From the NCBI GenBank assembly GCA_024743215.1, contig JANSWZ010000010.1, positions 1-64,000 of the forward strand: a DNA stretch of 64,000 nucleotides, in the 5' to 3' direction. The notes below the pieces were generated by a model. The model did not search any database. It saw only the letters and a program-made list of their open reading frames with translations, and was not told the DNA's origin. The position numbers and the translations under genes were made by a program. Shown here piece after piece: positions 1 through 64,000 of the stretch (position 1 is its first letter; the number at the start of each line of letters is the position of its first letter). The DNA comes from Alphaproteobacteria bacterium. GTDB lineage: Bacteria > Pseudomonadota > Alphaproteobacteria > Rhizobiales > GCA-2746425.

Positions 1-420
1 AAGCCATCGAGATAGATTCCCAAGATGCGCTTGCCCACCGTAATCTCGGCTACCTGCTCAGTCGGGACCCGGACCGTAGAGTAGAGGCTGAACAGGCTTA
101 TCGAAAAGCCATCGAGATAGATTCCCAAGATGCGCTTGCCCACCGTAATCTCGGCTACCTGCTCAGTCGGGACCCGGACCGTAGAGTAGAGGCTGAACAG
201 GCTTATCGAAAAGCCATCGAGATAGATCCTCAAGATGCGCTTGCCCACGATAATCTTGGGGTTATGCTCAGTCAGGACCCAGACCGTAGAGTAGAGGCTG
301 AACAGGCTTATCGAAAAGCCATCGAGATAGATCCCCAAGATGCGCTTGCCCACCACAATCTTGGTAACCTGCTCAGTCAGGACCCAGACCGTAGAGCAGA
401 GGCCAAACCAGAGGTGGAAG
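1..420 (+). repeat. Four tandem 105-bp repeats inside the TPR gene
   Basis: Units begin at 1, 106, 211 and 316. Units 1 and 2 are identical over all 105 bases; units 3 and 4 differ from them at a modest number of positions. The period is exactly 35 codons, so gain or loss of a unit keeps the frame. The array may continue to the left of the window. Confidence 0.95.
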
Positions 421-434
421 TTGACAAAAACTAA
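1..434 (+). CDS. TPR-repeat protein, 3' end only
   Basis: The reading frame is open from the left edge (first full codon at base 3) to a TAA at 432-434, so only about 143 C-terminal residues are seen. They consist of four consecutive 35-residue units of the form AIEID..DALAH.NLG.LLS.DPDRR.EAEQAYRK, which matches the tetratricopeptide pattern (N-L-G in helix A, A..AYRKAIEIDP in helix B) with one extra residue over the usual 34. TPR arrays form superhelical protein-binding scaffolds; no enzymatic domain is visible here. The last unit degenerates into AKPEVEVDKN before the stop. The N-terminus, any signal peptide and the total number of repeats lie outside the window. The partner and role cannot be inferred. 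Confidence 0.85.
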   Translation, partial: AIEIDSQDALAHRNLGYLLSRDPDRRVEAEQAYRKAIEIDSQDALAHRNLGYLLSRDPDRRVEAEQAYRKAIEIDPQDALAHDNLGVMLSQDPDRRVEAEQAYRKAIEIDPQDALAHHNLGNLLSQDPDRRAEAKPEVEVDKN

Positions 435-605
435 AAAAAAAACGATGGCGACGAAGATGTGGGGATTTTCAACAATATCACCAAAAGCGTGAGCCCCACC
501 CTTTAGTGTGCGGTTGGCAACACCGCTCTGGAAAATAGCCAATTTGAGCTCCGAATCGCGATTAGCCGACTTGCCCGGCATACATTTTGTTCCTATTATG
601 TTCTC

Positions 606-845
606 ATGCCATCAGAGAAACCACCCCCACGCATCGAGATCATTCAGGACGCAATTGACCGGCGTCTTTGGCTGCGCGTTCATTGCAAATCTTGCTCAAA
701 ATCAACGGAAATTCCGCACGGGTTGATCGCTAGTATGGTGTCAGGTCGGCTGAGCCTGTCAGAAGCGGAACCCAAATTCAAATGCACATCCTGCGGCGAA
801 ACGCAGGCCAAGCTGTCCGTTACTGACCCGCTGGATAACTGGTGA
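606..845 (+). CDS. Small zinc-ribbon-like hypothetical protein
   Basis: A 79-residue protein with two CxxC pairs, C27-K-S-C30 and C60-T-S-C63, separated by 29 residues. This spacing and the basic flanks (WLRVHCKSC, FKCTSCGE) are typical of a single treble-clef or zinc-ribbon fold binding one zinc ion. No further domain is present. It is a plausible small nucleic-acid- or protein-binding factor, but the function is unknown. The ATG at 606 has no strong Shine-Dalgarno sequence. It lies between the TPR gene and the tRNA-Phe remnant, so it may belong to the putative island on the left. Confidence 0.6.
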   Translation: MPSEKPPPRIEIIQDAIDRRLWLRVHCKSCSKSTEIPHGLIASMVSGRLSLSEAEPKFKCTSCGETQAKLSVTDPLDNW

Positions 846-990
846 CTTTTACCAGGCCCCTTACGAATTGTGCCCGTTTTTGTGCGCGAAAGTTTTCCGA
901 TTGTTCTCTTGCTTCTCAAAACGGCAAGGGGATTAATGCATTAAAAACAATGGATTGGCGGAAAATAACGGAGAAAACTAGCGAAGATTG

Positions 991-1040
991 ACGGATTGAA
1001 AATCCGCGTGTCGGTGGTTCAAATCCGCCCCCGGGCACCA
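991..1040 (+). pseudogene. tRNA-Phe (GAA) 3' half, candidate att site
   Basis: The bases run from the 5' side of the anticodon stem through loop TTGAAAA (anticodon GAA), variable region GTGTC, T stem-loop GGTGG-TTCAAAT-CCGCC, acceptor strand CCCGGGC, discriminator A and CCA. All are as expected for tRNA-Phe. The 5' half is missing: upstream there is no GCCCGGG acceptor strand and no D arm. Such a 3' fragment is what an integrase-driven insertion into a tRNA-Phe gene leaves at the distal end, with the intact gene at the other end. Orientation puts the inserted DNA to the left of this point. Confidence 0.75.
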
Positions 1041-1110
1041 TTTTCTCCAAGCCGCATTCCTGTGATGATTTGGCCTCGAATTTATTTGTTTGCGGGCTCT
1101 TCGGCTTCGC

Positions 1111-1704
1111 TCAGCCAAGCACCACCCCAATCGCCATTTTTGCATCCCTCAACAACCGGTCCCGATCTTTTTCCGACGCAGCAATCCGTGCAAGTGATAC
1201 CGTTCCAATCAGAAGACAGGCCGCCGTATTGGCTTTGCTTATGGCAACCAACTGATCGTCACCAATTGCTCGTGCAATCAGCTGCGTTGTCGTTTCGAGC
1301 GCTTCGCTTGCCGATTGCCGTGCCGCGCCATCTGTGCGTGCAGCCTCGCCGGACAGGGCTGCCAGTGGGCAACCATTTGATAAATCATTGACATGCTCCA
1401 CCGATAGATAGGTGTTGATATAGTCGTCCAGCGCTTTCAAACGCTCGGTCTGCGTCTCTGCCACACGCAAGGCTCTGGTCACATCCTGGGTGGCGAAATG
1501 AAACGCGGCGCCAACCAATTCATCCTTGGATTTGAAATGACGATAGAATCCGCCATGAGTCAGTCCTGCAGAATTCATCACATCCGACACGCTTGTCGTC
1601 TCCAATCCACCGGACCGTAGAAGGCGTGAAGCCTCTTCAATGATCCGCTTGTGACTGCGTTCTTTTTCTGCGGCCGAAACTCTTGGCATCATTTTCTCCG
1701 ACAT
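1111..1704 (-). CDS. TetR/AcrR-family transcriptional regulator
   Basis: A 197-residue one-domain-plus-ligand-domain repressor. Residues 38-57 (SVSDVMNSAGLTHGGFYRHF) form the helix-turn-helix, and the N-terminal 20-65 region is the classical TetR_N domain. The C-terminal 130 residues form the variable effector pocket; its sequence (TYLSVEHVNDLSNGCPLAALSGE) resembles regulators such as NemR/AcrR that often control reductases of electrophilic or aromatic compounds. It is divergent from the NmrA-like reductase gene with 74 bp between the starts, and a perfect dyad in that gap is its likely operator. It probably represses itself and the neighbouring two-gene unit. The inducer is unknown. Confidence 0.9.
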   Translation of the reverse strand: MSEKMMPRVSAAEKERSHKRIIEEASRLLRSGGLETTSVSDVMNSAGLTHGGFYRHFKSKDELVGAAFHFATQDVTRALRVAETQTERLKALDDYINTYLSVEHVNDLSNGCPLAALSGEAARTDGAARQSASEALETTTQLIARAIGDDQLVAISKANTAACLLIGTVSLARIAASEKDRDRLLRDAKMAIGVVLG

Positions 1705-1724
1705 AAGCGCTTGACTCTATAGAT

Positions 1725-1737
1725 GATGTATAACATC
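1725..1737. promoter_or_regulatory. Candidate TetR operator dyad
   Basis: GATGT-ATA-ACATC is a perfect inverted repeat in the 74-bp gap between the divergent TetR and NmrA-like genes. It sits inside a broader imperfect dyad TAGATG-N8-CATCTA at 1720-1739. Position and symmetry fit TetR-family binding. Binding by this protein is inferred. Confidence 0.55.
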
Positions 1738-1778
1738 TAATATTAAAGATTACTATCATCATCTAAACGGAGCGACGC

Positions 1779-2882
1779 ATGCCAAAGCCTCTTATTCTGG
1801 TTACATCTGCTTCTGGTAAGACAGGACTCCAGGTCTCACTTCAACTGCGCCAACAGGGCTTTCCCGTGCGTGCATTTGTCCGCAGGCATGATCACAGATC
1901 AAGATTGCTGGAAGAGGCAGGCGCGGAACTGTTTGTCGGCAATCAATATTCCCTTTCGGATATGCGCCGGGCGATGCACGGCGTTCAACGAGCCTATCAA
2001 TGTGCGCCAACCGCACCCAATGGCCTTCATTTCAACGCTGTGTTTGCCGCAGCGGCCTATGAAGCGGGGGTTGAACATGTCGTGACACTCAGCCAATGGC
2101 TGTCCAGCGTTGATCATCCGTCTCTGTTCACCCGTGAGGTGTTCATCAGCGATATTTTGATCGCGATGCGGCCTGAAATGACGGTCACCACGATCAATGT
2201 CGGATGGTTTGCTGACAACTATCTGATGGTTCTGGATATGGCGGCACATCTGGGTATCTTTGCGATGCCGCTTGGCGATGGAACCGTGAAAAAGAACGCG
2301 CCGCCCTCCAATGCAGATATTGCAAGCGTTGCAGTCGGCGCTCTCATGGACCCGGCCAGTCATGCTGGCAAAACCTATCGGCCCACAGGTCCGGACCTCT
2401 TGTCACCAAATGATATTGCGGCCGCGATGGGGCGTGTTCTTGGTCGAAAGGTCAAATACCAAAACATCTCGGAAAACATGATGCTCAAGGCTCTTAAAGC
2501 ATTGCCGCCGGATAATTATTCCGAAGCCGCCGTATCGCAACTCAAAATCTATGCTGATGAATATCGCAGAGGCACCTTTGCGGTGAATGCACCGACACAG
2601 GATGTCCAAAAAACTGGTGGCCGTGTGCCAGAAGATTTTGAATCCATTTTACGCCGTGCGGTTTCAAAGCGCGCGGATTTGAAACCTGGTTTTATCCGCA
2701 CGTTGAAAGCTGTGACTGGATTCCTGAAAATCCTCATCACCTCAGCACCCAATCCAAGTGCCATCGAAGCCTCTAAGGATTTCGTCCAACTCGCGACGCC
2801 GGAATTCTGTCAGGAAAGTCAGTTTTGGCAGCACAGCCATCGGCCGGAAAGCCCGGTTCAAATTGCGGATGCTGCGGCCTGA
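1779..2882 (+). CDS. NmrA-like NAD(P)-binding reductase
   Basis: A 367-residue atypical short-chain dehydrogenase. Residues 5-18 (LILVTSASGKTGLQ) form the beta-alpha-beta dinucleotide-binding turn of the NmrA/HSCARG group, and residues 30-60 carry RAFVRR, the arginine-rich loop that selects NADPH. The middle (YEAGVEHVVTLSQWLSS) matches the NmrA core. There is no YxxxK catalytic pair, as is usual for NmrA-like proteins, which act either as NAD(P)H sensors or as quinone/azo reductases. The C-terminal 70 residues extend beyond the usual 290-residue length. GGAGCG precedes the ATG. It is divergent from the TetR gene and 48 bp upstream of a carbonic anhydrase with which it is probably cotranscribed. 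Confidence 0.85.
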   Translation: MPKPLILVTSASGKTGLQVSLQLRQQGFPVRAFVRRHDHRSRLLEEAGAELFVGNQYSLSDMRRAMHGVQRAYQCAPTAPNGLHFNAVFAAAAYEAGVEHVVTLSQWLSSVDHPSLFTREVFISDILIAMRPEMTVTTINVGWFADNYLMVLDMAAHLGIFAMPLGDGTVKKNAPPSNADIASVAVGALMDPASHAGKTYRPTGPDLLSPNDIAAAMGRVLGRKVKYQNISENMMLKALKALPPDNYSEAAVSQLKIYADEYRRGTFAVNAPTQDVQKTGGRVPEDFESILRRAVSKRADLKPGFIRTLKAVTGFLKILITSAPNPSAIEASKDFVQLATPEFCQESQFWQHSHRPESPVQIADAAA

Positions 2883-2930
2883 TGGTCAGGATCTTAGTCA
2901 TTTCAAAGTCGGTCAAACAGGAGAAACCAC

Positions 2931-3461
2931 ATGTCTGAAACAAAGACGCTACTCGATCGAAACCGCGCATTTTCAAACACTTTCGAGGCCCGTGACTTGC
3001 CGATACTGCCAAAAATGCGAACCGTGGTGTTGGCATGTGCCGACGCGCGCGTGGACCCAGCGTATTTTTTTGGCTTGGAATTGGGAGATGCGGTGATTAT
3101 CCGCAACAATGGCGGGCGCGTTACGCCTTCTGTCATCGAAGAAATTGCAACATTGGCCTTCATGGTTGCCATGATGGATGGCGAAAATCGCCAGCCTTTT
3201 GAATTGGTTCTGGTACAGCACACCCAATGTGGCGCTGAACGTTTTGCGGATCCCGGCTTTCAGAAAGCGCTGAAGGCCAAGGTCGGCGTCGACGTGTCTG
3301 CGGTGGCGATCACTGACCATGAACTCAGCCTGCAGGATGACATCGAAAGTCTGCGCAATGCACCCGGAATCCCCGATTATGTGGTGGTTTCCGGATACAT
3401 TTATGATGTGCAGACTGGCCAGGTGCGCGAAATTGTTTCACCAGCACCATTGTCACAATAA
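2931..3461 (+). CDS. Beta-class carbonic anhydrase-like protein
   Basis: A 176-residue protein with the beta-carbonic anhydrase zinc site: C36 and D38 in ACADARVD, then H97 and C100 in QHTQCGA. The D-R dyad that activates the metal (D38/R40) is kept, so reversible hydration of carbon dioxide is the likely reaction. It lacks a signal peptide and should be cytoplasmic. It is shorter than many beta-type enzymes (about 200-220 residues). AGGAG precedes the ATG closely. The gene follows the NmrA-like gene by 48 bp on the same strand, suggesting one TetR-controlled unit, although a functional link between the two is not obvious. The downstream gene is convergent. Confidence 0.85.
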   Translation: MSETKTLLDRNRAFSNTFEARDLPILPKMRTVVLACADARVDPAYFFGLELGDAVIIRNNGGRVTPSVIEEIATLAFMVAMMDGENRQPFELVLVQHTQCGAERFADPGFQKALKAKVGVDVSAVAITDHELSLQDDIESLRNAPGIPDYVVVSGYIYDVQTGQVREIVSPAPLSQ

Positions 3462-3493
3462 AGACAAGGTACCAGCCAAGCTGCCAACCAGGA

Positions 3494-4552
3494 TCAAAGC
3501 GCCTGCTCTGCCAGTTTTGTTCCGGCGACACGCGCTTTGATTTTGGCAAAAGCTGTGGCACGTGCCATGGCAATATCATCACCAAAGGGCGAAAATCCGC
3601 AATCATCAGTGGTGCCGAACCGCTCGCCCTTGAGGTGTTCAGCAATTTCCAGAGTTGCATCGCGCACTTGCTCAGCCGTTTCTGCTGTTGTGTTGCAAGG
3701 ATCGATCACACCGACAAAGGCAATCTGGTGTGACTGACGTTCACGTTGAATGATGTCGAGAACCCTCGGCTTGTCTGCCTCACTGGCCATTTGCAGATAG
3801 AACCGCCCGGCATTCATCTTGAAAAGGTCCGGCAACAGTTCTGAATAATCGACATCGGCGGAGTGCGTGGAGTTATGGTCGCCGCCAGGGCAGGTATGAA
3901 CACCAATTCTGGCGCGTTCATCGTCTGAAAACTGAGCCAGAACCATATTGTTGAGATCAACGAACTGGCGCAACAGGCCTTTGCTTGGGTCAAGTTTGCA
4001 TGCAAGACGTCCTTCGGTGAAGTCAATCTGCACAATTTCGGCCCCGGCATCGAAAGCGGACCGGATATCCTTGACGCATTCGCCAACCAGATCTTCAACA
4101 AAGGTCTCGCGCGCATAGCCATCAATGCCAGCCACAGGGTAGAGAAGCGCCATGGCTGAGGGAGAAATAACAGCTTGCTTCAGGCGGTGTTGTGTCAAAG
4201 TTTTCGCCTTTGCAACATAGGCGCCAGTATAGGTCCCATAGCGAAAGGGACCGGCCGTCAGGCATGGCAATTGCCGTGTATGGCCATCTTCAAACGGAAT
4301 AACCACGCCATCTGGAGCGAGGTTGGAAAGGCCTGCCAAAGGATAGCTTACAAAGCTGTGCTTCGATTGTTCGCCATCTGTAATAATCGCCGACCCAGTC
4401 GCTTCCATTTCTGCAATGGTTTCAGTCAGCGCCCGGTTTTGAACCGCTTCAAACTCATCAGCGTATAGTGTTCCGGCCTGTAATGCACCCATGGCATCAA
4501 TCAGATATTGAGGCCTTGGAACGCTGCCGCAACCTTCTGTCGGGATAATCAT
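3494..4552 (-). CDS. MetE C-terminal-domain-like methyltransferase
   Basis: A 352-residue protein of the cobalamin-independent methionine synthase barrel family (UROD/MetE-like). The zinc ligands of MetE have counterparts: H219 and C221 in VHTCPGGD, E258 in MASEAD, and C318 in TTDDCGFSPF. The N-terminal MetE half that binds folate polyglutamate is absent, so this is one of the stand-alone relatives that use other methyl or thiol donors; the true substrate is unknown. I start at ATG 4552 because AGGTG lies seven bases upstream; a GTG at 4561 falls inside that ribosome-binding site. It is monocistronic and convergent with the carbonic anhydrase gene. Confidence 0.8.
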   Translation of the reverse strand: MIIPTEGCGSVPRPQYLIDAMGALQAGTLYADEFEAVQNRALTETIAEMEATGSAIITDGEQSKHSFVSYPLAGLSNLAPDGVVIPFEDGHTRQLPCLTAGPFRYGTYTGAYVAKAKTLTQHRLKQAVISPSAMALLYPVAGIDGYARETFVEDLVGECVKDIRSAFDAGAEIVQIDFTEGRLACKLDPSKGLLRQFVDLNNMVLAQFSDDERARIGVHTCPGGDHNSTHSADVDYSELLPDLFKMNAGRFYLQMASEADKPRVLDIIQRERQSHQIAFVGVIDPCNTTAETAEQVRDATLEIAEHLKGERFGTTDDCGFSPFGDDIAMARATAFAKIKARVAGTKLAEQAL

Positions 4553-4710
4553 GCAAGTCACCTTTGGTTGTTCGATACCGGAGCTTCCAAGTGTTGGATC
4601 TACCGGTTTTTTCGATTCTTGGTTTTAGTAGCGGATCTTCATAACATGATTGATATCTGAACACCCACGCTGCCAATGAATGCCAAGCGCCTGACAACCG
4701 TATTTTCGCC

Positions 4711-5259
4711 TCAACGTGGTTTCGTGACCCTTGCATGAAACACGGTCCGTCCCACAACGATCAACATTATGATGATTGCGCAAGTCGTTGCGCCGGCTTT
4801 CACGATGGACGCCACACTCGAAAGGCTGACAAGACTAACAGGAACCTTTGGCCATAGAACCAGCATTGCAGTGATTCCCGTGTTTTCAAGATAATCAGCC
4901 GCTGCAGCAAGCCAGCTAAGACCAATGCCAAGCCCGATCCATCGACCGGCGGTTAAAATCGACCGGCACCAGAGAAAGGCATTTGTCAGGAACAGTGCGA
5001 AGGCTGCCGGGAACACCATATCGAGCGGGATCTGGTGCGTGAGGTAGTAGCGGCGACCGGCTTCACCAAGCGCCTCCAGCAGCAATTGAGCGTCTTCATA
5101 GCTATACCCGGTTGGACGCATGTCGAAGGGTGCCACTCCAGACAAAGTCTCAAGTTCTTTCAGCGTGACCAGAACCATAATGGCGTAAAACACAGCGGTA
5201 ATTGCAGAGAATACATATGTTCTCTGGCGAAAGCGCTTCATATCATTCCTTGTACTCAT
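4711..5259 (-). CDS. Hypothetical four-helix membrane protein
   Basis: A 182-residue protein with four predicted membrane helices (about residues 15-33, 78-97, 103-122 and 148-170) and a 40-residue loop after the first helix containing FDMRPTGYSYEDAQLLLEALGEAGRRYYL. That loop pattern recurs in small uncharacterised bacterial membrane proteins; I do not recognise a functional family. The start at 5259 (MSTRND) is preferred over an upstream in-frame start because AGGAGA sits eight bases before it. It is divergent from the Crp-like gene at 5339, with 79 bp between them. Confidence 0.65.
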   Translation of the reverse strand: MSTRNDMKRFRQRTYVFSAITAVFYAIMVLVTLKELETLSGVAPFDMRPTGYSYEDAQLLLEALGEAGRRYYLTHQIPLDMVFPAAFALFLTNAFLWCRSILTAGRWIGLGIGLSWLAAAADYLENTGITAMLVLWPKVPVSLVSLSSVASIVKAGATTCAIIIMLIVVGRTVFHARVTKPR

Positions 5260-5338
5260 GTGTCGTTCTCCTATGCTGAGTACGGCTTTAATGTGCATTG
5301 AAGACCACGGCATTATCATTTGTTAACGGAGGCAAAAA

Positions 5339-5914
5339 ATGAAAATTGCTCCGCTGCTGACGAAAACCGGACTGAGTGACACTTCCATAGATAAGCGCAT
5401 TGCGACAATGCTCGCCCAGCGGTGGGTGCCTCGACATGTCCCGAAAGGCGACTTTCTTGTTTGTCAGGGAAATGAAGATGCCTTTGAGTACATGATACTA
5501 AGCGGGAGCGCAGTCAGCCATATCAGCGATGCGGAAGGGCGCAATGTCTGTGTGGCATTTCACCTTGGACCCGCAATCATGACGCCGAATATCGCGCGCC
5601 AACGCTCGCAGGCATCTCTGGTAAATATCGAGATTATGTCTGACGCAGTTGTGGCCTCAATGCCGTCGAACGAATTGTTGGCTCTTATGATCGCCAATGC
5701 GGAAATCCGTGAATGGGCTAACGCGATCCTGAGAGACGAAATTGGGTCCAAAGCCGAACGAGAATGGTGTCTTGCAGCACTCGGCGGCGCAGAACGACTG
5801 AACTGGTTTCGCAGTCGCTATCCGGATTTCGAAAACCTGTTTGGCCATGCCTATATTGCGTCGTTTCTAGGGTTGACGCCGGTCACATTGAGCCGTCTTA
5901 GAAATAGAAATTAG
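5339..5914 (+). CDS. Crp/Fnr-family transcriptional regulator
   Basis: A 191-residue regulator. Residues 25-120 form a cyclic-nucleotide-binding-type beta roll (KGDFLVCQGNEDAFEYMILSG). The C-terminal HTH is at about 168-188 (HAYIASFLGLTPVTLSRLR), the form seen in short Crp-like proteins that lack the long dimerisation and wing regions. The effector pocket lacks the RAAS-type arginine of true cAMP receptors, and there are no N-terminal Fnr cysteines, so the signal is unknown. GGAGG lies eight bases before the ATG. It is divergent from the small membrane protein gene and may regulate it. Confidence 0.85.
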   Translation: MKIAPLLTKTGLSDTSIDKRIATMLAQRWVPRHVPKGDFLVCQGNEDAFEYMILSGSAVSHISDAEGRNVCVAFHLGPAIMTPNIARQRSQASLVNIEIMSDAVVASMPSNELLALMIANAEIREWANAILRDEIGSKAEREWCLAALGGAERLNWFRSRYPDFENLFGHAYIASFLGLTPVTLSRLRNRN

Positions 5915-6080
5915 AGATGCAATTCATTTGCCGAATTGAACCAGTCAACTGACTTGGGGCCGCGCTGCGAACAAAGCCAGTTTTCAGACCGTTTCAAGTT
6001 TGGGGCCAATGGCGGTGCAGCGCTGTGGTCCCGGACCGCTGCCGGAATATTCGTGCCAGGCACCTTGATGCAGTGTCGGA

Positions 6081-7325
6081 TTACGCCTGACACAGGCCGC
6101 TAGTATCGATCTCCGGTTCCATCCCGGAAATGATATCAGCAACCACTTTTGAGGTGCCACAAGCCTGAGTCCAACCATTGGAACCGTGCCCTGCATTCAG
6201 GAAAAGGTTGTTGTAGCGCGTTTTGCCAAGTCGGGGCGGCCCGTCCGGTGTCATGGGTCGGAAACCGGACCAACGCTTGCACTCTGCCGGCTTTATTGCG
6301 CCGGGGAAAAGTGCTTCGGTGCGGTGCAGGACATTCTCGAAGGCAGACGGTCGCAACGTGTCATCAAATCCGGCAATCTCGGCAACACCCGCCACACGCA
6401 ACCGGTCGCCAAGGCGGGTGAACATGATTTTGGAGTGTTCATCCATCACCGATGACCGGGGCGCGTTGTCGCTATCCTGAATGGTTCCTGTGATGGAATA
6501 TCCTTTGACCGGATAAACTGGCAAAGACAGCCCTAAGGGCCGCAACAGGCCAGCGACTTTTGCGCCCAGAGCAACCACATAGGCATCCGCATCAAAAGAG
6601 CCTGCGCTGGTGTCCACGCAATCGATTTGGCCGTCCTCAGCGACAAGCTTTTGAATCTCTGTGTTGTAGTGGAAGATGACGCCTTGTGCCTGCAGCAACG
6701 CTGTGAGTTCCCTGCAGAACATATGGCAGTCACCGGTTTCATCCTTTGGCAGATGCAAACCGCCCATGAGGGGTACGCGGGAGTTTTTCAGTGCCGGTTC
6801 AATTTTGCTGGCCTCGGCAGAGTCCACCAGGCGGTTGGGGATACCTTCCTCATCCAGCAAGTGTGCGCAGTGCGCTCCATAGTCAAATTCTTCTTCGGAT
6901 TGAAAAAGCTGAAGCACACCCGCTGATTGATTGGCATATTGAATGCCTGTTTCAGCCCTCAGCGATTGCAGGCATGCCAGACTATAATGGGCAATCCGCT
7001 GCATGGTCTGTTTGTTATGGTTGAATTTTTCGGTCTGGCAGTTGGACACAAATTGCAGCAACCACCGCCACTGCGCCGGATCAATTTTGGGTCTGATTTT
7101 CAAAGGGGCAGAGCGCTGGAACATCCACTTCAAAGCTTTCAGCGGCATGCCTGGCGCGGCCCATGGTCCGGCAAAACTGGGACAGACACCACCCGCATTG
7201 CCAAAGCTGGCCCCCAGAGCAGGTTCGGAATTCTGGTCCAGCACCACAACTTCATGTCCGGCTTTGTGCAGATACCAGGCACTTGTTACACCAACAACAC
7301 CGGCTCCCAGAACAACAACTTTCAC
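6081..7325 (-). CDS. DadA-like FAD-dependent D-amino-acid dehydrogenase
   Basis: A 414-residue flavoprotein of the DAO/DadA family. The FAD-binding GxGxxG lies at residues 7-12 (LGAGVVGV) followed by the acidic end of strand 2 (VVVLDQ). The C-terminal GHGSNGWTQACGT is the conserved FAD-contact segment of DadA. These enzymes oxidise D-amino acids or N-alkyl amino acids to imino acids and pass electrons to the respiratory chain. It is the last gene of the operon that begins with the TRAP transporter near 14.4 kb, and its start overlaps the preceding stop by four bases (ATGA), so it is translationally coupled to the molybdoenzyme. With the DapA-family lyase upstream, a D-hydroxyproline-type or other cyclic amino acid substrate is possible but unproven. 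Confidence 0.88.
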   Translation of the reverse strand: MKVVVLGAGVVGVTSAWYLHKAGHEVVVLDQNSEPALGASFGNAGGVCPSFAGPWAAPGMPLKALKWMFQRSAPLKIRPKIDPAQWRWLLQFVSNCQTEKFNHNKQTMQRIAHYSLACLQSLRAETGIQYANQSAGVLQLFQSEEEFDYGAHCAHLLDEEGIPNRLVDSAEASKIEPALKNSRVPLMGGLHLPKDETGDCHMFCRELTALLQAQGVIFHYNTEIQKLVAEDGQIDCVDTSAGSFDADAYVVALGAKVAGLLRPLGLSLPVYPVKGYSITGTIQDSDNAPRSSVMDEHSKIMFTRLGDRLRVAGVAEIAGFDDTLRPSAFENVLHRTEALFPGAIKPAECKRWSGFRPMTPDGPPRLGKTRYNNLFLNAGHGSNGWTQACGTSKVVADIISGMEPEIDTSGLCQA

Positions 7326-9568
7326 CCGGTCTGCTCCTGATCTTCCAAGTAGCGCTCAAGCGTCACGAGACATGTTTGAGCGGCCGTTGCTTGTGACAAG
7401 GGCGAAGTTCCAATATCCAGCGTCACCGCATTGGGATTGCCGCCGTGATCCAGGCCGGTCTTATTGCCCTCATACCATGGACCTGTTTCCATGACGGCAA
7501 TGCCGAGTCGACATTGTTCCATACGCGCAACCTGGGCAAGACAGGCGCCGCGCGGCGAAGACACCCGAACCAGATCCTTTTCCCTGAAACCACGTTGATC
7601 AGCCTCAGATGGATGCATCCAGATTTTTGGTGGTTGATCCCCTGCAAGGTCGGTTTGGCCCAACTGGCTGTGCAGGAATTTTGCTGGCTGCCGGGACAGA
7701 AGCGCCAGCGCATCAGGCGGCGCATCGCCAATCCATTCTGACGGTGCAAACCATGCTGGATGTCCGGCCAAATCGTCATATTGGAAGGAGCCGATCCGTT
7801 CGCTTGCCAGTTCAATTTTCCCACTGTCTGTCGGTAAGTGGTTTTCAACTGGATCTTGCCGAAAGCCGGAAAGATAGACTTCCGGCTTGTCAGGCAGGGG
7901 CACCTGCCAAACACCTTTCTCAATGAGTTCTTCAAAACCTGGTGCTGACAGCCCTTGGGCCATCGCTCTGGTTTCCGTCCTGCTCCATAGATGCCGCAGC
8001 CATGCTGTTTCATCACGCCCTTCGCTGAAAATGTCCCCAAAGCCCGACCATTCGGACAGTTCGGAAAAGACATCAAAATCGTTCCGCGCCTGACCCACAG
8101 GATCAATCAGCTTTGGCATGTAGAACACGTTCGGATCACGCGAGGTGCCACCGATGTCTGACCGCTCCAGGGAGGTTGTCGCTGGCAACACGATATCAGC
8201 GCGGCTCGCAGTTGCAGTCCAGAATTGCTCATGGACAATAACCGTGTCAGGTCGGGCCCACAGGCGCTCCAGTCGAAACAAGTCCTGAGCATGATGAAAC
8301 GGATTCCCGCCAGCCCAATAGATCAGTTTCGTGTCAGGATAGGTGATGTGTTGACCATTGAACGGAATGCTTTTGCCGGGGTGTTCCAGCATGTCAACAA
8401 ACCGGGCAACCGGGATGGACATGCCAGCTTTGTTGCCCAGTGTCGGCAACGCAGGCACAAGCCCTTTGCGGGCACTCTGCCCAACCGCATTCAGCGATCC
8501 ATAGCCAAAGGTGAACCCGCCACCGGGCAATCCGATTTGTCCCAGCATGGCTGCAAGAGCAATCAGCGCCCAATAGGTCTGTTCACCGTGATGCGCACGC
8601 TGCAGCGACCAGCTTGCGGTCAGCATAACCCGGCCTGTTTCCATTATATCTGCAAGCTCTGTTAAAGACTGAACCGGCACATCTGCGATAGTAGCAGCCC
8701 ACTCGAGCGTTTTGGGCTGCTGGTCAATATCACCATTCAAGTGAGCGATCAGGGTCTCGCTGCCACTACAGAAGCGGTCCAGAAAGGCGCGATCTGCCCG
8801 GTCACGGCGCAACATTTCGTGGCAGAGCCCAAGCATGATGGCTGTATCTGAACCTGGCCGCGGCGCTATCCAGTCAGCTTCCAATCCCGGCGGAATATCG
8901 TCGGCCACCGGGCTTATAACAATGAATTTCGTGCCCTGGTCGGCGGCCCGTTGAATGTGTGCAGGCATGTGATGAAACCCGGCCCCGCCCGATGTGACGC
9001 GCCAGTTCTTTGGGTTCAATCCCCCAAACGCTATGAAAGCGTCCGTATTACCACAGATACTGTTCCAGCTTGTCGCTGCACTGGAGACGGCATCCTCGCT
9101 TCCAAGCACATGCTGCAAAATGATCTGCGCTGCGCCCCAGCTGTAATTCCCTGTCTGATCCGTGTATCCGCCAAAGGCCCCGAAGAACCGACGGATTTGA
9201 CTGCGTGCGTGGTGAAACCGCCCGGCGCTGGACCAGCCGTAAGAGCCTGCGAAAAGCGCCTTGTGGCCATGGTCGGTCCGAATCCGGTCAAGTTCCTCAG
9301 ACACCAGCTTCAGTGCCACTTCCCATGACACAGGCACCATGCGGTCATGACCGCGCATGGCACCGTCAGACAGGGCCCGGTTCCGCAGCCATCCTTCACG
9401 GATATGGGGTTGATCAATGCGCTTGTCAGAATAGACCAGTTGCGGCAGTGCCCCGATCATATCCGGGTCGGCGCCGCTGCCCTGCATGGGCTTGGTTGCA
9501 ATCAGCCGACCGTTGGAAATTTCCGCTTCAAAAGCACCCCAGTGGCAGAGGCTGATCGGGTTTGTCAT
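7322..9568 (-). CDS. Molybdopterin sulfoxide/N-oxide reductase, BisC type
   Basis: A 748-residue molybdoenzyme of the DMSO/TMAO/biotin-sulfoxide reductase branch. There is no N-terminal 4Fe-4S cysteine motif and no twin-arginine signal, so it is a cytoplasmic bis-MGD enzyme like BisC. The serine molybdenum ligand is expected in SYGWSSAGRFHH (Ser113/114). LIYWAGGNPFHHAQD and IVHEQFWTATASRADIVLPATTSLER are the usual cofactor-binding segments, and the molydopterin-binding C-terminal barrel is complete. Family members reduce S- or N-oxides. In the operon it stands between a tautomerase and the DadA-like gene; the substrate may be an oxidised form of the imported compound. Confidence 0.88.
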   Translation of the reverse strand: MTNPISLCHWGAFEAEISNGRLIATKPMQGSGADPDMIGALPQLVYSDKRIDQPHIREGWLRNRALSDGAMRGHDRMVPVSWEVALKLVSEELDRIRTDHGHKALFAGSYGWSSAGRFHHARSQIRRFFGAFGGYTDQTGNYSWGAAQIILQHVLGSEDAVSSAATSWNSICGNTDAFIAFGGLNPKNWRVTSGGAGFHHMPAHIQRAADQGTKFIVISPVADDIPPGLEADWIAPRPGSDTAIMLGLCHEMLRRDRADRAFLDRFCSGSETLIAHLNGDIDQQPKTLEWAATIADVPVQSLTELADIMETGRVMLTASWSLQRAHHGEQTYWALIALAAMLGQIGLPGGGFTFGYGSLNAVGQSARKGLVPALPTLGNKAGMSIPVARFVDMLEHPGKSIPFNGQHITYPDTKLIYWAGGNPFHHAQDLFRLERLWARPDTVIVHEQFWTATASRADIVLPATTSLERSDIGGTSRDPNVFYMPKLIDPVGQARNDFDVFSELSEWSGFGDIFSEGRDETAWLRHLWSRTETRAMAQGLSAPGFEELIEKGVWQVPLPDKPEVYLSGFRQDPVENHLPTDSGKIELASERIGSFQYDDLAGHPAWFAPSEWIGDAPPDALALLSRQPAKFLHSQLGQTDLAGDQPPKIWMHPSEADQRGFREKDLVRVSSPRGACLAQVARMEQCRLGIAVMETGPWYEGNKTGLDHGGNPNAVTLDIGTSPLSQATAAQTCLVTLERYLEDQEQTG

Positions 9569-9605
9569 TGTTCCACGCCATCATGTTCGGCGTGATGAGG
9601 GCTCA

Positions 9606-9812
9606 TCACGTTTCGCCGCGTTTTGCCTTACGTTCCGTAATGGTCTCGCCGCCCACAGTCCAGTCGTCCGGCGGGATATCATCAAACACCACATAAACAT
9701 GCTCGGCATGAGCACCGCAATGTTTCACAATCGTATCCGTAATTTCCAGCGCTGCCGCTTTCTTTTGCTGGGACGTGCGACCTGCTGCCATCGTAACTCG
9801 AATAATCGGCAT
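9606..9812 (-). CDS. 4-oxalocrotonate tautomerase-family protein
   Basis: A 68-residue tautomerase. After removal of Met it begins with the catalytic proline (PIIRVTMAAGRT), and an arginine at position 12 corresponds to the substrate-binding arginine of the family. It converts enol to keto forms of unsaturated oxo acids, usually as a hexamer. It lies between the SDR gene (13 bp away) and the molybdoenzyme gene (37 bp away) on the same strand. Its presence suggests that a 2-hydroxydienoate or other enol intermediate arises in the pathway encoded here. Confidence 0.88.
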   Translation of the reverse strand: MPIIRVTMAAGRTSQQKKAAALEITDTIVKHCGAHAEHVYVVFDDIPPDDWTVGGETITERKAKRGET

Positions 9813-9824
9813 TCTATCTCTCCA

Positions 9825-10598
9825 TTAAGTCAGGGATAATCCGCCATCGACGCGCAAAACCTGTCCGGTAACATGGGCAGCCTCATCGCTGAGAAAAAAT
9901 GCGATGGCTGCTGCAATATCGGCAGGTTTTGCCAGACGTTGATTGGGTGTGAGTTCTGCAGCTGCCTGCCAGGAACTCTGGGACAGCGCAGAATGCCCGG
10001 CGCTTTCTTTCTCGGTAAAACCGGGGGCAACACAATTTACAGTGACGCCTTCTGCAGCCACCTGCACTGCAAACGTTTTTGCCAAGGCTTCCATCGCACC
10101 CTTTGCCGCTGCGGTTGCTGGAAACATGCGCTTGATCGGCACTTGGTCGACCACAAAAGATGAAACGGCAACCACGCGGCCACACTTTGAAGCGGTCAGA
10201 TGGGGCAGGGCAGCATCAATCAATTCAAAGAAAGCGCCGGTGATAATTGTATGAGAATACTCAAGATCATCCCGCGTGATTTCACCAACGACCTTGTTGA
10301 GAGCAAATCCGGCATTGGAAACTATCCGGTCCAACTGGTCAAACTTTTCCACCGCCTCATTCACCAACGCGGCAGCTGTTCCCGGCTCACCCAGATCACC
10401 GATTGAGATTTGAACTTCGGCACCCGCCGCACGCGCCTCATCGGCAACGGCTTCAAACAGCGGTATCTTGTTTCCATCAACCCCGCCTCTGGCATGCAGA
10501 AGCAGGCATTCACCCGGACCCGCTATCCGCCTTGCGGTGGCTGCTCCAATGCCGCTGGACGCGCCGGTGATCAGCGTTACGCGTTTGCTTTTTGACAT
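9825..10598 (-). CDS. SDR-family oxidoreductase without catalytic Tyr
   Basis: A 257-residue classical short-chain dehydrogenase fold. The cofactor motif TGASSGIG is at 11-18, NAG at 95-97, and the catalytic-type serines at 146-147. The active-site YxxxK reads T162-A-A-A-K166: the tyrosine that donates the proton is replaced by threonine, read from the codon ACC. The lysine is intact. Either the protein uses another proton donor or it no longer works as a standard dehydrogenase. The start ATG overlaps the stop of the DapA-family gene by one base (TAATG), showing tight translational coupling. Confidence 0.85.
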   Translation of the reverse strand: MSKSKRVTLITGASSGIGAATARRIAGPGECLLLHARGGVDGNKIPLFEAVADEARAAGAEVQISIGDLGEPGTAAALVNEAVEKFDQLDRIVSNAGFALNKVVGEITRDDLEYSHTIITGAFFELIDAALPHLTASKCGRVVAVSSFVVDQVPIKRMFPATAAAKGAMEALAKTFAVQVAAEGVTVNCVAPGFTEKESAGHSALSQSSWQAAAELTPNQRLAKPADIAAAIAFFLSDEAAHVTGQVLRVDGGLSLT

Positions 10599-11536
10599 TA
10601 CGCCGCTTTCACCGCGCCATTGATTTTGTAGCCATAAATCCGGTCAAGATTCAGCTTGCTGACAATATCCAGACCTTTTTGCAACTGCGCTCCTTCAAAG
10701 GAAGTCAAAGGCTTGCGCAACGGACCGGAAGGCAGGCCAACGGCCTGCATCAGACTCTTGATTGCAACTGGATTTACAGCTGAATAAGCATAATGCAGCA
10801 TGTCGAGATTATGCAGATAGGCCTGCTGGAAATTCGCAGCATCTTCAGCAGACTCCCAAGGCTTGGAAATGGTCGCGAACTCACGTGGAATAATATTACC
10901 GGTCATATTGGCCGTACCATGCCCACCCAGGGACATGGTTGGCACGACCAGCCCCAAATTCGGTGAACAGCAGCACATGATCGACAGATCAGGTTTGGCT
11001 GCACACATCTGTGCCACCTGCCCAACGCGTGTGGTGCTTTCCTTCAGCACCACCATATTGGGATGCTTGGCTAATTTGAGCAGATTGTCCCAATGCAAAT
11101 CCGTTTTGACACGGGGCGGGTTGTTGTAAAATCCAATCGGAAAATCGACGGAATCACAGACCTCTTCTGCATAGTCGGTGATGTCATCATTGGACGCACA
11201 GATATAGGAAGGAGCGGCAATGATCGCCCCATCGCCACCTTCACCCTTGGCAAAGCGCACCATGTCGATGGTTGTCTGGGTGTTGTTTCCCGAGCAGCCG
11301 TAATATTTCTGGATGAGTCCGCTGTCCATCTTGGCAGTCTCGGTAATGATCAGCTTCTTCTCCTCAGGCGAAAGCATCGAAACCTCGCCCGTGGAGCCCA
11401 TGATCAGCACCGCCTCGGTGCCGTTTTCGGCATGAAATTGCAGCAAGGACTGGAAGCCGCCAATATCAATTGAGCCGTCTGCGTTCATTGGGGTGACCAA
11501 TGCAACGAAACTTCCTTTGGGTTTAATATGGGTCAT
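10598..11536 (-). CDS. DapA-family aldolase/deaminase
   Basis: A 312-residue (beta/alpha)8 class I aldolase of the dihydrodipicolinate synthase/N-acetylneuraminate lyase family. The pyruvate-binding loop GSTGE is at 47-51, the tyrosine at 137 (GFYNNP), and the Schiff-base lysine at 165 (VVLKEST). The GFYNNPPR segment differs from true DapA (YYQPYS-like), so it is a catabolic relative such as a keto-deoxy-sugar dehydratase, an aldolase or a pyrroline-4-hydroxy-2-carboxylate deaminase. Placed right after the TRAP permease genes (21 bp), it probably acts early on the imported substrate. With the DadA-like gene in the same operon a hydroxyproline-like route is one option. Confidence 0.85.
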   Translation of the reverse strand: MTHIKPKGSFVALVTPMNADGSIDIGGFQSLLQFHAENGTEAVLIMGSTGEVSMLSPEEKKLIITETAKMDSGLIQKYYGCSGNNTQTTIDMVRFAKGEGGDGAIIAAPSYICASNDDITDYAEEVCDSVDFPIGFYNNPPRVKTDLHWDNLLKLAKHPNMVVLKESTTRVGQVAQMCAAKPDLSIMCCCSPNLGLVVPTMSLGGHGTANMTGNIIPREFATISKPWESAEDAANFQQAYLHNLDMLHYAYSAVNPVAIKSLMQAVGLPSGPLRKPLTSFEGAQLQKGLDIVSKLNLDRIYGYKINGAVKAA

Positions 11537-11557
11537 GTTCAGGCTCCATGCTCTGAT

Positions 11558-12853
11558 CTAGTTAGCAAAAATAATGGGGAAAGACAGTTTTGGCAGCGCC
11601 AGAACGATATCTGGAAAGAAGATCGATCCAATGGCGACCAGAATAGTGAGTCCAACAATCGGCGTGACCGCCAGCATGGCTTTGCCCAAAGGCACATCGC
11701 CAATCTGCGCTGCAATGAGAAGGCATATCCCATAGGGCGGCGTTATCAGGCCGACCGACAGGACGATTGTTGTCAGGACCCCCATGTGAACCGGGTTCAT
11801 ACCGGCCGTATCTCCCAGGGCTTGTATGATGGGCAGGAAAATCAGCACCGCTGAAATGGGGTTCAAGACGGTCCCGATCAGCAATAGAAAGCCAATCAAC
11901 AACAGCATGATCCCGACCGGGTCATTGGTCTGGGATGTTATGAAATTCACGACAATGTCGGCTGCACCCAGAAAGGCGATGAGCCAGCCAAAAATGCCTG
12001 CGCCTGCCACGGTGAACAGCGGCACCGCAAAATCCATTGTGGCATGGGACAAAAGTCCAGGCAGCTCGCGCAAAGGTACGTCGCGATAAATGATAAAGGT
12101 CAGAATAAGCGCCCAGATGACCGCGCTGATGGCAGCTTCCGTCGGGGTGAATATGCCCGCAATCACACCACCCAGAACAAAGACCGGGATCAGCATTGCT
12201 GCCGCGCCGCGCCACAGTGCCTTTGCCAGGCCGAGCAGCCCCGGGAACGGGTTCGCCGGGTAACCTTCGCGCAGCGCCATGACGTAGGTGTAACCCATCA
12301 TGAAGAGCCCGATCGTAATGCCCGGAACAATCCCACCCAGGAACAGGGCCCCAATCGATACATTTCCAAACGCGCCATAGACAATCAGAATGATGGAGGG
12401 CGGGATAATGACCCCCAGCGTTGAGGAGGCGGCAGTCAGCGCCACTGAAAATGCGGGGCTGTAGCCCGCTTTCTTCATGGCCGGGATCAATATGGAGCCG
12501 ACAGACGCCGTATCCGCTGCCGCCGAGCCGGACAATGAGGCAAACACCATCGACACAAACACATTCACATGTCCCAGCCCGCCACGCACATGACCAACCG
12601 ATGCATCAGCGACTTTGAGCAGCCGGTCGGTAATGGAACCAGCGTTCAGGATGCGCCCTAAAAACATGAAGAAGGGCACCGCGAGCAGCGTGAAACTGTC
12701 GATGTTGGAATACATCTGGTTGATCACAGATGTCAGCGGCAAATCTTCCCACAGAATGACAAAGACTGATGACAGGATCAGCGAGAACCCGATATTCACC
12801 CGCAGTGCGATGAGGACGAAAAATCCGCCAAGCAGCAGAACAAGCGGGCTCAT
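11558..12853 (-). CDS. TRAP transporter large permease (DctM), system 1
   Basis: A 431-residue hydrophobic protein with about twelve membrane helices. Family signatures include the early LLAVPFFMFLGRILNAG segment, FASLSGSAAADTASVGSILIPAM, GVIIPPSIILIVYGA, GVIAGIFTPTEAA and VGLITPPYGICLLIAA. The subunit couples sodium gradient to uptake of the substrate delivered by the binding protein. Its start overlaps the stop of the DctQ gene by four bases. Downstream genes encode catabolic enzymes, so the substrate is likely an organic acid or amino acid processed by them. Confidence 0.93.
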   Translation of the reverse strand: MSPLVLLLGGFFVLIALRVNIGFSLILSSVFVILWEDLPLTSVINQMYSNIDSFTLLAVPFFMFLGRILNAGSITDRLLKVADASVGHVRGGLGHVNVFVSMVFASLSGSAAADTASVGSILIPAMKKAGYSPAFSVALTAASSTLGVIIPPSIILIVYGAFGNVSIGALFLGGIVPGITIGLFMMGYTYVMALREGYPANPFPGLLGLAKALWRGAAAMLIPVFVLGGVIAGIFTPTEAAISAVIWALILTFIIYRDVPLRELPGLLSHATMDFAVPLFTVAGAGIFGWLIAFLGAADIVVNFITSQTNDPVGIMLLLIGFLLLIGTVLNPISAVLIFLPIIQALGDTAGMNPVHMGVLTTIVLSVGLITPPYGICLLIAAQIGDVPLGKAMLAVTPIVGLTILVAIGSIFFPDIVLALPKLSFPIIFAN

Positions 12854-13308
12854 TTGGAATTCCGGTCAAATAGGGCTTCAATCGTGAAGAGACCAATGAA
12901 AGCTCCACAAATCGGTATTGGCAGATAAAACCAGAATTCAGAGATGTTGAGCGCCAGGGAAACCCGGTTCAGGCCGATCTGACTCATGACTATGCCATGC
13001 CAGACAAGCACAAATACAACGATTGCTGCTGCCAGATAGGTTGCGATTTGTGGAATGATATTGAGCGGGCTGTTTTTCGGCCACAGATTGACCAGATAGT
13101 GCCCGCCGCGTCGGTAGGCGAAAGCAGCGCCCAGAAATATGCACCATGAAAACAAAAGCTGCGCCAGATCCAGCGTCCAGGTCATCGGCACCATAAGAAT
13201 GTTACGTGCAGCTACTTGAATGAAAACAACGGCGATCAGGCCTGCAAACAGGCACGCCAGCACCATTTGAAATATTCTGTCCAGAGTATCGCCAAGGATT
13301 TTGAGCAT
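12850..13308 (-). CDS. TRAP transporter small permease (DctQ), system 1
   Basis: A 152-residue protein with four membrane helices and the DctQ core WTLDLAQLLFSWCIFLGAAFAYRRGGHYLVNL. It partners the large permease whose gene overlaps its stop by four bases. It is separated from the binding-protein gene by 80 bp that contain a strong hairpin. Confidence 0.9.
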   Translation of the reverse strand: MLKILGDTLDRIFQMVLACLFAGLIAVVFIQVAARNILMVPMTWTLDLAQLLFSWCIFLGAAFAYRRGGHYLVNLWPKNSPLNIIPQIATYLAAAIVVFVLVWHGIVMSQIGLNRVSLALNISEFWFYLPIPICGAFIGLFTIEALFDRNSK

Positions 13309-13353
13309 GGTAAAATGACAGCTGTTTCAATGCATTGGAAAGAATGAAGGTGA

Positions 13354-13381
13354 CGCCAACCGGGCGATTGCCCGATTGGCG
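13354..13381 (-). promoter_or_regulatory. Intercistronic hairpin, TRAP system 1
   Basis: In the minus-strand transcript the sequence folds as CGCCAATCGGGC-AATC-GCCCGGTTGGCG, a 12-bp stem with one G-U pair and a four-base loop. No U-run follows, so it is more likely an mRNA-stabilising or processing element at the end of the binding-protein message than a full terminator. Confidence 0.65.
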
Positions 13382-13388
13382 CAGCTTT

Positions 13389-14378
13389 TTATTGTGCAGT
13401 GAGCGCAGCCATTGGGGCTTCCAGACCCATTTCGGCAACCAACTCGATCTTCAATTCTGCCAGAGCGTCCTGAAATTCGGAAATATCGGGACGGGTAACC
13501 GTGACATTGTGCGTAGCCTGCAACTCTTCAACGAGTGCGCCTTCATATTCCTTGGCTTTCTCGATACCCAGAACGGAAGCTTCCTGTGCAACCTCGATGA
13601 TCATATTTTGCTGATCTTCCGACAGTTTACCCCAGGCTCGTTCGCTCATGGAAACATGGTTGACCTGAATGGAATGGGCTGTCAGCGCAAGATATGGTGC
13701 AACCTCATACAATTTTGCACCGGAATAGCCGGGAATTGAGCTTTCCAGCGCATCTGCAACACCTGTCTGAACGGCTGCATACAATTCGCCCCAGGCGACA
13801 GAGACCGGCAGGGTGCCGAGCTGTTCCCAGGTTTTGGAAATCATCGGTGAAGGTGGTGTCCGCATTTTGAAGCCGGAGATATCAGCAAGTGCGTTTACAG
13901 GTCCCTTTGCATTGGACAGGTTCCGGGTGCCGGAGCCACCAAGTGCCAACAGGCGCATGTTAAGGCTGCGATCTGCATAGACGTCCTGATAAAACGCCTC
14001 GGATTTCGAGCCAGGTCCGACTTTGGCCATCAGATCGTCAAAACCGGAAAACAGATAAGGCACTGAGAAAATCTGGAACTCAGGAATCTTCTTGGCCGCA
14101 TTGTTGGTAGAACTGATCATGAGATCAATTGTGCCCAGGCCCATTTCTCCAATAACGGCATCATCATTGCCCAATTGGCCAGCATCAAAAACTTTGATTG
14201 CAATGGCGCCATCAGATCGCTTCGCAACTTCTTCAGCCATGAAGTTGGCCATGTCATTATATGGGTGTGGCGATTTCACCAATGTGTGCAGCCGCATATT
14301 GATATCAGCTGCCAATGCACTGGTGGAAGCCAGAGCTGACGCTAGGATGACTGAACTTAAGAATTTCAATCCGCGCAT
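13389..14378 (-). CDS. TRAP periplasmic binding protein (DctP), system 1
   Basis: A 329-residue secreted protein with a signal peptide at 1-23 (cleavage after ALA) and the DctP fold: HTLVKSPHPYNDMANFMAEEV at the N-terminus, GTIDLMISSTNN, and R173 in FKMRTPP, the arginine that binds the carboxylate of most TRAP ligands. It captures an acid-type substrate in the periplasm and passes it to the permease encoded downstream. It is the first transport gene of the long operon; a LysR gene lies 131 bp upstream on the same strand. Confidence 0.92.
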   Translation of the reverse strand: MRGLKFLSSVILASALASTSALAADINMRLHTLVKSPHPYNDMANFMAEEVAKRSDGAIAIKVFDAGQLGNDDAVIGEMGLGTIDLMISSTNNAAKKIPEFQIFSVPYLFSGFDDLMAKVGPGSKSEAFYQDVYADRSLNMRLLALGGSGTRNLSNAKGPVNALADISGFKMRTPPSPMISKTWEQLGTLPVSVAWGELYAAVQTGVADALESSIPGYSGAKLYEVAPYLALTAHSIQVNHVSMSERAWGKLSEDQQNMIIEVAQEASVLGIEKAKEYEGALVEELQATHNVTVTRPDISEFQDALAELKIELVAEMGLEAPMAALTAQ

Positions 14379-14509
14379 GATTTGTTCCTCTTTCGTTGTG
14401 GCATATGTGTTTTGGGTATTTCACCTGGAATTCTAATACCAAGGTTCAAAAAAAGACACATTCCGTCAAATGCTAAAAATATACCAATAGATGCAGAAAG
14501 GTTATGTGT

Positions 14510-15406
14510 CTATTCTATCAATGGATGCTTGCCCATGACATCAAGGGCAATATCTGCGAAGTGCGAGGCCAGTGCAGACGATTTGATGCCAGAGGGCCGG
14601 ATGAGCTTGAACTCGAATGGAATGCTTGGCCCAAATGGGACCACGGAAATGCGTTCAGACTGGAAAAACTCAGCCGTTAGCGAGTCAATGATCGCGATGC
14701 CAAGTCCCTCGGCAGCCATCAGACAGGCCACATAAGAAGGTTGTGCCTCAGCCAGAATTTTGGGACGGACCCGTGCGGCCTGAAAGACCTGACCCAGCCA
14801 TTGCGCTGTATCGGTCTGATACGATAGTGACACAAGCGCTTCTCCATCCATATCTTCGGGGCGCAATACCTTGCGCTTTGCAAAGGGGTGCTCGGATGCC
14901 ATGACACAGACGCAGTCCACATGCCATGTGCCAAGAACCTCCACTTCCGGGCGGTCGACAGACAAATGGCAGAGACCAAGGTCAAATTGCCCTGACCCGA
15001 TAAGCTCACCAATGCGGGGTGACGTGTGAACGTCCAGAGTTGTCTTTACGGTTGGGTGCAGTTTCACCGCCTGGCGCATGATGGATGGGGCAAGTGACAA
15101 TGATAATGCCGGCATGACAGTCATCCTCACGTGACCGCGCCTCAACTCCCGTATTTCTTCAGCCGCACCGGCAATGCGATCAAGTCCAATGAAATACGTG
15201 TCAACTTCGCGTTTGAACTGACGGGCTTCGGGCGTTGGTTTCACTGTCCGTCCACTGCGTTCAAACAGGGTCAGCCCGGTATCGGCCTCCAGTCCGGAAA
15301 TCATTCGGCTGACGGCAGGTTGCGAAATATTGAGCATTTCAGAGGCGCGGTTGATCCCGCCATAATTCATAACCGCACGAAAGACTTCCAGTTGGCGTTC
15401 TCTCAT
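14510..15406 (-). CDS. LysR-family transcriptional regulator (system 1)
   Basis: A 298-residue LysR protein. Residues 3-62 form the winged HTH (MNYGGINRASEMLNISQPAVSRMISGLE), and residues 92-295 form the type 2 periplasmic-binding-like effector domain. Same-strand position directly upstream of dctP system 1 suggests it controls that operon, sensing the substrate or a breakdown product. A LysR-type box lies 15 bp upstream of its own start, so it is probably autoregulated. Confidence 0.92.
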   Translation of the reverse strand: MRERQLEVFRAVMNYGGINRASEMLNISQPAVSRMISGLEADTGLTLFERSGRTVKPTPEARQFKREVDTYFIGLDRIAGAAEEIRELRRGHVRMTVMPALSLSLAPSIMRQAVKLHPTVKTTLDVHTSPRIGELIGSGQFDLGLCHLSVDRPEVEVLGTWHVDCVCVMASEHPFAKRKVLRPEDMDGEALVSLSYQTDTAQWLGQVFQAARVRPKILAEAQPSYVACLMAAEGLGIAIIDSLTAEFFQSERISVVPFGPSIPFEFKLIRPSGIKSSALASHFADIALDVMGKHPLIE

Positions 15407-15420
15407 AGACTTGCTCTCAG

Positions 15421-15445
15421 GTTATGTATTTGGGCAAAACATAAC
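15421..15445. promoter_or_regulatory. LysR-type T-N11-A operator
   Basis: GTTATGT-N11-ACATAAC is a perfect 7-bp inverted repeat with exactly the T-N11-A core spacing of LysR boxes. It lies 15 bp upstream of the LysR start, in the gap before the Lrp gene, fitting autoregulation. Confidence 0.6.
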
Positions 15446-15492
15446 ATCGAACAAAGTTGACCGATAGGCATTGGGGTTTTCACAGGGGCACA

Positions 15493-15954
15493 TCAAACTG
15501 GCAGGTCGCGCCCATCTGCAATGGATTCCATGGCAAGATACGACGTTACAGCATCCAGTTCGACTTGCCCGATCAGGCGTTGATAAATGCGATCAAAGGC
15601 GTTCATGTCCTCAGCGACGATTTTGATGATGTAGTCATAATCACCGGCAACCCGGTAAAAGCCCATCACGTTGGGCACGGCCAGAACCACTTCGCGAAAC
15701 TGCTTCAACCAGTCAGCAGAGTGATGGCGCGTGCGCACCAGAACGAAAACTGTCAGACCCAAACCCAGCTGTTCTGAATCAAGCCGCACGGTCTCGCCCT
15801 TCAGCAAACCGCTGTCGCGCAGGGCTTTCAACCGTCGCCAACACGCATTCTGGGACAGTCCCACCTTCTCCGCCAAATCACGCTGCGACAGCGAAGCATC
15901 ATGTTGCAGAACCCGCAGGATCGAACGATCAATATTATCTATATTTGAAGCCAT
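15493..15954 (-). CDS. Lrp/AsnC-family transcriptional regulator
   Basis: A 153-residue protein with an N-terminal HTH (LSQRDLAEKVGLSQNACWRRLKAL, about 22-45) and a C-terminal RAM/ligand domain containing VMGFYRVAGDYDYIIKIVAEDMNAFDRIYQRLI. Lrp-type proteins assemble as octamers and usually respond to an amino acid. It is divergent from the class V aminotransferase gene with about 100 bp between starts, so control of that enzyme by its amino acid substrate is the simplest reading. The helix loop carries ACWRR, a common form in alphaproteobacterial local regulators. Confidence 0.92.
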   Translation of the reverse strand: MASNIDNIDRSILRVLQHDASLSQRDLAEKVGLSQNACWRRLKALRDSGLLKGETVRLDSEQLGLGLTVFVLVRTRHHSADWLKQFREVVLAVPNVMGFYRVAGDYDYIIKIVAEDMNAFDRIYQRLIGQVELDAVTSYLAMESIADGRDLPV

Positions 15955-16057
15955 AAGCGATCATTTGACCACATTTTTAAAAGAATCAAGAGGAAATAGG
16001 TGGTATTTGAGCATGAATTGCGAATTAAACTGGAAGGAACACCAACCGGAGCAAATC

Positions 16058-17521
16058 ATGCAAGCAGATCCCAACCCTCTCCAGACCTTTGCGGCCTCAC
16101 TGAATTCAGATGACGTCATCAAGGCGTTGAGAGACAATTTGATTGGGAACGGGATGACATTGGAAGGGCCATTTGGATCCAGGGAAATCCTGTATGCTGA
16201 CTATGTGGCATCGGGGCGGGCGCTGCATCTGATCGAAGAATTCATCATGACGAAGGTTCTGCCCTATTACGCCAATTCGCACACAGAAGCGTCCTTTTGC
16301 GGCGCCTTCATGACCCGTTTGCGCGCTGCGGCGCGAGCTGAAATTGCACGATTGTGTGGTGCCACAGAAGACTTCTCAACCGTGTTCGCGGGCTCCGGCG
16401 CCACCGCTGGCATAAACCGCATCGTTGGGTTGCTGGGCGTTGCCGATGCCGTCCAGAGGGGTGAAAATCCGCTCATTTTGATCGGGCCTTATGAACATCA
16501 TTCGAATATTCTGCCCTGGCGTGAAAGCGGTGCGCAGATCATTGAAATTGAGGAAGACGCCACCGGCGGTCCTTGTTTTGAATCACTGGAAAAGGCGCTG
16601 CGGGAAGCAGGTCCTGACAGGCTGAAAATCGGAGCGTTTTCGCTCGCGTCCAATGTCACAGGTATCGTGACGGACGCAGATAGAGTGACCAAATTGCTGA
16701 AAGATCATGGCGCACTTTCCGTCTGGGATTGTGCCGGTGGTGGCCCCTATTTATCACTGAACATGTGCGCGGGCACGCCTTACGAGAAAGACGCGATCAT
16801 TGTGTCGCCTCATAAATTCATTGGTGGTCCCGGCGCATCTGGTGTGATGATCGTGCGCAATGCAGCGGTCACACGCCGGAAACCTGTCGTTTCCGGCGGC
16901 GGAACGGTCAAATTCGTGTCTCCATGGGCCCATGACTATTCTGACTGTATTGCTGTGCGTGAAGAAGCTGGCACGCCAAATGTCGTCGGCGATATCCGAG
17001 CCGCCCTATGCTTTCTGGTCAAGGAATCCATCGGTCAGACCGTAATGGATAAGCGTCACAAAGAGCTGCGGGATCGCGCACTGAGCGTCTGGCAGGAAAA
17101 TCCGAATATTGAGATCCTCGGCAATCCCGATGTGGATCACTGTCTGCCGATCTTTTCAATGCAGATACGCAATTCAAAGCAAGGCGGGTTCATCCACCAG
17201 CAACTTTTCACAAGGCTTTTGTCGGACTGTTATGGCATTCAGGCGCGTGGTGGTTGCGCTTGTGCGGGGCCCTATGCCCATCGCCTTTTGGGCATAGATC
17301 AGCAACACTCTGAATCCATTCGGGCTGCCATTCTGTCCGGGGCGGAATTTGAAAAACCGGGTTGGACCCGCCTGAATTTCAGCGTCCTTCTAACCGATGA
17401 AAAAGCTGATTGTATCATTGATGCGGTGGATACGCTGGCGCGCAATCCTTACCCCATGGTTGATGCCTATCGGTGTGATGATGCTACGGCCCGTTTTAGC
17501 CCTTTGCAGCAGTCTGCATGA
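16058..17521 (+). CDS. Class V PLP aminotransferase, cysteine-desulfurase-like
   Basis: A 487-residue fold-type I PLP enzyme. H147-H148 stacks on the ring, D224 (WDCAG) contacts the pyridine nitrogen and K253 (SPHKFIGGPG) forms the Schiff base. The ARGGCACAGPYAHRLLGI segment near residue 410 sits where cysteine desulfurases have their catalytic cysteine loop, so desulfuration of a sulfur amino acid or transamination are both possible. I chose ATG 16058, preceded by GGAG at a normal distance; another in-frame ATG at 16013 would add 15 residues. It is divergent from an Lrp gene. Its 3' end overlaps the convergent amidase gene by 26 bp. Confidence 0.85.
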   Translation: MQADPNPLQTFAASLNSDDVIKALRDNLIGNGMTLEGPFGSREILYADYVASGRALHLIEEFIMTKVLPYYANSHTEASFCGAFMTRLRAAARAEIARLCGATEDFSTVFAGSGATAGINRIVGLLGVADAVQRGENPLILIGPYEHHSNILPWRESGAQIIEIEEDATGGPCFESLEKALREAGPDRLKIGAFSLASNVTGIVTDADRVTKLLKDHGALSVWDCAGGGPYLSLNMCAGTPYEKDAIIVSPHKFIGGPGASGVMIVRNAAVTRRKPVVSGGGTVKFVSPWAHDYSDCIAVREEAGTPNVVGDIRAALCFLVKESIGQTVMDKRHKELRDRALSVWQENPNIEILGNPDVDHCLPIFSMQIRNSKQGGFIHQQLFTRLLSDCYGIQARGGCACAGPYAHRLLGIDQQHSESIRAAILSGAEFEKPGWTRLNFSVLLTDEKADCIIDAVDTLARNPYPMVDAYRCDDATARFSPLQQSA

Positions 17522-18872
17522 ACGGTTCAATGGCTTTTGCGATGGACAGGATACGGTCATCCTGACCGAAAGGAGCTGAGATCAAGGCTCCAATTGGCAA
17601 TCCTTTACGATCAACACCAATTGGAAGGCTGACACCGGGCATGCCCAGATAGTTCCCAAATATGGTGTTTCGCAGTGCTTTCAGGTTCGTTTCTGCAAAA
17701 AAGTCATCGTCAGCTTCCAGTGGTGCAAGCGCAGGCGCTGTCATCGCAACAGTCGGGAACAACAGGCATTTATCGCCGAGCATATTGCCCGCAACTTCCT
17801 GAAGCCGTTCCCGTTCCCATTGCAAGCGAATGTAATCCTGAGCGGAAAACCCGCTGGCTGTCATCATGCGTGTGCGGACCCGCTGATCCATTTCATCCGC
17901 TCGCTCGCTGCTTAGCAAGGCTGCATGAAACGTCGCGGCTTCTGCAACCGTTGGCGTGCCGTGGGCAGCGAAGAGATTCATGATCTCGGCAAATATGGGA
18001 AAAGGGGCGTGGCTGATGCGGATGCCTGCTGTCTGGAGGCGATCAACGCTTTCGTCAAAATTTGTGCGGATATCAGCTTCGATATCATCAAAAACAATTG
18101 TTTCAGGGACCAGAAATTCCAGATCAGCCAAATCTATATGGGCCGTTGGAGCTGGTGTGTGTCCACGCATCAACGCATCCAGAACGATGAGATCATCAAC
18201 GCAATGGGCAAGCGGTCCCAGTGAATCCAGACTGGAGGACAATGGAAAAACGCCTTGTTTGTCATATCGGTTCTGGCTTGATTTGAAGCCCGCCAATCCA
18301 CAGAAACTTGCCGGAACCCGCACCGACCCGGCTGTGTCTGTACCAATGGCAACAGGTGCCAAACCAGCGGCGACGGCGATGGCAGAGCCAGAAGAGGAGC
18401 CGCCGGGCGCGCGTGGCATCTCATCTGAATAGGGATTTACAGGCGTGCCATAATGCGGATTGAGGCCAAGACCCGAATAGGCAAATTCCGAAAGGTTGGT
18501 TTTGCCCAGGCAGACCAATCCCAGATCCCGGCACGCGGCAACTGTGGCTGCATCGCTCTCTGCCGGTTTCCCGTTGGCATAGACCTTTGATCCTGCAGTG
18601 GTCGTATCGCCCTTGGTATCAAACAAATCCTTCCAGGCGATCGGGATACCATCCCAGGGGCTGAGCAGGGTGCCGTTAACACGCCTTGTATCACTTGCTT
18701 TGGCTTCGGCGAGCGCACGGCTCTTGGTAATGGTTATGAAGATCGATTGGTCATGATGTTGCGCAATGTCATCCAGATAGCGCTCTGCAAGCTCCACCGC
18801 TGTCATTTCACCCGTTTGCAGCATGCTGGCAAGCTGTGTGGCAGAGAGCCCATTCAAACTGTTTTTCGACAC
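17496..18872 (-). CDS. Amidase-signature hydrolase
   Basis: A 458-residue amidase. The Ser-cisSer-Lys triad is visible: K81 in WKDLFDTKG, the cis-serine in GGSSSGSA (about 160), and nucleophile S183 in GTDTAGSVRVPAS. It hydrolyses an amide (or a related ureido or ester bond) in the cytoplasm. I start at GTG 18872 because GGAGACGGATC precedes it; an upstream TTG at 18905 would overlap the TRAP permease gene by 8 bp. It follows the TRAP system 2 genes on the same strand by 25 bp, which suggests that the imported compound carries an amide. The 3' end overlaps the convergent aminotransferase gene. Confidence 0.9.
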   Translation of the reverse strand: MSKNSLNGLSATQLASMLQTGEMTAVELAERYLDDIAQHHDQSIFITITKSRALAEAKASDTRRVNGTLLSPWDGIPIAWKDLFDTKGDTTTAGSKVYANGKPAESDAATVAACRDLGLVCLGKTNLSEFAYSGLGLNPHYGTPVNPYSDEMPRAPGGSSSGSAIAVAAGLAPVAIGTDTAGSVRVPASFCGLAGFKSSQNRYDKQGVFPLSSSLDSLGPLAHCVDDLIVLDALMRGHTPAPTAHIDLADLEFLVPETIVFDDIEADIRTNFDESVDRLQTAGIRISHAPFPIFAEIMNLFAAHGTPTVAEAATFHAALLSSERADEMDQRVRTRMMTASGFSAQDYIRLQWERERLQEVAGNMLGDKCLLFPTVAMTAPALAPLEADDDFFAETNLKALRNTIFGNYLGMPGVSLPIGVDRKGLPIGALISAPFGQDDRILSIAKAIEPFMQTAAKG

Positions 18873-18897
18873 GATCCGTCTCCGTGGTTCAGTCCCG

Positions 18898-20160
18898 TTA
18901 TACAAAAAGCATTACGGCCGCCGGAAACAGGATAATCAGAATGAGCACTGCAATGTAAGCCGCAATATAGGGCAGGGCGCTCTTTGATATGGCCTCGATA
19001 CTCGAACCTGACAGCCCGGCGGCAATGAACAGGTTTAAACCGACGGGCGGTGTAAAGTTGCCGACCGCCAATGCAATCACGGTGAATACGCCGAAATAGA
19101 TCGGATCAATGCCAATCGCGGCAATAAGTGTTCCAAGGGTTGGCACCAGAAGCACCAGCGCGGCTACATTGTCCAGAAACGTGCCGGCAATCAGCAACAG
19201 AACGAGCACCAGGAGCATGATGAGCATTGGCTCGCTGCTGATGTTCAGAATTTGTGCAGCGACAGCCTGCGGAATTTGTTCAGCCGTAATGATAAAGGAG
19301 AAGGCATTGGCCGTCCCCATCAGATACATCACAACAGCGGAACTGACCGCAGTCTGCATGAAGATCGGCCCCAGATCCTTCAGCGAGATGGACCGATAAA
19401 TAAACAACCCGACAATCAGACCGTAGAGACATGCAACCGCTGCTGATTCGGTGGGGGTGAAGATACCCCCGTAAATGCCGCCCAGAATGATGATGGGCAT
19501 GATGAGCGCCAGACCGCTTTCGCCGAGAATTTTTGCGGTCTCGGATTTGTCCGGCTGCGGTTCACGTTCAAGCTTGTTTTTTCGAGCCATCATGTAATTG
19601 ACGAGGCCGAGCACCAGAGCAATGACAAGGCCTGGAATAATGCCGGCAATGAAGAGGTCTCCAATCGAGACATCAGCAATGGTGCCATAAACCACCATCG
19701 TCAGGCTTGGCGGAATGATCAATCCCAGCGCGCCGGAGGAGGCAATTACGGCCCCGGCATAGGGCGCCGGGTAACCCCGTTTGACCATGGACGGGATCAG
19801 AATTGAACCGATGGCCGAGGCCGTTGCAGGCGCGGATCCCGAGATGGCACCAAAAAAGGCAGACGCACCGGTGGACATTTGGGCAAGTCCACCTGGAAAT
19901 CTGCCAAGCAGCAATCCGGCAAGTTTCACAAGGCGTTCGGAAATATGAGCCGCTGCCATGATATTACCGGCCAGCAAAAATAGAGGAATTGCCAAGAACG
20001 GAAAACTGTTCAGGCCGTTAAATAGCTTTTGCGGCATGATGATGAGAGGAATGCTGCTGCCAAAATACAGCGCGGCAATCGACGCAAGGCCCAGTGCAAA
20101 AGCAACAGGTGTTCCAATCAACAGCAATCCGAAAAGTGTCAGAAACAGAATTTCAGTCAT
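18898..20160 (-). CDS. TRAP transporter large permease (DctM), system 2
   Basis: A 420-residue polytopic protein with DctM signatures FPFLAIPLFLLAGNIM, GAISGSAPATASAIGSILIPSM, GLIIPPSLTMVVYGTIADVSIGDLF, GGIFTPTESAAVA and NFTPPVGLNLFIAAGLSG. The start at ATG 20160 (MTEILFLTLFG) is chosen over an upstream alternative because it matches the family N-terminus. It overlaps the end of the DctQ gene by 8 bp. It forms the sodium-coupled channel for an unknown substrate probably attacked next by the amidase. Confidence 0.93.
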   Translation of the reverse strand: MTEILFLTLFGLLLIGTPVAFALGLASIAALYFGSSIPLIIMPQKLFNGLNSFPFLAIPLFLLAGNIMAAAHISERLVKLAGLLLGRFPGGLAQMSTGASAFFGAISGSAPATASAIGSILIPSMVKRGYPAPYAGAVIASSGALGLIIPPSLTMVVYGTIADVSIGDLFIAGIIPGLVIALVLGLVNYMMARKNKLEREPQPDKSETAKILGESGLALIMPIIILGGIYGGIFTPTESAAVACLYGLIVGLFIYRSISLKDLGPIFMQTAVSSAVVMYLMGTANAFSFIITAEQIPQAVAAQILNISSEPMLIMLLVLVLLLIAGTFLDNVAALVLLVPTLGTLIAAIGIDPIYFGVFTVIALAVGNFTPPVGLNLFIAAGLSGSSIEAISKSALPYIAAYIAVLILIILFPAAVMLFV

Positions 20161-20626
20161 GGTGTTGTGCCTTCCTGAATTGACCGACAAAGCTCTCAAT
20201 CAGGAATACAAGCGCCAGAACCGAACAGACCGGCATGGCCAGAGAAACATAGCCAACGGGCAGTCCTGCCGCCGGTGACACCTGGCGCATTGCGCGCATG
20301 GATAGATCATAGCCATTCACAATAATGACTCCCAGAAACAGGGTCAGGCCGAGGAAAATGACGATGTTGAAGACCCTCGCCAGACCGTCTGGAGCGAGTT
20401 TCTTCACAATATCCATCGCAATGTGCTGGTTGCTGCGAAAGGCAACGGCAGCACCCAGAAAGACCGACCAGACCATGGCATAAATGGATAACTCACTGGC
20501 GGCGGCAAAAGAAAACTCCAGAAGATAGCGGCTTGCGACCTGTGCAACGACCAATACAAAAACAGCGCCGAGAAACAGCGCCGCCAGACATTTTGTTATC
20601 TTTTCCAGGAGGTCTAGTAGCTTCAT
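20153..20626 (-). CDS. TRAP transporter small permease (DctQ), system 2
   Basis: A 157-residue protein with four membrane helices and the DctQ core AASELSIYAMVWSVFLGAAVAFRSNQHIAMDIV. It pairs with the large permease, whose start lies within its last codons. A perfect hairpin separates it from the binding-protein gene. Confidence 0.9.
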   Translation of the reverse strand: MKLLDLLEKITKCLAALFLGAVFVLVVAQVASRYLLEFSFAAASELSIYAMVWSVFLGAAVAFRSNQHIAMDIVKKLAPDGLARVFNIVIFLGLTLFLGVIIVNGYDLSMRAMRQVSPAAGLPVGYVSLAMPVCSVLALVFLIESFVGQFRKAQHHD

Positions 20627-20649
20627 GGTTTATCGTCTTTTGCAAAAGT

Positions 20650-20671
20650 GGCTGCACAGGGATGTGCAGCC
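20650..20671 (-). promoter_or_regulatory. Intercistronic hairpin, TRAP system 2
   Basis: GGCTGCACA-GGGA-TGTGCAGCC gives a perfect 9-bp stem with a four-base loop between the binding-protein stop and the DctQ start. On the minus strand it is followed by CACTTTTGC, only weakly U-rich, so partial termination or 3'-end protection is more likely than complete stop of transcription. Confidence 0.7.
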
Positions 20672-20685
20672 GCTGAGTTGAGACC

Positions 20686-21663
20686 CTAGTTTGCCAGGGT
20701 AGTCTGGATTTCTTCAATGATGTCAGCGTCCAGCTTGCCCTTGAACTGTTCGATCACAGGCGTCAGAGCCGCTTTGAAAGGAGCCGTATCAACGTCATTG
20801 ATCTTGTTACCGAGCTTGGCAAGTTCTGCCCATTGTTCATTTTCCAGATCATTGACCATTTTCAGATGAACGCCAGCCATTTCCTGTGCCGTATCCAGCA
20901 AAATCTTGCGGTATTCTTCTGGAATGGCCTCAAGCTTCGCCTTGTTCATGATCAGCGGAGAGCCAAGATAAATATGACCGGTCCTGGATGTGTAGGCCTG
21001 CACTTCGTAGAATTTCTTGGTCAGAATGTGCGCTGGCGGATTTTCCTGTGCATCGGCTGTCCCAAGCTGAAGCGCAGAATAAAGTTCGCCAAATGAGATG
21101 ACGACGGGATTGGCACCCATTGCCTTGAACGTCTCGACAAAGACTTCACCTTCGGGAACGCGAATTTTCACGCCGGCCAGATCTTCAGGCTTGGTAATGG
21201 GTTGTTCATTGTTGGTGACATGGCGTAAGCCGCCCATCCACCAGCCGATAACCTCAGCACCAGTACCGTCCATCTTGGCTTCAAGCTTGTCGCCAACGGG
21301 TCCTTCCAGCACTTCATGCACATCATCCAGCGATGAAAACAGGAATGGCAGATTCAAGATGCCCATATCGGGAACCCAGTTTGAAAGCACTGTATCCGAC
21401 ACCAGAAAAATATCCTGGGTTCCAATCATGGTGCCTTCCACAGCTTCCAATTGCTTGCCAAGCTGGTCTGCCGGGAACACCTGAATTTCTATGTTGCCAT
21501 CGGTGCGCTCTTTCACCAGATCAGCGAATTGCAGAGAAATAGTCTGGTAATGATGCGATGGCGCGCCGGTGTGACCAAGTTTGAGTTGGATCGTTTCGGC
21601 CAATGCACTTCCTGTCATGGCAGCGACCAGCGCTATCGATGCTGCTGTAATTGTAAACTTCAT
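20686..21663 (-). CDS. TRAP periplasmic binding protein (DctP), system 2
   Basis: A 325-residue secreted protein with signal peptide 1-22 (cleavage after ALA) and DctP features: LGHTGAPSHHYQ near the start, FPADQLGKQLEAVEG, and R168 in VKIRVP, the ligand-carboxylate arginine. It is the first gene of the unit dctP-dctQ-dctM-amidase. A LysR gene is divergent, and the 290-bp gap holds a perfect LysR-type dyad. Confidence 0.92.
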   Translation of the reverse strand: MKFTITAASIALVAAMTGSALAETIQLKLGHTGAPSHHYQTISLQFADLVKERTDGNIEIQVFPADQLGKQLEAVEGTMIGTQDIFLVSDTVLSNWVPDMGILNLPFLFSSLDDVHEVLEGPVGDKLEAKMDGTGAEVIGWWMGGLRHVTNNEQPITKPEDLAGVKIRVPEGEVFVETFKAMGANPVVISFGELYSALQLGTADAQENPPAHILTKKFYEVQAYTSRTGHIYLGSPLIMNKAKLEAIPEEYRKILLDTAQEMAGVHLKMVNDLENEQWAELAKLGNKINDVDTAPFKAALTPVIEQFKGKLDADIIEEIQTTLAN

Positions 21664-21885
21664 TTGGTAGTGTCTCCGTGTTGGATTTGACTCAGAGGGT
21701 TCAACAATGGATGCGAGAACAGATGTGCAGATCCCGGTGTGGAAGCGGCCCCGACTGGGCTTAATGCCTGGAACTTAAAGGGTTTTCATCTCCTTCATTC
21801 AAGCATTGTCCGCAGAACTTCCTGCTGTGAAAGAAGTATCGCACCAGACTATTCGGGGTTGGAAGCATCAACTTGCGATGGTCGC

Positions 21886-21902
21886 GTTGCCTTTTCGGCA
21901 AC
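21886..21902. promoter_or_regulatory. Operator palindrome, copy 1
   Basis: GTTGCC-TTTTC-GGCAAC is a perfect 6-5-6 dyad containing a T-N11-A core, 52 bp upstream of the LysR start and 222 bp upstream of dctP system 2. Identical arms, with the same flanks GC on the left and AA on the right, recur at 23498-23514. Confidence 0.7.
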
Positions 21903-21954
21903 AACGACCTAGTGGTGGGAGCCAAGTGTGTACTCGAAAGGCGGATGGTTTCCA

Positions 21955-22911
21955 ATGAATATGAATGCACTGAGATATTTTCTGGAAGTTGCGAAATGCA
22001 AGTCCATACGACGTGCCTCTGAACGCTTGCATGTGGCTGCCTCGGCGATAAGCCGTCAGATTTCAGCCCTGGAACATGAACTGGGCTGCACCTTGCTGGA
22101 GCGCAGGTCTGACGGCGTCAGTCTGACCGAGGCTGGTGAACGTCTCAAAACGCATGGCATGAAAATTGATGCTCAAGTACAGCTGGTTAAGTCAGATATA
22201 GATCAACTGCGCTCGCTTCACCGCGGTACGATTAAGATCGGGTCGGTGGAAGGTGTGACTGAGAATTTTCTGCCCAAAACCCTGACGGAGTTCTCAGCCC
22301 GGTTTCCGGAAGTTCATTTCGAGGTGACTGTGTTGAGCCGTGATGAGGTGATCAATGCGCTGGACCGATATGAGTGCGATATCGGATTTGTCTATGACTA
22401 TATCCACCACCACGCTGTCGAGGTTTTATCGAATTACCAACAACCCCTGCATGCCTTCGTTCCACCCGACCACGCGCTGGCACATGGCGAACGGGTTACG
22501 CTTGCAGAACTCCTGGCTTTCGATCATCTCTTGCCGGATTCCAGTTTTGGTATCAACCAATTGGTCACGCGCACGGCAAAGAAGGCAAAGGCCTGGGTCG
22601 CACCAAGAATGATCAGCAATCAGCTGCATTTCCTGCGCAATTATGCGCAGTTAAACGGGGCAGTGGTCTTCATGCCGGTTCAGGCTGTTTATAGCGAAGT
22701 GCTGCAGGGAACTCTGGTGCCCGTCAATCTGGACTGTCCGGCATTTGACAACCGCAATTTGTCCCTTGCCGCACGCAGGAGCAGAAGCCTGTCACCGGCA
22801 GCGGTCTCATTTTCAAACTTTGCTCAGGAGCAGTTTGGGACATGGCAGGATTTGGATCTGACGGCCATATCTGCCGCTCGCTCCCGATGGTGGACGGCGT
22901 TACAGAATTGA
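21955..22911 (+). CDS. LysR-family transcriptional regulator (system 2)
   Basis: A 318-residue LysR protein: winged HTH in residues 3-60 (YFLEVAKCKSIRRASERLHVAASAISRQISALE) and an effector domain from about 90. I start at ATG 21955 (MNMNALRYF), since LysR proteins normally begin close to this point; an upstream GTG at 21928 is less likely. It is divergent from TRAP system 2 and convergent with the RidA gene, whose promoter carries a second copy of the dyad found upstream of this gene. It therefore probably controls both the TRAP-amidase operon and the RidA and aldo/keto reductase genes. Confidence 0.92.
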   Translation: MNMNALRYFLEVAKCKSIRRASERLHVAASAISRQISALEHELGCTLLERRSDGVSLTEAGERLKTHGMKIDAQVQLVKSDIDQLRSLHRGTIKIGSVEGVTENFLPKTLTEFSARFPEVHFEVTVLSRDEVINALDRYECDIGFVYDYIHHHAVEVLSNYQQPLHAFVPPDHALAHGERVTLAELLAFDHLLPDSSFGINQLVTRTAKKAKAWVAPRMISNQLHFLRNYAQLNGAVVFMPVQAVYSEVLQGTLVPVNLDCPAFDNRNLSLAARRSRSLSPAAVSFSNFAQEQFGTWQDLDLTAISAARSRWWTALQN

Positions 22912-22918
22912 CCTGGTG

Positions 22919-23416
22919 CTAAGCGTCTTTGAGCAAGACATTCAGCTCTGCCTCAACTGGCGCATCCAACCCCAATTCGTTCTGGAACAAGGCCGCACGC
23001 GCGTGTTTGCCGCGCTCTTCACCAAACAAGGCTACATACAGATCGGAGGCACCATTCAATACCAGATGCGCTTCCGTGAAACCGGGCGCAGAATTGACAT
23101 AGCCAACCATCTTGATGATGCGTTCAATGCGATCCAGACTGCCGATAACCATTTTCATGAGCGCCAGATGATTGAGGGCCATATAGCGCGCTGACTGATA
23201 GCCCTCTTCAATGGTCAGATCGCTGCCCAGCTTGCCTTTGATTGGCATGATATCATTGTCATCCGCGTCACGGATGGTGCCCAATGTGCCGGAGACATAT
23301 AGAATATTGCCAACCTGAACGCCTGGAAGATAATTCCCGATTGGTTTGGGTGGCTTTGGCAATTCGAGGCCCATTGCGTGCAGTTTCTTTTCGATCTCTC
23401 CAACAGGTTCTGACAT
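22919..23416 (-). CDS. RidA/YjgF/UK114-family protein
   Basis: A 165-residue Rid-family member of the longer, YjgH/UK114-like group (GNYLPGVQVGNILYVSGTLGTIRDADD). Classical RidA hydrolyses reactive enamine or imine intermediates using an arginine near GYVNSAPGF; here that position is not arginine, so activity on 2-aminoacrylate is doubtful and a specialised hydrolase or deaminase role in a catabolic pathway is more likely. It shares a 250-bp divergent promoter with the aldo/keto reductase gene and ends seven bases from the convergent LysR stop. Confidence 0.88.
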   Translation of the reverse strand: MSEPVGEIEKKLHAMGLELPKPPKPIGNYLPGVQVGNILYVSGTLGTIRDADDNDIMPIKGKLGSDLTIEEGYQSARYMALNHLALMKMVIGSLDRIERIIKMVGYVNSAPGFTEAHLVLNGASDLYVALFGEERGKHARAALFQNELGLDAPVEAELNVLLKDA

Positions 23417-23497
23417 TGCTTATCCTTTCAACTTGGCGACTGCCTAAAAAATAGACAGTGCCAAGCTGAATGGGAATTGTCTTTACAGCAGGGATGC

Positions 23498-23514
23498 GTT
23501 GCCAGATAGGCAAC
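23498..23514. promoter_or_regulatory. Operator palindrome, copy 2
   Basis: GTTGCC-AGATA-GGCAAC repeats both arms of the dyad at 21886-21902 exactly, with a different five-base spacer. It is 82 bp upstream of the RidA start and 154 bp upstream of the aldo/keto reductase start, so it can serve both divergent genes. Confidence 0.7.
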
Positions 23515-23667
23515 AAGTGTTCCACGGAAGCAGACGGATAGGGACACTTTTAGATGTGATATGGACGGAAGGTATTGAATAGGCTGATTCTGGCGTGAAA
23601 GCTGGTCACGAGGCTACCGAACGATAGAGCTGAGCGGCTTGTCCCTTGGCTCAGGAAGAAAGACTTT

Positions 23668-24642
23668 ATGACGATCGAATTGCCGGAACTGGGTTTCGGC
23701 GGAGCGCCGGTTGGTGGCTTGTTGGACAGTGTCGATGATGCCGCAGCGCTGGATGCACTTGCGGCTGCCCTGAAAAGCGGAATTCGGTATTTTGACACCG
23801 CACCACTTTACGGCTTTGGCCTGTCGGAACGCAGAACCGGCGACATGGTGCGCGGGACTGAGGGCATTGTCATTTCAACCAAGGTAGGACGTTTGCTGAA
23901 GCCGGGCAGGCCAGCAGATCCGAACCGGTTTGCCTGGTCGAACCCGCTGCCGTTCCATCCCGAGTATGATTATGGCTATGACGGTGTCATGCGATCCTTT
24001 GAAGACAGTCAGCAACGATTGGGGCGCGACAAGATAGATATGCTGTTTCTGCATGATATCGGCTCCGATACACATCGGGACCCGACTGAGGAAGCGCGCC
24101 ATTTCAAAGAAGCGATGACAGGTGGATACAAAGCGCTGGACGAATTGCGAAGCGCAGGCGATGTGAAAGCCATCGGCATTGGCGTCAATGAAACAGATGT
24201 GTCCATGCGCACACTCGATCATGGAGACTGGGATGTCTTTTTGCTGGCTGGCCGATACACCTTGCTGGAGCAGGGTGCACTGGACGCTTTATTGCCCAAA
24301 TGTGACGCGCAGTCTGTCAAAATCGTGATTGGTGGCCCCTTCAATTCGGGCATTCTGGTGGGGGGAGCCACATGGAATTACAAGGCTGCCCCCACCGACA
24401 TTTTGGAGCGCGTCGAGGGGCTCAAAAGAGTTTGCACAGCACATAATGTGCCGCTCCCTGCCGCCGCCCTGAAATTCCCGCTCGCCCATGCATCCGTCAT
24501 AAGCGTCATACCGGGGGTGCGGACACCCGGCGAGTTTTCCCAGCTTATGCAGTGGTGGACTACGGAGATCCCTTCATGCTTCTGGTCTGACCTGATGCAT
24601 GAAGGCTATGTCCGTGAAGATGCGCCCGTACCGGTTTCCTGA
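23668..24642 (+). CDS. Aldo/keto reductase, aldose-dehydrogenase group
   Basis: A 324-residue (beta/alpha)8 oxidoreductase. The catalytic tetrad is intact: D43 and Y48 (YFDTAPLYGFGLSER), K72 (ISTKVGR) and H128 (LFLHDIG). The GLSERR variant and overall length place it near L-fucose/D-arabinose dehydrogenases and pyridoxal 4-dehydrogenase, enzymes that oxidise a sugar hemiacetal or aldehyde to a lactone with NAD(P). AGGAAG precedes the ATG. It is divergent from the RidA gene and shares its operator; the downstream stress-protein gene is convergent. Confidence 0.88.
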   Translation: MTIELPELGFGGAPVGGLLDSVDDAAALDALAAALKSGIRYFDTAPLYGFGLSERRTGDMVRGTEGIVISTKVGRLLKPGRPADPNRFAWSNPLPFHPEYDYGYDGVMRSFEDSQQRLGRDKIDMLFLHDIGSDTHRDPTEEARHFKEAMTGGYKALDELRSAGDVKAIGIGVNETDVSMRTLDHGDWDVFLLAGRYTLLEQGALDALLPKCDAQSVKIVIGGPFNSGILVGGATWNYKAAPTDILERVEGLKRVCTAHNVPLPAAALKFPLAHASVISVIPGVRTPGEFSQLMQWWTTEIPSCFWSDLMHEGYVREDAPVPVS

Positions 24643-24670
24643 GACCTGAACGGACTGCAATATTTATTGA

Positions 24671-25162
24671 TCAGTCTTCCCGGTAAGGAACGACCAGCGT
24701 GGGAATGGTTGCTCGGCGCAAAACGCGCTTGGCAACGGATCCTAGGAAAGTCTGGGAAAGCCCGTGATTGTGGGCCCCCAGAACAATCAGATCACATCCC
24801 AGTTCCTTTGCACGACGCAGAATGACTTCAGCAGGATATCCCTCGGTCACTTCAATGGACTGCACCTGATCACGAATGCCACGGTCTTCCGGTGGCAATT
24901 CAGCCCAGAAAGTCTTCTGCCGCTCCGTCAGAATGGCTTTGATATGTTCCGTCCTTGTTTTCATGGCGTTTTGACGTGATGTCTTGTCTTGCATGAACAT
25001 CTGCAAGGTAACTTTTGCATCCTCGCTCATGGGTTCACTCACATGGAGAACATGAAGCTTGGCGCCGGTTGCATTCGCCATGCTGGCAGCATGGCGAAGT
25101 GCAAAGGTTGAGTTCTTCGACAAATCTGTCGTGAACAGTATGTGTGTGACTGTTGGTTGCAT
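24671..25162 (-). CDS. Universal stress protein, TeaD-like
   Basis: A 163-residue UspA-domain protein with the nucleotide-binding motif G129-x2-HxG134-x6-G141-S142 (GAHNHGLSQTFLGS), so it is an ATP-binding member. It follows the large TRAP permease gene by 24 bp on the same strand. This dctP-Q-M-usp order is that of the Halomonas ectoine transporter TeaABC with TeaD, a USP that adjusts transporter activity in response to ATP. By analogy this protein may tune TRAP system 3; that is inference. Confidence 0.9.
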   Translation of the reverse strand: MQPTVTHILFTTDLSKNSTFALRHAASMANATGAKLHVLHVSEPMSEDAKVTLQMFMQDKTSRQNAMKTRTEHIKAILTERQKTFWAELPPEDRGIRDQVQSIEVTEGYPAEVILRRAKELGCDLIVLGAHNHGLSQTFLGSVAKRVLRRATIPTLVVPYRED

Positions 25163-25186
25163 GTTGTTTTCTTTCTGTACTCAGGA

Positions 25187-26527
25187 TCAGTAGCCAAAGA
25201 ACCGTGGCAGCCACAACGATATTTCAGGGAAGAATGCAATCACGAAAATCGCTGCAGTGTTGATGGCTGCAAAGGGCAATGCCTTGAGTGATATTTCCTC
25301 AATGGATATCTTCGATATCCCTGAGGCAATGAAGAGATTTTCACCCAGGGGCGGCGTTTGAAAGCCAATACCCAATGTACAGATCATGACCACACCAAAA
25401 TGGATGGGATCAATACCCACACTATAGGCAACAGGAAGCATCACCGGCACCAGGATCAAAATCGTCGCCAATGTTTCCATGAACATGCCCACAAACAGCA
25501 GGAAGAAGATGATCAGGAACCAGATCAGATAAATGTTGTCGGTAAACGATAACATCCCGTCTGCGATCACAGCCGGTATCTGGTTTTCCACCAACAGGCG
25601 TCCAAATACAGTCGCTGTGAACATAATCAACAATACGCGACCCGTTAGCCATGTGGTTGTTTCAAGCGCGGTAAAGAGCTTTTCCCATGACATTTCCCGA
25701 TAGATGAATGTGCCGACAATCAATGTGTAGAAAATAGCTACGATGGCCGCTTCGGTTGGCGTGAAGAAACCGGAATAGATACCGCCGAGAATGACAACCG
25801 GTGCCATCAGCGCCCAGAAACCACGATACAATTCGCACCAGATCTGGCGGGCCGACCACCCTTCTGTGGTTCCGACGTAATTGTTCTTCTTGGCAATAAA
25901 ATAGTTCACGATGAGCAGACTGCCTGCAATCAGGAACGCTGGCAGAAACCCTGCAATGAACAATTTCGGAATGGAAACAGTCTGGAAGTTTCCATGCAGT
26001 TCAACGGCAGCCGGGGGTGGTGGCATGCCGAGCGCCGCAATTCCGAAAATAATCAGCGGAATGGATGGCGGAATGACAATTCCCAGACCGCCAGCAGACG
26101 CTGTCACGGCAGATGAAAAGCCTTTTCCGTAGCCGCGCTGGATCATGGCCGGGATCATCAACATGCCGACCGCAGCAGTTGTTGCAGGGCCCGATCCGGA
26201 GATCGCACCAAAGAAGAGACAGGCCACCACTGTGGCAGCTGACATGCCGCCGGTGAACGGACCGGCGAAACTTTCTGCGACATTAATCAGTCTTCGGGAC
26301 AACCCCGCCGCCTCCATCAGGGCACCTGCAAGGATGAAGGCCGGAAGGGCCATGAGCGGAAATGAACCGACAGAGGTGTAAGCAATCTGGACGAATTTGA
26401 TCGGGTTTTCACCAAGATAGATGAATGAGATGAGCGTTGAAACGCCCAGTGCAACGGTGATCGGAGCGCCGATGAAAAGCAGCAGCAGGAACGATCCGAA
26501 TAGTATTAAAATGATTTCGCTTGCCAT
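25187..26527 (-). CDS. TRAP transporter large permease (DctM), system 3
   Basis: A 446-residue polytopic protein with DctM signatures FPLMALPAFILAGALMEAAG, GAISGSGPATTAAVGMLMIPAM, GLGIVIPPSIPLIIFGIAALG, YSGFFTPTEAAIVA and GFQTPPLGENLFIASGIS. A short insertion GMPPPPAAVELHGNFQTVSIPKLF after the IPPS motif makes it slightly longer than the other three copies in the window, as in several ectoine/C4-acid type DctM proteins. It lies 20 bp downstream of the DctQ gene. Confidence 0.93.
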   Translation of the reverse strand: MASEIILILFGSFLLLLFIGAPITVALGVSTLISFIYLGENPIKFVQIAYTSVGSFPLMALPAFILAGALMEAAGLSRRLINVAESFAGPFTGGMSAATVVACLFFGAISGSGPATTAAVGMLMIPAMIQRGYGKGFSSAVTASAGGLGIVIPPSIPLIIFGIAALGMPPPPAAVELHGNFQTVSIPKLFIAGFLPAFLIAGSLLIVNYFIAKKNNYVGTTEGWSARQIWCELYRGFWALMAPVVILGGIYSGFFTPTEAAIVAIFYTLIVGTFIYREMSWEKLFTALETTTWLTGRVLLIMFTATVFGRLLVENQIPAVIADGMLSFTDNIYLIWFLIIFFLLFVGMFMETLATILILVPVMLPVAYSVGIDPIHFGVVMICTLGIGFQTPPLGENLFIASGISKISIEEISLKALPFAAINTAAIFVIAFFPEISLWLPRFFGY

Positions 26528-26547
26528 TATGTATTCCTACCTGATCT

Positions 26548-27087
26548 TCAGCTTTTTGCGGCTTCGGTCTCGGACTTGATAGCCTCGAGATCGATGGAGT
26601 CGGGATCACGCATCTCTTCTTTGAGAATGATCTTCCGATAATTCACCTGCAGAATACGTATAGTCATCAATGTGAAAGCGATGGGCAAAACGATGTAAAC
26701 CCAGCTTAGATGGAAGCCCAATGTTTGCGAGGACTGAAACCGGTTCATCTTGTTGAAGATGAAATCAATCGAGAGATAGACAAAGTAGACATTGAAAAAC
26801 AGCCAGAATATATCGGCAAAAGCTTCGATATATTTGATCGTGCCATCCGGCAAAAATTTGAACTGGAATGTCACCCTGTTGTGGGCACCCATCTTGGCGG
26901 CATAGCTGGCCCCGAAGAACACAAACCAGACGAACATATAGATGGACAGTTCTTCAACCCATGAAAACGAAAACGAAAACAGGGTTCGCACAATGACCTG
27001 CAGAAACAGCAGGCAGACGAAAATTACCAGCAATGTCCTGCAAATGTAACTTTCGATATTATCGATTATGTTCCAAAACTTACTCAT
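26548..27087 (-). CDS. TRAP transporter small permease (DctQ), system 3
   Basis: A 179-residue protein with four membrane helices and the core FSWVEELSIYMFVWFVFFGASYAAKMGAHNRV. The C-terminus carries a charged tail (EEMRDPDSIDLEAIKSETEAAKS) that the other DctQ copies here lack and that could contact the stress protein or the large permease. A perfect hairpin precedes it. Confidence 0.9.
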   Translation of the reverse strand: MSKFWNIIDNIESYICRTLLVIFVCLLFLQVIVRTLFSFSFSWVEELSIYMFVWFVFFGASYAAKMGAHNRVTFQFKFLPDGTIKYIEAFADIFWLFFNVYFVYLSIDFIFNKMNRFQSSQTLGFHLSWVYIVLPIAFTLMTIRILQVNYRKIILKEEMRDPDSIDLEAIKSETEAAKS

Positions 27088-27109
27088 CTCACCCTCGCTT
27101 GGTGTGGAT

Positions 27110-27132
27110 GAAGAGCGCCGACGGCGCTCTTC
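27110..27132 (-). promoter_or_regulatory. Intercistronic hairpin, TRAP system 3
   Basis: GAAGAGCGCC-GAC-GGCGCTCTTC is a perfect 10-bp stem with a three-base loop between the binding-protein stop and the DctQ start. No U-run follows on the minus strand, pointing to message stabilisation or processing rather than termination. Confidence 0.75.
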
Positions 27133-27154
27133 AGGGTCAGTTTAAGCAGAAGGC

Positions 27155-28174
27155 TTATTCAGAAACCGGATCGCGGCCGATTGCCGACAGCATCGCGTTT
27201 ACTTTGTCAATTCCACCAACGCTATCGTAGAATTTCGGCCATACGGCTTTGGTTGCCAGGTCGATGAATTCTTTTTCATCGTTTTCTGCGTCGACAATTT
27301 CCATGCCGTGATCATCAATCAGGGATTGTTGAATTTCCGATTCCTTGTCGCGCAAATATTGTGCTGACGCTTCGGTAGCTGCCTGAGCGGCTTCGAGAAC
27401 GATTTTTTGATCGTCAGCAGACAGTTCTTGGAATACCTGTTCTGAAATGATCAGGGGCTCAATCAGAAAGAGGTAACGCAGATTGGTCGCGTATTTCTGG
27501 ATTTCGTAAAATTTCATTGCATTGATGGTGATGTAGGGTGTGTCCTGACCATCAACAACTTTGGTTTGCAGGCCGGCAAACGTTTCCGACCAAGCCATTG
27601 GAGTCGGGCTGATGCCCCAGGATTTGTAAGTGTCGATCATGATCTCGTTTTTTGGAACGCGGATCACCAGACCTTCCAGGTCAGCGACAGATCTAACTGG
27701 CTTTTTGGAGTTTGTAAGACGGCGGAAGCCGGCATAGGTCCAACCAACGATGCGAACACCTGCGTCTTCGATTGTGTTTTCAACCAGTTCCTGACCAATT
27801 GCGCCTTGCGTCAGCGTTTCTGCGTCTTCAAGGCTCAGCATGGCGTATGGCAAGGATAGAACGCCCACGCTTGGTGAGAAAGGCGTGATGTTGTTGATAG
27901 CCAGAATGGACATATCAAGCACGCCGATTGCAGCGTCATTGACCGTGTCCTGCTCGGAACCAAGCTGACCATTGAGGAAGAGTGTAGCGGTATGCTTGCC
28001 GCCAGACAGTTCTTCCAGTTTGGCTTTGAAGGCCAGACCACCAACTTCCTGTGTGCTGCCGCCGCTATCGCCGACTGCAACCTTGAAATTTTTGGCTGAG
28101 ACACCAGATACCGCAGCGACGGACAGCGCCGCCGTGATCATCAGAGCTTTCGAAATTTTGTTGAAATATTTCAT
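27155..28174 (-). CDS. TRAP periplasmic binding protein (DctP), system 3
   Basis: A 339-residue secreted protein. The start at 28174 (MKYFNKISKALMI) has CAGGAA seven bases upstream and begins a normal signal peptide (1-27, cleavage after VSA); an upstream in-frame start would precede it with a non-signal stretch. DctP features include GDSGGSTQEVGGLAFK, LNGQLGSEQDTVNDAAIG and the ligand-binding arginine in LVIRVPKNE. It heads the unit dctP-dctQ-dctM-usp and is divergent from a LysR gene. Confidence 0.92.
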   Translation of the reverse strand: MKYFNKISKALMITAALSVAAVSGVSAKNFKVAVGDSGGSTQEVGGLAFKAKLEELSGGKHTATLFLNGQLGSEQDTVNDAAIGVLDMSILAINNITPFSPSVGVLSLPYAMLSLEDAETLTQGAIGQELVENTIEDAGVRIVGWTYAGFRRLTNSKKPVRSVADLEGLVIRVPKNEIMIDTYKSWGISPTPMAWSETFAGLQTKVVDGQDTPYITINAMKFYEIQKYATNLRYLFLIEPLIISEQVFQELSADDQKIVLEAAQAATEASAQYLRDKESEIQQSLIDDHGMEIVDAENDEKEFIDLATKAVWPKFYDSVGGIDKVNAMLSAIGRDPVSE

Positions 28175-28368
28175 ATGAAGTTCCTGTGTTTGACAATGTA
28201 ACCGGAGCCACAATCAAAACGGAGGAAGGACAGAATGCCAGTCCGCTGGTTTGACTGTGAATAATCTTCCCACCTCCTCAAGAACGGATCATTTGGTCAA
28301 TGACCAGAACTCTGCAGTGATGGCAGCCTTTGGAACTTGGGCTACAGACTACGCTAGCAACTGGACAA

Positions 28369-28416
28369 TGTTTCAGAAATACGAAACAATGAATTGGTAA
28401 TTTCAGTTTTATGAAA
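28369..28416. promoter_or_regulatory. GAAAC-type operator dyads before LysR
   Basis: Two related inverted repeats lie in the divergent gap between system 3 dctP and the LysR gene: TGTTTC-N8-GAAACA at 28369-28388 and TTTCA-GTTTTA-TGAAA at 28401-28416. The second is only 8 bp from the LysR ATG. Shared TTTC/GAAA arms suggest two binding sites for the same LysR dimer and autoregulation. Confidence 0.6.
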
Positions 28417-28424
28417 CCTTTTTC

Positions 28425-29345
28425 ATGGCAAAAACAGCGCTTCTGCGGCGTCTCAGTGACACTGACCTCCGGCTGTTACGCGTATTTCGCGCAGTCGCTG
28501 ATTGTGGGGGCGTGTCGGCAGCAGAGCTTGAGCTGAACATCGGACGTTCAACGATCAGCCGACATCTGACAGATCTGGAACTGCGTCTGGGAAGCAAACT
28601 TTGCCATCGCGGGCCATCGGGATTTTCTCTCACAAATGAAGGTGTGCGAATTTACCAGGCGGCTCTTCAGCTGTTTTCAGCTATGCATGATTTTCAGTCC
28701 GAGGTGGATGAGACCAACCATTCAATTACTGGTCGGCTGTCAATTGCCTTTTTTGACAAGAATATGACCAATGCTCATGCCGATATTCCACTCGCTATCC
28801 GCAAATTTGAGAAACTGGCGCCCAAGGTTGAGGTGGAATTGCATGTTGAACCAATCAACGCGATTGAAACGGGTGTGCTCAATGGCACACACCAGCTTGG
28901 CATCGTCGCTATGCACAAGAAATCAGACAATCTGAATTACCATTTTTTGTATCACGAAGAGATGCACTTATATTGCAGCAATCATCATGAGCTTTTTAAC
29001 TACCCGGACGAGACGATTACACGCACCGAGGTGCAAAAACACAAATATGCTGCCTTCGCTTTTCACTCTCCAAACATGATGGCCAGTCATGACTGGAAGC
29101 TACGGCGCAGCGGAACTGTGAACAATGAAGAAGCGCTGGCAATGCTGATACTGGCTGGAAGCTACATTGGCTTCCTGCCCACCCATTTCACCAGGCAATT
29201 CACCGAACAGGGCTTAATGCGGGCTGTGCGACCCGATATTTATCATTACCGAAGTGATCATGCGGCCATTGTGCGCAAGATACCGCGCATGCCCCGGCGG
29301 GTTGAGAAGTTTCTGAACTGTTTGATCGATGCCCATACGGTCTGA
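28425..29345 (+). CDS. LysR-family transcriptional regulator (system 3)
   Basis: A 306-residue LysR protein. The HTH is displaced slightly from the N-terminus (residues 10-70: DTDLRLLRVFRAVADCGGVSAAELELNIGRSTISRHLTDLE), and the effector domain begins near 100. In sequence it resembles LysR members that start with a short basic extension. It is divergent from the TeaABCD-like TRAP unit with a 250-bp gap that carries two matching dyads, so it is the probable regulator of that unit. Confidence 0.92.
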   Translation: MAKTALLRRLSDTDLRLLRVFRAVADCGGVSAAELELNIGRSTISRHLTDLELRLGSKLCHRGPSGFSLTNEGVRIYQAALQLFSAMHDFQSEVDETNHSITGRLSIAFFDKNMTNAHADIPLAIRKFEKLAPKVEVELHVEPINAIETGVLNGTHQLGIVAMHKKSDNLNYHFLYHEEMHLYCSNHHELFNYPDETITRTEVQKHKYAAFAFHSPNMMASHDWKLRRSGTVNNEEALAMLILAGSYIGFLPTHFTRQFTEQGLMRAVRPDIYHYRSDHAAIVRKIPRMPRRVEKFLNCLIDAHTV

Positions 29346-29395
29346 AGCGATGGTGGCATGGCTTGGATACCGGAGGTAAATCCGCTGGAACCAAG

Positions 29396-30637
29396 TCAGC
29401 CGGAACTATTCAGGTCTGACTGTTTTTTCAAGAATTCATCTGCAATGATTTCCCCGATCTGCTGGCAGTCTTCCACACTAAAGCTGAGTGGAATGCGCAT
29501 ATCCATAATCCGCTTCAACACAAGTATTGTCTGATCAAGAGATTGGTTCTGGGCATAACGCCAACTGTCAAACCGGCTTGTGAAGCCAACAGGATTGGCA
29601 TCGCCAAACCATTTCAGTTCAACACCACGGGCAAGGCACGCAGTCAAAAAATGCCGACAGGCTTCATCATCCCAGTTCGGGACCAAAAACTGAAATGATG
29701 AACCGACATAGAATTCCTGTTGTGGTCGAACGGGTATCTTCAATCCCGGAACGGCTTGCAGGGATTGTTCCATCATTTGATAGCGATGGTTCCAACGCCC
29801 AATATTCTGGTCCAGCCGTTTAAGCTGTGGTCGCAGGATGGCGGCCCGCAGATTGTCCATACGTGAGGAACAGTTCGGCATATCCAGGCGGGCCTCGGCA
29901 TGGGCGTCCATATCTGGCCGAGCGAGGTGTTTTTCATAGAGCATGTAAGACCCGGAAAGGATGGACGCCTTTGCCATCAATTCGGGATCATCTGATGTCA
30001 GCAATCCGCCTTCGCCGCTATTGATGTGTTTGTAAGTCTGCGTGCTGAAGCATGCAGCCAGACCAAAATTTCCGCTTTTGGTACCGCTCCATTTGGCACC
30101 CATTGTGTGGGCGCAATCTTCAATCATCTGTGCACCATGCTGTTTCAGCAATGCGCAAAGTTTTTCCATGGGTGCGATATGCCCCCGCATATGGGACAGC
30201 ATCAATGTCTTGGCACCTGTTGAGGCCAGTTTGGCGGCCAGATCATCCAGGTCAATCGTGAGATTATCATTGGTCTCGACAAAGACAGGCTCAGCCCCCA
30301 CGGCCGAAATGGCTCCGGGAACCGGCGCCAGTGTAAATGCATTGGTCAGAACTGGATCGCCAGCTTGAACACCTGACGCGCGTAGCGCAATCTGCATGGC
30401 TGTTCCGCCGGAAGCTGTTGCCAGGCAGAATGCACTGCCCTGATAAGACGCATATTCACGTTCCCATTCAGCCGTTTCGCCATATTCGCCAGGCAGCGTA
30501 TTATATCGGTGCAAGCGCCCGGATTGCAGAACTTTGACAGCCTCATCAATGGCATCGGCAGGAATTGGTTCCTGTTGTGTAAAAGGCTTGTTGAAAACGG
30601 CTTGTGGCATCAGGGGCTCGATTGCTGTCTGCGGCAT
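29396..30637 (-). CDS. DegT/DnrJ/EryC1-family aminotransferase
   Basis: A 413-residue sugar-aminotransferase-family PLP enzyme. D174 (IEDCAHTMGA) contacts the cofactor nitrogen and K203 (STQTYKHINSGEGGLL) forms the Schiff base; AFTLAPVPGAI and HMRGHIAPMEKL are family segments. DegT-family enzymes aminate keto-sugar nucleotides, but no nucleotide-sugar or glycosyltransferase gene is nearby. It lies 18 bp downstream of a cupin gene and divergent from a GntR regulator and TRAP system 4, so a catabolic or small-molecule role is possible. Confidence 0.88.
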   Translation of the reverse strand: MPQTAIEPLMPQAVFNKPFTQQEPIPADAIDEAVKVLQSGRLHRYNTLPGEYGETAEWEREYASYQGSAFCLATASGGTAMQIALRASGVQAGDPVLTNAFTLAPVPGAISAVGAEPVFVETNDNLTIDLDDLAAKLASTGAKTLMLSHMRGHIAPMEKLCALLKQHGAQMIEDCAHTMGAKWSGTKSGNFGLAACFSTQTYKHINSGEGGLLTSDDPELMAKASILSGSYMLYEKHLARPDMDAHAEARLDMPNCSSRMDNLRAAILRPQLKRLDQNIGRWNHRYQMMEQSLQAVPGLKIPVRPQQEFYVGSSFQFLVPNWDDEACRHFLTACLARGVELKWFGDANPVGFTSRFDSWRYAQNQSLDQTILVLKRIMDMRIPLSFSVEDCQQIGEIIADEFLKKQSDLNSSG

Positions 30638-30655
30638 CTGGGCAATGCTGCGATC

Positions 30656-30979
30656 CTAAAGGAAATCATCGCGGCGTGGGGTGAAAGTATCGATCAACTC
30701 TCCGGCTTCCACACACTGGCAACCATGCACGGCATTGGCTGGAATAATAAGTGAATCGCCTTGAACGAGATCAAAGTCTTCTCCTGCAATATGGAACCGA
30801 AATCTGCCGGAGTTCACATAAGTGGATTGTAGATGTGGATGCTGGTGCAGCGCGCCTTCAGCATTTTTTTCGAAGCGAAAGATAACAGTCATCATTTCCG
30901 GTGCATCTGAAAGAACCTGACGTGTCACACCTTTGTCAGGGCTGATAACCGGAAACTCGGAACGTTTGGTTGCTTGCAT
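30656..30979 (-). CDS. Small cupin-domain protein
   Basis: A 107-residue single cupin. Motif 1 supplies H45 and H47 (LHQHPHLQSTYVNSG) but has Q51 where the metal-binding glutamate is expected; motif 2 supplies H85 (IIPANAVHG). A three-histidine metal site is therefore likely. Such small cupins act as isomerases, dioxygenases or lyases, or as binding proteins. It is first in a two-gene unit with the DegT-family aminotransferase. Its promoter region carries one member of a mirrored operator pair shared with the GntR gene. Confidence 0.82.
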   Translation of the reverse strand: MQATKRSEFPVISPDKGVTRQVLSDAPEMMTVIFRFEKNAEGALHQHPHLQSTYVNSGRFRFHIAGEDFDLVQGDSLIIPANAVHGCQCVEAGELIDTFTPRRDDFL

Positions 30980-31055
30980 TATAGGGGCCTCGAATTGTGG
31001 TAGGGCGTGACTAAGGAAACGGTTCAGATATGTGTTTGCAGCTTTACTGTCAGTT

Positions 31056-31080
31056 TAGACCATAATTTGCCAATGTTAAA
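31056..31080 (-). promoter_or_regulatory. Mirror operator/promoter element, cupin side
   Basis: This 25-base stretch matches 23 of 25 positions with the reverse complement of 31193-31217. Read toward the cupin gene it contains TTAACA as a -35-like hexamer, followed 16 bases later by TAAACT as a -10-like hexamer; the conserved middle TTGGCAAATTATG sits in the spacer, where a repressor would block the promoter. Confidence 0.65.
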
Positions 31081-31192
31081 TCTGCTCTTCGGTCATCAGA
31101 TCAGCGCACCTCAGTCCACAGTCATCTCGTCCCATGCTCTCTGGGCTGTATTCTCGGCCGCGTTGCACGAACTAATTTAGCCCATCAACTGG

Positions 31193-31217
31193 TTTAACAT
31201 TGGCCAATTATGTTCTA
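31193..31217 (+). promoter_or_regulatory. Mirror operator/promoter element, GntR side
   Basis: Reverse-complement partner of 31056-31080 (23 of 25 identical). Read toward the GntR gene it has TTAACA at 31194-31199 and TAGTAT at 31216-31221, spaced by 16 bases, with TTGGCCAATTATG in the spacer. The start codon of the GntR gene is 34 bp downstream. Confidence 0.65.
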
Positions 31218-31250
31218 GTATGGTAGTCACAGTCATCTCAAGAGTGCGCC

Positions 31251-31982
31251 ATGAATAATTCTGCCAATCCAACAACAACCAGATTTTCCGGAACTTCCGG
31301 CCTGCGCCAGCGGTCCGAGCAAATTCGGCGTACCAATACGGATGACATTTTCGACAAGATCTACGCCGACATCACGACCCTTCGCCTGAAGCCAGGAACA
31401 AAGGTGTCAGAAGTGGAAATTGCGCGCCAGTTTGATGTCTCGCGTCAACCCGTTCGTGAAGCCTTTATTCGGTTGAGCAATATGGGGCTGTTACTGGTTC
31501 GGCCCCAGCGCGCCACCATCGTCAAGAAGATTTCGTTGAAGGATATTGCCGATTCCCGTTTTGTCCGCAAAGCGATCGAAGTTGAAGTCGTGAGTGTAGC
31601 CAGCCAAAAGTTTGATAAATCTCACGAAGCAGCGTTTGATGAAAATCTGGCGTTGCAGAGTGAAGCAGTCAAGAACAACGATTTTCAGTCGTTCAAGGAA
31701 CTGGATTCTCAGTTTCATAAACTTTTATGTCTGGTCGCCGACAGCGAGCTTGCCTATCGGACGATTTCGGAGAGCAAACTTCAGGTGGATCGCCTGTGCG
31801 CCTTTGCCTTGTCGCGTCGCACCGAGTTCAAAGATGTGTATCAGGATCATATCAAGATGTATGACTTTCTGAAACAGGGTGATGCAGATGCTCTTGTCGC
31901 TCTGATGCGCTTGCACCTGTCCCGGCTGGATTCGACAATTGCTGAAGCGACCGCTTCCAATCAGGACTTTTTCGTCGACTGA
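31251..31982 (+). CDS. GntR-family regulator, FadR/FCD type
   Basis: A 243-residue regulator. The winged HTH is at about 35-95 (KVSEVEIARQFDVSRQPVREAFIRLSNMGLL). The C-terminal FCD domain is all-helical with the acidic/histidine positions used for metal and ligand binding (ELDSQFHKLL, DHIKMYDFL, LMRLHLSRL). FCD members usually sense carboxylic acids. It sits between the divergent cupin-DegT unit and TRAP system 4 on its own strand, and mirrored sites in its promoter suggest it represses itself and the cupin side. A separate 24-bp dyad precedes the TRAP genes. Confidence 0.92.
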   Translation: MNNSANPTTTRFSGTSGLRQRSEQIRRTNTDDIFDKIYADITTLRLKPGTKVSEVEIARQFDVSRQPVREAFIRLSNMGLLLVRPQRATIVKKISLKDIADSRFVRKAIEVEVVSVASQKFDKSHEAAFDENLALQSEAVKNNDFQSFKELDSQFHKLLCLVADSELAYRTISESKLQVDRLCAFALSRRTEFKDVYQDHIKMYDFLKQGDADALVALMRLHLSRLDSTIAEATASNQDFFVD

Positions 31983-32024
31983 CGAAGAAACCTGCGTAAC
32001 GCTCCCAAATGAAAAAAGTGAAAA

Positions 32025-32078
32025 ACCAGTTTGGAGTAAAAAACTGGTATACTAGTATAGTTTCCTATGGTAGACCAT
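32025..32078. promoter_or_regulatory. Dyads upstream of TRAP system 4
   Basis: ACCAGTTT-N8-AAACTGGT (32025-32048) is a perfect 8-bp inverted repeat, and ATGGT-AG-ACCAT (32067-32078) a second, smaller one. Between them lies CTAGTAT, also present in the GntR promoter at 31215-31221. They are about 80-130 bp upstream of dctP system 4 and are candidate GntR sites. Confidence 0.55.
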
Positions 32079-32157
32079 GCAAAGGCAAGATTGAGTTTCG
32101 CTCATTCCTGCCGTTTTAATTTGCTGCTGACATAAATGACCGTTCTGGGAGGAACTT

Positions 32158-33162
32158 ATGAGTATTTCGTCGAAATTCAGAAGACTGGCGCTTTGCAGCG
32201 CTCTGGCTCTTACATTTGCTGCTGGTGCCATTGGTACGCAAACTGCAGATGCAAAAGACATTCGTGGCTGGAACATCCATGTTGAGGACTATCCGGTATC
32301 CATCGCGATGGAATCGTTTCTGAAAGAAGTCGCAGAAAAGACAGAAGGCCGCATCAGCGGCAAGATTTTCCACAATGGCGTGCTGGGCTCACAGCCTGAT
32401 GCAATTGAGCAGGTCCGCCTCGGTGCCATCGATTTTGGTGAATTCAGCCTCGGACCAATGGGTCAGGTCATTCCTGAGACCAATGTTGTCTCGCTGCCTT
32501 TCATCTTCAAAAGCATTCCGCAAATGTACCGCCTGATGGATGGTGAAGCGGGCGCGAAAATCGCTGAAGGCATGGAGAAAAAAGGCCTGATCGCTGTCGG
32601 TTGGTATGATGCTGGTGCGCGCTCCTTCTATACCTCCAAACGTGCCATCAACACGCCGGATGATGTAAAGGGCCTCAAAGTTCGCGTCATGAACAATGAT
32701 CTGTTCGTTGGCATGATTGAATCCATGGGCGGCAACGCAACACCAATGGCATTTGGTGAAGTCTTCCAGTCCTTGAAGACAGGCGTTGTGGATGGAGCGG
32801 AAAACAATCCGCCATCCTATGAGTCCACCAACCACTTTGAAGTAGCACAGTTCTATTCGCTGTCCGAGCATCTGATCATCCCAGAATGCCTGTGCATCAG
32901 CAAACGAACATGGGACAGCTGGTCTGCTGAAGATCAGGAAATCGTTCGTGCTGCAGGTCAAGCAAGTGCAGAGCTGCAGCGTGAGTTGTGGCAGGCACGT
33001 GAAATGAAAAGCATGGAAAAAGTTGCGGCCGGTGGCACAATGGTCAACAAAATCGACGACAAGGCACCATTCCAGGCAGCCATGACGCCGGTTTATGACA
33101 AATTCCTGGCTGCAAATCCTGACCTGACAGATCTGGTGAACTTGATCCGCAACGCGGACTAA
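32158..33162 (+). CDS. TRAP periplasmic binding protein (DctP), system 4
   Basis: A 334-residue secreted protein with a signal peptide of about 32 residues (cleavage near TADA) and DctP features: VEDYPVSIAMESFLKEV, FHNGVLGSQPDAIEQVRLG, and the ligand arginine in LKVRVMNND. GGGAGG lies eight bases before the ATG. It heads a plus-strand TRAP operon downstream of the GntR gene. A terminator-like hairpin follows it. Confidence 0.92.
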   Translation: MSISSKFRRLALCSALALTFAAGAIGTQTADAKDIRGWNIHVEDYPVSIAMESFLKEVAEKTEGRISGKIFHNGVLGSQPDAIEQVRLGAIDFGEFSLGPMGQVIPETNVVSLPFIFKSIPQMYRLMDGEAGAKIAEGMEKKGLIAVGWYDAGARSFYTSKRAINTPDDVKGLKVRVMNNDLFVGMIESMGGNATPMAFGEVFQSLKTGVVDGAENNPPSYESTNHFEVAQFYSLSEHLIIPECLCISKRTWDSWSAEDQEIVRAAGQASAELQRELWQAREMKSMEKVAAGGTMVNKIDDKAPFQAAMTPVYDKFLAANPDLTDLVNLIRNAD

Positions 33163-33181
33163 GGTCACACTCTGACACTGA

Positions 33182-33219
33182 CCCGCGCCTTCATGTCCGG
33201 CGAGGACAAAAGGCGCGGG
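33182..33219 (+). terminator. Terminator-like hairpin after dctP system 4
   Basis: CCCGCGCCTT pairs perfectly with AAGGCGCGGG across an 18-base loop that itself contains GTCC-GGCGA-GGAC. It is followed by CTTTTCTT on the plus strand. This looks like a partial intrinsic terminator between the binding-protein and DctQ genes that would reduce permease expression. Confidence 0.7.
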
Positions 33220-33247
33220 CTTTTCTTGGCTAAATGACAGGTGCCCC

Positions 33248-33781
33248 GTGCGCAGCATTGCTGGTTTTCTGAAAATGATTGATGGCCTGCTTCCCTTGAT
33301 CAGCAGGGTCTGCATTTTTGTGTGCAGCATTGCAATCATTACATTGCTGGTCATTTTTGGCTGGTTGGTATTCGGTCGCTACGTGCTGAATGTCACGCCA
33401 ACCTGGGTTGAGCAACTGGCGCTGCTGCTGGTGGTCTACATCACATTTCTTGGCGCCGCAGCCGGTGTGCATGAAGAGACCCATCTGGGCGTGAGCTTCA
33501 TTCGGGAATCATTTCCCGATTGGTTGAGAAAACCATTGCGCATCGTGGCAGATCTGGCGCTGGCTTTTTTCGGTCTCATCATGCTGCTGGCCTGTATCGA
33601 ACTTGTACAATTCGGTTGGAGTACAAATCTGGCAATGCTGAATATCCCAGAAGGCATTCGAACATTGCCGGCTGCAATTTGCGGTGGTCTGATTTTCATA
33701 TTCGCGTCAGCCCATGCCATGTCACGCACTTATCGATATTATTTTGCTGATCAAAACACGCTTGAACAGGTCGCTGACTGA
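33248..33781 (+). CDS. TRAP transporter small permease (DctQ), system 4
   Basis: A 177-residue protein with four membrane helices and the core TWVEQLALLLVVYITFLGAAAGVHEETHLGVSF. The start is GTG at 33248. Its stop overlaps the ATG of the large permease by one base (TGATG), so the two permease subunits are translationally coupled. Confidence 0.9.
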   Translation: MRSIAGFLKMIDGLLPLISRVCIFVCSIAIITLLVIFGWLVFGRYVLNVTPTWVEQLALLLVVYITFLGAAAGVHEETHLGVSFIRESFPDWLRKPLRIVADLALAFFGLIMLLACIELVQFGWSTNLAMLNIPEGIRTLPAAICGGLIFIFASAHAMSRTYRYYFADQNTLEQVAD

Positions 33782-35064
33782 TGGGTCTTGCTATTCTTCT
33801 TGGACTGTTTGCCGTAGGCGTCATTATCGGTGTGCCGGTTGCATTCGCAATGGGTGTGGCCGCTCTGGCAGCCTTCTTTTATGAAGGATTTCCGTTGCTG
33901 ATCCCGTTCCAGAGGATTGTGTCTGGAACCACCATATTCTCACTTCTGGCAATTCCATTTTTCATATTTGCCGGCGAACTGATGCTCCATGGCGGTATCG
34001 CCAAGCGGCTCGTTCACTTTGCATCAGCTCTGGTCGGCCATGTGCGCGGCGGACTGGCGTCGGTCAACATTTTTTCCAGCATGCTGTTTGGCGGCATCTC
34101 GGGCTCGGCTGTTGCCGACATTTCCGCGCTGGGCTCCCTTCTTATCCCGGTCATGAAGGAAAAGGGATATGACGGTGACTATGCAGTCAACGTAACGGTG
34201 ACATCTTCCATTGCCGGTGTCGTCATTCCACCAAGCCACAACATGATTATTTTTGCTGTGGCCGCCGGTGGGGGGATTTCCATTTCGAAACTGTTTCTGG
34301 CAGGCGTAGTTCCCGGAGTTTTGATGTGCGTTTGCCTTGCAATCGCCGCTTATGTCATTGCGATCAAAAAGAATTACCCCTCCGAGCCATTCCCCGGATG
34401 GCGTACCGTTGCAATTACAGCCGCCTCGGCTCTTCCGGGTTTTGTAACCGCCGTCATCATTGTGGGTGGCGTCTTGTCCGGCGTGTTTACGGTTACGGAA
34501 TCAGGTGCGTTCGGTGCAATCTATGCTCTGCTCCTGACCGCCTTTGTCTACCGTTCACTGTCCTGGAAACAGTTCAAGACTGCCGTTACCACATCTGTGC
34601 GCACGACCTCGATGGTCATGATCCTGATCGCTTGCGCCGGAGCCTTTGGCTATTTGCTGGCGCTTTATGAAGTGCCCGGATTGTTGTCCAGCTTCCTGCT
34701 CTCAATCTCTGACAATCCATTGATCATTCTCCTGATGATCAACATCATGCTGCTTCTGTTGGGCATGATCATGGACATGGCGGCTCTCATTCTGATCTGC
34801 ACACCTATTTTCATGCCGATCGCAACAAGTCTTGGCATGGATCCGGTGCAGTTCGGCATCATGCTGATGATGAACCTTGGCCTTGGCCTGTGCACGCCGC
34901 CCGTCGGTGCTTGCCTGTTTGTCGGCTGTGCGGTTGGTAAAGTGCCGATTGAAGACGCGTTGAAAACAATCTGGCCCTTCTATCTGGCAATTCTGGCCGC
35001 CTTGTTGCTGGTCACCTATGTTCCCGCCATTTCGCTGACTTTGCCTGCCCTGATGGGGAACTAG
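33781..35064 (+). CDS. TRAP transporter large permease (DctM), system 4
   Basis: A 427-residue polytopic protein with DctM signatures FSLLAIPFFIFAGELM, GGISGSAVADISALGSLLIPVM, GVVIPPSHNMIIFAVAAGG, SGVFTVTESGAFG and GLCTPPVGACLFVGCAVG. TVTESGA replaces the usual TPTEAA, and IPPSHNMI carries a histidine in the selectivity-loop motif; both are variants seen in sugar-acid type DctM proteins. Substrate unknown; local context suggests the compound handled by the cupin and DegT-family enzymes. Confidence 0.93.
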   Translation: MGLAILLGLFAVGVIIGVPVAFAMGVAALAAFFYEGFPLLIPFQRIVSGTTIFSLLAIPFFIFAGELMLHGGIAKRLVHFASALVGHVRGGLASVNIFSSMLFGGISGSAVADISALGSLLIPVMKEKGYDGDYAVNVTVTSSIAGVVIPPSHNMIIFAVAAGGGISISKLFLAGVVPGVLMCVCLAIAAYVIAIKKNYPSEPFPGWRTVAITAASALPGFVTAVIIVGGVLSGVFTVTESGAFGAIYALLLTAFVYRSLSWKQFKTAVTTSVRTTSMVMILIACAGAFGYLLALYEVPGLLSSFLLSISDNPLIILLMINIMLLLLGMIMDMAALILICTPIFMPIATSLGMDPVQFGIMLMMNLGLGLCTPPVGACLFVGCAVGKVPIEDALKTIWPFYLAILAALLLVTYVPAISLTLPALMGN

Positions 35065-35270
35065 GGAAGTTTGAGACTCCGATAGGCCTCGGATTTCTAT
35101 CTTATCGCCAATACATTCCCGGTTAATTTCAATTGAGTAGATTGAAGTTAAACGCATGTCGTGTATGGCGTTTTCTGACAACCACGTTATGGTAAAATCT
35201 GAAAAACCTGCAACCCTTCGCTGAGGCGCGTTCCGTGTCTCAGAATACTGTATGTATGGAGTCTTTTTGA

Positions 35271-37202
35271 ATGCGGCTGTCGCGGTTCACAGTCAGGTCA
35301 CTACCTGCTTTTGCGTTAGCTCTGTTGGTGATGGTGCCAGCATTGCCTGCGCCCGCATATGCTCTGGAATTGTTCGGCAAATGTCTGTTCGGTGCCTGCA
35401 AGAGCGATGGTTCCGCGGACAGCGATCTGATCGACCCGAAGGAATACGAAGCTGAACTCACCATCCTGCCCACCGAAGACGAAGTTATTGCCAGTGCAGT
35501 GCAAGGCGCGTCTGAACTGTTGCGTGGCAGCGGAACGCCTGTCGGTGGCTCTGCAGGGTTGATTGCCCGCGCCAAGGGCGATTATCGCCGAATTCAGGCC
35601 GCGCTCTACAATGAGGCGCATTATGGCGGTGGCATATCGATCAAGGTGAATGGCCGTGAGGCCGCTGATATTCCTGCTGGCATCCAGGTTCCGGATGTGT
35701 CGACCGTGGATGTTGTGGTGACACCCGGCGATAAATTCAGCTTTAAAGACAGCATTGTCATGAACCCGGCGCCAGCACCCACCGACCGGAAAGATGTTGT
35801 CGACCTGCCCGCAGATCGCGGCTTTGCTGATGGCGAACCAGCACGTGCAAAAGTGGTTCGCCTGGCGGGTGAGTTGTCGCGCGAAGCTTGGCGTCAGCAG
35901 GGTTATCCAAAAGCGCGCGTTTCAAAACAAACGGTTACAGCCGTGCACCCTGAGGATTATCTGCGCGTCTATCTATGGATGGCGGAAGGTCCTTATGCCG
36001 TCTATGGCGATGTCACCGTTGAAGGCACCGAGCGCATGGATCCGGAATTCGTGCGCTACATGGCTGGCCTCATAAAGGGCAGGGAATTTGATCCTGATGA
36101 TCTGGAAAAGGCGCGCAAGCGGCTGGAGCGATTGGGGGTCTTTTCTCTGCAAAGAATTGAAGAAGCGCCAAAAGTTCTGTCAGATGGTAGCCTGCCGATC
36201 ACCATCAGAACCAGTGAAAAGAAAACGCGCCGCATTGGTATTGGCGCAACCCTGTCCACCATCGATGGGGCAGGGGTGCAAGCCTATTGGCTGCATCGTA
36301 ATCTGTTCGGAAAAGCTGAGCGTTTGCGGATTGACGCGCAAATTGCCGGCTTCGGCAACACGGTCAATTACGACGAAATTGATTACCTTCTTGGGGCCGA
36401 GTTTACAAAGCCCGGTATCTTCAATCCTGATACGGATCTGAAACTTGGTTTAACCGCCAAGCGGGAAGTCAACGACACCTACACGGAGACATCTGTCTCC
36501 GGCGAGGCAACGCTGACCCATTATTACTCCGACGAACTCACCTTTACCGGCGGATTGTTTGCCGAATTTGGCGAGTATACGGACACATTCGGAACCCGCC
36601 AATTATTCACTACGGGCATTCTCACAGAAGCTACTTTTGACAATCGTGACAACAAGCTGGAGCCAACCAATGGCTTCTATGCGGATTTGAAGGCGCGGCC
36701 CTTTTACGAGTGGGAATTTGAAAGCGCAGGCCTGCATCTGGAATTGGAAGGCCGCACCTATCTGGCACTTGGCAGCAAGAACACGGTTCTCGCCGGACGC
36801 ATCAAGCTGGGGTCTCTGGCTGGCATTGCCGTGACCGAAGCTCCGCCCGATCTGCTGTTCTTTACCGGCGGCGGTGGTTCCGTGCGTGGTTATGGTTACA
36901 AGAATATCGGCGTGAACGAGCCCGACGGATCGATCTCTGGCGGTCGCTCGCTGCTTGAAGGCTCGCTTGAACTGCGCCAGCGCATCACCGAAAGTTTTGG
37001 AGCGGTTGCCTTTGTCGATGTCGGCACTGTTGGCGCTGAAAGCACCATAGATTTTTCAGAAGACATCAAAGTCGGCATTGGTGCCGGGCTGCGCTACTAC
37101 ACGGGCCTCGGCGCTATTCGGCTGGATGTGGCAGTGCCCCTCGATCCGGATGAAGACGATCCGGACTTTGGCATTTACGTCGGTATTGGACAGGCGTTTT
37201 GA
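35271..37202 (+). CDS. tamA: Translocation and assembly module TamA (Omp85 family)
   Basis: A 643-residue outer-membrane protein. Residues 1-31 form a signal peptide. About 95-335 hold POTRA-type domains (YAVYGDVTVEGTERMDPEFVRYMAGLIKGREFDPDDLEKARKRLERLGVF). From about 340 to the end runs a 16-strand Omp85 barrel ending in aromatic F after IYVGIGQAF, with the lid-lock motif VRGYGYKN near 543. With TamB it helps insert certain autotransporters and supports lipid transport across the periplasm. GGAG precedes the ATG. The tamB gene overlaps its stop, the usual arrangement. Confidence 0.93.
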   Translation: MRLSRFTVRSLPAFALALLVMVPALPAPAYALELFGKCLFGACKSDGSADSDLIDPKEYEAELTILPTEDEVIASAVQGASELLRGSGTPVGGSAGLIARAKGDYRRIQAALYNEAHYGGGISIKVNGREAADIPAGIQVPDVSTVDVVVTPGDKFSFKDSIVMNPAPAPTDRKDVVDLPADRGFADGEPARAKVVRLAGELSREAWRQQGYPKARVSKQTVTAVHPEDYLRVYLWMAEGPYAVYGDVTVEGTERMDPEFVRYMAGLIKGREFDPDDLEKARKRLERLGVFSLQRIEEAPKVLSDGSLPITIRTSEKKTRRIGIGATLSTIDGAGVQAYWLHRNLFGKAERLRIDAQIAGFGNTVNYDEIDYLLGAEFTKPGIFNPDTDLKLGLTAKREVNDTYTETSVSGEATLTHYYSDELTFTGGLFAEFGEYTDTFGTRQLFTTGILTEATFDNRDNKLEPTNGFYADLKARPFYEWEFESAGLHLELEGRTYLALGSKNTVLAGRIKLGSLAGIAVTEAPPDLLFFTGGGGSVRGYGYKNIGVNEPDGSISGGRSLLEGSLELRQRITESFGAVAFVDVGTVGAESTIDFSEDIKVGIGAGLRYYTGLGAIRLDVAVPLDPDEDDPDFGIYVGIGQAF

Positions 37203-40200
37203 TTGTGAGATCGCTGCTTTCCCTCATCACTGCTGTGTTCCTGATCGTTGGCCTTGTGTCGCAAGCTCTGGCGCAGGAAGAGCAGGAGAAATCGACTTTT
37301 ATCGCATTTGTCGAAGGTCAGCTATCCACGCCGAACCGGCAGATCCGCCTCAATGGCCTGGAAGGGTCTTTGTCGTCGAATGTGTCGTTCGACAGCATCA
37401 CAATTGCAGATCAGGCTGGCGTTTGGCTGGAGATCACGAAACCTGTCCTGATCTGGAATCGGACAGCCCTGTTTCGGGGGCGTCTGGAAGTTGAAAGCCT
37501 GGAAGCTGAGCGCATTGATTTCAAAAGAAAGGCGCTGGCCGACGAAAGCCTGCCGTCACCCGAAGCAGGCAGTTTTGCAATTCCCGATCTGCCAGTGGCT
37601 GTAGAACTTGAAAAACTCAGCGTACCAATCATTGCCTTTGGACCAACTGTGTTTGGTCTGGAGACAGAAGCCAGCCTGAATGGCTCAGTCACTTTGGATG
37701 GAGGGTCGCTGGATCTTAATCTGGATATCCAGCGGCTTGACGGCTCCGGCGGCAGTTTCCTGATTGCCGCTGACTACCGCTCTGGTGACAGGACCCTTGC
37801 CCTTGATGTGGACTTGCAGGAGCCACAGAACGGCATCATCGCAACATTGTTGCGCCTTGAAAACAAACCACCTGTTGGGCTGAAAATTACTGGCGACGCG
37901 CCACTGGAAGATCTGGTTGTTTCACTGGACTTCAATGTGGCCGCGCAGCCGATTTTGCAGGGCGAACTGACATTTGATGACACTGTGGCTGGTCTGCAGA
38001 CGGTCGCCACCCTGCAGGGACCATTGTCAGATATCTTGCCGGATACGACGCGGCCATTTTTCGGGGCGCGCAGCAATCTGACTTTCGATGCTTTGTTTGT
38101 GCCGGAAGGCAACGTTGTCATCAACCAGTTTGAGATCGACAGCGGCAGTGTCCAACTGGCTGCCAATGCCGCGACCTTGGCCGACGGTTTCTTGAGCCGC
38201 CTCAATATGGATTTGTCTCTGGCCCCAACTGGCGATGCACGACTGGAACTGCCCTTTGGCGCAACAATAAGTACAATCGCCGGTGCATCGCTGATGATCG
38301 CTTACGACGTCAACAACAGCCAGGATTGGCGGTCCGATTTGCGCATGAGCGATTTGCAAAGCGCAGATTTCAATCTCGATGAAGTGAGTTTGCAGGCCTT
38401 TGGCGTGGTGCAAAATGCCAACGATCTGACCCGGCGTCTGGTGACTCATCAATTTGAAGGCGTGTTGGCAGGTATTGAGGCTACAAAGCCAGCTCTGGCA
38501 CAGGCCATCGGCACGCAGATAAGCACCCGTGGCAGCGGTGAATGGTCTCCCGCAATTGGCATGAAAATCGATGATTTTTCCGTAACCGGTGAAACGCTGA
38601 GCGTGAAGGCCAATGGTATTTTGTCACGCGGCACATTCGATGGAAACATCGAACTGGAAACGGCTGACCTCAACGCGTTTTCATTCCTTGCGGCACGCAA
38701 GCTCGGCGGAGCCACGGCCCTTATGGCACAGGGCACAATCGGCTTGATTGGCGGTAGTTTCGATCTGACGCTGGAAGGCGCTGGCCGCTCCATGCAGGTG
38801 GATATTGAGCCTGTGGATAATCTGTTGCGCGGCACAACAAGCCTGTTCGGCGGTGTGGCACGCACCACCGAGGGACTAAGCTTTCGCAATTTTGAAGTCT
38901 CCAACGATCAGGCGGAACTGAATCTGAATGGCCGCTTTGCCACCGATGTGGCAGATCTCACCGGCAAGGCCTTGATCCGGAACATTGCAAGCATCAGCCC
39001 GAATGGCTCGGGGCCTCTCATTCTGGACCTGAGTCTGAACGGCGAGCAATCCCCGTTTGATCTGATGGCAAAGCTTGGACTTGAAGAGGGCATGCTGTCC
39101 GGCAGGCCGGTGCGCGATATCGCACTCGTATTTGATGGCAACACCGATGGCGAAACCCTGACAGGTGACCTGTCCGGCGACGGCTTCATCGACCGTCAAC
39201 GCCTGACGCTGGCTGGGCGTGTTGCCGCCAGCGAAGACACGCGCAGCGTGACCGGGCTTCTCCTTAACATTGGCGCAACCGATATAGAAGGCGATCTGGC
39301 CATGAACGCCAGCGGCTTGATAGATGCCGGTCTTTCTATTCAAAGCCCTGACATTGGCCCGGTTGCAGCACTGGGTCTGGTCCAGGCATCCGGCGCTGTC
39401 AACGGCACCATCCGCTTGCAGCCCGTGATAAATGAAAGTCAGGCAAGCGAAACCCAGGCAGCAGATATCGATATGACAGCGCGCAATGTTCTGTTCAATG
39501 ATATCCGCATCGGAAGCGCCGACATAACGGCAAAAATCTCGGAACTGTTCCGACTTCCTGCGATTGATGGCGCAATTTCAGCACGTTCGGTGGTCGTGGG
39601 TGGCTTTGATGTCACAAACGTTGACGGCACCGTTTCAACGTCCGGTGATGTGACCAGCTTTAATCTTGATGCGGCTCTGGCCGACAACAACACGTCGTTT
39701 TCCACTGCCGGGCAGATGTCCCGCGGTGAGACTCTGTCCAGAATCACTGTCAACAAATTCGATCTGACTTCTGACATTTCCAATGCCCGGTTGACTGCGC
39801 CAGCAGAGCTTCAATTGCGGGATGGGACAGTTGAAATTTCCAATGCCACCTTGCAGGTCGGCGATGGCAGCATCCAGATAGATGGCAGTTCTGGCAGCCA
39901 AATGGATATTCGCGTTGCGATCAATGCTCTGCCTTTGAACATCGCCAATGCAGTTGTTCCCGACCTTGCTTTGCAGGGACGCGTGAACGGGCAGGTGTTG
40001 ATTACAGGAAACCCGGACAATCCAAATGCCAGCTTTACAGTGGATGGCTCAGGCCTGTCCGCACGGCCTTTGGCCGATGCCGGAATCTCGCCGCTGCAAC
40101 TCAACGCATCTGGCACTTTCCAGAACAAGGTTCTGGCGCTGAACCGCGCTGCAGCGAATAATGATCAGGGCATGAACCTAACCGCAAATGGCGAGGTTTC

Positions 40201-41506
40201 TCTGGCCACATCAAGTCTGGCGATCGACGTTGCAGGCAATGCGCCGCTGTCCCTGATTGATCCGGTGCTTCGTGAGCGTGGTTCAAGGGCAACCGGGACT
40301 GCTACGCTGGACATGCAACTGCGAGGATCCTTCCAAGACCCACGGATTGGTGGTCGGCTGTCGGTTGCCAATGGCACGTTTTCTGACCCGTTGGCCAATG
40401 CGCGGCTGAACAATATCAATCTCTCCGCTTCGTTAAGTGGCAGTCAGGCCATTATCGACAATTTCAGCGCTGCGCTGGCCACGGGTGGTACGGTGTCGGC
40501 ATCCGGTTCGGTGGGCATATTCGGTCAATCCACCAGCAATCTGACAATTCGTCTCAACCAGGCGCGCTATACCGATGCACAGACTTTCTCCACGATCCTG
40601 AATGGCACATTGTCGCTGACCGGTGATTTGACCAGCAATCCGTTTTTGACGGGCGAGATCAATTTGGATGAGACGGAAATCACGGTGCCGGAAAGCTTTG
40701 CGTCAAGCTCGGAATTGCTGGATGTGCGCCACGTCATGCCGCCTGGCATAGTGCGCCAGACTCTTGCCAGAATTGAGCGTGCAACACCCACACCAAAGCC
40801 GTCAGCACGCCCCTTCGTTCTGACCCTTGATGTAACTGTCAATGCGCCCAACCGCATTTTCGTGCGTGGTCGTGGACTGGACGCAGAATTGGGTGGCCGC
40901 ATCCGCCTGACCGGACCAACCTTTGATATCGTGCCTGTCGGTCAGTTTGACCTGATCCGGGGCAGATTATCCGTCGTTGGTCGGCGCATTGATCTGGATG
41001 AAGGCACAATCCTCATGCAGGGTGATCTTAACCCGCGGATCAATTTCCTGGCGCTTGTTGAAACTCAAGATGTGGACGCCTTCATTCGCATTGAAGGCCG
41101 TCTGGATGATATTGAAGTCACCTTCACATCGTCTCCGTCTTTGCCACAGGATGAAGTCTTGTCAGAGATCATCTTTGGCCGTGGCGTTGGAGAATTGTCA
41201 CCGATACAGATCGCCCGTCTGGCCTCTATCGCGCTGGAACTCACAGGTGGCAACAGCCCCGGGCTGGTTGGTGGTTTGCGCGATGGCCTTGGTCTGGATG
41301 ATATTGATATTGTGAGCGACGGCAATGGAAACACCGCCGTGCGTGCCGGTAAATATATCAATGAAAATGTCTATCTGGGCGTAGAAGCCGGACAGGAAAC
41401 AGAAGCCACCATCAATCTGGATATCACAGATGATCTGACTGCCAAGGGTTCAGTTTCTTCGGATGGCAATACCGGCATCGGCATCTTTTTCGAGAAAGAC
41501 TACTAG
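37199..41506 (+). CDS. tamB: Translocation and assembly module TamB (AsmA-like)
   Basis: A 1435-residue AsmA-like protein with an N-terminal membrane anchor (about 2-20), a long periplasmic body made of repeating beta-strands (many VDGTVSTSGDV/ANGEVSLATSS-type units) that forms a hydrophobic groove, and the conserved DUF490/TamB C-terminus (GRLSVVGRRIDLDEGTI, LPQDEVLSEIIFGRGVGELSPIQIARLAS). It bridges the inner membrane and TamA and probably carries phospholipids. The frame opens with TTG at 37199, overlapping the tamA stop; GTG at 37205 with AGG ten bases upstream is an equally good start and would remove two residues. Confidence 0.93.
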   Translation: MIVRSLLSLITAVFLIVGLVSQALAQEEQEKSTFIAFVEGQLSTPNRQIRLNGLEGSLSSNVSFDSITIADQAGVWLEITKPVLIWNRTALFRGRLEVESLEAERIDFKRKALADESLPSPEAGSFAIPDLPVAVELEKLSVPIIAFGPTVFGLETEASLNGSVTLDGGSLDLNLDIQRLDGSGGSFLIAADYRSGDRTLALDVDLQEPQNGIIATLLRLENKPPVGLKITGDAPLEDLVVSLDFNVAAQPILQGELTFDDTVAGLQTVATLQGPLSDILPDTTRPFFGARSNLTFDALFVPEGNVVINQFEIDSGSVQLAANAATLADGFLSRLNMDLSLAPTGDARLELPFGATISTIAGASLMIAYDVNNSQDWRSDLRMSDLQSADFNLDEVSLQAFGVVQNANDLTRRLVTHQFEGVLAGIEATKPALAQAIGTQISTRGSGEWSPAIGMKIDDFSVTGETLSVKANGILSRGTFDGNIELETADLNAFSFLAARKLGGATALMAQGTIGLIGGSFDLTLEGAGRSMQVDIEPVDNLLRGTTSLFGGVARTTEGLSFRNFEVSNDQAELNLNGRFATDVADLTGKALIRNIASISPNGSGPLILDLSLNGEQSPFDLMAKLGLEEGMLSGRPVRDIALVFDGNTDGETLTGDLSGDGFIDRQRLTLAGRVAASEDTRSVTGLLLNIGATDIEGDLAMNASGLIDAGLSIQSPDIGPVAALGLVQASGAVNGTIRLQPVINESQASETQAADIDMTARNVLFNDIRIGSADITAKISELFRLPAIDGAISARSVVVGGFDVTNVDGTVSTSGDVTSFNLDAALADNNTSFSTAGQMSRGETLSRITVNKFDLTSDISNARLTAPAELQLRDGTVEISNATLQVGDGSIQIDGSSGSQMDIRVAINALPLNIANAVVPDLALQGRVNGQVLITGNPDNPNASFTVDGSGLSARPLADAGISPLQLNASGTFQNKVLALNRAAANNDQGMNLTANGEVSLATSSLAIDVAGNAPLSLIDPVLRERGSRATGTATLDMQLRGSFQDPRIGGRLSVANGTFSDPLANARLNNINLSASLSGSQAIIDNFSAALATGGTVSASGSVGIFGQSTSNLTIRLNQARYTDAQTFSTILNGTLSLTGDLTSNPFLTGEINLDETEITVPESFASSSELLDVRHVMPPGIVRQTLARIERATPTPKPSARPFVLTLDVTVNAPNRIFVRGRGLDAELGGRIRLTGPTFDIVPVGQFDLIRGRLSVVGRRIDLDEGTILMQGDLNPRINFLALVETQDVDAFIRIEGRLDDIEVTFTSSPSLPQDEVLSEIIFGRGVGELSPIQIARLASIALELTGGNSPGLVGGLRDGLGLDDIDIVSDGNGNTAVRAGKYINENVYLGVEAGQETEATINLDITDDLTAKGSVSSDGNTGIGIFFEKDY

Positions 41507-41608
41507 AGCGTAAAAAAGAAACGCTTCAACACCTGTCACAATGCTGGTCTGGACCAGCCTTGCTGATGTAGTGTCGCCGCTGAACAATCAAGATGTGAAG
41601 GCAGACAC

Positions 41609-43087
41609 GTGGCAGGTGAACTAATCATTGGAATTGACGTCGGAACGACAGCTGTGAAGGTTGGCCTGTTGGATCAGGCGGGCGCCGTTCTTGATCATAT
41701 CAGCCAGTCATACCCCACGCAGCGCGGAGAAGCCGGAATTGTTGAGCAAGACGCTGAACATTGGCTGAGGCCGGTTGAAACTGCCTTTGACAAATTCTCA
41801 AGCCAATTGAGCAATGTCGCCGCCATTGGCATGTGCTCGCAAGTCAGCACCCATCTCTTTGTTGACAAGGATGGCAATCCTTTGGCGCCTGCTATTCTGT
41901 GGCAGGATGGAAGAGCCGTTGCAGAGGCGAAAGAACTGGACGCCGCCGTGTCTCAGGAACAGCGCATCGCGTGGTGGGGCGCACCAATGCCAATTGACGC
42001 AAGTCATGTTCTGTCGCGCATGCTGTGGATGGCCCGGCACAGACCGGACATTTGGGATAAAACGGCTTGGGTCATGCTTCCGAAAGACTATTGCATCCTC
42101 AAACTTACAGGTGAATTGGCGACAGACGGTCTGTCCAATATCGGCCTGGTTGACCAGAATCTGAAACTGATTCCGGAAGTTCTTGATCTTGTTCCCGGTG
42201 CTGCTGATCGCGTGGTCCCGGTGCGTGATGTGTTGTCTGTTGTCGGCCAGGTCCGGGCTGGCCCTGCCGCCGGTATACCGGTTGCAAATGGAACCATGGA
42301 TGGCTGGACCGGTCTGGTTGGGTGTGGGGCAACGGCTCCTGGAACCACCGCCTACTTAAGCGGCACAAGTGAAATCCTGGGCATTTCTTCACCAACCCTG
42401 ACCCCAACAGAAGGGGTGATCGTTGTGCCTGAATGTGAAGGTATTCTCATCCATGCCGGTCCCACGCAATCGGGTGGTGCTGCCAAATTGTGGTATGGCG
42501 AACTGACAGATCAAAGCCCGACCGAAATGGCTGCGGCGGCCGCAGCCTCGGATTTTTCCAGACCCGCGCCGATTTTCATTCCGCATTTGCAGGGCGAACG
42601 TGCACCGATCTGGAAGGCGCATACCAGAGGTGTTTTTCTCGGGCTCGACCAGACGACCAACAAAGCTGATATGGCCAGATCAATCTACGAAGGTGTGGCC
42701 TTTTCCGTGCGTATGGCGCTACAGGCCGTTGAACAGTCTGCCGGTGTGTCGAGCGGCTGCATCAATTGCGGCGGTGGTGGCTTTCAATCCGACATCTGGA
42801 ACCAGATCAGGGCCAATGTTCTGGGCCGCGAGTTGCAAAGGGTGGCCGTCAGGGACACGGGGCTTCTGGGGGCTGCCGGACTGGCCTCTACCGCTATCGG
42901 GTTGCACAATTCTGTGGCCTCGGCATTTGAACAGATTGTGCGTTTCGACAAAACCTATCAGCCTGATATGGCATTAAACAAACGCTATGATGCACTTTTC
43001 GATATCTATGTCGAAGCCATTGCAGCTAATGAGATGTTGAACAGCAGGTTTCTCGATGTGGCCAATTTGTCGCTGACGGAGAAATAG
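41609..43087 (+). CDS. FGGY-family carbohydrate kinase
   Basis: A 492-residue sugar kinase related to xylulokinase. The phosphate-binding GIDVGTTAVKVGL is at 7-19, and the C-terminal ATPase half carries CGGGGFQSDIWNQIRANVLG. The catalytic aspartate lies in GTMDGWTGLVG. It phosphorylates a ketopentose, polyol or similar sugar. The start is GTG at 41609 with AAGG upstream. It precedes a ribose/xylose-type ABC importer on the same strand, which indicates that the imported sugar is the substrate. No sugar dehydrogenase or isomerase gene is in this cluster, so the exact sugar cannot be named. Confidence 0.88.
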   Translation: MAGELIIGIDVGTTAVKVGLLDQAGAVLDHISQSYPTQRGEAGIVEQDAEHWLRPVETAFDKFSSQLSNVAAIGMCSQVSTHLFVDKDGNPLAPAILWQDGRAVAEAKELDAAVSQEQRIAWWGAPMPIDASHVLSRMLWMARHRPDIWDKTAWVMLPKDYCILKLTGELATDGLSNIGLVDQNLKLIPEVLDLVPGAADRVVPVRDVLSVVGQVRAGPAAGIPVANGTMDGWTGLVGCGATAPGTTAYLSGTSEILGISSPTLTPTEGVIVVPECEGILIHAGPTQSGGAAKLWYGELTDQSPTEMAAAAAASDFSRPAPIFIPHLQGERAPIWKAHTRGVFLGLDQTTNKADMARSIYEGVAFSVRMALQAVEQSAGVSSGCINCGGGGFQSDIWNQIRANVLGRELQRVAVRDTGLLGAAGLASTAIGLHNSVASAFEQIVRFDKTYQPDMALNKRYDALFDIYVEAIAANEMLNSRFLDVANLSLTEK

Positions 43088-43190
43088 CCCTACCCATTTA
43101 AGTAAAATTCTGGCTTCATGGAATCATCAGTAGAACGGATGATTTGTGGGCCGGTCCCAAACAGTCATCATGAATAAATCGGGAGATAAT

Positions 43191-44108
43191 ATGTTGAATT
43201 TGAAATCTGTTGCCGGCGCCCTTGTCGCAACGGCCATGAGCTTCGCGCCTGCCTTGGCGCAGAATGTAACGGTGGTAACACCTTATCTGGCGCAGCCAGG
43301 CACCCAGATGTTTGTCGAGGGCTTCAAGGCCGAAGCCGAAGGCATGGGCTGGAATGCCAATATTGTTGATACCGCTGGCGATGTTGCTGCTGTTATCAGT
43401 CGCATTGAAGATGCGGTGACCCAGAATGTGGACGCCATCGTCATCAATGTCGATCCAGAACAGATTGCAGCCGGGCTGGAAGTGGCCAAGGAAGCCGGTA
43501 TACCGGTCATCGGCATGGACAGCGGCGCAAGCCCGCTTCTGCAGGCAAATGTCACATCCAATGGCTATGCCATGGCAGCAGAAACCTCGGTGTATGTGGC
43601 CAATCGCATTGCCGGCAAGGGCAGGGTGGTGATGTTTGTCTTTGACCCATTCCCACCGGTTCAGATTCGGGGCGTGATTGCTGATGCCGTGTTTGGCAAC
43701 TTCCCGGATATTGAAGTGATCGACCGCATCACCCCTGATGTACAGGATGGTGGCATTGCCGACAGTCGTGCAAAAATGGAAGCCATTCTGGCTGCCAATC
43801 CGGAACCTGGCAGCATTTCCGCTGTTTGGGCTGCCTGGGATCAGCCAGGTCTTGGCGCATTGCAGGCAATTGAAGCGGCTGGCCGTGAAGGTGAAGGTAT
43901 TGTCATCGTCGGGATTGATGCCAATCCGCAAGCCCGTGATGCCATCGCCGCAGGCGGCAATTTCGAAGCCTCCGTTGCACAGGATTTCGTCGGTATCGGC
44001 AAGGCCACTGCTGGTGTTGTATCGCGCGCTATCAAGGGCGAAGAGATCAAGGAAGACGTGGTTTACGTTCCCACCGTGTTAATCACCACGGCTAATGTTG
44101 GCGAATAA
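43191..44108 (+). CDS. Sugar ABC transporter binding protein (RbsB-like)
   Basis: A 305-residue periplasmic binding protein of the ribose/galactose family. The start at 43191 has GGGAG six bases upstream and opens a signal peptide of 24 residues ending ALAQ. Family features: GWNANIVDTAGDVAAVISRIEDAVTQNVDAIVIN (subdomain 1), VIGMDSGA, and IVIVGIDANPQARDAIAAGG (hinge region). It binds a monosaccharide for the ABC importer encoded directly downstream. The kinase gene lies 103 bp upstream. Confidence 0.9.
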   Translation: MLNLKSVAGALVATAMSFAPALAQNVTVVTPYLAQPGTQMFVEGFKAEAEGMGWNANIVDTAGDVAAVISRIEDAVTQNVDAIVINVDPEQIAAGLEVAKEAGIPVIGMDSGASPLLQANVTSNGYAMAAETSVYVANRIAGKGRVVMFVFDPFPPVQIRGVIADAVFGNFPDIEVIDRITPDVQDGGIADSRAKMEAILAANPEPGSISAVWAAWDQPGLGALQAIEAAGREGEGIVIVGIDANPQARDAIAAGGNFEASVAQDFVGIGKATAGVVSRAIKGEEIKEDVVYVPTVLITTANVGE

Positions 44109-44151
44109 TTCGCTCTCATAAACACAAAACGGTCCATGGCTTCTTGAATTG

Positions 44152-45663
44152 ATGATGCAGATGCTTTCAATCCGAAATGCTTCGAAGTCATTTTCAGGAG
44201 CCATGGCCCTCTCTTCCGCGCAATTGGATTTGGCACCAGGCCGGGTTCACGCCTTAATGGGTGAAAATGGTGCCGGAAAAAGCACATTGATCAAAATACT
44301 GGCGGGCGTACAGCGTGCCGATACAATGGATGTCACGCAGGATGGGCAAGCCCTGACGCTGACCAATGCGGAGGATGCGCGCAATGCGGGCTTCCGCTTT
44401 ATTCATCAGGAACTCAACATTGTTCCGCATCTGTCGGTTGCCGAAAACATCTTACTGGGTTGGGCCTATCCAAAACGGTTCGGCATTGCCATTGATTGGA
44501 AACGGCTTGAGCAGCAGGCTGAAAATGCCCTGTTGCGTCTGGGCGTAGACCATATTGATGTGACGCTTCAAGCCGCACGCCTGTCCACCGGAGACCGGAT
44601 GCTTGTGAAAATCGCAGGCTCACTTGTCTCACTGGATGGCGAGGAGGCGCAGCTCTATGTGTTGGACGAACCGACAGCAGCTCTGTCCGAGGATGAAGCG
44701 GAAAAACTGTTCCGGGTGATCGAGCAACTCAAAGCAGCAGGCGTTGCGGTGCTCTATGTCTCTCATCGGATGAATGAGGTTATGCGGATTTGTGATGACG
44801 TTACAGTGCTTCGAGATGGCAAAACCGTTCTGTCATCACCAATTGCCGACACCAACAGACAACAGATCATCTTTGCGATGACGGGCCGTGATCTGGAGGA
44901 GGTCCATCCAAAACGCAAAACACCCATTGGCAAGACGATAGTCTGCACAGCCAAAGGGGCCGCAACCGCCGAAATTCGGAACATTGATTTTGAACTGCAT
45001 GAAGGCGAAATCATTGGCATATGCGGCCTCACCAATGCGGGGCAAAGCGATGTGTTGCAGATGTTTATGGGCGTATCTTCCTTGCTCGAAGGTGAAGCAC
45101 TCGTGGCGGGGCAACCTGCGCCCAAATCGCCTTCGGAGGCATGGCAACGGCACATCGCCTATGTTCCCAGAGAACGGCGCAGCGAAGGACTGATGCTACG
45201 CCGCAGTGCGCAGGACAATATTGTGCTGCCGCATCTGGCATCTCTGTCCCGAAGCGCAGGCATAACGCACTCAAAAGCAGAAGAGGCCACCGCAAAACAG
45301 TTCAGCAACGCCGTTCGGCTGAAGGCGGATTCTCCCAGACAAAGTGTCTATGAATTATCCGGTGGCAATCAACAGAAGGTGGTGTTTGCACGCGCGCTGG
45401 CTGCAGCGCCAAAGCTGCTGCTGCTTGACGAGCCGACACGTGGTGTGGATGTCGGCGCAAAATTTGATATTTATTCCCTGATGCGTCAGGCCAGCAGTGA
45501 TGGTTGCAGCATTCTTTTAACCTCATCAGACCTGCCGGAACTGTTGGGCATGTGTGACCGCATCATCATCATGCGCGATGGGGTACAAAGTGCGCCCATA
45601 CCTGCCGATGCTCTGACACCCGCAAAGCTTCTGGCACAATTCTATCATTCTGAAGCGGCATGA
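44152..45663 (+). CDS. Sugar ABC transporter ATPase (RbsA/XylG-like)
   Basis: A 503-residue protein with two fused ATPase domains. Domain 1 has Walker A GENGAGKST near 37-45 and Walker B LYVLDEPTAAL, but a degenerate signature (LSTGDRM). Domain 2 has a degenerate Walker A (GLTNAGQSDV), a good signature LSGGNQQK and Walker B LLLLDEPTRGVDVG. That asymmetry is typical of the family. ATG codons at 44152, 44155 and 44161 compete; none has a strong ribosome-binding site. It energises import through the permease encoded ten bases downstream. Confidence 0.92.
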   Translation: MMQMLSIRNASKSFSGAMALSSAQLDLAPGRVHALMGENGAGKSTLIKILAGVQRADTMDVTQDGQALTLTNAEDARNAGFRFIHQELNIVPHLSVAENILLGWAYPKRFGIAIDWKRLEQQAENALLRLGVDHIDVTLQAARLSTGDRMLVKIAGSLVSLDGEEAQLYVLDEPTAALSEDEAEKLFRVIEQLKAAGVAVLYVSHRMNEVMRICDDVTVLRDGKTVLSSPIADTNRQQIIFAMTGRDLEEVHPKRKTPIGKTIVCTAKGAATAEIRNIDFELHEGEIIGICGLTNAGQSDVLQMFMGVSSLLEGEALVAGQPAPKSPSEAWQRHIAYVPRERRSEGLMLRRSAQDNIVLPHLASLSRSAGITHSKAEEATAKQFSNAVRLKADSPRQSVYELSGGNQQKVVFARALAAAPKLLLLDEPTRGVDVGAKFDIYSLMRQASSDGCSILLTSSDLPELLGMCDRIIIMRDGVQSAPIPADALTPAKLLAQFYHSEAA

Positions 45664-45673
45664 GTATCTTCCT

Positions 45674-46636
45674 ATGATCCGAACTCTCAAGCTCTACGGC
45701 ACCCTGATCGGGTTCGTCACCATTTTGGTGTTTTTCTCCGTGCAACTGCCGGACACATTTCTGACGGCAAGAAACCTCCTTAACATCACGCAGCAGGTCA
45801 GCATGCTGGCCGTTGTTGCCTGTTCCATGACCCTTGTCATGGTCATGGGGGATTTTGATCTGTCCGTTGGCTCGATGGCCAGTCTGGCCGGAATCGTGGC
45901 GGCGCTTCTGTTTTCAATGGGTTATCCAATCTCGGTCGGAATCGCAGCCGCGCTTCTGGTCGGTGTGCTGGGCGGTGTTTTCAATGGTATCCTTGTGTCC
46001 TTCTTTGGCATTCTGCCCTTTGTGGCGACCCTTGGCACGCTGACCATGTTCAGCGGTATGGCATTCTTCACCAGCGGCGGCAAAACCATTTTTGGTCGGG
46101 ACATTCCGACTGAGTTTTCAGGCTTTGCGCGCAGCGGTCTTGAACTGGATCAGATCGGCCTGATCGGCCTGAAACTGCCTTATCTCAGCCTGGTGGCCTT
46201 GTTGGTGCTGGTGGTGGTCTGGTTCATTTTGGAGCAGACCATTTTCGGGCGACGTCTGTACGCCATTGGCGGCAATCAGGAAGCGGCACGTCTGGCTGGT
46301 TTGAAAGTACGCACTCTGCGGCTTTGCGCATTCGCCATGACCGGGTTTGGCGCTGCCATTGCCGGTCTGATGTATGCAAGCCGTGTTGCCTCTGCCAATC
46401 CGACCCAGGGCAGCGGCCTGATGCTGGACGCCATCGCCGCCGTGTTTCTGGGCATGACCATGAGCGAGGAGGGTGAGCCAAGGGTTCTGTATTCTCTCAT
46501 TGGTGTTTTGATATTGGGAATTCTGGATAATGGCCTGACCCAGATGAGCGTAGACAGTTACATCAGGGAAATTCTGGTCGGCGCGATCATCGTTACCGCT
46601 GTCGCTTTTTCCAGCATTACCAAACAGAGCCGATAG
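45674..46636 (+). CDS. Sugar ABC transporter permease (RbsC/XylH-like)
   Basis: A 320-residue membrane protein with eight to ten helices. The family signature MVMGDFDLSVGSMASLAG (around 54-72) and GLKVRTLRLCAFAMTGFGAAIAG, the loop that docks onto the ATPase, are present. As a homodimer it forms the channel for the sugar bound by the upstream-encoded binding protein. It ends the plus-strand cluster; the next genes run convergently. Confidence 0.92.
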   Translation: MIRTLKLYGTLIGFVTILVFFSVQLPDTFLTARNLLNITQQVSMLAVVACSMTLVMVMGDFDLSVGSMASLAGIVAALLFSMGYPISVGIAAALLVGVLGGVFNGILVSFFGILPFVATLGTLTMFSGMAFFTSGGKTIFGRDIPTEFSGFARSGLELDQIGLIGLKLPYLSLVALLVLVVVWFILEQTIFGRRLYAIGGNQEAARLAGLKVRTLRLCAFAMTGFGAAIAGLMYASRVASANPTQGSGLMLDAIAAVFLGMTMSEEGEPRVLYSLIGVLILGILDNGLTQMSVDSYIREILVGAIIVTAVAFSSITKQSR

Positions 46637-46661
46637 AAACCGCGCAGCTTGTTCATCAGCT

Positions 46662-47480
46662 TTATTTCTCTGTCATCGCCAGTGAATTGAAGAACCAGCG
46701 CTGAAAAATCAGCAGCAGGAAAAACGGCGGGGTAATCGTCAGAACCACAAGGGCCATGCCCGGACCGGATTCCTGCCCAATCAGTCTTATGCCGCGCACC
46801 AGCGTGTAAAGACTGTCATCTGTGCTGATCATCAGTGGCCACAAAAACTGGTTCCAACCGATCATGAAGGCGATAACGAAGATCGCCCCAGTGCGCGGCC
46901 ATGACAGGGGAATGAGGATGTCGCGCAGAAACTTAACCGGACCCGCGCCATCCAGTTGGGCGGCTTCCATAAGCTCTTCCGGCAGGGTCAGGAAAAACTG
47001 ACGATAGAAAAACGTGCCCAATGCAGCCGCCAGAACCGGCAGAATGAGGCCGACATGGGTGTTGACCAGTCCGAGGCTGGAAGTCACTTCAAAAGTGTTG
47101 ATGAATCGGGCTTCAAGGGGGAATAGCAAGGTTGTCAGCACGACCCAGAAAACAAAGCCCGCCCATGGAAACCGGAAGAACACAATGGCATAGGCTGTAA
47201 GTATCGAAAAAACAGTGGTCAGAATGGCAACGCCAAGGCCCACAATCATCGAATTTTTCAGCATGGCAAGCGGCGTGACTTCGTCGGAGAATCCTGCCTC
47301 AAATCCCAGAAGGCTGGTATAATTGCGTTCAAATTGCCCGCCCCAGCTAAGCTGCAGGCTGTCGGTTTGCAGCGTTGCTGTGCTGTGGGTAGACGAGAAA
47401 AAGATCAACGCAATGGGCGCGACGAGGAATATCACACCCAGACAAAGTATCAGATGGTTGAAGACGTCTCTGAGCGTCAC
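46662..47480 (-). CDS. Extra UgpE-like ABC transporter permease
   Basis: A 272-residue permease of the MalG/UgpE type with six helices and the EAA loop EELMEAAQLDGAGPVKFLRDILIPLSWP that contacts the ATPase. It is a clear paralogue of the UgpE encoded two genes upstream (same FRQFF.T.PEEL.EAA.LDGA block) but is divergent in sequence. It starts at GTG 47480, 64 bp after the ATPase gene. It could replace UgpE in an alternative UgpA partner complex, broadening the substrate, or be a remnant of a second importer. No second binding protein is found nearby. Confidence 0.88.
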   Translation of the reverse strand: MTLRDVFNHLILCLGVIFLVAPIALIFFSSTHSTATLQTDSLQLSWGGQFERNYTSLLGFEAGFSDEVTPLAMLKNSMIVGLGVAILTTVFSILTAYAIVFFRFPWAGFVFWVVLTTLLFPLEARFINTFEVTSSLGLVNTHVGLILPVLAAALGTFFYRQFFLTLPEELMEAAQLDGAGPVKFLRDILIPLSWPRTGAIFVIAFMIGWNQFLWPLMISTDDSLYTLVRGIRLIGQESGPGMALVVLTITPPFFLLLIFQRWFFNSLAMTEK

Positions 47481-47544
47481 TTGATTGCCGTCAATTGAGA
47501 AGGGTGATTTGCATCAACCTTCTCTATTACGGCCAAGCGTCCCC

Positions 47545-48621
47545 TTAGACAATTCGTGCGCCGGTATCTTTTTCGAAAACCATCGTGCGGGATGTGTCAA
47601 AGCTAAGTCCCAGATTGCTGTCGATATCAGGAAGGATTTGCTGATCCACCTTGAGGCAAATCTCGGTTTCGTCGCCCTCGGTTGCAGCAGCCCCTTTCAG
47701 AACGCCATAGATGAGATTGTCGGCGCCGTGCTGCTCAACCAGATCGACCCGCATTTCAAACCGTGAATCACTGTTTTGACTCAGCGCATCGGGCCGGACG
47801 CCCAGAACAAGGTCTTTGTTTTCCGGCAGGTTTTCAAATCCGTCGAGTTGAATTGAGCCGCTGACCAACTTGCCGCCCTCAAAACGCGCTGGGATCAGAT
47901 TGATCTGAGGTGATCCGATGAAAGAGGCCACAAACAGGGTTGCCGGGTTGTTGTAGAGCTCAATGGGAGCTCCCATCTGCTCGATGCGCCCATCATTGAT
48001 GACAGCCAGACGATCGGCCAAAGTCATGGCTTCGGTCTGGTCATGGGTCACATAGATGCTGGTGACGCCCATACGACGTTGCAAACGCTTGATCTCGATG
48101 CGCATTTGCACCCGCAACTTGGCGTCGAGGTTTGACAATGGCTCATCAAACAGAAAGACCTTTGGCTCGCGCACGATGGCACGGCCCATGGCAACACGTT
48201 GCCGCTGACCGCCCGACAACTGGTTTGGTTGGCGGTCCAGAAAGTCTACAATGCGCAGCATCGTAGCGGTTTCTGTGACTTTCTTGTTGATTTCTTCTTT
48301 TGGAAGGCCTCGGTTTTTCAGGCCGTAGGACATGTTCCCGCGAACGGTCATATGCGGGTAGAGCGCATAATTCTGGAACACCATTGCCACATCCCGTTCC
48401 GATGGCGACACATCATTGATGACACGGTCATCGATGTTGATGTCACCACCGGTGATGGATTCCAGACCTGCAACCATGCGCAACAGGGTGGATTTGCCAC
48501 AGCCAGACGGCCCGACAAAGACGATAAATTCGCCATCATCGATTTTCATGTCAACGCCGCGCACGGCTTCCGCTCCGTTGGGGTAGACTTTTTTGACCCC
48601 AGAAAGTTCAACGCCAGCCAT
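47545..48621 (-). CDS. ugpC: Glycerol-3-phosphate ABC transporter ATPase UgpC
   Basis: A 358-residue MalK-type ATPase. Walker [10 protein letters not shown] is at 37-45, signature [14 protein letters not shown], Walker [13 protein letters not shown], and a C-terminal TOBE/regulatory domain from about 240. It drives the UgpA-UgpE channel. The ATG overlaps the stop of ugpE by one base (TAATG). The assignment to glycerol 3-phosphate rests on the ugp gene order, the Pho box and the neighbouring phosphodiesterase. Confidence 0.9.
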
Positions 48622-49475
48622 TATTTTTCACTCTCTACAAGGCCCTTAACGAACCAGTTTTGAAACACAAGCACAACCAGCACTGGCGGCAATGTCGCCA
48701 GAATGGTCAGTGCAAATGCCTTTTGATATTGCGGCAACTCACCGCCCTCAGACAGGATCTGGTAAATCTGCTTGATGCCGATAACCAGAGTGTAGTTTTC
48801 TTCCTTTGTGGTCATGATCAATGGCCACAGATACTGGTTCCACCCCACCACGAACATGATGATGAGGATGGCAGCAATCATGGTTTTTGACAGCGGCACC
48901 AGAATGTCGATGAAGAACCGCCATGGTGTTGCGCCATCAAGCCGCGCAGCCTCAAGCAATTCCTCCGGTACCGATTTGAAAAACTGACGGAAAAAGAAGG
49001 TTCCTGTTGCCGAAGCAATCAAAGGAACAATGAGTCCGGTATGCGTATCCAGCAGCCCCAATTGAGAGACCACTTCGTAAGAAGGGATGATACGCACTTC
49101 CAGCGGCAGCAGCAGGGTCATGAAAATCACCCAGAACAGCGGCAGAGCCAAGCGAAAACGGAAATACACGATCGCATAGGCCGCCAGCATGGAAATGATA
49201 ACTTTACCAACCGCAAATCCAATGCCCAGGATCATGCTGTTTTTCAGCATGGTCGTCCCCAGGACAGATTTCATCACACCGCCTTCAACAAACAGAACTT
49301 CGCTGTAAGTTTCAAAAAAGTGTCCGCCCGGCCAGAATTTCAGCCCGTCGCGCAGAATTGTTTCCGGCGCATGAGTGGATGTGGCGAAAGCCACCCAGAC
49401 AGGCAGGCTCATAAAGATCACGCCAACAATCAGGATTGCGTGGGTGGAAATCAGACGCCAATTGGTCGAGTTCAT
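48621..49475 (-). CDS. ugpE: Glycerol-3-phosphate ABC transporter permease UgpE
   Basis: A 284-residue permease with six membrane helices and the EAA loop [26 protein letters not shown]. The N-terminal [23 protein letters not shown] resembles UgpE. It pairs with UgpA to form the channel. The gene is 12 bp downstream of ugpA and overlaps the ugpC start. Confidence 0.9.
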
Positions 49476-49487
49476 AGTCGCGTCCCC

Positions 49488-50366
49488 CTAGTAGTGCACT
49501 TTGCGTTCGATGAAACGGAACTGAATAACAGTCAGCGCCAGTACAATGATCATCAGAACAACAGATTGAGCAGAAGACCCGCCAAGGTCGGCACCACGGA
49601 AACCATCCTGGAACACCTTGAACACCAGAGTATTGGTGGCACCCCCCGGTGCACCCTGAGTGGTCGTATCGATAATGCCGAATGTCTCGAAAAAGGCGTA
49701 GGTGATGTTGATCACCATCAGGAAGAAGGTCGTGGGTGCCAGCAACGGGAAGGTTATCGTCCAGAAACGACGCGTCGGACTGCGGCAATCCATAGTCGCC
49801 GCTTCCATGACCGAAGTTGGAATGCCCTGCAGGCCGGATAGGAAGAAGATGAAATTGACGCTGACCTGTTTCCAGACGGAAATCAGAATAACAACGAAAC
49901 TGGCGTCAAACGCATCAAGCTTGTGGTCAAAATCCCAGCCGATCGCGTTGAAGAATTTGTAGAGATCACCAATGATCGGGTGGAACATCAGATTGCCCAT
50001 CAGTCCGGCCACAGGCGGCGCGATGGCATAGGCCCACATCAGCGTCGTCTTGTAAGTGCGTGCGCCGCGCAGGACTTCGTTGGCTTTGACAGCCAAGAGA
50101 AGCGCAATTGCGAGCGACAGAAACGTCACCAGAACGGAAAAAATCATCGTGAACCATGCGGCCTGCAACCAGGATCCGCTCAGGATCGTGTCCGAGTAGT
50201 TTTTGAACCAGACAAACTGTGAGGACAGCCCAAAAGCATCTTCCAGAAGAAATGACTGATACATGGCCTGTGCCGCCGGCCACAAGAAAAACACGGCAAT
50301 GATAATAATCTGCGGCGCGATGAACAGATATGGAATGGAACTGTGTTCAAACTGAACGCGCTTCAT
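49488..50366 (-). CDS. ugpA: Glycerol-3-phosphate ABC transporter permease UgpA
   Basis: A 292-residue permease with six membrane helices and the EAA-type loop TSVMEAATMDCRSPTRRFWTITFPLLAPT. FLWPAAQAMYQSFLLEDAFG near the start is typical of UgpA. It forms the channel with UgpE. It is separated from ugpB by 84 bp containing a hairpin. Confidence 0.9.
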   Translation of the reverse strand: MKRVQFEHSSIPYLFIAPQIIIIAVFFLWPAAQAMYQSFLLEDAFGLSSQFVWFKNYSDTILSGSWLQAAWFTMIFSVLVTFLSLAIALLLAVKANEVLRGARTYKTTLMWAYAIAPPVAGLMGNLMFHPIIGDLYKFFNAIGWDFDHKLDAFDASFVVILISVWKQVSVNFIFFLSGLQGIPTSVMEAATMDCRSPTRRFWTITFPLLAPTTFFLMVINITYAFFETFGIIDTTTQGAPGGATNTLVFKVFQDGFRGADLGGSSAQSVVLMIIVLALTVIQFRFIERKVHY

Positions 50367-50400
50367 TGACGGCTCCCCCGAGGAAAATAGTTTTAAGCAG

Positions 50401-50429
50401 TTTGGTGGCAGGCAGAACCCGCCACCAAA
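50401..50429 (-). promoter_or_regulatory. Intercistronic hairpin, ugpB-ugpA
   Basis: TTTGGTGGC-N11-GCCACCAAA is a perfect 9-bp stem between the ugpB stop and the ugpA start. The minus-strand sequence after it is only moderately U-rich. It mirrors the hairpins after the four TRAP binding-protein genes. Confidence 0.7.
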
Positions 50430-50450
50430 TCGGTTCTATAACCGGATCGC

Positions 50451-51758
50451 TTAATTGTAAGTCGCGTTGAAACGCTCAAGAAGTTCGTTCGATTCTTCTT
50501 CCATAGCCGCGAAAGCCTCATCAATTGTCGCGTTGCCGGAGAAGATGTTTTCGAAATTCTTGTACATCACTTCACGGATTTGAACGTAATAACCAAGACG
50601 ATAGCCTTTGGTCCATTCACCGCCAGGTTGACTCAATTGCAAAATGCCGATTTCAGCATCCGGTGTTGAATCATAGTAGCCTTCAGCTTTGGCCATATCA
50701 TAGGCAGCAGTGGTAATCGGCACATAGCCGGTTTCCTTGTGCCAGAAAACCTGACTTTCAGGTTTGGTCAGATAGGCAAAGAAGTCTGCAACACCTTTGT
50801 ATTCTTCGTCGGTCTTGCCAGCCATAGCGAACAGCGCTGCACCACCAATGAATGTGCCCGTTGGCTCATCAACAATGCTTTTCCAGTAAGGCAGGAAGGA
50901 TGCACCGAAATTAAAGTCAGCAGACTTTGTCAGACCGCCAAAGGAGCCGGAAGAACCGAGCCACATGGCTACTTTCTTCTGTACAAAAGCATCCTGATTG
51001 TCACCCCAGGCACGGCCATAGAAACCGTAATAGCCAGCATCCAGCCACTCTTTCATTTTTGACCAGTGCATTTTCATCTGGTCATTGTTGTAGAGCAGTT
51101 TCACGTCTGTTGTGTCGTAGCCATTATTTCCTGTCGCCATTTGAATGTTGTGACGGCTGTGGAAGTTTTCGGCCATGATCCATGGGCTGTGGCTCTGCGC
51201 CAGTGCAATGTAACCGGCTTCTTTCAGCTTCGGTGCCATTGCTTCAAGGTCTTCCCATGTTGCGGGAGGATTTTCGATGCCGGCTTCCGCAAATGCATCC
51301 TTGTTGTAATACAACAGCGGTGTGGATGAATTGAAAGGCATGCCAATCATCTGACCGTCAGAATCGGCGAAGAAGTAGCGAACACCTGAAATGTAGTCTT
51401 CGATGTTGAAGCCTGAGCCGTGTTTCGTCATCAATTCTGCAACCGGAATGGTTGCGCCTTTGGCATTGATGATTGTCGCCGCACCAGCATCAAAAATCTG
51501 GATGATGTTAGGCTGTTGCTTGGCCCGGAACGCCGCAATGCCAGCAGTCATTGTATCTTCATAGCCACCCTTATAGGTAGGAATGAGATTGTACTGATCC
51601 TGACTGGCATTGTAGTTCTCGGCAATCTCGTTCACGACTTCGCCAAGGCGTCCGCCCATGGCGTGCCACCACTGGATATCAGTAGCGGACCATGCTGCTG
51701 TGGTCATCAACGACGATGCACCGAATACACCGGCGATCAAAATAGATTTTAAGTTCAT
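50451..51758 (-). CDS. ugpB: Glycerol-3-phosphate-binding protein UgpB
   Basis: A 435-residue extracellular binding protein with signal peptide 1-24 (cleavage near AWSA). DIQWWHAMGGRLGEVVNEIAENYNASQDQYNLIPTYKGGYEDTM is the characteristic UgpB N-terminus, and FNSSTPLLYYNKDAFAEAG and GGAALFAMAGK are ligand-cleft segments. It binds sn-glycerol 3-phosphate or glycerophosphodiesters. It is the first gene of ugpBAEC plus the extra permease, and a Pho box lies 55 bp upstream. Confidence 0.92.
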   Translation of the reverse strand: MNLKSILIAGVFGASSLMTTAAWSATDIQWWHAMGGRLGEVVNEIAENYNASQDQYNLIPTYKGGYEDTMTAGIAAFRAKQQPNIIQIFDAGAATIINAKGATIPVAELMTKHGSGFNIEDYISGVRYFFADSDGQMIGMPFNSSTPLLYYNKDAFAEAGIENPPATWEDLEAMAPKLKEAGYIALAQSHSPWIMAENFHSRHNIQMATGNNGYDTTDVKLLYNNDQMKMHWSKMKEWLDAGYYGFYGRAWGDNQDAFVQKKVAMWLGSSGSFGGLTKSADFNFGASFLPYWKSIVDEPTGTFIGGAALFAMAGKTDEEYKGVADFFAYLTKPESQVFWHKETGYVPITTAAYDMAKAEGYYDSTPDAEIGILQLSQPGGEWTKGYRLGYYVQIREVMYKNFENIFSGNATIDEAFAAMEEESNELLERFNATYN

Positions 51759-51812
51759 AATATTCTCCCTGTTTGGGTCATGAAGTGCGCTCGCCCTTCA
51801 GATCATTGTTCC

Positions 51813-51830
51813 GTGACACTTGCGTGACAC
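51813..51830 (-). promoter_or_regulatory. Pho box upstream of ugpB
   Basis: On the minus strand the site reads GTGTCAC-GCAA-GTGTCAC: two exact 7-base direct repeats with a 4-base spacer, the layout of PhoB-binding sites (CTGTCAT-N4-CTGTCAT). It lies 55 bp before the ugpB start, where PhoB replaces the -35 contact, and implies induction by phosphate limitation. Confidence 0.8.
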
Positions 51831-52042
51831 GGACATGATACCCCTCGTACAGACTTGCTATTGAATTTGCCTGCTGAAGCAAGCTTATTCCGGTTCCCCC
51901 ACAATTTGCAAACTCAATTAAGGCGGCTAATGAAAAACGTCTCAGTTATTTGTGCACAGATCGCAATTTCGAATTTGTTTTTGCCTGGTGCCACAATGTG
52001 CCCTATGTGCACATGATCCGTGTTTCAAAGGACTCAATTGAT

Positions 52043-53026
52043 ATGATTCTCCGATTTACAACGCTCTGCCTTGCTGTTTGCGTCTCGTGTACCGGTGCAA
52101 TGGCTTTCGATCTTCAGGGCCATCGTGGCGCGCGCGGACTGATGCCGGAAAACACACTACCGGCCTTTGCAGGGGCATTGTCCATTGGCGTCTCTACTCT
52201 GGAACTGGACGTCGGCGTAACAGCAGATGGGCACGTTGTGGTCTCCCATGATCCCGCTCTCAACCCCAATTTGACACGGACCGTTGACGGAGCTTGGGTT
52301 GAGCCTGATCTGTTGATCAAGGACCTGACTCTAGAGGCACTTCAGGCCTATGATGTCGGGCAGATAAAACCCGGTTCGCGTGCAGCTTCCCGCTTTCCAG
52401 ACCAGCAAGTGGTCGACGGAACACAGATCCCGACACTGCGTCAGGTGTTTGATCTGGTCACCAGGTCGGGCAATGAAATGGTCCGGCTGAATATTGAAAC
52501 CAAGATCAATCCTGGCAAGCCGGAAAACACGGTTGGCCCCGAGGCATTTGTTGACGCTTTGCTGGCCGTCATCACGGAACAAAGCTTTGAAGATCGGGTC
52601 ACTATCCAATCCTTCGACTGGCGTACATTGCAACTGGTTCAGACAAAAGCGCCCGCAATCAAAACCGTTTATTTGACCGCACAACAGGACTGGCTCGACA
52701 ATGTAAAGTCTGACGGAGGCAAAGCTTCCCCTTGGTCAGCCGGATTTAGCCTGGAGCAATATGATGGTAACGTTCCGGCCATGGTGAAGGCCGCTGGCGG
52801 CGCTGTTTGGTCACCTTTTTCCGGAGACGTGACAAATGAGCGCATACAGCAGGCACAGGCGCTTGGTCTCAAAGTCATACCCTGGACCGTCAATGATTCT
52901 GATGCGATGGGAAAACTGATGGATGCGGGCGTTGATGGAATCATTTCCGATTATCCGGACCGTCTGCGCGCCGTGATGCGGGACAGAAACATGGACTTGC
53001 CCGTGGCCACGCCAGTTCAACCCTGA
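52043..53026 (+). CDS. Secreted glycerophosphodiester phosphodiesterase
   Basis: A 327-residue GDPD-family enzyme. The start at 52043 has AAAGGA upstream and opens a signal peptide ending GAMA. Catalytic residues follow at once: H27 and R28 (GHRGARG), E37 (PENT), E54 and D56 (TLELDV), and H69 (VVSHDP). The C-terminal VDGIISDYPDRL is the usual GDPD end. It hydrolyses glycerophosphodiesters in the periplasm to glycerol 3-phosphate and an alcohol, which the divergently encoded Ugp importer would take up. It resembles GlpQ more than cytoplasmic UgpQ because of the signal peptide. Confidence 0.9.
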   Translation: MILRFTTLCLAVCVSCTGAMAFDLQGHRGARGLMPENTLPAFAGALSIGVSTLELDVGVTADGHVVVSHDPALNPNLTRTVDGAWVEPDLLIKDLTLEALQAYDVGQIKPGSRAASRFPDQQVVDGTQIPTLRQVFDLVTRSGNEMVRLNIETKINPGKPENTVGPEAFVDALLAVITEQSFEDRVTIQSFDWRTLQLVQTKAPAIKTVYLTAQQDWLDNVKSDGGKASPWSAGFSLEQYDGNVPAMVKAAGGAVWSPFSGDVTNERIQQAQALGLKVIPWTVNDSDAMGKLMDAGVDGIISDYPDRLRAVMRDRNMDLPVATPVQP

Positions 53027-53040
53027 TTGGCAAACTCTGA

Positions 53041-53532
53041 TCAGTCGTTGCCGCGTGGCTGCCAGACGAAGCGCTTCTTGATGCGCATGGTCAACTCATC
53101 ACGCAAGCTGCGATAGGCGTGGAGAATTTGTGACCGAGACCCGGTGGCCAAAGAGGGGTCCATCGTTGGCCAATATTCAACGTCCATCGCATTGGTGCGC
53201 GTCAGTTCCAGAGCCTTGTGATGTGCTTCCGGTGCCAGGGTCACCACCAGATCAAAATTGGTGTCCTCAAGCTCTTCGAAGGAATGGGGAACATGCGTGC
53301 TGATATCAATGCCGATTTCTTCCATGACAATCTGGACAAATGGATCAAGAGCGCCCGGTCGGACTCCAGCTGAGCGCGTATATATCTGATTGGGGAAGAG
53401 ATGACGGGTGATGGCTGCGGCCATGGGAGAGCGGATGACATTCATCCGACATGCGAACAGCAAGGCGCTTGGCCGCTCGGCAGCGGGGGCGCGGTTTGGA
53501 AAGGGAACACCGGTTGGCGCGCTGTCAATCAA
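53041..53532 (-). CDS. Low-molecular-weight protein-tyrosine-phosphatase family
   Basis: A 163-residue LMW-PTP/arsenate-reductase-type protein. The P-loop CX5R is C28-RMNVI-R34 followed by SP, and the general acid is D125 in WPTMDPS. It dephosphorylates phosphotyrosine or a small phosphate ester. The start is probably TTG at 53532, since no ATG precedes the active site in frame. The gene follows the UPF0262 gene by six bases in the conserved alphaproteobacterial order murA-DUF2948-hisD-UPF0262-phosphatase, where its true substrate is not established. Confidence 0.85.
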   Translation of the reverse strand: MIDSAPTGVPFPNRAPAAERPSALLFACRMNVIRSPMAAAITRHLFPNQIYTRSAGVRPGALDPFVQIVMEEIGIDISTHVPHSFEELEDTNFDLVVTLAPEAHHKALELTRTNAMDVEYWPTMDPSLATGSRSQILHAYRSLRDELTMRIKKRFVWQPRGND

Positions 53533-53538
53533 CGCACT

Positions 53539-54054
53539 CTAGCCTTTCCAGTACAGAACACAGACCAGCGTAAACAGACGCCTGGCGGTGTTAAAATCCA
53601 TGGCAATCTTTCCAGACAGCCGATCCAACAGCAGTTGTGATCCTTCATTGTGCAGGCCACGCCGGCCCATATCGATGGCCTCGATCTGGCTTGGCGTTGC
53701 GGTTTTAATGGCAGCATAATAGCTGTCGCATATCATGTAGTAATCTTTGACGATCTTACGAAATGGCGTCAGTGACAGGATATGCGTCGCCAGTTGCCCG
53801 CCATCTTCAAACAGCACCTCAAACACCAATCGGGCTTCCTGAAGCGACAAGTTGAGACGGTATGGACCATGGAACTCGGTCACATCTGGTGTTGAAGGCG
53901 CAAGTGGCTGAAAAGTATTCTCTTCGACCAGATCGTATATTGCAATCGCGCGTTCATGCTCGATTTCGTTAGATGATCGACCAAAGGTGCTTTCGTCCAG
54001 CACAACTGCGCACAACCGTTCCGTCGTGTCGCCCTGTGTGCCGTTGTCAGACAT
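53539..54054 (-). CDS. UPF0262 family protein
   Basis: A 171-residue protein recognisable as UPF0262 from ALFGR-like [27 protein letters not shown] and the core [49 protein letters not shown]. The family is restricted to alphaproteobacteria and always lies near hisD; its function is unknown. No signal peptide or membrane segment is visible. It is 17 bp downstream of hisD. Confidence 0.9.
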
Positions 54055-54071
54055 ACCATGCGCCCCTTGCG

Positions 54072-55364
54072 CTACAGATTGAGCCGTATGGCCACAGATC
54101 GCCCATGAGCGTCAAGGCCTTCAACATCTGCCAGCTCAATTGCAGCCGGCCCCAGAACCCTAAGATTATCAGGGTTACAGCGCAGAATCGATGTGCGTTT
54201 CATGTAATCCAGAACCGACAGTCCAGATGAGAACCGGGCAGATCGGGCTGTCGGCAGAACATGGTTCGAACCGCCAACATAATCGCCAATCGCTTCCGGT
54301 GTATGGTGACCCAGAAACACAGCACCTGCATGGCTGATCTGGTCCAGAAGCGCGTCGGGATCAGCCACACATAATTCGAGGTGCTCAGCCGCAATCGCGT
54401 CAATCAGCGGAGCCGCCTGCATCACATCAGAAACCTGAATGACCGCGCCAAAATCGCGCCAACTTGCACTGGCAATCCCTTCACGTGGCAGCGTTTTCAA
54501 TTGTGTTTCGACAGCATGTTCCACAGCATCTGCCAAGGTGGCACTGTCGGTGATGAGAATGGATTGCGCCGAGGCATCATGTTCAGCCTGCGCCAACAGG
54601 TCAGCGGCAACCCAATCCGCATTGGCGGTTTCATCGGCCACGACCAGAACCTCGGACGGTCCGGCAATCATATCAATGCCCACCGTGCCAAAGACCTGCC
54701 GCTTGGCGGCCGCTACATAGGCGTTACCTGGCCCAACAATTTTTGCAACCGGTGCAATGGTTTCGGTTCCATACGCCAGCGCTGCAATGGCCTGCGCTCC
54801 GCCAATACGATAAATCTCGCTGACACCGGCCAGATGTGCTGCCACGAGTACAAGCGGGTTGAGCGCGCCATCGGGCGTTGGTACGACCATGGCAATTCGC
54901 GCCACACCAGCAACGCGTGCAGGCACAGCATTCATCAACACAGAGCTTGGATAATTGGCTGTGCCGCCGGGCACGTAAAGCCCGACTGCAGAGACCGCAG
55001 ACCAGCGCGAGCCCAGCTCAACGCCCAGCGCATCAGTGTAATGCTGATCAACCGGTAACTGCTTCTCGTGGTGCGAGCTAATGCGGTCATGAGCCAGGGT
55101 CAGCGCCGCCATTGTTTTGGGCGCAACAGTTTCCACCGCCTGCATGATTTCGGCATCGGAAACGCGCAACTCGTTAGCCGAGAGGCTCAACCGGTCAAAT
55201 TTTGCTGTCAATTCCAGGACGGCTGCATCGCCACGTTCGCGCACATCGTGAACGATGTTTCGTACTGTAGCGTCCACATCTTCGGAAACTTCTCGCTTGG
55301 TCGCCAGCAGGGTCTGGAATTCAGATGAGAAATTCGAGTCGGATTGGGACAGTCGGTACACCAA
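54072..55364 (-). CDS. hisD: Histidinol dehydrogenase
   Basis: A 430-residue enzyme that performs the last two oxidations of histidine synthesis, L-histidinol to L-histidine with NAD and zinc. Diagnostic segments are [51 protein letters not shown] (cofactor site), QAEHDASAQ, and AAEHLELC and SNHVLPT (catalytic and zinc histidines). The start is TTG at 55364 with AAGGA eight bases upstream, or GTG at 55361. It lies 57 bp after the DUF2948 gene on the same strand. Confidence 0.95.
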
Positions 55365-55421
55365 TGCAGTATTCCTTAGGGCAGGGGCTCAAGCTTCAGG
55401 CCAGCATTTATTGGCAAAGTA

Positions 55422-55883
55422 TCAGCTAAGCGGATGCTTTGGCTTGTTTGTGGTTTCCCACGCTGCATCAAAATCGGCAAGCCGCACCTCAATACAATCA
55501 ACATCCAGTCGAATGGAGTGTCCATCGGCTAACATCAGTTCAAGTTGGCCGGAGACACCGTCTTCACTGCCAAAAAATTCAATCGACAGAAGCGAGAACA
55601 CAGTATCGGGATCAGACGGGCTGAGGCCCCTGGTTTGAACCTGTGAAACCTGCTCGAAATGCAAAACGGCCTTGTGCCGCTCATAGCTTTTGCGGCCCAG
55701 CAGGCCTTTAAGGCCGCCGGCCTTCTGCGCCTTCTCCCACACGAAGCGGTTGAGTGAGATCAGAAACCGCTTCTCGGCAGCAAGCCAAGTGACATCTGCG
55801 GCTTTGAACACAGCGTCCTGACAATGAGCGGAAAGAACCGTCAGGTCCTCTTCGTCCATCGCCATAATTTTCAATGCGGACAT
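55422..55883 (-). CDS. DUF2948 family protein
   Basis: A 153-residue cytoplasmic protein of the alphaproteobacterial DUF2948 family (LTVLSAHCQDAVFKAADVTWLAAEKRFLISLNRFVWE, then LLSIEFFGSEDGVSGQLELMLADGHSIRLDVDCIEVRLADFD). Function unknown. It lies 17 bp after murA and before hisD, the conserved position. Confidence 0.9.
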   Translation of the reverse strand: MSALKIMAMDEEDLTVLSAHCQDAVFKAADVTWLAAEKRFLISLNRFVWEKAQKAGGLKGLLGRKSYERHKAVLHFEQVSQVQTRGLSPSDPDTVFSLLSIEFFGSEDGVSGQLELMLADGHSIRLDVDCIEVRLADFDAAWETTNKPKHPLS

Positions 55884-55900
55884 TGTGTAACCCTCAAATG

Positions 55901-57190
55901 TTAGACTGAAATACGTTCAATTTCGGCACCGCAATTGCGCAGCTTTTCTTCAAGCCGCTCAAATCCACGATCCAGATGATAGACACGGTTAACGAAGGTC
56001 TCCCCGTCAGCAACCAGACCGCCTATGACAAGCGAAACAGAGGCGCGAAGATCTGTTGCCATCACCTGAGCACCTGTCAGTTGTGGGACGCCCTCAACCA
56101 TGGCCTTTTGACCATCAAGGCTGATTTGTGCGCCCAGTCGTGCCAATTCCTGCACATGCATGAAACGGTTTTCAAAAATCGTCTCCACAATGTCTGAATT
56201 GCCTTCAGCGCGTGTCATCAGCGCCATAAACTGGGCCTGAAGATCTGTCGGGAACCCAGGATAAGGTTCCGTGGTGACATTGACCGCCTTGATAGGGCCA
56301 CCATTGCGGTGCACGCGGACCCCGGAGTTGGTAGGCTCTATTTGAGTTCCTGAAGCCTTGATGGCATCCAGTGCCGCTTCCAGCAGGTCCGGGCGCGCGC
56401 CTTCCAGCATGACATCGCCGCCAGTCATGGCCACAGCCATGGCGTAAGTGCCGGTCTCGATACGGTCCGGCAACACTGTGTGGGTCGCGCCGTGAAGCTT
56501 TTCAACACCTTCAATGGTGATCGTTTCAGTGCCCGCACCGGAGATGTTGGCCCCCATTGCAATCAGGCAGTCGGCCAGATCAGTGACTTCCGGTTCACGC
56601 GCTGCATTTTCAATGCGGGTGGTGCCCTTGGCCAGTGTTGCGGCCATCATCACAACATGCGTCGCGCCAACAGAGACTTTTGGAAAGGTAACAGTACCGC
56701 CGACAAGCCCGTTGGGCGCCTTGGCAACCACATAGCCACCATCCAGTTCAATTTCTGCACCCAGAGCGCGCAAACCATCCAGAAAGAAATCTACGGGACG
56801 GGTGCCAATAGCGCATCCGCCAGGCAGCGATACGCGCGCTTCATGCATGCGGGCGAGCAGGGGGCCGATAACCCAGAAACTGGCGCGCATCTTTGACACC
56901 AGTTCATAAGGGGAAGTCGTGTCGACAATTTCCTCGGCGCACAAATCCAGCGTCTGTCCAGCCATGCTTGGTTGTCCGGGACGCTTGCCCTTGATTGTGC
57001 AATCAACGCCGTGATTGCCCAAAATGCGCTGCAGCAGTGCAACATCGGCAAGCCGGGGCACGTTCAAAAGGCGCAGTGTTTCGTCGCTCAGCAGGCTGGC
57101 GATCATCAATGGCAGTGCGGCGTTTTTGGCACCGGAAATCTGGATGGTGCCATTCAGCTTGTTGCCACCACGAATGCGGATCTTATCCAT
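55901..57190 (-). CDS. murA: UDP-GlcNAc 1-carboxyvinyltransferase MurA
   Basis: A 429-residue EPSP-synthase-fold enzyme that adds enolpyruvate from PEP to UDP-N-acetylglucosamine, the first committed step of peptidoglycan synthesis. K22 (SGAKNAALP) and the active-site C126 ([13 protein letters not shown]) are present; the cysteine is the one alkylated by fosfomycin, so the enzyme is of the sensitive type. The C-terminal [24 protein letters not shown] is canonical. It heads the housekeeping block. Confidence 0.96.
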
Positions 57191-57284
57191 GTGATACTTT
57201 CATGTGTTGTGTTGGCGCTCTTTTTAACGGGATTTGAGGCTGCATCAAGGTCTGCAGCATCACAAGGTACGGGAAAGCGGCCTA

Positions 57285-57467
57285 TCATTCATCTTTTTGC
57301 AGCTTTTCGGCGCGTTGTTCCGAAATATCTTCGGGAATGTCATCGCGTTTCTGCTCAGCCGCATTGCGCCGCGCCCGCATCTGCGCTTTGCGTTTTTGCA
57401 GGTTTTCCCGCAGCATCGCAGAAAGACGCTCCTGCTTCTTATCCTGTTTTGATGTATCTTTTGCCAC
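57285..57467 (-). CDS. Small basic hypothetical protein upstream of murA
   Basis: A 60-residue, strongly charged protein (KKQERLSAMLRENLQKRKAQMRARRNAAEQKRDDIP) with a helical, coiled-coil-like middle. Short proteins with ENLKKRKAQ-type sequence occur at this place next to murA in other alphaproteobacteria, which supports it as real. The start is GTG at 57467. Function unknown. Confidence 0.6.
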   Translation of the reverse strand: MAKDTSKQDKKQERLSAMLRENLQKRKAQMRARRNAAEQKRDDIPEDISEQRAEKLQKDE

Positions 57468-57601
57468 GCCCGCCCCGTCGTTTCTCCCCGCAATGATCTG
57501 CAGATAGCGTTACAAATTGCGCTTTTCAATCCAAACCATCTTGCACCATTGCCTAGGATATGTCAGATGAGCGCGATCATCTATATCGCAGCATGAATAA
57601 C

Positions 57602-57676
57602 GCCGCAGTAGCTCAGTGGTAGAGCGCGTCATTGGTAATGACGAGGTCGGGAGTTCAATCCTCCCCTGCGGCACCA
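57602..57676 (+). tRNA. tRNA-Thr (GGT)
   Basis: Complete cloverleaf with encoded CCA. Acceptor GCCGCAG pairs with CTGCGGC, the D arm is GCTC-AGTGGTA-GAGC, the anticodon stem-loop is CGTCA-TTGGTAA-TGACG (anticodon GGT), and the T arm is CGGGAG-TTCAATC-CTCCC type. It marks the right end of the housekeeping block; accessory genes start less than 100 bp downstream. Confidence 0.95.
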
Positions 57677-57764
57677 TTTTCCCACATAATATCAATACGT
57701 TGTGTGCAGGTGTGTTGCCGTCTCCAGATTAATTTGCGCAACGGCAGGTCAACTGACAAAGCGA

Positions 57765-58904
57765 CTAGTTGCTGATTTCGGTATAAAGCGTCTCGAATTG
57801 CTTCAGATTTTCCGGGATGCCGTCAATGCCCAGACCCGCTGTGGCGCTACATTCCCACATGCCGTCCGACACTGGCTCCTTGTCACCAAAGAAACACGTT
57901 CGTAGCGGGTTGTCATTTACGTCCACTTCCAGAAGCCCGTCCCCCCCAACGCCAGCCAACAATTCTGCCGAAGCGGACATGCCGATCCCTGCGCCAAGAA
58001 AGTGGGGGAAATAGCGGCGACCATTCACATGCGCGTTCCTTGCCACGGCCAGGCATCCGGTAATACCACCCCATTTTGCCACGTCGGGTTGAATGACTGA
58101 CAGATGGCCTGCATTAATTGCCAGGTCGAAATCCGCTTCTCCGATGATATTCTCTCCACCCGCAAGCGGGATCGCGGTGTGCTCGGCGAGGGCCTGCCAT
58201 TGCGATATGTCAGTGAAAACGGGCAACGGCTCCTCCAGCCAATGGAGCGGAACATCTGCGACGCCTGTCACAAACTCCCGCGCTTGCTCCAAAGACCACG
58301 CCTGGTTGGCATCGCAGGCGATCAACTCGTACTCGGCCAATCCAGCCTGAATGTGGTGGACGGCGGCGATGTCGGCCTCCATGTCGAAGCCCACTTTCAA
58401 CTTGAAGCGCTGGTGCCCATCTGCGCGCGCGCGCGGCATCAAGTCGCTTGCGGCAGCAATCTGGATGCCACTGGCATAGGCTGGTACGCGGTCTGGCGCA
58501 TCAGCACGAATCAGGCGGCGCAACGGCAGATCTGCACGCCGCGCGACCATGTCCCAAAGCGCGATATCCAACCCTGCGACGACCTGCGCAAAGGGGCCAA
58601 CCTCGCCACATTGCACAGCGCGTATCCGTGTCTGAGAATCAAGCTTGTGAAAAAAATCGGTTGGTGAGGTCGCCTGCGTGGAAAGAGCCAGATGTGCCAC
58701 ATCCATTTCAAGAAGACGCACGCGATGTTCGGCCCCCGCTGCAGGCCAGTTGGTCCATATCTCGCCCCAACCGAAAGCGCCATCATGATCTTCGACCCGC
58801 ACCAGAACAGCCGGTCGGTCGTGCATAACACCAAAAGACGTCGCAACGGGTTTTGGCGTTGGGCTACGAAACGCCCAAGCTTGAATACGGGCAATATTGA
58901 TCAT
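57765..58904 (-). CDS. Enolase-superfamily enzyme, mandelate racemase type
   Basis: A 379-residue enzyme with the capping domain (1-125) and (beta/alpha)7beta barrel. Catalytic K168/K170 (FKLKVGF), metal ligands D198 (CDANQAW), E224 (WLEEPL) and E251 (GGENI), and the His-Asp dyad D274 (QPDVAKWGG) and H301 (FPHFLGAG) match the mandelate racemase subgroup. These enzymes abstract a proton next to a carboxylate and then racemise or dehydrate, usually acid sugars. The ATG at 58904 overlaps the stop of the GntR gene (ATGA), so the pair is coupled. The substrate is unknown; context suggests a hydroxy acid made by the divergent oxidation genes. Confidence 0.88.
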   Translation of the reverse strand: MINIARIQAWAFRSPTPKPVATSFGVMHDRPAVLVRVEDHDGAFGWGEIWTNWPAAGAEHRVRLLEMDVAHLALSTQATSPTDFFHKLDSQTRIRAVQCGEVGPFAQVVAGLDIALWDMVARRADLPLRRLIRADAPDRVPAYASGIQIAAASDLMPRARADGHQRFKLKVGFDMEADIAAVHHIQAGLAEYELIACDANQAWSLEQAREFVTGVADVPLHWLEEPLPVFTDISQWQALAEHTAIPLAGGENIIGEADFDLAINAGHLSVIQPDVAKWGGITGCLAVARNAHVNGRRYFPHFLGAGIGMSASAELLAGVGGDGLLEVDVNDNPLRTCFFGDKEPVSDGMWECSATAGLGIDGIPENLKQFETLYTEISN

Positions 58905-59629
58905 GGCAAAAGATCCATTTCCAGACAAACAAAGTCACTTCGGTATGTGACATCCGCAAGATAGATCACGCGATCATCGCGGTCGCAGATAACGCGCCGC
59001 ACTTCGACCACGGGGTCACCAACCTGGAGGCTGAGCAACCCAGCCAGATTGTAGTCGCATTTGCCTATCGTCATCGACTGACGCGCCCGAGCCACATCGA
59101 TATCTTCGGAATCAACCAGCACCGGCAAGGCAAGTTGGGTTCTGAATTCAACTTCGTGACTGCTAAACACCTCTTTATCGAAGTAAATCGAGATGACGCA
59201 ATAAGTGTCGCCTTCGTGCGAATGTGTCCGCTGCAAAAGATGATAACCATTGTCCGATATCTCGCCAATCAAAGGCTTGCCTGGAATTTCGGCATCACGG
59301 TCTTCCAGGAGATCAAGTGCAGGTTGGTCGCCACGATAATGATCGACCAACGTGGATAGACGTGTGCCGAGATGCAATCGATCTCTCACGGGAGGTGGCG
59401 GCAAGACAGTTGTTCCGCGCCCACGTCGCGATTCCAGCAACCCCTCTTCCTCAAGTATCTTTACCGCCTGACGTATGGTGATTTTCCCGACCGAATATTC
59501 CGCGGAAAGCTCAGTAATTGTTGGCAGTAGATCACCTGTTTTCCAAACACCGCGATCCAGATTTTGGTGCAGTATTTCGGCGATCTGTAAATAAAGAGGG
59601 GATCGGCTTTGCCGAAGCGTGTCTTTCAT
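58901..59629 (-). CDS. GntR-family regulator with UTRA domain (HutC type)
   Basis: A 242-residue regulator. The winged HTH spans about 10-75 (LYLQIAEILHQNLDRGVWKTGDLLPTITELSAEYSVGKITIRQAVKILEEEGLL), and the UTRA effector domain covers 95-240 (YCVISIYFDKEVFSS, VRRVICDRDDRVIYLADVTYRSDFV). I start at ATG 59629, which has AGGAG upstream; a GTG at 59641 falls too close to that site. UTRA proteins sense small metabolites of the pathway they control. Mirrored operator half-sites in the gap to the GMC gene point to joint control of both directions. Confidence 0.9.
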   Translation of the reverse strand: MKDTLRQSRSPLYLQIAEILHQNLDRGVWKTGDLLPTITELSAEYSVGKITIRQAVKILEEEGLLESRRGRGTTVLPPPPVRDRLHLGTRLSTLVDHYRGDQPALDLLEDRDAEIPGKPLIGEISDNGYHLLQRTHSHEGDTYCVISIYFDKEVFSSHEVEFRTQLALPVLVDSEDIDVARARQSMTIGKCDYNLAGLLSLQVGDPVVEVRRVICDRDDRVIYLADVTYRSDFVCLEMDLLP

Positions 59630-59654
59630 ATCTGAAATCACTCCTATAAGTCCT

Positions 59655-59671
59655 AAAGTTCTACATATAGA
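59655..59671 (-). promoter_or_regulatory. Mirror operator, GntR side
   Basis: AAAGTTCTACATATAGA, with an internal dyad TTCTA-CATA-TAGAA at 59659-59672. It matches 14 of 17 positions of the reverse complement of 59707-59723 and lies 26 bp before the GntR ATG. Confidence 0.6.
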
Positions 59672-59706
59672 ATTTTTTGTTGCGATGCTAGTGAGTTTCG
59701 ATTAGT

Positions 59707-59723
59707 CTTATATATAGAACTTT
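59707..59723 (+). promoter_or_regulatory. Mirror operator, GMC oxidoreductase side
   Basis: CTTATATATAGAACTTT, reverse-complement partner (14 of 17) of 59655-59671, 14 bp before the GTG start of the GMC gene. TATATA within it could be the -10 region, so binding would block the promoter. Confidence 0.6.
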
Positions 59724-59736
59724 TCGTGAGGGCTAT

Positions 59737-61383
59737 GTGGCTGGCTTTGATTACATCATTATTGGATCGGGAACGGCCGGTGCCACTCTGGCCGCCCGTT
59801 TGTCCGAAGATGAATCGGCTCAGGTCCTGGTTCTTGAAGGTGGTGGCGCTGATCGGAACTTCTGGCTGAAGCTGCCTGTTGGCTACTATAAGTCGATCTA
59901 TGGCAACCGAGCTTCGCACCTCTATCGTGGTGACCCGGACCCGGGCATCGCCGGGCGTCAGATGGACTGCCCGCGTGGACGGGTGGTCGGCGGATCGAGT
60001 TCGATCAATGGGTTGATTTATATTCGGGGACAGCAGGAAGACTACAATGATTGGGAAGCTCTTGGGGCTGACGGCTGGTCGTTCCAAGACGTATTGCCGC
60101 ATTTTAGATCCCTTGAGACCTATGCCGGTCCGCCGTCGCAATTTCGCGGCGCGCATGGGCCTTTGCAGATTTCGGATCTCCGCAATGATAATGCCGCCTG
60201 TAGTGATTGGTTAGAGGCGGCCATGGCTTTTGGGCTGCCATCGAACGACGATTTTAACAGTGAGAGCACACATGGCGTCGGAGCTTATCAACTGACGTTG
60301 CGGGGGCGATGGCGTGATAGTGCGGCCACGGCCTTCTTGCGCCCGGCACTGCAGCGACCGAATCTGACGTTAAAAACCAACGCACATGTAACATCATTGG
60401 TCTTCACTGGTGCGCGTGCCACCGGCGTAAACTATGTCAAAGATGGCGAAACACATGAGGTTCACGCCGACTGCGAGGTCATTCTTTGTGGTGGATCGGT
60501 TCAGTCGCCGCAACTGTTGCAATTGTCCGGGATCGGACCTGCCGATCTTTTGCGGGAACACGGCATAAAGGTCCGTCACGATGCACCGGAGGTCGGAGAA
60601 AATCTTCAGGACCATCTGCAGATGCGTACGATTGTGGAGTTGAGTGAGCGCGGCGCGTCACTCAATGATCACATGCGCAATCCATTTGCCTTGGCAAAAA
60701 TGGGGTTGGAGTGGTTGCTGCATTCACGCGGGCCCCTCACTGTGGGTGCCGGACAGGTGGGCGGTGCAGCCTGTACCAAATACGCTGAAGGCGGACGCCC
60801 AGACCTGCAATTATTCGTCATGCCGCTGTCCGTCGACAAGCCTGGTAAGCCTCTGCACCGTTACTCCGGTTTCACAACTTCCTTCTGGCAGTGCCATCCG
60901 GAAAGCCGCGGTTCGGTGCAGATAGCAAATACCGATCCCTTCGCCGACCCTTGCATAAAAACCAACTATCTGTCTGCTGAGAAGGATCAAAAGGTCATTG
61001 TCGAAGGTCTCCGCATGGTGCGTGAATTGTACAACCGGCCAGAATTCCGTCAGCGATGGCAGCGCGAGGCCGTGCCCGGTGCAGAACATCAAAGTGATGC
61101 CGATTTGCTTTCAGCCGTGCGGCAGATGGCCGGAACGGTCTATCACCTGGTTGGTACCTGCCGCATGGGGGCGGACGCGCGCGCCGTAGTTGACCCGAAG
61201 TTGCGGGTGAACGGTGTCGATGGGTTACGCGTCGTCGATGCCTCCATCATGCCTCGCATCACCTCGGCCAACACCAACGCGCCCACTTACATGATTGCGG
61301 AAAAAGCGGCGGCGATGATCCGCGCGGACGCGGACATAACGGAACAAACTCAGAAACTGGACATTACAACCTATGCCAATTGA
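59737..61383 (+). CDS. GMC-family FAD alcohol dehydrogenase (choline-dehydrogenase-like)
   Basis: A 548-residue GMC oxidoreductase. FAD-binding GSGTAGATLAARLSE starts at residue 10; GRVVGGSSSINGLIYIRG is the first GMC signature (about 85-102); SPQLLQLSGIGPADLL is the second. The active-site pair is His in VYHLVGTCRMG and Asn in NTNAPTYMIAEKAA. It oxidises a primary alcohol to an aldehyde and passes electrons to a quinone or cytochrome. The start is GTG at 59737 with GAGGG five bases upstream. It overlaps the aldehyde dehydrogenase gene by 11 bp. Confidence 0.92.
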   Translation: MAGFDYIIIGSGTAGATLAARLSEDESAQVLVLEGGGADRNFWLKLPVGYYKSIYGNRASHLYRGDPDPGIAGRQMDCPRGRVVGGSSSINGLIYIRGQQEDYNDWEALGADGWSFQDVLPHFRSLETYAGPPSQFRGAHGPLQISDLRNDNAACSDWLEAAMAFGLPSNDDFNSESTHGVGAYQLTLRGRWRDSAATAFLRPALQRPNLTLKTNAHVTSLVFTGARATGVNYVKDGETHEVHADCEVILCGGSVQSPQLLQLSGIGPADLLREHGIKVRHDAPEVGENLQDHLQMRTIVELSERGASLNDHMRNPFALAKMGLEWLLHSRGPLTVGAGQVGGAACTKYAEGGRPDLQLFVMPLSVDKPGKPLHRYSGFTTSFWQCHPESRGSVQIANTDPFADPCIKTNYLSAEKDQKVIVEGLRMVRELYNRPEFRQRWQREAVPGAEHQSDADLLSAVRQMAGTVYHLVGTCRMGADARAVVDPKLRVNGVDGLRVVDASIMPRITSANTNAPTYMIAEKAAAMIRADADITEQTQKLDITTYAN

Positions 61384-62761
61384 AATTCGAAATCCTGCCG
61401 CCCCAGACGACATTGTTGCAACTTACGACGAAACGCCCGCCAGTGCACTGGATGCTCATGTCGCACATGCGCGCAAGGCGCAGTTTGACTGGGCAGCAAT
61501 TCCGCAGCCAGAACGGGGCGCGATGGTTGCCAGATACGTTGATGCGTTGGAAGCCCGGGCCGAGAATATCGCCATGTCTATCACCAGGGAGATGGGCAAG
61601 CCGCTGGCTGAGTCCCGCGGCGAAGTTGCCAAAGCGATCGGCGAAGCACGCGCATGCATCGGTCGGGCCAGCGCCCCAATTGGCGAGGTTTTCCCATCAC
61701 AAGTTCCAGGAACGGTTGCTTATTCGACCCGTCGTCCACGCGGGGTGGTACTTGGTATTAATCCGTGGAACTTCCCGTTTAGCACACCCATGCGCAAGGC
61801 CATTCCGGCACTTGTTTATGGGAACGCCATCATCCTTAAACCCGCCTCTCTGACGCCAGGGGCGATTGTGCTGATGGCTGAAATTGCAGCCGAAATCTTA
61901 CCTGCAAATCTTGTGCAGGCGATCATTGGTGGTGGAGCTTTGGGGCAGGCCCTGTCCGAGCACACAGGCGTTGATGCGATCAGCTTCACCGGCTCAGTTG
62001 ATGTTGGTAAGCGCGTCGCCAAGGCCGCTGCGGGGCATTTAGCCGAAGTATCGCTGGAACTGGGCGGAAAGAACCCAGCAATATTGAATGATGCCAGCGA
62101 TATGGACAAAGCGCTTGATCAGATCATGGCGTCGGCTTTCGCTGTTTGCGGTCAGCGATGCACGGCTGTCAGCCGTGTCATCGTCCATCGCTCTCTTGAA
62201 GAAAAAGCCGTATCTGGCTTGGCAGAGCGCGCAGATGCCATGCAACCGATGGATGGCGCAGCAGATGGTGCAAAAATTGGTCCGCTGTCCAGCATGCAAC
62301 AGCTTGAGGATGTCTCTGGTTTTGTCTCGCGTGCAACGCAAGAAGGCGCGTTCATTGCGGCAGGTGGCAGAAAACTAGACACAGCGACAGGTGGATATTT
62401 TTATGCACCAACGATCCTTTCCGGTGTCACCAGGGGCATGGAAGTCGCTCGTGATGAGGTCTTCGGCCCAGTCCTGTCAGTGATTGCCTATGACACGGTG
62501 GATGAGGCGTTAAGCATCGCCAATGACATCGCATTCGGATTGTCGTCCTGCCTGTATTCTGAGCGCACAGATATCGTCGAACGTTTCGTTGCCGAAAGCG
62601 AAAGCGGCATGTTGCATGTTAACTCTGGCAGTTTCCCGGAAAACCATCTGCCTTTCGTCGGCGTCAAAGACAGTGCCATGGGCGTTGGCGGGTCGAACGG
62701 CCCCTCAACCATCCAGTTCTACACCACTGAGCACACGGTCTATCGCCGGGCGACTGTCTGA
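61373..62761 (+). CDS. NAD(P)-dependent aldehyde dehydrogenase (succinate-semialdehyde type)
   Basis: A 462-residue ALDH of the short succinate-semialdehyde dehydrogenase branch. N133 (NPWNFPF), K156 (LKPASLTP), general base E229 (LELGGKNP) and nucleophile C263 (CGQRCTA) are all present. It oxidises an aldehyde to the acid. Eleven-base overlap with the GMC oxidoreductase gene implies sequential action on the same substrate. The sulfatase gene starts ten bases downstream. Confidence 0.92.
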   Translation: MPIEIRNPAAPDDIVATYDETPASALDAHVAHARKAQFDWAAIPQPERGAMVARYVDALEARAENIAMSITREMGKPLAESRGEVAKAIGEARACIGRASAPIGEVFPSQVPGTVAYSTRRPRGVVLGINPWNFPFSTPMRKAIPALVYGNAIILKPASLTPGAIVLMAEIAAEILPANLVQAIIGGGALGQALSEHTGVDAISFTGSVDVGKRVAKAAAGHLAEVSLELGGKNPAILNDASDMDKALDQIMASAFAVCGQRCTAVSRVIVHRSLEEKAVSGLAERADAMQPMDGAADGAKIGPLSSMQQLEDVSGFVSRATQEGAFIAAGGRKLDTATGGYFYAPTILSGVTRGMEVARDEVFGPVLSVIAYDTVDEALSIANDIAFGLSSCLYSERTDIVERFVAESESGMLHVNSGSFPENHLPFVGVKDSAMGVGGSNGPSTIQFYTTEHTVYRRATV

Positions 62762-62771
62762 GGAACCGTTT

Positions 62772-64000
62772 ATGACTGACAAACCAAACATCTTGATGAT
62801 CATGGCAGACCAGTTGGCTCCACAGGCGTTGCCATTTTATGGCAACACCGTGTGCAAAACGCCAAACCTCGACAGATTGGCGGCAGACAGCGTGCTCTTT
62901 GAAAACGCATACTGCAATTATCCACTTTGTGTTCCCTCGCGCGCCTCGATGATGTCGGGTCGATTAACACCGTCAATCGACGTCTGGGACAATGCCTGCG
63001 AGTTGGCATCCAGTCAGCCAACCATGGCCCACCAGATGCGCCATCTGGGTTATCACACTGTTCTATCGGGCAAGATGCACTTCATCGGACCTGACCAGTT
63101 GCACGGTTTTGACGAGCGAACCGTTACAGATGTGTACCCGTCGGAATTCGATTGGGTCGCAGACTGGCAAGCGGGGCCAGCTTTTGTGCCTTCGGCTACG
63201 GGTATGAACGGTGTGGTCGAAGCGGGTTCAGCGTCGCGGACTTTGCAAGAAGACTTTGACGAGGAAGTCGCCCATTGCACCGTGCAGACTATCTATGATC
63301 TTGCGCGGCGCGGCGCAGATGCAGGACCTTGGTTTCAAGTCGCGTCACTCACCTGTCCGCACACACCATTTGTCGCGGATCAACAGTACTGGGACCGCTA
63401 TGATCCAGACGAAATCGATGCTCCAACGGTAGGGGGCCTGGCCTTTGACGATCTCGACTATGCATCGCGTGCTCTGTTCTTTGCCCATGGGCGGCATCGA
63501 CATCGTGTAACCGCCGATGACCTGCGTCGCGCGAGGCATGGGTACTATGCAATGATCTCGTTCGTCGACGATAAAGTGGGTGAAATTCTGGCGGCTCTGG
63601 AGGCCAGCGGACAAGCTGACAACACCGTGATTATCTTCTGTGCCGACCATGGCGAGATGCTGGGCGAGCGTGGTATGTGGTTTAAGCAAAGCTTCTACGA
63701 ATGGTCGGCACGAATTCCGCTGTTGATCTCTGCGCCTGAACGATATGCGCCACGGCGGGTCAAGGAGTGTGCCTCGCTGGTAGATCTGCTGCCAACGCTG
63801 GTAGGAATCGGTGGCGGAGAGGTGACATTGGCTTGCGATGGCGAGAGCCTGGAACCTGCGTTGACTGGTGGTTCGATCCGCGATCTGGTGGTCTCGGATT
63901 ACTCTGGTATCGGACCCTGTGTTCCCCACCGTATGGTTCGACAGGGGCAGTTCAAGCTGATCTATACGCATGGTCATCCCGATCTGCTGTTTGATCTTGA
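62772..64000 (+). CDS. Choline-sulfatase-like sulfatase, 3' end cut by window
   Basis: The frame is open from ATG 62772 to the window edge (about 409 residues). It is a type I sulfatase: D13 (MADQ) binds calcium, and C53-V-P-S-R57 is the motif in which the cysteine is converted to formylglycine. LSGKMHFIGPDQLHGFDERTVTDVYPSEF and DDKVGEILAALE...FCADHGEMLGERGMWFKQSFYEWSARIPL follow choline sulfatase BetC closely. No signal peptide, so cytoplasmic hydrolysis of an alcohol sulfate ester is expected. It is third in the unit GMC oxidoreductase - ALDH - sulfatase, an order reminiscent of betCBA but with a GntR regulator in place of BetI and an SSADH-like ALDH. Confidence 0.9.
   Translation, partial: MTDKPNILMIMADQLAPQALPFYGNTVCKTPNLDRLAADSVLFENAYCNYPLCVPSRASMMSGRLTPSIDVWDNACELASSQPTMAHQMRHLGYHTVLSGKMHFIGPDQLHGFDERTVTDVYPSEFDWVADWQAGPAFVPSATGMNGVVEAGSASRTLQEDFDEEVAHCTVQTIYDLARRGADAGPWFQVASLTCPHTPFVADQQYWDRYDPDEIDAPTVGGLAFDDLDYASRALFFAHGRHRHRVTADDLRRARHGYYAMISFVDDKVGEILAALEASGQADNTVIIFCADHGEMLGERGMWFKQSFYEWSARIPLLISAPERYAPRRVKECASLVDLLPTLVGIGGGEVTLACDGESLEPALTGGSIRDLVVSDYSGIGPCVPHRMVRQGQFKLIYTHGHPDLLFDL

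Follow-up and report, generated by a model that had tools for sequence, protein, structure and literature searches.

Introduction

A sizeable share of the organic matter in the sea consists of sulfate esters. To our knowledge, choline sulfate is one of the few small ones for which a bacterial pathway is known. Among the closest described systems, the betABC genes of Ruegeria pomeroyi are treated in the cited sections of PMC4744692, and the putative alkyl sulfate operon slfRCHSL on the Psychrobacter plasmid pP62BP1 was proposed to act on a sulfate ester that is not choline sulfate (PMC3346939, in the part cited). In the degradation of TRIS, TaoA and TaoB, a GMC enzyme that falls outside the clade of choline dehydrogenases and an aldehyde dehydrogenase (ALDH), oxidise another hydroxymethyl compound, according to the cited sections of PMC10848231.

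Here, we analysed a window of 64,000 nucleotides (contig JANSWZ010000010.1 of assembly GCA_024743215.1, an alphaproteobacterium), the right end of which carries a divergent gene cluster. We regard this cluster as probably a pair of catabolic operons for taking up and breaking down a small sulfate ester distinct from choline sulfate.

Organization of the gene cluster

The initial annotation had proposed a cluster of a sulfatase, a GMC oxidoreductase, an ALDH, an enolase-superfamily enzyme (MLE), and a GntR regulator. A profile search of the window bore this out, with each of the five genes scoring over a Pfam cut-off. The cluster adjoins tRNA-Thr, with MLE and the GntR/UTRA gene pointing one way and GMC, ALDH, and the first sulfatase (S1) the other. 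Extension to the right in search of a transporter, which the annotation had also called for, revealed that the forward unit passes the window end on the contig (C16) into a TAXI-type TRAP transporter, followed by a second sulfatase (S2). The features are as follows.

57602–57676, forward strand: tRNA-Thr(GGT), called by ARAGORN, left boundary of the cluster
57765–58904, reverse strand: MLE, enolase-superfamily enzyme of mandelate-racemase type (PF13378, 151 bits; PF02746, 46.5 bits)
58901–59641, reverse strand: GntR-family regulator with a UTRA ligand domain (PF00392, 64.2 bits; PF07702, 41.4 bits)
59658–59673, no strand assigned: palindrome 1, candidate GntR operator, GTTCTACATATAGAAT
59705–59720, no strand assigned: palindrome 2, candidate GntR operator, GTCTTATATATAGAAC
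59737–61383, forward strand: GMC flavin alcohol oxidoreductase, GTG start (PF00732, 166.9 bits; PF05199, 138.6 bits)
61373–62761, forward strand: ALDH, NAD(P)-type aldehyde dehydrogenase (PF00171, 448.5 bits)
62772–64000, continuing to C16:64394, forward strand: S1, formylglycine-type sulfatase (PF00884)
C16:64505–66463, beyond the window: TRAP permease DctM (PF06808, 281.9 bits)
C16, about 66444–67421, beyond the window: TAXI binding protein (PF16868, 205.6 bits)
C16:67488–69050, beyond the window: S2, second sulfatase (PF00884)

The ATG of MLE overlaps the GntR stop by four bases (ATGA), GMC and ALDH overlap by 11 bases, and 10 bases separate ALDH from S1. Searches with MLE used 57765–58910 as the query, two codons longer than the gene call. 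Promoter and terminator scans gave results near chance. The two palindromes lie 47 bp apart in the promoter region common to both divergent units, and were found nowhere else in the genome. Because the paired palindromes between the divergent units are conserved, joint control of both units by these candidate GntR operators is likely.

The transporter was assigned to the TAXI type on the basis of a TAXI/NMT1-type binding protein adjoining the DctM permease, and a PDB search found solved TAXI relatives of the binding protein. The AlphaFold models were too poor for a fold search, both for the TAXI protein (mean pLDDT 50.6, 7 rows) and for the DctP protein from sulfatase-free relatives (mean pLDDT 35.9, 3 rows), and the PDB names of the DctP relatives yielded no ligand.

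Synteny by blastn with four genomes of the same genus (G080, G040, G115, and G145) ended at positions 57677, 57702, 57677, and 57676 of the window, respectively, namely at or just past the 3' end of tRNA-Thr. The cluster sits in a region that is variable within the genus. We call it a variable region rather than a defined island; neither C16 nor the G040, G080, and G115 stretches yielded another copy of the tRNA 3' end.

Distribution and gene neighborhoods

The same arrangement occurred in Rhodobacterales, in Pelagibius litoralis, and in the genome G449, which makes the gene set common to several marine bacteria. For a close comparison, we used 16 named loci (L077–L092) whose MLE is 70–83% identical. 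GntR and GMC adjoined MLE in 15 of them, the contig of the remaining one (L083) stopping at MLE. S1 was present in 12; the loci lacking it were either cut by contig ends (L083 and L088) or had no S1 in the stretch examined (L087 and L092). The order MLE-GntR // GMC-(ALDH)-S1-(ROK regulator)-DctM-TAXI-S2 was conserved in the named loci and G449. Since the neighborhood recurs across L077–L092, the gene grouping is above chance. Relatives of the formylglycine-generating enzyme (FGE; same ORF cluster) lay beside MLE in L077, L082, L085, L091, and L174, the one in L091 being confirmed by Pfam, and the genome of the window has one FGE, located away from the cluster.

Against our reading, GMC, MLE, and GntR occurred with no S1- or S2-like sulfatase in the stretches examined of L057, L060, and L107, which means that the oxidative half can stand apart from sulfate. 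In its favor, a Bradyrhizobium plasmid carries MLE and GMC near FGE, sugar ABC genes, and an arylsulfatase, and MLE relatives adjoined other sulfatases in L069 and L076.

These neighborhoods bear on two other explanations. In the first, the sulfatases would supply the cell with sulfur by freeing sulfate, and the carbon skeleton would be incidental. An S1 relative of Azospirillum brasilense (48.8% identity) does have taurine-type ABC genes on one side and TauD dioxygenases on the other; however, it retains Trp143 and His145 of the choline-sulfatase hairpin (see below), unlike S1, and the neighbors in the present cluster and its relatives are oxidative and sugar-acid-type enzymes, GntR, and, in nine loci, ROK regulators, rather than sulfur-starvation genes. 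Sulfur scavenging is therefore unlikely.

In the second, GMC and ALDH would oxidise the alcohol while it still carries its sulfate, which would come off later. Sequence does not fix the order of the steps, and ALDH was missing beside GMC and S1 in six of the 16 close loci, which counts against a fixed ALDH step. On the other hand, the GMC, ALDH, and MLE relatives that occur without S1- or S2-like sulfatases in L057, L060, and L107 suit an unsulfated substrate, and we consider a reversed order improbable.

Sulfatases, GMC, and ALDH

A further possibility is that the cluster encodes a second route from choline-O-sulfate to glycine betaine, as a divergent betCBA. Both S1 (556.6 bits) and S2 (565.6 bits) exceeded the cut-off of the choline sulfatase family TIGR03417 (433.45 bits), a search with this profile found no better BetC in the genome, and the closest solved relatives of both in the PDB were choline sulfatase, not carrageenan sulfatases. 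The residues C54, R58, N75, K102, H104, H201, and K309 of SmCS were kept in 14 S1-type and 8 S2-type aligned rows, which gives both proteins the catalytic residues of formylglycine sulfatases.

The part that grips choline was different. Of the choline-sulfatase hairpin GW-X13-WYHN with His145 and Asn146 (residue roles from the cited part of PMC9063841), S1 and S2 kept Trp129 but not the WYHN part. The segment WWYHN (142–146) was replaced by PSATG in 13 of the 14 S1 rows (PSVTG in L080) and by PSVMS in all eight S2 rows, whereas two other choline-site residues, Trp129 and Tyr123, were kept in both. Glu386, described as fully conserved in choline sulfatases in the cited part of PMC5870055, from which its role was also taken, was Ile in all 14 S1 rows and Glu in all seven S2 rows reaching this position. 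Pfam matched the Choline_sulf_C domain in S2 but not in S1. In the tree, S1 (100/100) and S2 (100/100) formed separate clades, apart from nine clamp-bearing sulfatases (93/85). The hypothesis that all three groups form a single clade was rejected (p-AU 2.5e-5), as rows outside the groups fall among them; this test was poorly framed and has no bearing on our reading. Loci with intermediate sulfatases (L177–L183) gave no clear substrate hint.

Because the WWYHN hairpin is absent and S1 has Ile in place of Glu386, neither S1 nor S2 looks like a true BetC. The substrate of S2 could still be a cationic ester, since Glu386 is kept and Choline_sulf_C is matched. In 190 alphaproteobacterial genomes, 26 matches exceeded the TIGR03417 cut-off; nine of these lacked the aromatic-His clamp, S1 and S2 being two of them. 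The family is matched but the choline-gripping part is missing; therefore, the substrate is not given by the choline-sulfatase label, which is assigned too freely in genomes.

GMC and ALDH show similarity to choline dehydrogenases and betaine-aldehyde dehydrogenases. However, GMC reached neither the betA cut-off of TIGR01810 (480.4 against 732.1 bits) nor that of PRK02106 (544.3 against 605 bits), and the BetA rows formed their own clade (100/100) without it; judged by these sequence comparisons, GMC is not BetA. ALDH stayed below the BetB cut-off of TIGR01804 (325.5 against 668.6 bits). Its initial description as SSADH-like proved not to be specific, since ALDH reached no NCBIfam equivalog cut-off among the matches listed (best 25 of 43 families; best score 377.7 against 770 bits). 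A true betA over the cut-off, with betB, betI, and ChoX-like genes as neighbors, lies 41 kb from the cluster in the same genome, and G449 likewise keeps, elsewhere, a canonical betA-betB-betC distinct from its copy of the cluster. MLE and the UTRA regulator are also foreign to betaine synthesis. Although S2 retains Glu386 and Trp129, a second betaine route is quite improbable on this evidence. The initial suggestion of a route that resembles betCBA but serves a different substrate from choline sulfate is supported instead, with S1, S2, and GMC all outside the BetC and BetA groups and choline-holding residues missing.

MLE and an improbable anhydrogalactose route

In MLE, the residues KxK, D, E, E, D, H, and E were conserved in 57 aligned rows, the second lysine being Arg in two. 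In the mandelate racemase subgroup, KxK, the D/E/E metal ligands, and the His-Asp dyad have roles, and MLE thus carries the residues of this subgroup. Its best NCBIfam match was talarate/galactarate dehydratase (110 bits; cut-off 500), and its nearest solved structure was 3ddm (336.6 bits), which has no assigned function.

The 3,6-anhydrogalactose pathway of agar and carrageenan likewise places an MLE and an ALDH next to sulfatases, and in it they would act as anhydrogalactonate cycloisomerase and anhydrogalactose dehydrogenase alongside carrageenan sulfatases; the cycloisomerase 5xd7 was among the MLE matches, but at 80 bits against the 336.6 of 3ddm, and we know of no place for GMC in that route, which was set aside as extremely unlikely on the PDB ranking of MLE and the sulfatases.

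Proposed pathway

The sequences show which gene families are present and which catalytic residues are kept, that the choline clamp is lost, that gene order and palindromes are conserved, and that the location is variable. The substrate and chemistry of the cluster, including what is transported, the reaction order, the alcohol and acid formed, and the mode of regulation, are inferred. In the preferred reading, two operons for the catabolism of a small sulfate ester, the TAXI-type TRAP transporter would import the intact anionic ester, and the two cytoplasmic formylglycine sulfatases would remove sulfate, acting at two positions of one substrate or on two related substrates. The flavin enzyme GMC would oxidise the freed primary alcohol to an aldehyde and ALDH would convert this to a carboxylate, after which MLE may dehydrate or epimerise the resulting hydroxy acid for entry into central metabolism. 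GntR/UTRA may sense an intermediate and repress both units from the two palindromes.

The substrate class leans to a polyhydroxylated compound because sugar-acid and carbohydrate genes are tied to other loci. A more specific proposal, for and against which we see an even balance, is that two formylglycine sulfatases, descended from the choline-sulfatase family but without its clamp, feed a GMC-ALDH-enolase-superfamily chain for a polyhydroxylated or sugar-derived sulfate ester, that this pathway travels between marine alphaproteobacteria, and that some proteins labelled as choline sulfatases belong to such routes. No such pathway or cluster was found in the non-subscription literature searched. 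With its two sulfatases, its importer, and the three enzymes that would act downstream, this conserved, probably mobile set offers a means of finding a new sulfate-ester pathway.

Comparison with known systems

The present cluster shares with betICBA of Sinorhizobium meliloti and R. pomeroyi a sulfatase of the same family, a GMC alcohol oxidase, and an ALDH in one unit, as well as a cytoplasmic sulfatase fed by an importer. It differs in that S1 and S2 lack the choline clamp, GMC is not BetA, and a UTRA-type GntR stands in place of BetI; it also has two sulfatases, a TAXI-TRAP transporter, and an enolase-superfamily enzyme. With slfRCHSL it has in common a sulfatase, a GMC alcohol dehydrogenase, an ALDH, and a divergent regulator, whereas slf, as far as the cited part of its description goes, has a secreted metallo-beta-lactamase-type alkylsulfatase, an AraC regulator, and a fatty acid-CoA ligase, and neither an MLE nor a transporter. 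An ALDH paired with a GMC enzyme that does not belong to the clade of choline dehydrogenases is also seen in TaoA/TaoB; however, the TRIS system as presented in the cited sections includes no sulfatase and no MLE, and its substrate is a synthetic amine. Finally, MLE resembles the acid-sugar dehydratases of the mandelate racemase subgroup, such as talarate/galactarate dehydratase, in its conserved KxK, three acidic metal ligands, His-Asp dyad, and Glu, but it falls far below the cut-off of that family and is nearest to the unassigned 3ddm.

Gene organization of the cluster

All five genes that the initial annotation had tentatively placed in a betCBA-like route, perhaps for a sulfate ester other than choline sulfate, were present, with their families as stated: a GntR/UTRA regulator (GntR), an enolase-superfamily enzyme of the mandelate-racemase type (MLE), a flavin alcohol oxidoreductase (GMC), an aldehyde dehydrogenase (ALDH), and a formylglycine-type sulfatase (S1). 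They lie on contig C16 (195,788 bases) of the 5.09 Mb genome, whose initial 64,000 bases make up the window. The GntR and MLE genes overlap in ATGA, the GMC and ALDH genes overlap by 11 bases, and 10 bases separate the ALDH end from the S1 start; these tight overlaps and gaps indicate two closely packed divergent units, separated by 95 bases (59642-59736). The forward unit continues rightward past S1 with three further genes, listed here with the gene after them.

C16:64505-66463, forward unit: TRAP DctM permease
Between DctM and S2, forward unit: TAXI binding protein
C16:67488-69050, forward unit: second sulfatase, S2
C16:69295-70413, after S2: PEP-mutase/isocitrate-lyase-type gene

No conserved partnership of this last gene with the cluster was seen. 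S1 and S2 start with MTDKPNILMIMADQ and MKRPNILVIQADQ, respectively; inspection by eye revealed no signal-like start in either, and both were therefore taken as putatively cytoplasmic. The genome has one formylglycine-generating enzyme (FGE), on a different contig, so that formylglycine sulfatases there can be matured. The whole genome gave 28 PF00884 sulfatase matches, two of which may be a single gene (C14:121588-122742), against this one FGE gene.

Comparison of S1 and S2 with choline sulfatases

Judged from their residues, S1 and S2 are not ordinary BetC proteins. Both exceeded the choline-sulfatase cut-off (TIGR03417), and their nearest solved structures are choline sulfatases with approximately 40-44% identity. 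A section of PMC9063841 describes Trp129 and His145 as binding choline within a GW-X13-WYHN hairpin, and a section of PMC5870055 gives Glu386 a role in quaternary ammonium recognition and reports it as fully conserved in choline sulfatases; on the role of Glu/Asp386 these sections are at odds. When the sequences were aligned on the Sinorhizobium meliloti choline sulfatase (SmCS), the catalytic set, Tyr123, and Trp129 were kept in all S1-type (14/14) and S2-type (8/8) rows, and the choline hairpin (WWYHN, residues 142-146) was found in none (0/14 and 0/8). Position 386 was Ile in 14/14 S1 rows and Glu in the S2 rows reaching it (7/7).

As a yardstick, 26 over-cut-off TIGR03417 matches from 190 genomes of the class (loci L149-L172, L012, and L013) were used. 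The aromatic-aromatic-His pattern at 143-145 was present in 17 and absent in nine, which included S1, S2, and both cluster sulfatases of G449, an alphaproteobacterium of another order; all nine scored 637 bits or less. The cut-off thus looks too permissive. In a tree of 30 rows (10 S1, three S2, and nine clamp-bearing sulfatases including SmCS), the S1 and S2 clades were each fully supported and lay apart from the clamp-bearing group (93/85), with ungrouped rows falling among the three groups and several long branches. G449 is the cleanest control, carrying S1 and S2 in its cluster and, elsewhere, a separate betA-betB-betC set; the BetC encoded there has the hairpin and shares 72% identity with SmCS.

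Among three plasmid relatives, the hairpin was absent in Cupriavidus EM10 and Leisingera thetidis and partly kept in Azospirillum brasilense. A betC label is common among these proteins, borne by 14 of 20 records among the matches listed. On the Cupriavidus sp. EM10 plasmid (L217, hits H17 and H40; 2275598-2278924, where the record has no gene annotation), an S1-like sulfatase (48.6%) directly follows a GMC gene (48.1%). The betC-labelled gene of A. brasilense plasmid p3 (L219, record 59359-60882) lies amid taurine-type ABC genes and TauD dioxygenases.

GMC and ALDH

GMC fell below both choline-dehydrogenase-type cut-offs, and ALDH met no NCBIfam cut-off among the matches listed. In a 26-row tree, GMC was placed within a clade of 17 MLE-adjoining GMC proteins (100/99), outside the clade of the four BetA rows (100/100). 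A BetA over the cut-off (853.6 bits) is encoded 41 kb rightward of the cluster. Since defining bet features were tested for and not found in the cluster, it was not classed as a bet system. At this separate betA locus (L011, C16:102608-109469) there is no adjoining betC; the neighbours are, by resemblance, of the betB type (an ALDH), the betI type (a regulator), and the choX type (a binding protein).

Conservation of the cluster

An MLE-based scan of the named genomes gave 72 loci, 16 of which (L077-L092) formed a close set with MLE 70-83% identical. GntR and GMC adjoin MLE in 15 of the 16, S1 is present in 12, DctM and TAXI (81-89% identity) in 10, S2 in eight, and ALDH in seven, some gaps being contig or locus ends (L082, L083, L086, L088, and L090). 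L087 and L092 have no S1, and L091, without S2, carries a different sulfatase and a different TAXI/DctM pair. Six loci (L078-L081, L084, and L089) are without ALDH but have a ROK-family regulator; G449 has the complete set in the same order plus ROK. FGE relatives (Pfam check covering L069 and L091) lie beyond MLE in G449 and adjoin MLE in L077, L082, L085, and L091 (ORF cluster c17).

MLE and the possible substrate

The mandelate-racemase-type residue set was found across 57 aligned homologues, with Arg for the second lysine in two. The closest structure, 3ddm, is without assigned function. UxaA/GarD-type dehydratases adjoin MLE relatives in L057, L060, L063, and L115, as do an L-arabinonate-type dehydratase in Salipiger and Paracoccus and fumarate-hydratase-type genes in Sulfitobacter. 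Because another dehydratase so often adjoins, MLE may be an epimerase and not the dehydratase. A Bradyrhizobium plasmid carries MLE-GMC-GntR within a few genes of FGE, an arylsulfatase gene, and sugar ABC genes, and MLE paralogues lie near other sulfatases in L069 and L076, the latter with LarB- and LarC-type genes. Mainly because MLE relatives recur near acid-processing enzymes, sulfatases, and sugar genes, we lean towards a polyhydroxylated sulfate ester as the substrate.

These paralogues belong to a second MLE type, which adjoins several sulfatases and a UxaA-type dehydratase (L076:5533-14836 and L069:6820-16371). In L076, from the same-genus genome G115, LarA- and LarE-like genes were also seen by eye, the two genes tested having no Pfam match; together with the LarB- and LarC-type genes, this suggests a nickel-pincer racemase inside a sulfatase cluster.

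Palindromes between GntR and GMC

The GntR-GMC spacer contains two palindromes of 16 bases, 47 bases apart, each of which deviates from GTYCTANNNNTAGRAC at a single position; at one mismatch or fewer, the window has two matches, against 0.04 expected. A genome-wide search with an extended palindrome at two or fewer mismatches gave this pair alone, versus 35 sites for a backward-read control pattern. At three or fewer mismatches, one or more sites occurred in 18 of 19 divergent GntR-GMC spacers and two or more in 15, versus 2.88 and 0.25 in shuffled spacers, although presence is partly circular because the pattern was drawn by eye from the same spacers, most of which are close relatives; the L079 spacer had no site at this threshold. 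The stronger sequence evidence is the sites in three diverged loci without S1 and S2 (L057, L060, and L107; GntR 42-53% identical), the near-constant spacing (in most loci approximately 46-49 bases), and the lack of further sites in the rest of the genome.

Genomic context

Similarity to four same-genus genomes stops at the tRNA-Thr 3' end in three and 26 bases further in the fourth. In G040, approximately 37 kb of other DNA follows before similarity returns from C16:89728; in G080 and G115 it was not resumed within the 54 kb read. The best same-genus MLE is 53% identical, versus 83% in Pelagibius litoralis, and one of the four congeners had no MLE at the threshold. The natural reading is that the cluster was probably acquired horizontally. 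A second tRNA-end repeat was not found in C16 or the G040, G080, and G115 stretches. The stretch variable within the genus runs right of tRNA-Thr from 57677 to C16 ~89300; it also holds a CHAT-domain TPR protein and a protein that looks caspase-like by eye (L009 and L010, C16:73686-76349 and 77609-79696).

Proposed pathway and comparison with known systems

Alongside the observed parts list, residue changes, conservation, and palindromes, we infer the following chemistry. TAXI-TRAP would import an anionic sulfate ester, the sulfate would be removed in the cytoplasm, and the freed alcohol would be oxidised by GMC; the aldehyde would then be oxidised by ALDH, or by another ALDH in loci without it, and the hydroxy acid processed by MLE, with GntR presumably repressing at the twin palindromes. 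The cluster would work in like manner to betCBA and to the slf operon proposed for a Psychrobacter plasmid, as outlined in a section of PMC3346939. TRIS degradation, in the part of PMC10848231 that deals with it, offers a worked precedent for a GMC protein split from choline dehydrogenases towards another alcohol.
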